Source: Nitrososphaerales archaeon TH5895 | Lineage (GTDB): Archaea > Thermoproteota > Nitrososphaeria > Nitrososphaerales > Nitrososphaeraceae | Reading direction: 5' to 3' | Assembly: GCA_014523695.1 (NCBI GenBank) | Contig: JAATVS010000531.1 | Coordinates: 1 to 13,505, forward strand | Length of the DNA: 13,505 nucleotides | Shown here: one piece after another, positions 1 to 13,505 of the stretch | Position numbering within the stretch: the stretch's first letter is position 1 | Layout: every line of letters begins with the position of its first letter | The notes under the pieces: model-generated | Seen by the model: only the letters and a program-made list of their open reading frames with translations | Told to the model about the DNA's origin: nothing | Database searches by the model: none | Position numbers and translations under genes: made by a program

Positions 1-301
1 CAGCTGGGATTGCTTTTATCTTTCTTACAACTACTGTATCGCCTATAGCAACACCAGCATTATTTCGTACAAGACCATCAACACGAATTATTCCCTTACC
101 TTCATCAGAAGGGTATAGGGGCAAACACTTTGCTACTGTTCTCCTATTACTCTTACTTTTTTCTCCTCCCCTGATTTCAATAACATCTCCAGTAGAGGCG
201 CTAAGAGAATCCATCGAATCATAGTCGATACGAGCTACTCCTCTCCCAACATCTCTTGTGTATGCTTCGAGTATTTTCAGAGAAAATGTATCGGACTGCA
301 C
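1..301 (-). CDS. CDC48/VAT-type AAA ATPase, N-terminal fragment (cut by window edge)
   Basis: The reverse strand encodes the first 100 residues of a CDC48/p97/VAT-like AAA+ ATPase; the D1 and D2 ATPase domains lie outside the window. The visible part is the substrate and adaptor binding N-domain (double-psi beta-barrel plus start of the second subdomain). Recognisable segments are LEAYTRDVGRGVARIDYDSM, TGDVIEI, AKCLPLYPSDEGKGIIRVDG and RNNAGVAIGD, the last being the classic CDC48 signature. By family, the hexamer uses ATP to unfold proteins in the cytosol, often feeding the archaeal proteasome. The GTG at 301-299 is the only plausible start: an in-frame TAG lies six codons upstream with no ATG/GTG/TTG between. 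A short basic Ser/Lys/Asn stretch (GGEKSKSNRR) replaces a tight turn seen in relatives. A TATA-like box lies about 45 nt upstream. Family assignment is firm. Confidence 0.93.
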   Translation of the reverse strand, partial: MQSDTFSLKILEAYTRDVGRGVARIDYDSMDSLSASTGDVIEIRGGEKSKSNRRTVAKCLPLYPSDEGKGIIRVDGLVRNNAGVAIGDTVVVRKIKAIPA

Positions 302-522
302 AAGACTTCCTTTTACCTAACTACTTATACATTTTTTGGAAATTATTTTTATATTCGACTTGCAAATTGCAAAGATGAGTGGTCATCCCACCTTAGGATA
401 TCCATATCGCTGATAGTTGGACGAGATCCAGCATTACCTTCAGAAATTTCGATACAATCTGGCTCCTACAGGCCCCTTGACCACTTTAACAATTGGAATA
501 TCTCAAACAAGGATAGAGTACA
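302..522. other. Intergenic region between the CDC48-like gene and TFB
   Basis: About 220 bases without a convincing ORF or RNA gene. It holds the CDC48 promoter near 343-354 and a small inverted repeat, GATGA-GTGG-TCATC, at 374-387. The remainder is the 3' flank of TFB; I see no clear oligo-T terminator. Confidence 0.5.
343..354 (-). promoter_or_regulatory. TATA box for the CDC48-like gene
   Basis: On the reverse strand the sequence reads atataaaaataa, a good archaeal TATA element. A start point about 25 nt downstream falls near 320-325, giving a leader of roughly 20 nt before the GTG. No experimental support. Confidence 0.5.
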
Positions 523-1437
523 TTAATTGAGCTGAGGGATTTTCATGGACAACTCCTTAGTTCTGTTTCTGAGTGTCACTTCCGTTACCCCTCCGGCGTT
601 AGCCACTTCAATTTGAGTCCTAGGTTGATCATGGTTTCTGCAGGAAAGATAAATGACTGCTCCTGCTAATCCCATTGGATCTTTTCCGGCCGAGACTCCG
701 CTTTTTGAAATAACTTGCATGTAGTCGATAGCATACCTCTTCGTCATTTCGCTTATTCCCAATTTATTCGCTAGTTTTGCTACACATTTAATCGGGTCGA
801 TCATAGGTACTTTCAAATCCAAATTCAACACAATGAGCCTGTACGTGCGGGCTAGCTCCTTATATGACGTATTACTTATGACTGCTATGTCATTCAGACT
901 TCTTGTGATTCCAGCCTCTCGGCACGAAATATAGATAGATGCTCCCAAAGCAGCATTAATAGTCCTGCCTTTAATCATTCCCATTTCCTGTACTTTCCTA
1001 TAGATGTAGGCGGCCTTTTCGATAGTAGCTTGAGGTAACGATAGCTTACCTTTTAGTGCTTCGAGCTTCATAAAGGCACTCTTAAGATTTCTATCGGTTG
1101 CAGAGCGTGCTTGTAATCTGTAATCCCATGTCCTTAATCTTTCCATCATGACACGCATCGAGTTGTCTATAACCTGGCCGTTGGCGTCCTTGTTCGGTTT
1201 GCCAATAACAGTATAAAGCCCTTTGTCATGTCTTGCAAGTGTATTAGGCATTCCTACCCTGCTCCTTTCTCGGTCCTGTAACGCGTCGAATGATCGACGT
1301 TCTTGGACATTTTGTTGAGACACCCTTTCTGAGAGAACAGCTCCACAACTGGTACATATTGTCTCACCAGAATCTGGGTCAGATATTGTAAATTCGTAAT
1401 CCCGGTGATTCTTACATAATAATTTGTTTCTTAGCAT
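523..1437 (-). CDS. tfb: Transcription initiation factor IIB (TFB)
   Basis: A 304-residue archaeal TFB, normal length for the family. It bridges TBP on the TATA box and RNA polymerase during initiation. The N-terminal zinc ribbon uses C8-x2-H11 and C28-x2-C31, so the second ligand is His, as in eukaryotic TFIIB (CPNH), rather than the all-Cys ribbon of many archaeal TFBs. Residues about 45-95 are the B-reader/linker (ERRSFDALQDRERSRVGMP, then the KGLYTVIG block). Two cyclin-like repeats follow, about 105-200 (ALGASIYISCREAGITRSL) and 205-300 (GLAGAVIYLSCRNHDQPRTQ, then GVTEVTLRNRTKEL, the recognition helix). ATG at 1437 is the only start before an upstream in-frame TGA. A TATA-like box 27 nt ahead suggests a leaderless mRNA. 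Nitrososphaeria usually carry several TFB paralogues, so this may be one of several. Confidence 0.96.
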   Translation of the reverse strand: MLRNKLLCKNHRDYEFTISDPDSGETICTSCGAVLSERVSQQNVQERRSFDALQDRERSRVGMPNTLARHDKGLYTVIGKPNKDANGQVIDNSMRVMMERLRTWDYRLQARSATDRNLKSAFMKLEALKGKLSLPQATIEKAAYIYRKVQEMGMIKGRTINAALGASIYISCREAGITRSLNDIAVISNTSYKELARTYRLIVLNLDLKVPMIDPIKCVAKLANKLGISEMTKRYAIDYMQVISKSGVSAGKDPMGLAGAVIYLSCRNHDQPRTQIEVANAGGVTEVTLRNRTKELSMKIPQLN

Positions 1438-1460
1438 AAGGTATTTATATGCATTCCATA

Positions 1461-1468
1461 TACTTAAA
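1461..1468 (-). promoter_or_regulatory. TATA-like box for tfb
   Basis: The reverse strand reads tttaagta, centred about 27 nt before the TFB ATG, which places transcription start on or next to the start codon. A second AT-rich block (catataaata) is only about 10 nt from the ATG and is too close to act as its TATA box. Confidence 0.4.
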
Positions 1469-1621
1469 TGACTCGAATTTGCGGGTCACACGTGTTTTCT
1501 TTGCGTATTCCATATGATATCGCGCACACCTAAACTGTATTCGTAGGTTGGACGACACGTTTCGTTCTCATAACTAAATTTAGACGACTCAAAGCATCAT
1601 CTGCCCGGACCGAGAAGTTAT

Positions 1622-1762
1622 TTGTTAAACCTGGTTAAGCGCGAATTGCGAGACCAAGGGGGCGGCGATATCAGATTCAGATTGGGGAACGAGATAGAAC
1701 TAGCTGAGTTTACCGACCAGAAGATAGAAGGACCCTTCAGCGCTCTTGGAACTGCACCTTAA
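1622..1762 (+). CDS. Possible short ORF, 46 aa, unrecognised
   Basis: A forward ORF opening with TTG (LLNLVKRELRDQ) and ending TAPstop. Its composition is charged and protein-like, with GNEIELAEFTDQKIEG at the C-terminal half. There is no ATG or GTG start, no clear TATA box at the right distance, and no family I recognise. The frame stays open about 21 codons upstream of the TTG, so it could also be the tail of a decayed gene. It may be chance. Confidence 0.15.
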   Translation: MLNLVKRELRDQGGGDIRFRLGNEIELAEFTDQKIEGPFSALGTAP

Positions 1763-1767
1763 TTAAA

Positions 1768-1968
1768 TTAATTGCAATTACTATACGTGATCTTCCGAGC
1801 CGTTCCGCCGGGAAATGTTCTAGGACATGCTGTTGTCCCAAAAGAAACACAATGATCTTTAAACTGATCGAGAACAGATCTCCCGAGTGGCACTTTCCCT
1901 CTTAAGGGAGCAACCCAAATGGTTGCCATTTTGGACTCACCGAACTGGCGAAATATCAAAATGTGCAC
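1768..1968 (-). CDS. Hypothetical short protein, doubtful
   Basis: A 66-codon reverse ORF with a GTG start; an internal ATG at 1929 would give a 53-residue product beginning MATIWVAPLRGKVPLG. The sequence has two cysteines near the middle and no membrane segment or recognisable motif. A weak AT-rich element (ttgatattt) lies about 22 nt before the internal ATG. I do not recognise it and it could be a chance ORF in a gene-poor stretch. Confidence 0.22.
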   Translation of the reverse strand: MHILIFRQFGESKMATIWVAPLRGKVPLGRSVLDQFKDHCVSFGTTACPRTFPGGTARKITYSNCN

Positions 1969-2115
1969 TTAACTATAAGTGAAACATCTGGTCATCTATT
2001 ATTGGCCGCTTGCTTAGAATCATAGGGAATTACAGGTGGCACTTGAGATTATGCACGTGTTGTCTTTTCCGGAAGATGTGGTTCTGAGAGGGTAAGCATC
2101 ATCAAGAAATATTGC

Positions 2116-2304
2116 CTATCTTAACTTCTCTATATCTTCTAAATGAGCTCTCAATGCTTCCAATTGATCAGCCATTTCTCGGTTTTCCTCAATTAGGATC
2201 TGGTTCTCATCATATAGCCTTTTCCGTAGGTTTTTTTCAGAATCTAAAGCCTCCTGAAGGATAACAATTCTTTCTCTTAATTCCGTAACGAAGGACACGC
2301 TCAT
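2116..2304 (-). CDS. Short coiled-coil protein
   Basis: A 62-residue protein that is almost entirely one amphipathic helix: residues about 5-60 show heptad spacing of Leu/Ile/Val within Glu/Lys/Arg-rich sequence (ILQEALDSEKNLRKRL, then ENREMADQLEALRAHLEDIE). This is typical of a dimeric coiled coil, perhaps a structural or adaptor peptide; the partner is unknown. A GTG directly before the ATG (2307) could add one residue, but the ATG at 2304 is preferred because a TATA-like box is centred 28 nt upstream, fitting the leaderless starts seen elsewhere here. High codon regularity and the promoter make it a probable real gene. Specific function cannot be given. Confidence 0.6.
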   Translation of the reverse strand: MSVSFVTELRERIVILQEALDSEKNLRKRLYDENQILIEENREMADQLEALRAHLEDIEKLR

Positions 2305-2325
2305 CACAATGTGTCAGTGTGAATG

Positions 2326-2338
2326 AATTAAAAATTCA
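2326..2338 (-). promoter_or_regulatory. TATA-like box for the coiled-coil gene
   Basis: The reverse strand reads tgaatttttaatt, centred about 28 nt before the ATG at 2304. Spacing fits a leaderless archaeal transcript. Confidence 0.4.
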
Positions 2339-2357
2339 ATACGGCAATTTAGTGCGG

Positions 2358-2573
2358 CTAATTAATTGAAAAAATTAAGCTGATAGTCTTATCAGTTGAA
2401 ATCAATGAATCTAAAGTTAGATGAACCATCGTGGAAGTAGCCAAAAATTGTGCTATCATCTCGTCATGATTTTCCCCGAAAAGTGATATTGCAAACAGAA
2501 CATTGATGATAAACTCTTGTCCGTTGAAGATTGAATCGTTAGCCGTCCCTAATAGTATAAAGGATGATACCAA
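2358..2573 (-). pseudogene. Possible remnant of a PTS EIIA-like domain
   Basis: A 71-codon reverse ORF starting only with TTG. Its middle and end resemble the C-terminal half of PtsN/fructose-type EIIA domains: FNGQEFIINVLFAISLFGEN, then HDEMIAQFL, then a helix ending LDSLISTDKTISLIF, comparable by eye to the 'vdllFal...H...L..la..L.d.....L..a.s.eel..ii' pattern. The N-terminal half that would carry the phosphorylated His (usually PH) is not in this frame; an in-frame TGA sits just upstream. The reading frame next to it does not restore the motif. If real, it is a truncated or decayed fragment. The resemblance is from memory and short, so this is tentative; the ORF may be chance. Confidence 0.22.
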
Positions 2574-2925
2574 AGGCAGTCAAGACCTATTTGGACAATT
2601 TCCTTTTCAACTTGAATTTGATGACCTTGATCGTTGTTCCGATGTCTCATTCTTATCTTAGGCCAATGCATAAAATACTGTACAAACAAACCTCACGGCG
2701 TTCCATTATGACAATACAATAATTCTTCGATAGGTTTGATACAAATTTACTTCGCCCTTCGTTAAATAAGGTCTAAACCATGAGCAGGGCCTTCTTGCAC
2801 GAATTCATGAATGTACTACCTCACTGGACCTTGTAATTAAGGTCTCTTAGCACAAATGATACTGCAAATGATCATGAATATTAGGCACATTTATAATTGC
2901 CAGATAATGATGTGATTCACAGAGG
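2574..2925. other. Gene-free stretch
   Basis: About 350 bases with stops in all frames and no recognisable RNA gene. Its right end carries the TATA-like box of the small membrane-protein gene at 2889-2898. Confidence 0.4.
2889..2898 (+). promoter_or_regulatory. TATA-like box for the small membrane protein
   Basis: atttataatt, centred about 35 nt before GTG 2929, predicting a start near 2919. An AGAGG purine stretch (2921-2925) lies just ahead of the start codons. Confidence 0.4.
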
Positions 2926-2928
2926 TTG

Positions 2929-3090
2929 GTGAACCGGTTGGATCAGAATAACAATCACCGGGATAACGACGATAATGTGGTCGATCAACCGTTAGGAAGA
3001 CGAAGGACTACCAAAAAAGGGATAATAATAACAGCGTTGATTGTTGCTGCAATAATAGGCGCAAGTTTCATTGTATACTTTATCCCATAG
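2929..3090 (+). CDS. Tiny single-pass membrane protein
   Basis: A 53-residue ORF with three possible non-ATG starts: TTG 2926, GTG 2929 and TTG 2938. GTG is chosen arbitrarily as the stronger codon. The N-terminal half is hydrophilic and Asn/Asp-rich (LDQNNNHRDNDDNVVDQ), followed by a basic patch RRRTTKK and one strong membrane helix, GIIITALIVAAIIGASFIVY, ending FIP-stop. The positive-inside rule predicts the N-terminus in the cytoplasm. The KKGIII...ASFIVYFIP arrangement resembles the anchor that I remember at the start of longer extracytoplasmic proteins in Nitrososphaeria; here a TAG follows at once and the downstream frame shows no plausible continuation. It is either a genuine micro-membrane protein or an anchor whose outer domain has been lost. 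Confidence 0.45.
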   Translation: MNRLDQNNNHRDNDDNVVDQPLGRRRTTKKGIIITALIVAAIIGASFIVYFIP

Positions 3091-3194
3091 CTATTTAAAG
3101 AATTCAGGATAAAAAAGAACAATAGGACGTTCTGGCTGGGGTCTTCTCAGTACAAGCAGTTATCTGTCAGTCTCCCAGTCTGTGCCTTCAAAGC

Positions 3195-3206
3195 GTGAAT
3201 TTACTC
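3195..3206 (+). promoter_or_regulatory. Weak TATA-like element before the membrane protein gene
   Basis: gtgaatttactc, centred roughly 20-22 nt before ATG 3221. Spacing is near that of the leaderless promoters elsewhere in the window but the match is poor. Confidence 0.25.
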
Positions 3207-3220
3207 AGTAATAAATTTAC

Positions 3221-5929
3221 ATGGGGTCTGTATTTCAACAAGGATTGATTATTGGCTCTTCACTTGTACTCTTTTATGCTCTTCTTCTTGCTGTAGTATC
3301 TTCGAGCGTATTGCTTTTAGAGCTCACCCTCACTCGAATTTTCTCCATCATTCTCTGGTATGACTATGCATTTATGGCCATATCCATCGCTTTTTTTGGG
3401 CTTGGTGTAGGGTCTCTTGCTGTTCATACCGCTAAGAACCGATTGAGAAGGGAGGACATCCCTATTTATTTACTTAAATCTTCCCTGGGTTTCGCGATAT
3501 CAATTGGAGTTTTCCTTGTTGTGACAAGTTACCTAATTCCACCTAGCGTAAATTTTCTTTACCTATTTTATCTCATCTCATCATTACCTTTCCTGTTTGC
3601 AGGTATTGCAATAGCTCTAATTTTCTATTCGAGACCAAGAGATATCAGTAGACTCTATTTTCTTGATTTAATAGGATCGGCCGCGGCCACGTTGTTATTA
3701 GACCCACTGCTCAGAGGTTTCGGAGCCGAGTATACCTTAGTTTTTGTTTCCCTGCTGGTATCTGTGACATGCATGGTTGGAATATTTGTGATGAGTAGAA
3801 ATAAGGCTTACTCAACTGTATTCATTTCACGAACTTCGAAGGTGATGAGATATCTCGACAGGCTGGCAGCTTTCACTCGTGGGCATAGAGGGTATTGCAA
3901 TACCGAACAAGGTCTAGCTCAGAATAACACTAGTACGATCGGTAGGAACAGAAGACAATTAATTAGGTTACTATCGATTTCGCTTGTCCTTGTAATTATT
4001 TTCTCCCTGATCTTGGCGCTGAGTTCCTCATTTAAGGATTTATTTTCAATTAAGCCCGGAGAGAAGAAAGGATTACATTACCAGCTTTCAAATCGATCGG
4101 GTTTTGAACATCTTTTTACAGAGTGGAATTCATTTTCACGCATTGATGTGACTCGCCAAGTACATAACACTACTCAACCTCAGAGCTTAGATTCCTCTGG
4201 AAGGTCCAGGGCTCTGGCTGCCATTGCAATAGATGCTGATGCCGACACACCAGTTATACGCTGGAATGGGACCATACAGGATCTGGAATGGATCAAGCAT
4301 TATATGGATTTCTTACCTTATGAGATTGCTGCGACTAACTCAACTTTGATTATCGGAAGTGGCGGAGGCGAAGACGTCCTCGCATCTTTAGCAGGAGGAT
4401 CAAGGAATGTTACTGCCGTTGAAATAAACCCGTTAATCATAGAAGCAGCAAAAAGGTTTGGGAGTTCTGCTGGCAATTTATATGACCGGGATCAGGTAAA
4501 ATTAGTAATAGATGAAGGGAGAAGATACCTTAGTGGTACTGACTCAAGATTCGACCTTATCATGATTAAGTTAGTAGATTCCTGGGCGGCTCAACTCGCA
4601 GGTGGATATGCATTGTCTGAGAACTACTTATACACCGTAGAAGCATTCAAACAATATCTGGAGCATTTGAACAAGGATCATGGTATGTTAGTGATGATAC
4701 GGTGGAATATAGAATTGCCCCGGTTGATACCTTTGATCTATCAATCTCTGCTCGAAGACTATGGAGAATCACCCCGTGGCCCAAGAAATGCGTCAGCAGA
4801 TAGTGTATTAAGGGAAAACCAAGAGATTCTAAGTAGGGTAATTGTAGTGGAAAACAAACCCGGTCTTTACTTTCTCCCCTCTAGTGAAGGATCAATTTAT
4901 CCAATATTGGTAATGATCAAAAATAGTGCTTTCACAACAGAGGAATTGGAAATAGTCAAACAAACAGTATCGGAGAGAAATGCCAAAGCGATCTTGCTAC
5001 CTGGTGACCATATACAATCAGAATTTGAAAAAATTCTGTCGAAAAATTTGGGAACAATTGGGTCACTTGGGGAAGTAGCGAATTCAAGCATTTCTTCCCT
5101 TCCTCCTCCCACGGACGATTCACCATTCTTCTTTGCAAGAGAAAGAATCCCTTTCCAACTAATAATGTTACTCACCACAGTCCTTATCCTTTCGGGAGTG
5201 TTGTTTACTATTTTACTTTACTATTCTAAATTAAATAAGATTGATATGGTAACAGTCATGTCATCAAATAAGTATTATTTACTTTTCGCCACATGTATCG
5301 GCTTAGGTTTCATGTTCTTTGAAATCACTTTGATCCAGAAATTCTTATTAATCCTTGGTACACCGGTTCTGGCATTAACCGCCATCCTCTTCTCAATCTT
5401 GATTGCCACAGGAATAGGCTCTTATGCCAGCGGAAAATTATTTCCTGCTAGGCCCGCTAGAGCCATTCTGGTTTCCATACCACTTATCATCGTACTAGCT
5501 ACGGCGTACTATTTCCTCATAGATGATGTGATCTATCAGGGTATAGTTCTGCCCATCTATGAACGAATCATACTTACTGTCATCTTTATTGCCCCAATTG
5601 GTTTTTTAATGGGATTCCAATTTCCATCTATCATTCGGTTGGCGACAGGACATGACAGAAAATATACTGATATGAAACAGAGTCAAACTGGATCTAATAA
5701 AAAATTTGCTGATTTTAATAATGTTTCATTGGAAGAGATCAATGAAACCGACGACCACAATGTAACTTTAATTTGGGGTGTTAACATTATCGCTTCAGTT
5801 ATAGGATCTATCCTTGCAGTCATTTCGTCAATGGTGGTGGGGCTAAACAATACACTCTTGGTAGGTCTGGGATTTTACATTGGTGCATTTGGCATAATGT
5901 TGGGAAATTCACGTATACACCATAGTTAA
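3221..5929 (+). CDS. Multi-pass membrane protein with spermidine-synthase-like domain
   Basis: A 902-residue protein of the membrane-embedded spermidine synthase-like family. Residues 1-270 carry about seven hydrophobic helices (including LELTLTRIFSIILWYDYAFM and AFFGLGVGSLAVHTAKNRLR). Residues about 340-560 form a Rossmann, SAM/decarboxy-SAM-type domain: glycine loop IIGSGGGEDVL at about 377-387, acidic loop end AVEINPLI with E401, then FDLIMIKLVDSW around D453 and ALSENYLYTVEAFKQYLEHL. Residues about 645-895 add seven more helices, including the family hallmarks LGFMFFEITLIQKFL and WGVNIIASVIGSILA. The true substrate is unknown; in such proteins polyamine aminopropyl transfer is not proven, and the usual spermidine-synthase catalytic Asp region reads KLVDSW, so another nucleophile is possible. 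ATG 3221 follows an in-frame TAA three codons upstream. Family confidence high, reaction low. Confidence 0.85.
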   Translation: MGSVFQQGLIIGSSLVLFYALLLAVVSSSVLLLELTLTRIFSIILWYDYAFMAISIAFFGLGVGSLAVHTAKNRLRREDIPIYLLKSSLGFAISIGVFLVVTSYLIPPSVNFLYLFYLISSLPFLFAGIAIALIFYSRPRDISRLYFLDLIGSAAATLLLDPLLRGFGAEYTLVFVSLLVSVTCMVGIFVMSRNKAYSTVFISRTSKVMRYLDRLAAFTRGHRGYCNTEQGLAQNNTSTIGRNRRQLIRLLSISLVLVIIFSLILALSSSFKDLFSIKPGEKKGLHYQLSNRSGFEHLFTEWNSFSRIDVTRQVHNTTQPQSLDSSGRSRALAAIAIDADADTPVIRWNGTIQDLEWIKHYMDFLPYEIAATNSTLIIGSGGGEDVLASLAGGSRNVTAVEINPLIIEAAKRFGSSAGNLYDRDQVKLVIDEGRRYLSGTDSRFDLIMIKLVDSWAAQLAGGYALSENYLYTVEAFKQYLEHLNKDHGMLVMIRWNIELPRLIPLIYQSLLEDYGESPRGPRNASADSVLRENQEILSRVIVVENKPGLYFLPSSEGSIYPILVMIKNSAFTTEELEIVKQTVSERNAKAILLPGDHIQSEFEKILSKNLGTIGSLGEVANSSISSLPPPTDDSPFFFARERIPFQLIMLLTTVLILSGVLFTILLYYSKLNKIDMVTVMSSNKYYLLFATCIGLGFMFFEITLIQKFLLILGTPVLALTAILFSILIATGIGSYASGKLFPARPARAILVSIPLIIVLATAYYFLIDDVIYQGIVLPIYERIILTVIFIAPIGFLMGFQFPSIIRLATGHDRKYTDMKQSQTGSNKKFADFNNVSLEEINETDDHNVTLIWGVNIIASVIGSILAVISSMVVGLNNTLLVGLGFYIGAFGIMLGNSRIHHS

Positions 5930-6462
5930 TAGAATGGTTGTTGGCCAAAGTTTACAAGAGTGTCACCTATCACTGAATTGCACACGAAGCAATCGCTTAG
6001 TCATACACTGCGCTGTTGCCCAATAAACGTTACCTCACATTTAACTTTGTCATGCCAAACAGGTTGTAAACATAGCTTGAATGACATCAGCTATAGTTCA
6101 TTTGTAAATATTGTAATTGAAGTTACCTAAATTAAGATGCACGGCCGTAGTGATCTTTGCTTCCATAGGCGCACGGAATAATGGACTACGACGAGAGTAT
6201 TAATAAAGTACTAATGACAATCTAATATTTAAGCTGGCCATCTTGTATTCAGATCGTGATTAACTGAATGTCTCAGCAGAAAAAGTTGCAGAGCTTGCAA
6301 GGTGGAGGGATTTTGACTAATATATCTTCTGAACGTAATGATTACCCATATGTGTAGGAATGTAATCTGTTATCCTTGGAAAACTTGTACACTCCATTTA
6401 ATGCTAACACAAATACACTGTTTACTTTTTTTGTCCAAGTCAAAAGACGTAGACGGTGTGTC
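5930..6462. other. Sparse intergenic stretch
   Basis: About 530 bases without a convincing gene. It contains two tiny forward ORFs: 6181-6225 (14 aa, MDYDESINKVLMTI) and 6268-6357 (29 aa, MSQQKKLQSLQGGGILTNIS...). The second has a TATA-like element (taatatttaag, about 6222-6232) some 40 nt upstream. Either could be the start of a decayed gene; neither is recognisable. No structured RNA was seen. Confidence 0.35.
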
Positions 6463-6720
6463 TTAATAGCAAAACAAGAATAGACTCGTTTGTGAGATTT
6501 TGAGATGTACTCGAATCCCATCAAATCCATCCACTTTTGATTTAGGAACCAGAAATTTATTTATCCGATACCGATCAAAGTTCAAAACAACTATTGCATC
6601 TTTGAATTCCGCCACGACCAGGCCACACAACATTTGATCTGAGGTAGCTGCTTCACGTCGAGAATCTATTATTAGACCCCAATCGTCTATGTTATCGAAT
6701 ACAGATGACCGCTGCGCCAA
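6463..6720 (-). CDS. PRC-barrel-like small protein
   Basis: An 85-residue protein whose pattern fits small PRC-barrel/DUF2171-type beta proteins: a start-proximal WGLIIDSRREAATSDQM in place of the usual 'V.s.DG..iG' strand pair, CGLVVAEFKDAIVVLNFD, then RINKFLVPKSKVDGFDGIRV, matching the typical 'yyiPKs.V.gfdG..v.l.i' ending, and HLKIS. Such domains are small barrels used as protein or RNA interaction modules; a specific role is unknown. The only start is TTG 6720, with an in-frame TAG four codons upstream. The last residues (QTSLFLFCY) look unlike the family tail and might reflect a late frame change. It diverges from the helix-hairpin-helix gene across 84 bases. Family call is by eye. Confidence 0.5.
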   Translation of the reverse strand: MAQRSSVFDNIDDWGLIIDSRREAATSDQMLCGLVVAEFKDAIVVLNFDRYRINKFLVPKSKVDGFDGIRVHLKISQTSLFLFCY

Positions 6721-6772
6721 TATGACAAACTAATCATGTGGAGAAAGTTATTTCAGTGATGCGAATGTCATC

Positions 6773-6784
6773 TATATATAAATT
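6773..6784 (+). promoter_or_regulatory. Strong TATA box for the helix-hairpin-helix gene
   Basis: tatatataaatt, centred about 27 nt before ATG 6805. This is the best TATA element in the window and implies a leaderless, possibly well expressed mRNA. Confidence 0.6.
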
Positions 6785-6804
6785 TACTAGAAGAGTATAT
6801 TAGT

Positions 6805-7017
6805 ATGTCTAAAATTACCTTTGTTATGAAATATACAATTCAGGAACTAGAGATTCCTGAGGGGCTTAAAGAGCTATTGATAAGGTCTGGATTTACCTTT
6901 GACTCTATTATCTCATCTGATGTTGATCATCTTGCTTCATCACTTGGAATTGAGCGTGATGTGGCAAAAATAATATTGGAAGCCGCCAAAAAACTCAAGA
7001 AAGACGACGGTAGTTAG
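6805..7017 (+). CDS. Small helix-hairpin-helix protein
   Basis: A 70-residue protein. Residues about 17-66 fit a helix-hairpin-helix/SAM-like bundle: IPEGLKELLIRSGFTFDSI, SSDVDHLASSLGIERDVAKI, ILEAAKKL. The 'LLI.sGf.sid.I......La..LGI...vA..Il.aA..L' pattern is like the N-terminal domain of RadA and the HhH modules of archaeal DNA-binding proteins, which contact DNA backbone or partner proteins. The gene stands alone with no enzymatic domain, so a DNA-associated accessory role is inference. ATG 6805 is preferred over the internal ATG at 6826 because the TATA box predicts transcription start near 6802-6805. Confidence 0.7.
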   Translation: MSKITFVMKYTIQELEIPEGLKELLIRSGFTFDSIISSDVDHLASSLGIERDVAKIILEAAKKLKKDDGS

Positions 7018-7142
7018 ATTAAACAGCATTATCTGATATCCTACAGGAATAATCAAAACAACCACATTTGTCAGGCTGTGTGCATCCATTATAGGATTAA
7101 TACTTTATCAACACTTACAGAGAATCCGAGAATGAAATTGTG

Positions 7143-8114
7143 CTAATCATTTAGGTCAGTAGGAGGACTAATCTCTCTTACGCTTAGGTTTTTAAAATCA
7201 AGTACAAGGTTATCAGTTCTAAATATTACAAAAGGACCCGGTTCAACGATAATATGATCTCTCCCCTTTCCACAATCCGCTTTAAAAAACTCGTCATCTG
7301 TGCTCCTTGAGTACCATCCTCCACTATCAATTATTTCTGTGACCTTCTTCCAACTGTCATTATTATGGTCATCCAGATATGATTCTAGTTTTACCGCAGT
7401 TTCGTTATTCAGGTGCATATCATAGATTATCACTTTCCATCCTACCCATCTATCCAATATTGGTTCAGTGACAAGATTCCTAGCCCGTTCATCAGTATAT
7501 CCATCTGTGTGCCAAATCTCCTTCTTCCATCCTACTGAACCTTCGTTGTGTAGTCCGCCGACATACGCGGTCCCTTCACATGGAACTTCTGAACTATGTC
7601 TGCCACTACGACCTATGAATGCTAAATCATCAATCTCTTCCGATTCGCTATTGTTCATAGGTGAGCTAAAGGAATTAGAATTAGAGGATGAGGTCGAGTT
7701 AACGATGGTCGGTAGGCTCAGCTTCGCATAGCCAGTGATTTCCACGTTCTTCCAATCTGTCATGTTTGATGGAGTCTCGACGACCAGCCTAACGTGGGTT
7801 GAGTTAACTCTCCATGAACCGTCACTCTGTTTTATTAGTTCGAAGCCTCCTGTCTCACTAAAATGTGAACTATTAGCCGGATTGGTCATATTCACGAACC
7901 ATTCTCTTCCCCCACTGACAGTAGGGTATATCTCCGATATACCAAAAATATCTTTTTGACGATTCATAAAATCTGTATCTTGAACGCTAAAGGCATCATT
8001 TGCTGCAGTAGCTTCAAACAAAAATTCCAACTCTGCTGTGATGCCTATATAAAATATAGTAAATATTGTAATAATGGCATATACAGAATGAAATTGAAAA
8101 GCGTTGCCCTTCAT
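7143..8114 (-). CDS. Secreted jelly-roll-like (polysaccharide-binding or lyase-like) protein
   Basis: A 323-residue exported protein from ATG 8114; an ATG at 8165 would add 17 residues. The inner start is chosen because it gives a clean signal/anchor (MKGNAFQFHS then VYAIITIFTIFYIGIT) and has a TATA-like box 27 nt upstream. The mature part has two conserved blocks split by a Ser/Asn linker (NSTSSSNSNSFSSP): REWFVNMTNP...DGSWRVNS..VRLVVET...WKNVEITGYAKL, then GRSGRHS, PCEGTAYVGGLH, WKKEIWHTDGYT, RWVGWKVIIYDM, and FRTDNLVLDFKNLSVREI. The Trp-rich beta pattern and paired Cys suggest a concanavalin/jelly-roll fold like that of polysaccharide lyases and glycan-binding domains, and I associate it with a secreted Nitrososphaeria family. 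About nine N-x-S/T sequons fit a cell-surface glycoprotein. Catalysis is unproven. Confidence 0.7.
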   Translation of the reverse strand: MKGNAFQFHSVYAIITIFTIFYIGITAELEFLFEATAANDAFSVQDTDFMNRQKDIFGISEIYPTVSGGREWFVNMTNPANSSHFSETGGFELIKQSDGSWRVNSTHVRLVVETPSNMTDWKNVEITGYAKLSLPTIVNSTSSSNSNSFSSPMNNSESEEIDDLAFIGRSGRHSSEVPCEGTAYVGGLHNEGSVGWKKEIWHTDGYTDERARNLVTEPILDRWVGWKVIIYDMHLNNETAVKLESYLDDHNNDSWKKVTEIIDSGGWYSRSTDDEFFKADCGKGRDHIIVEPGPFVIFRTDNLVLDFKNLSVREISPPTDLND

Positions 8115-8135
8115 ATGATAAACGTAATGTTTACA

Positions 8136-8146
8136 CCATTTAACCT
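8136..8146 (-). promoter_or_regulatory. TATA-like element for the secreted protein
   Basis: The reverse strand reads ggttaaatgg, centred about 27 nt before ATG 8114. This supports the inner start codon. Confidence 0.3.
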
Positions 8147-8258
8147 GTTCGATACTCGAGAGCATAAATTATCGGTCTCAAAATTACCGCATTAATCGTG
8201 GTTAGAATCTGGCTATTCCGTATAATGTAACGTCCGCATTATTGTTTCTTTAGCAAGA

Positions 8259-8270
8259 AAGTTTAAATCT
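8259..8270 (+). promoter_or_regulatory. TATA-like box for carA
   Basis: aagtttaaatct, centred about 8265. It predicts transcription start near 8290 and a short leader of about 20 nt before TTG 8311. Confidence 0.4.
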
Positions 8271-8310
8271 CATCAATTCAAACTGGCTGAAGGGTTCAAA
8301 TTTCATTAAT

Positions 8311-9585
8311 TTGATTGGGTCTGATTCTAAGCTTGCTGGATGTCTTGTGTTGAAAGATGGATTAGCGATGTGCGGTATAGGTTTTGGGTACCCTTCTTAC
8401 ATGGAAGGGGAGGTGGTATTTAACACTGGTATGGTAGGATATACCGAGACCCTAACGGACCCTTCATATAGAGGCCAAATTTTGTGCCTTACATATCCAC
8501 TGATAGGAAACTATGGTGTGCCTGATTTCAATTTGAAAGATCAGTTCGGACTTCCTAGATTCTTCGAATCCATGTCCATCCAGGTCCGCGGATTAATTGT
8601 TCAAAATCTTTCAGCTAGCGCAAGCCATTGGAGCTCTATCAAGACCCTCGGCGAATGGTTATATGATCAAAAAATACCGGGGATATATGGAATTGATACA
8701 CGTGAACTAACCAAACGACTTCGAGTGCATGGCGTGATGATGGGTGCATTAAACGTAACTTCGTTAGGCAGTTCACAGAGGACTCGAAAGTCTGTGGCAG
8801 GCAGAAGGGAAATAAAGTCAACATCCCAAGTAACCAGGTTAGACTTGCCGAGGATTAAAGAGCAGCTCGAGGGTTCAAGTTATGAGGGGATAAACTTTAT
8901 GCCAGAGGTTTCGATAGAGGAAGCCAAGTTTTATAGCCCAGCTGCCACTGATAGTGGAAGCCCCACCAATAGAAGGATAGTTTTATTAGATACCGGAACA
9001 AAGTTCAGTATACTCCGTAACATCTTGTCATTGGGATTCTCAGTAATTAGGCTTCCGTGGGATACTGATTATGATTCGCTCGCGGCGTTTGGTCCCGCAG
9101 GGGTAGTTATAAGCAACGGACCGGGCGATCCGGAGATCTGTACCGCAACTATCAATACGGCCAAAAGATTAATTGAAGAATCGATTCCCACGTTGGGTAT
9201 CTGTCTTGGTAACCAGATTCTTGCTCTTGCAGCCGGTGCAAAAACCTACAAACTAAAATACGGCCATCGAGGTCAAAATAAACCTTGCATTAACAAGAAC
9301 GACAATACTACCTACATAACGAGCCAGAATCATGGCTATGGGATAGATACCATGAGCTTGCAGAAAACAGATTTTACAACCTGGTTCTATAATCCTGATG
9401 ACGACACAGTAGAAGGTATTCAACATAGGTCTAAACCAATCATTGGTGTGCAATTTCACCCTGAGGCGTCTCCTGGTCCTTATGATTGTCTGTTTGTTTT
9501 CGAAAAATTTAGAGACATTATCAAGAATTGGTATAACACGACAACTGCCCACTGTGTGAATGCCAGTGAGACTGCCATTATCTGA
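8311..9585 (+). CDS. carA: Carbamoyl-phosphate synthase small (glutaminase) subunit
   Basis: A 424-residue CarA. It hydrolyses glutamine and passes ammonia to CarB for carbamoyl phosphate, used for pyrimidines and arginine. The N-terminal CPSase small-chain domain (about 8-150) shows FNTGMVGYTETLTDPSYRGQ and PGIYGIDTRELTKRLR. The C-terminal class I glutaminase domain (about 225-410) has VVISNGPGDPE, the nucleophile in LGICLGNQ (C298) and GVQFHPEASPGP (H383, E385); spacing matches the E. coli triad. It is about 40 residues longer than E. coli CarA, largely from a basic linker around 155-180 (SSQRTRKSVAGRREIKS). TTG 8311 is the only ATG/GTG/TTG in the open frame before the first conserved strand (upstream TAG at 8251). 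carB follows after an unusually long 269-base gap. Confidence 0.95.
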   Translation: MIGSDSKLAGCLVLKDGLAMCGIGFGYPSYMEGEVVFNTGMVGYTETLTDPSYRGQILCLTYPLIGNYGVPDFNLKDQFGLPRFFESMSIQVRGLIVQNLSASASHWSSIKTLGEWLYDQKIPGIYGIDTRELTKRLRVHGVMMGALNVTSLGSSQRTRKSVAGRREIKSTSQVTRLDLPRIKEQLEGSSYEGINFMPEVSIEEAKFYSPAATDSGSPTNRRIVLLDTGTKFSILRNILSLGFSVIRLPWDTDYDSLAAFGPAGVVISNGPGDPEICTATINTAKRLIEESIPTLGICLGNQILALAAGAKTYKLKYGHRGQNKPCINKNDNTTYITSQNHGYGIDTMSLQKTDFTTWFYNPDDDTVEGIQHRSKPIIGVQFHPEASPGPYDCLFVFEKFRDIIKNWYNTTTAHCVNASETAII

Positions 9586-9644
9586 CACGTAGGCTTTACT
9601 CAGGGCCCTAGGAGCTCAAAAAGCATTCTGAAATCGATAACCAC

Positions 9645-9664
9645 CCAATTTAATCCAATTTAAG
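9645..9664 (+). repeat. Short tandem direct repeat in the carA-carB gap
   Basis: Two adjacent 10-base copies, ccaatttaat and ccaatttaag (9 of 10 identical). Each contains AATTTAA, similar to a TATA core, so they might be regulatory. Could be chance. Confidence 0.4.
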
Positions 9665-9778
9665 CTGCTCCACCAGCGGGTTGTTGTTGAATAGATTCAG
9701 TATTGTAACTCACATATGGCAAAAACGGGTTAAAAGAATACAATAATATGGAACACTTCATGATATAATCAACAAGAA

Positions 9779-9898
9779 ATGCATCAAAATTTGGATGTAA
9801 GACTATCAATCCTTAAAGATTTGTACACTCTGCAACAGAATAATCTTCTTCGGGATGTCGTTGGATTTACGGAGGATAGGAGAATTGGGAAAACATGA
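9779..9898 (+). CDS. Possible upstream ORF overlapping the carB start
   Basis: A 39-residue ORF, ATG 9779 to TGA 9898, in a different frame from carB and overlapping its first 44 bases. The sequence (MHQNLDVRLSILKDLYTLQQ, then NNLLRDVVGFTEDRRIGKT) is hydrophilic and protein-like but unrecognised. If translated, its stop lies inside carB codons 14-15, so ribosomes could be coupled to, or diverted from, the carB start. It may equally be chance. Confidence 0.2.
   Translation: MHQNLDVRLSILKDLYTLQQNNLLRDVVGFTEDRRIGKT
9811..9820 (+). promoter_or_regulatory. Weak TATA-like element ahead of carB
   Basis: ccttaaagat, centred about 39 nt before ATG 9855, predicting a start near 9842. Other AT-rich candidates in the carA-carB gap are cggGTTAAAAga (about 9726-9736) and gatataatc (about 9762-9770). 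If one works, carB has its own promoter in addition to any read-through from carA. Confidence 0.2.
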
Positions 9899-12800
9899 AA
9901 ATATCAAGAAGGTTCTAGTTCTAGGTAGCGGGGCAATAAAGATCGGAGAGGCAGGCGAGAGTCCTTCGATAAACCGAAGACCGTCATTTTGACTACTCTG
10001 GTTCTCAATGCCTCAAAGCGTTAAGGGAAGATAATATAAATACACTACTGATTAACCCAAATATCGCGACTATTCAAACCGATAGCAGATTCGCGGACAG
10101 GGTATACCTGTTGCCTGTTAATCTAGAATATGTCACGAATATAATAGAACTCGAACGCCCAGATTCTATAATGCTAAGCTTCGGAGGCCAAACAGCGTTA
10201 AACTGTGGCGTTGCGCTGGAAAAGAATGGAATTCTTAAAAAATATGGAATTAAAGTACTGGGCACTCAAATTCAGGGTATCCAGGCTACAGAAGATAGAC
10301 AGCTTTTCAAAGAAAACATGGCTGAATGTGGGCTTCCAGTTCTTGAAAGCTCATCCGCGAACTCCATCGAAGAGTCTCAACTCATTGCCAAGAGAATAGG
10401 ATATCCCGTGATTATAAGGGTGGCTTATACATTGGGCGGACGAGGTGGTGGAGTTGCTTATAATGATTATGAATTACAGGAAATAGTTCAGCGAGGACTT
10501 GCACTCAGTGTAGTTCGACAAGTTCTAATTGAAAAATATGTAGGATCTTGGAAGCAGATTGAGTATGAAGTGATGCGGGACCACCATGGAAACGGTGTCA
10601 TAGTCTGCAATATGGAAAACGTTCTAGCTATGAAAGTTCACACAGGAGATAACATTGTTGTGGCCCCTTCACAGACACTAAACAACTACGAATATCATAT
10701 GCTTCGCAGTAGTGCACTAAAAGCCACTAAGAAATGTAATATCATTGGTGAATGCAACATACAGTTTGGACTTGACCCACGATCGGAAAATTACTGCGTT
10801 ATTGAGGTAAACGCGCGGTTATCTAGATCTTCTGCGTTGGCAAGTAAGGCCACCGGATATCCATTAGCATACATAGCTGCCAAGATAAGCTTAGGGTATT
10901 CTCTTCCCGAATTAGTTAACACTGTCACAAAAGCGACGACGGCATGCTTTGAACCTTCTTTGGACTACATTGTGCTGAAGATGCCTAGATGGGATTTCAA
11001 GAAATTTGAATTAGTAAAAAGGAGGTTAGGCAGCGCCATGAAATCAGTGGGGGAGGTAATGGCGATTGGTAGGAGTTTTGAAGAAGTTCTTCAGAAAGCA
11101 ATCAGAATGTGCGACAATGGAAAGTATGGCCTTGTTTCGAATTCTAAGCATGAATCCAATGAATCAGATGCAAATAGTTTTACTTCCGGATTCATCGCCG
11201 ATAATCAAAGATTGGGTACAAATAATTTGGCTCAGGAGAGAAAGCTACCTCTGAGATCTCTACGAAAAGGACGAATAGACTTAGATAGAACTTTGAATCC
11301 AAATTCGCCGGAAAATGAAAGCCATCCAATTTTGCCAGATTTAAGTTCACTAGGGAGCAGCCCTTTAATGGACTCATCTTCACACGTAACTGATTCTAAT
11401 AATAATAGTAGTAATGATAGTAGTAATAATAGAGATAGTAGTATAGGGAGTGATGAAATTGAAACCCTTGAACAATCTCTATTGCATCCGACTGATGAGA
11501 TCCTTTTCGATCTTGTAAGAGCATTTAAGGCGGGTATGTCGGTGGAGCGTGTCAACTCACTCTCATCAATAGATCCTTGGTTTTTGAACAAAATACAAGA
11601 CATAATCCTGACTGAGAAGAAGCTAAAAAATTCGAGTCTTGATAAAAATATATTGCTGGAAGCGAAGAAAATGGGATTTTCTGATGTTCAAATTGCCAAT
11701 TGCTCCGACATCGACGAGAATAAAGTTAGAGCTCTAAGAAAGAGATTGATGATCCAGCCTGTTACCAAACAAATCGATACTTTAGCTGCCGAATGGCCAG
11801 CAAAGACTAATTATCTTTATCTCACGTATGGCGGTCAATTTGATGATGTTCATTATATTTCACCAAGAAAAAACAGGACATTAGCCTCTGATAAAAAGTC
11901 TCGTATGCCTCGAGGTAAGGATATGCCTTCAAAAGTGATAGTGTTAGGCGCTGGGCCATACAGGATAGGTAGTAGCGTGGAATTTGATTGGGGCACAGTA
12001 AATATGGTTTTGGGTCTGAAGGAGAATGGTTGCGAGGAGGTCACAATCATTAACTGTAACCCTGAGACTGTCTCTACTGACTATGATATCTGCGATCGCT
12101 TGTATTTTGAAGAGTTAACGTTTGAAAGAGTGATGGACATTTGCGAGAGAGAAAATTCTGATGGGATAATAACTTGCGTAGGGGGTCAGACAGCAAATAT
12201 CCTCACACCAAGATTAGCTTCTGCAAATATCAACATTATAGGAACCTCTGCCGTGAGCGTGGACCAGGCCGAAGATCGATCCAAGTTCGGAAACCTGCTT
12301 GACTCATTAGGAATTAGACAGCCAGCCTGGAAAAAATTTACGAGCCTGGATGAAGCACGATCATTTGCTGAGATAGTACAATATCCTTTACTCGTTAGGC
12401 CTTCATATGTGCTCAGTGGTGCAGCAATGAAAGTCGTCTGGACCCAAGACCAGTTGAAGAAGTACTTGACTGAGGCTACTAACGTAAGCCCTGATCACCC
12501 AATCGTAATGACAAAGTTCTTGGAAGACGCTTCCGAAGTGGAAGTTGACGCAGTAGGGGATGGACAAAGCGTTGTCATTGGTTCGGTCATAGAACACATC
12601 GACAACGCGGGCGTGCATTCGGGAGACGCGATGATGTGCATTCCTCCGTGGAGATTAGATAGAGAGACGATCGAAACGATCACTGAGTATAGCAGAAGAA
12701 TTGGCGTTGCTATGAAGATAATAGGACCTTTCAATATCCAATTTTTGGTAAAGAAAGGTCAAGTGCTTGTAATAGAAGCCAATGTCCGCGCTTCTAGATC

Positions 12801-13505
12801 AATGCCATTTGTATCAAAGTTCACTGGGCTAAATCTAATTTCGCTGGCGGCTCAAGCCATGATTGGAAAAAAACTACCTGTTGACCATAGCGACATCTGG
12901 CTAAGAAAGTCGGGTTTTGGCATAAAGGTTCCGCAATTTTCTTTCATGCAACTCGAGGGTGCAGATATTGTTCTCGGAGTTGAAATGCAATCTACAGGAG
13001 AGGTTGCCTGTTTTGGGCAAAGTTTTCATGATGCACTGTCGAAAGCCTACATTGCAGCTGGATTCAACTTGCCAGTTCGTGGTAGAGTTTTGATAACTGC
13101 AGGTGGACCTAGCAACAAGGAGAGACTTCTTCCACTTGCAAGAAAGATTGGAAATATGGGATACTCCATAATGGCCACAGAACACACCGCAGATTTTATG
13201 GAAAGTTTCGGCATTTATCCAGTTGAAAGGGTATACAAAATAAGCGAACCTCTCAGAAAACCCAACATTTCAGAATTGCTATTTAAACGACAGATCGATT
13301 TCATTATCAATATTCCATCTACGTCGACACTCGAGAGGTTTGTCGGTATGCTAGATGATGAATATCAAATACGTAGGAAGGCAGTAGAGCTCGGAATACC
13401 TGTTCTGACAACTATAGAATCTGCTTCCACATTCATTGACACTTTAGAATGGATGAGGACCCACATTCCCACTTTCGAATACCTAAAGCCATATATCGAA
13501 ACGTA
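9855..13505 (+). CDS. carB: Carbamoyl-phosphate synthase large subunit, interrupted by a 28-nt intron
   Basis: The ATP-using synthetase subunit. Exon 1 (9855-9959, 35 codons) encodes MSLDLRRIGELGKHENIKKV then LVLGSGAIKIGEAGE. Exon 2 (9988 onward) begins FDYSGSQCLKALREDN and stays open to the window edge (residue 1207; the stop is outside). Without removal of 9960-9987, translation ends at TGA 9990 after 45 residues. In spliced numbering, the carboxyphosphate half has INPNIATIQTD, RVAYTLGGRGGG (R179) and EVNARLSRSSALASKATGYP (E308). A low-complexity insertion spans about 420-530. The oligomerisation region follows, then the carbamoyl-phosphate half: VLGAGPYRIGSSVEFDW (687), NCNPETVSTDYD, RPSYVLSGAAM (839), EANVRASRS (965). 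The MGS-like allosteric domain starts about 1067. The LSGAAM and NAR variants are, from memory, usual in archaeal CarB. ATG 9855 gives a normal N-terminus. Confidence 0.93.
9960..9987 (+). other. Candidate archaeal BHB pre-mRNA intron in carB (28 nt)
   Basis: An extra 28 bases separate codon GAG (Glu35) from TTT (Phe36) of the invariant GEAxEFDYSGSQ motif; 28 is not a multiple of three. The RNA folds as a bulge-helix-bulge: central 4-bp helix GGCG (9954-9957) with CGTC (9982-9985), one G-U pair; bulge AGA (9958-9960); intron helix GTC(c)TTCG (9961-9968) with CGAAGAC (9975-9981), 7 bp with one unpaired C; loop ATAAAC; bulge ATT (9986-9988). Cleavage after the second base of each 3-nt bulge, the known EndA rule, excises exactly 9960-9987. 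Exon-side pairing is weaker: GGAG (9945-9948) with CTCT (9996-9999) and C9944-G10000, with interruptions nearer the bulge. The intron is phase 0. Confidence 0.85.
11395..11442 (+). repeat. AAT/AGT trinucleotide-rich microsatellite inside carB
   Basis: An in-frame run of AAT, AGT and GAT codons encoding Asn, Ser and Asp (SNNNSSNDSSNNRDSS). It sits in the middle of the low-complexity insertion between the two halves of CarB. Being a codon-unit repeat, it can change length without breaking the frame. Confidence 0.7.

Follow-up and report, generated by a model that had tools for sequence, protein, structure and literature searches.

The DNA stretch analysed here (the window; 13,505 nt, part of contig C418 in the 3.88 Mb genome of the soil organism Nitrososphaerales archaeon TH5895) holds a carB gene that is interrupted by 28 nt at GEAGE|FDYSG, with a +1 shift of frame. 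On the plus strand, the small-subunit gene carA (8311–9585; 417.7 bits against TIGR01368, cut-off 307) lies 5′ of carB, whose first exon of 25 codons, encoding (M)GKHENIKKVLVLGSGAIKIGEAGE, spans 9885–9959, as placed by the gapless alignment of the joined protein with TIGR01369. The insert, delimited by frame, folding geometry and conservation, occupies 9960–9987, and a second exon encoding CarB minus its first 25 residues runs from 9988 to 13503, open to the window end. This second exon contains the Pfam domains CPSase_L_D1, D2, D3 and MGS, and scores 1348 bits against TIGR01369 (cut-off 1027). Across the junction, the sequence reads GAGGCAGGCGAG (exon 1), agtccttcgataaaccgaagaccgtcat (insert) and TTTGACTACTCTGG (exon 2). 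Without splicing, the carB frame ends at a TGA at 9990, giving a product of 45 residues from an ATG at 9855, in agreement with an earlier note on this DNA that had described the 28-base insertion, +1 shift and premature stop, or of 35 residues from a TTG at 9885. When the insert is omitted, the CarB N-terminus becomes GSGAIKIGEAGE-FDYSGSQ, and residues 3–199 of the joined N-terminus align gap-free with positions 2–198 of the NCBIfam TIGR01369 profile. The start codon is probably TTG 9885, with ATG 9855 as the in-frame alternative, since a GGAGG at 9871–9875 is a possible ribosome-binding site and since a relative (L007) carries an in-frame stop 5′ of the equivalent TTG. The open frame of carB is 1177–1184 codons long in this genus versus about 1080–1127 in many relatives; a Ser/Asn-rich stretch lies at about residues 385–490 of exon 2, between the first ATP-grasp and the oligomerisation domains.

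The RNA around the insert can adopt a bulge-helix-bulge (BHB) fold. A central 4-bp helix, supported by the RNAalifold consensus and by pair counts, joins the exon strand GGCG (9954–9957) to the intron strand CGUC (9982–9985) through G-C, G·U, C-G and G-C pairs. Two bulges placed by geometry flank this helix, AG|A at 9958–9960 and AU|U at 9986–9988, and an inner intron hairpin (9961–9981), supported by folds and covariation, contains 3+4 bp (9961–9963/9979–9981 and 9965–9968/9975–9978), a bulged C at 9964 and a loop at 9969–9974. The tRNA-splicing endonuclease EndA cuts after the second base of each bulge, and the cuts predicted on this rule, after 9959 and after 9987, coincide with the junction required by the protein. 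The two 3-nt bulges, the 4-bp helix, the 7-bp intron helix and the identity of the EndA and protein boundaries had all been proposed in the earlier note, and each is borne out here. In addition, the structure extends into both exons, through an outer stem that pairs UCGGAG (9943–9948) with CUCUGG (9996–10001), based on pair counts, and a distal stem that pairs GGGGCA (9930–9935) with UGCCUC (10009–10014), based on consensus pairs and silent codons; these exonic stems belong to the structure and go beyond what had been described before.

BHB geometry, defined for a chance estimate as a 4-bp central helix with an inner helix of at least 3 bp, is satisfied at 355 sites on the plus strand of the window, about 0.1% of the (start, length) cells, and the agreement of the one protein-required cell would therefore arise by chance in about 1 in 1000 cases for a single sequence. 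Folding stability alone is no evidence for the structure, because the window stretch does not exceed shuffled sequence (z −1.12 and −0.31). The central helix has an ensemble probability of 0.08 in the window RNA, where the BHB-constrained fold lies 1.2 kcal/mol above the minimum at both 37 and 25 °C in the nearest-neighbour model; in the congener L006 this probability is 0.98, and the minimum fold holds the complete central helix in 53 of 81 introns. Other classes of insert were considered and rejected. Rfam gave no match in the window at gathering scores, and ARAGORN none; a group I or II intron was rejected on the lack of a matching Rfam family, and introns of both kinds are much longer than 28 nt. 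An intein was rejected since the insert is not open in frame, and a cbf5 intron since the host gene is carB.

To judge conservation, we collected 190 loci, some from one genome, that reduce to 104 distinct junctions and 80 distinct introns. Scored at the protein-defined borders, 99 of the 104 distinct junctions (window and relatives) form all four central pairs, and the remaining five have G-A at the outermost central position. All 104 have an inner stem of at least three pairs and two 3-nt bulges that begin with A, the 5′ bulge being AAA, AGA or AAT and the 3′ bulge AAT, AGT or ATT. Over 81 distinct introns (pair alignment A2, from which six loci of the Woesearchaeota class were left out), two-sided changes occur at inner pairs 2–5 in 23, 15, 36 and 34 cells, the covariation score is reached by none of 500 shuffles, and standard pairs fill 95.6% of cells, falling to 26.9–45.1% when the partner strand is slid, although such counts overstate significance because the sequences are related. 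RNAalifold, unaided, recovered the same central and inner helices together with the exonic stems. A double change in the central helix of G008 is compensatory across the splice border, the exon codon GGC becoming GGT, which is silent, and the opposite intron base changing from G to A. Judged by these comparisons, a foldable, strict BHB comprising exonic stems, exon–intron helix and intron hairpin is under selection across many lineages, and the carB insert is very probably an archaeal pre-mRNA intron of the EndA class.

The exonic strands of this structure leave a mark on codon choice. We compared 139 distinct intron-bearing genes of the class with 35 distinct intronless ones, two sets that are not matched for kinship. 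GGC at −2 is used by 138/139 versus 4/35, GGA at −5 by 137/139 versus 14/35 and TAC at +3 by 134/139 versus 14/35, and the distal-stem silent codons GGG, GCA, TGC and CTC are likewise enriched in intron-bearing genes. Farther away, at 34 conserved codons between +21 and +95, the two sets are equally variable (entropy 1.61 for intron-bearing and 1.54 for intronless genes). The outer stem is complete, with six of six pairs, in 111 of 113 distinct intron-bearing flank pairs and in 15 of 43 distinct intronless ones, non-class loci being counted as well. Since both silent choice and stem pairing differ in this way, selection on the exonic stem seems to be gained and lost together with the intron.

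We then determined how far the intron extends. A DNA search gave matches in 5/5 genomes of the genus and 226/300 of the order, and in the 30 best-scoring loci of these searches the insert always sits at the same codon boundary, with lengths of 20, 21, 22, 25, 26, 27 or 28 nt; over all sequences read, intron lengths are 18–34 nt. The earlier note had placed the intron in one Nitrososphaeria-like organism, where it is indeed present, but its range takes in much of the class as well as certain Woesearchaeota. From 26 of the 30 loci we built a covariance model (R1), which matched 286 of 400 sampled class genomes, split by E-value into 204 strong and 82 weak, with 114 unmatched. In 81 of the 82 weak genomes, the match is exactly 42 nt, comprising both exon ends with nothing between them, so that relatives of the window show the insert in many genomes and an exact empty site in 81 of the 400. 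The other weak genome, G242, has a 55-nt match and no strong CarB hit, and was counted neither as intron-bearing nor as empty. Strong matches measured 63–74 nt in 14 examined cases, 62–82 nt in 28 more and 61 nt in one further case at a contig end. The longest, of 82 nt (G078:C6:71772–71853), implies an intron near 40 nt, as inferred from match length.

The window's own family has 57 strong and no weak matches, yet one R1-unmatched genome (G093) has an empty site. Family f9 has 130 strong matches and 60 empty sites, and its genus g44 has 23 and 45. Among 300 genomes of the phylum, every strong match falls within the order; the class sample adds a single strong match from beyond it (G320). At L239, L241 and L242, three loci of matched non-class genomes, the sequence runs uninterrupted as GEA[AG]EFDYSG; a 59-nt match in G631, also outside the class, was rejected as spurious, as none of the CarB motifs searched there was found. 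Of 234 loci, 9 were left uncalled by our motif script, and 8 of these proved intron-bearing on reading. The ninth, L230 (G009), looks intronless because its match crosses the junction with precisely 3 nt for each residue, and it was left out of every count. A gapped-pattern search of genome contigs returned at least 120 stretches, and those listed include Ca. Nitrosotalea devanaterra (chromosome LN890280.1), Ca. Nitrosopumilus salaria BD31 and Nitrososphaera sp. AFS as well as Nitrosocosmicus, Nitrosarchaeum and Cenarchaeum records. Assembly error is rejected by the presence of the intron in all five genus genomes and in named isolate genomes, in line with the earlier view that sequencing error would hardly explain the insert.

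Two loci that are 93% identical, L053 (G381) and L199 (G424), differ by the exact presence or absence of the intron, pointing to a recent exact loss, perhaps by way of a copy of the spliced RNA. A quick CarB tree (SH-aLRT only, root unsure, outgroup row L257 among the Nitrososphaeria, and 7 of 83 wanted loci, namely L117, L105, L206, L270, L254, L259 and L263, without a usable row) requires 12 changes of intron state, compatible with one gain and many losses or with several gains. The intron would be old in the class and would have been lost exactly, more than once. With many natural plus/minus pairs, some within one genus, and with isolates such as Nitrosotalea devanaterra among the carriers, the gain, loss and function of the intron can be tested. 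Three genomes (G148, G265, G404) have two strong R1 matches each, on different contigs, a possible sign of strain mixture or of a duplicate carB.

Three intron-pattern stretches are titled Candidatus Woesearchaeota (L151, L172, L176). In the class of the L172 genome (G677), R1 matched 5 of 234 genomes, with an intron in G677, G867 and G910 and 42-nt matches in G886, which reads as an empty site, and G895, for which the script gave no call; altogether, five genomes of the Woesearchaeota class were found with an intron at the same site. In the weakly rooted CarB tree, the six rows of this class group together on a branch apart from the Nitrososphaeria. Their intron may stem from transfer, from ancient presence or from an independent gain. 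One locus of the class, L252, which is outside the 104-junction set, has TAT as its 3′ bulge. L151 and L176, both with Woesearchaeota titles, and L252, from a genome of the same class, also contain a further frame-breaking insert with a hairpin, which lies some 23 nt 5′ of the main intron, after GSGA and before KIGEAGE, and leaves a micro-exon that encodes about KIGEAGE. A scan of L151 found a BHB with 3/4 central pairs and 6 inner pairs at a protein-consistent border, while the best hits in L176 (4/4 or 3/4 central pairs) exclude that border, and the upstream insert in L176 and L252 was matched by eye only. A second, upstream BHB-like intron in carB is thus suggested on evidence weaker than that for the main intron.

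The genome encodes the enzymes that such an intron would call for. It has two EndA genes (PF01974), of which the alpha subunit (L001) matches the solved EndA 3p1z, presumably that of Aeropyrum pernix, with an E-value of 8e-42 and keeps in the alignment the Tyr, His and Lys that we take to be the catalytic residues, while the second, EndA-like subunit (L002) lacks the His. The exon ligase RtcB is also encoded. A review assigns the alpha2beta2 type of EndA to Thaumarchaeota (PMC4090602), and the two subunits found here, on sequence, fit that type. Nitrosotalea devanaterra and Nitrosopumilus salaria likewise show two EndA genes each, and three Woesearchaeota genomes show one each. We propose that the two-subunit EndA would cut both bulges after the second base, that RtcB would join the carB exons and that the 28-nt intron would come free, possibly in circular form; translation of the joined mRNA would then yield uninterrupted CarB, and the unspliced mRNA could give only a short, truncated peptide.

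A short, hairpin-bearing insert that often contains in-frame stops could also be passed by translational bypass or programmed frameshifting, the ribosome hopping the hairpin while the RNA stays uncut, and cbf5 introns were indeed mistaken for frameshifting by others, according to Yokobori 2009 (PMC2738675). Hopping does not, however, account for an exon–intron helix of 4 bp flanked by two exact 3-nt bulges, nor for a geometry that stays constant from 18 to 34 nt, nor for the compensation between silent exon sites and the intron, and we hold it to be very unlikely. Still less probable, and barely credible in our view, is that carB has decayed or is translated only from an internal start 3′ of the insert. 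Such a reading would draw on the stop of the unspliced frame at 9990 and on an internal TTG that opens a long ORF from 10111, but exon 1 is conserved as protein in the loci read, the motif GSGxIxIGEAxEFDYSG, to which exon 1 contributes, is contiguous in intronless relatives, and the intron model has strong matches in 204 of the 400 class genomes, in keeping with the earlier dismissal of decay. Nor does the genome, rated 92% complete, appear to hold a second carB; apart from the second half of CarB itself, its only other CarB matches are two weak, partial ones at 24–31% identity, though a copy may lie in the missing part of the genome.

Conserved exonic stems, which reach about 30 nt into the exon on either side, could further suggest that selection maintains the insert as an RNA hairpin for some other function, such as an RNase site or translational control, its excision being incidental. 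However, full CarB is impossible without excision, and the constraint on the stems is relaxed in intronless relatives, which leaves this explanation with a minimal likelihood. An EndA-class pre-mRNA intron is the reading we retain.

Every one of the 80 distinct introns in the first set disrupts the frame, either by shift or by stop. Among 91 introns, an in-frame stop is present in 38/38 whose length is a multiple of three (3n) and in 30/53 of other lengths (one-sided Fisher p 3e-7, a value that treats introns as independent of kinship), and a structure-preserving null for the first 32 3n introns expects 11.8 with a stop. The stops in 3n introns are TAA, TAG and TGA at several positions. A single stop passed down by descent therefore does not account for them, although kinship is common among these introns. 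A joint reading, in which splicing gates carB expression, selection keeps the unspliced mRNA untranslatable and archaeal genes with more than one intron exist (in Woesearchaeota), is tentative, and we would put it at somewhat below an even chance. If true, the intron-stop bias would be an archaeal counterpart of the bias in eukaryotes. In ciliates, short 3n spliceosomal introns retain stops; the carB introns resemble them in having an in-frame stop bias where frame is kept, and differ in their splicing machinery. Nonsense-mediated decay is not known to occur in archaea.

A cbf5 pre-mRNA intron of Crenarchaeota was reportedly described by Watanabe in 2002. According to a 2020 paper, the single additional BHB intron on record for archaea lay in cbf5 mRNA (PMC7714728), and Yokobori 2009 mentions predicted introns in other genes by way of a rudivirus paper and a Sulfolobus chapter (PMC2738675). 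The crenarchaeal cbf5 intron resembles that of carB in being a BHB intron of a protein gene with an old gain and repeated loss (PMC2738675); the carB intron differs in gene and lineages, and occurs also in Woesearchaeota. A table fragment in that source appears to give zero cbf5 introns in Cenarchaeum symbiosum and Nitrosopumilus maritimus (PMC2738675). Archaeal tRNA introns at the canonical site 37/38 share the 4-nt helix between two 3-nt bulges (PMC6379350), whereas the carB intron lies in mRNA coding sequence, its stem bases double as codons and its 3n forms retain stops. BHB processing in the 5′ UTR of Haloferax HVO_1309 also involves an EndA substrate in mRNA, in that case at a site in an untranslated leader rather than a coding-sequence intron (PMC7714728). 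Our searches, which covered CC-licensed PMC papers, showed no report of a carB intron, which agrees with the earlier note's belief that it was undescribed. Within the literature searched, novelty lies in the host gene, the lineages, the span and the stop bias; the intron class has been described before. Set against the one gene named in the 2020 paper, carB, central to the synthesis of pyrimidines and arginine in ammonia-oxidising archaea, would be a second protein gene with such an intron. This suggests that the machinery of tRNA splicing also acts on mRNA in two archaeal groups far apart from each other and that protein-gene splicing in archaea is less rare than thought. In such genomes, automated gene prediction would probably cut carB short or split it.

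Elsewhere in the window, positions 3221–5929 encode a 902-residue protein that is hydrophobic by eye and has a weak spermine-synthase-like domain. The minus strand carries a transcription factor B gene at 523–1437 and, at 2–301, the start of a gene with a CDC48-N domain.
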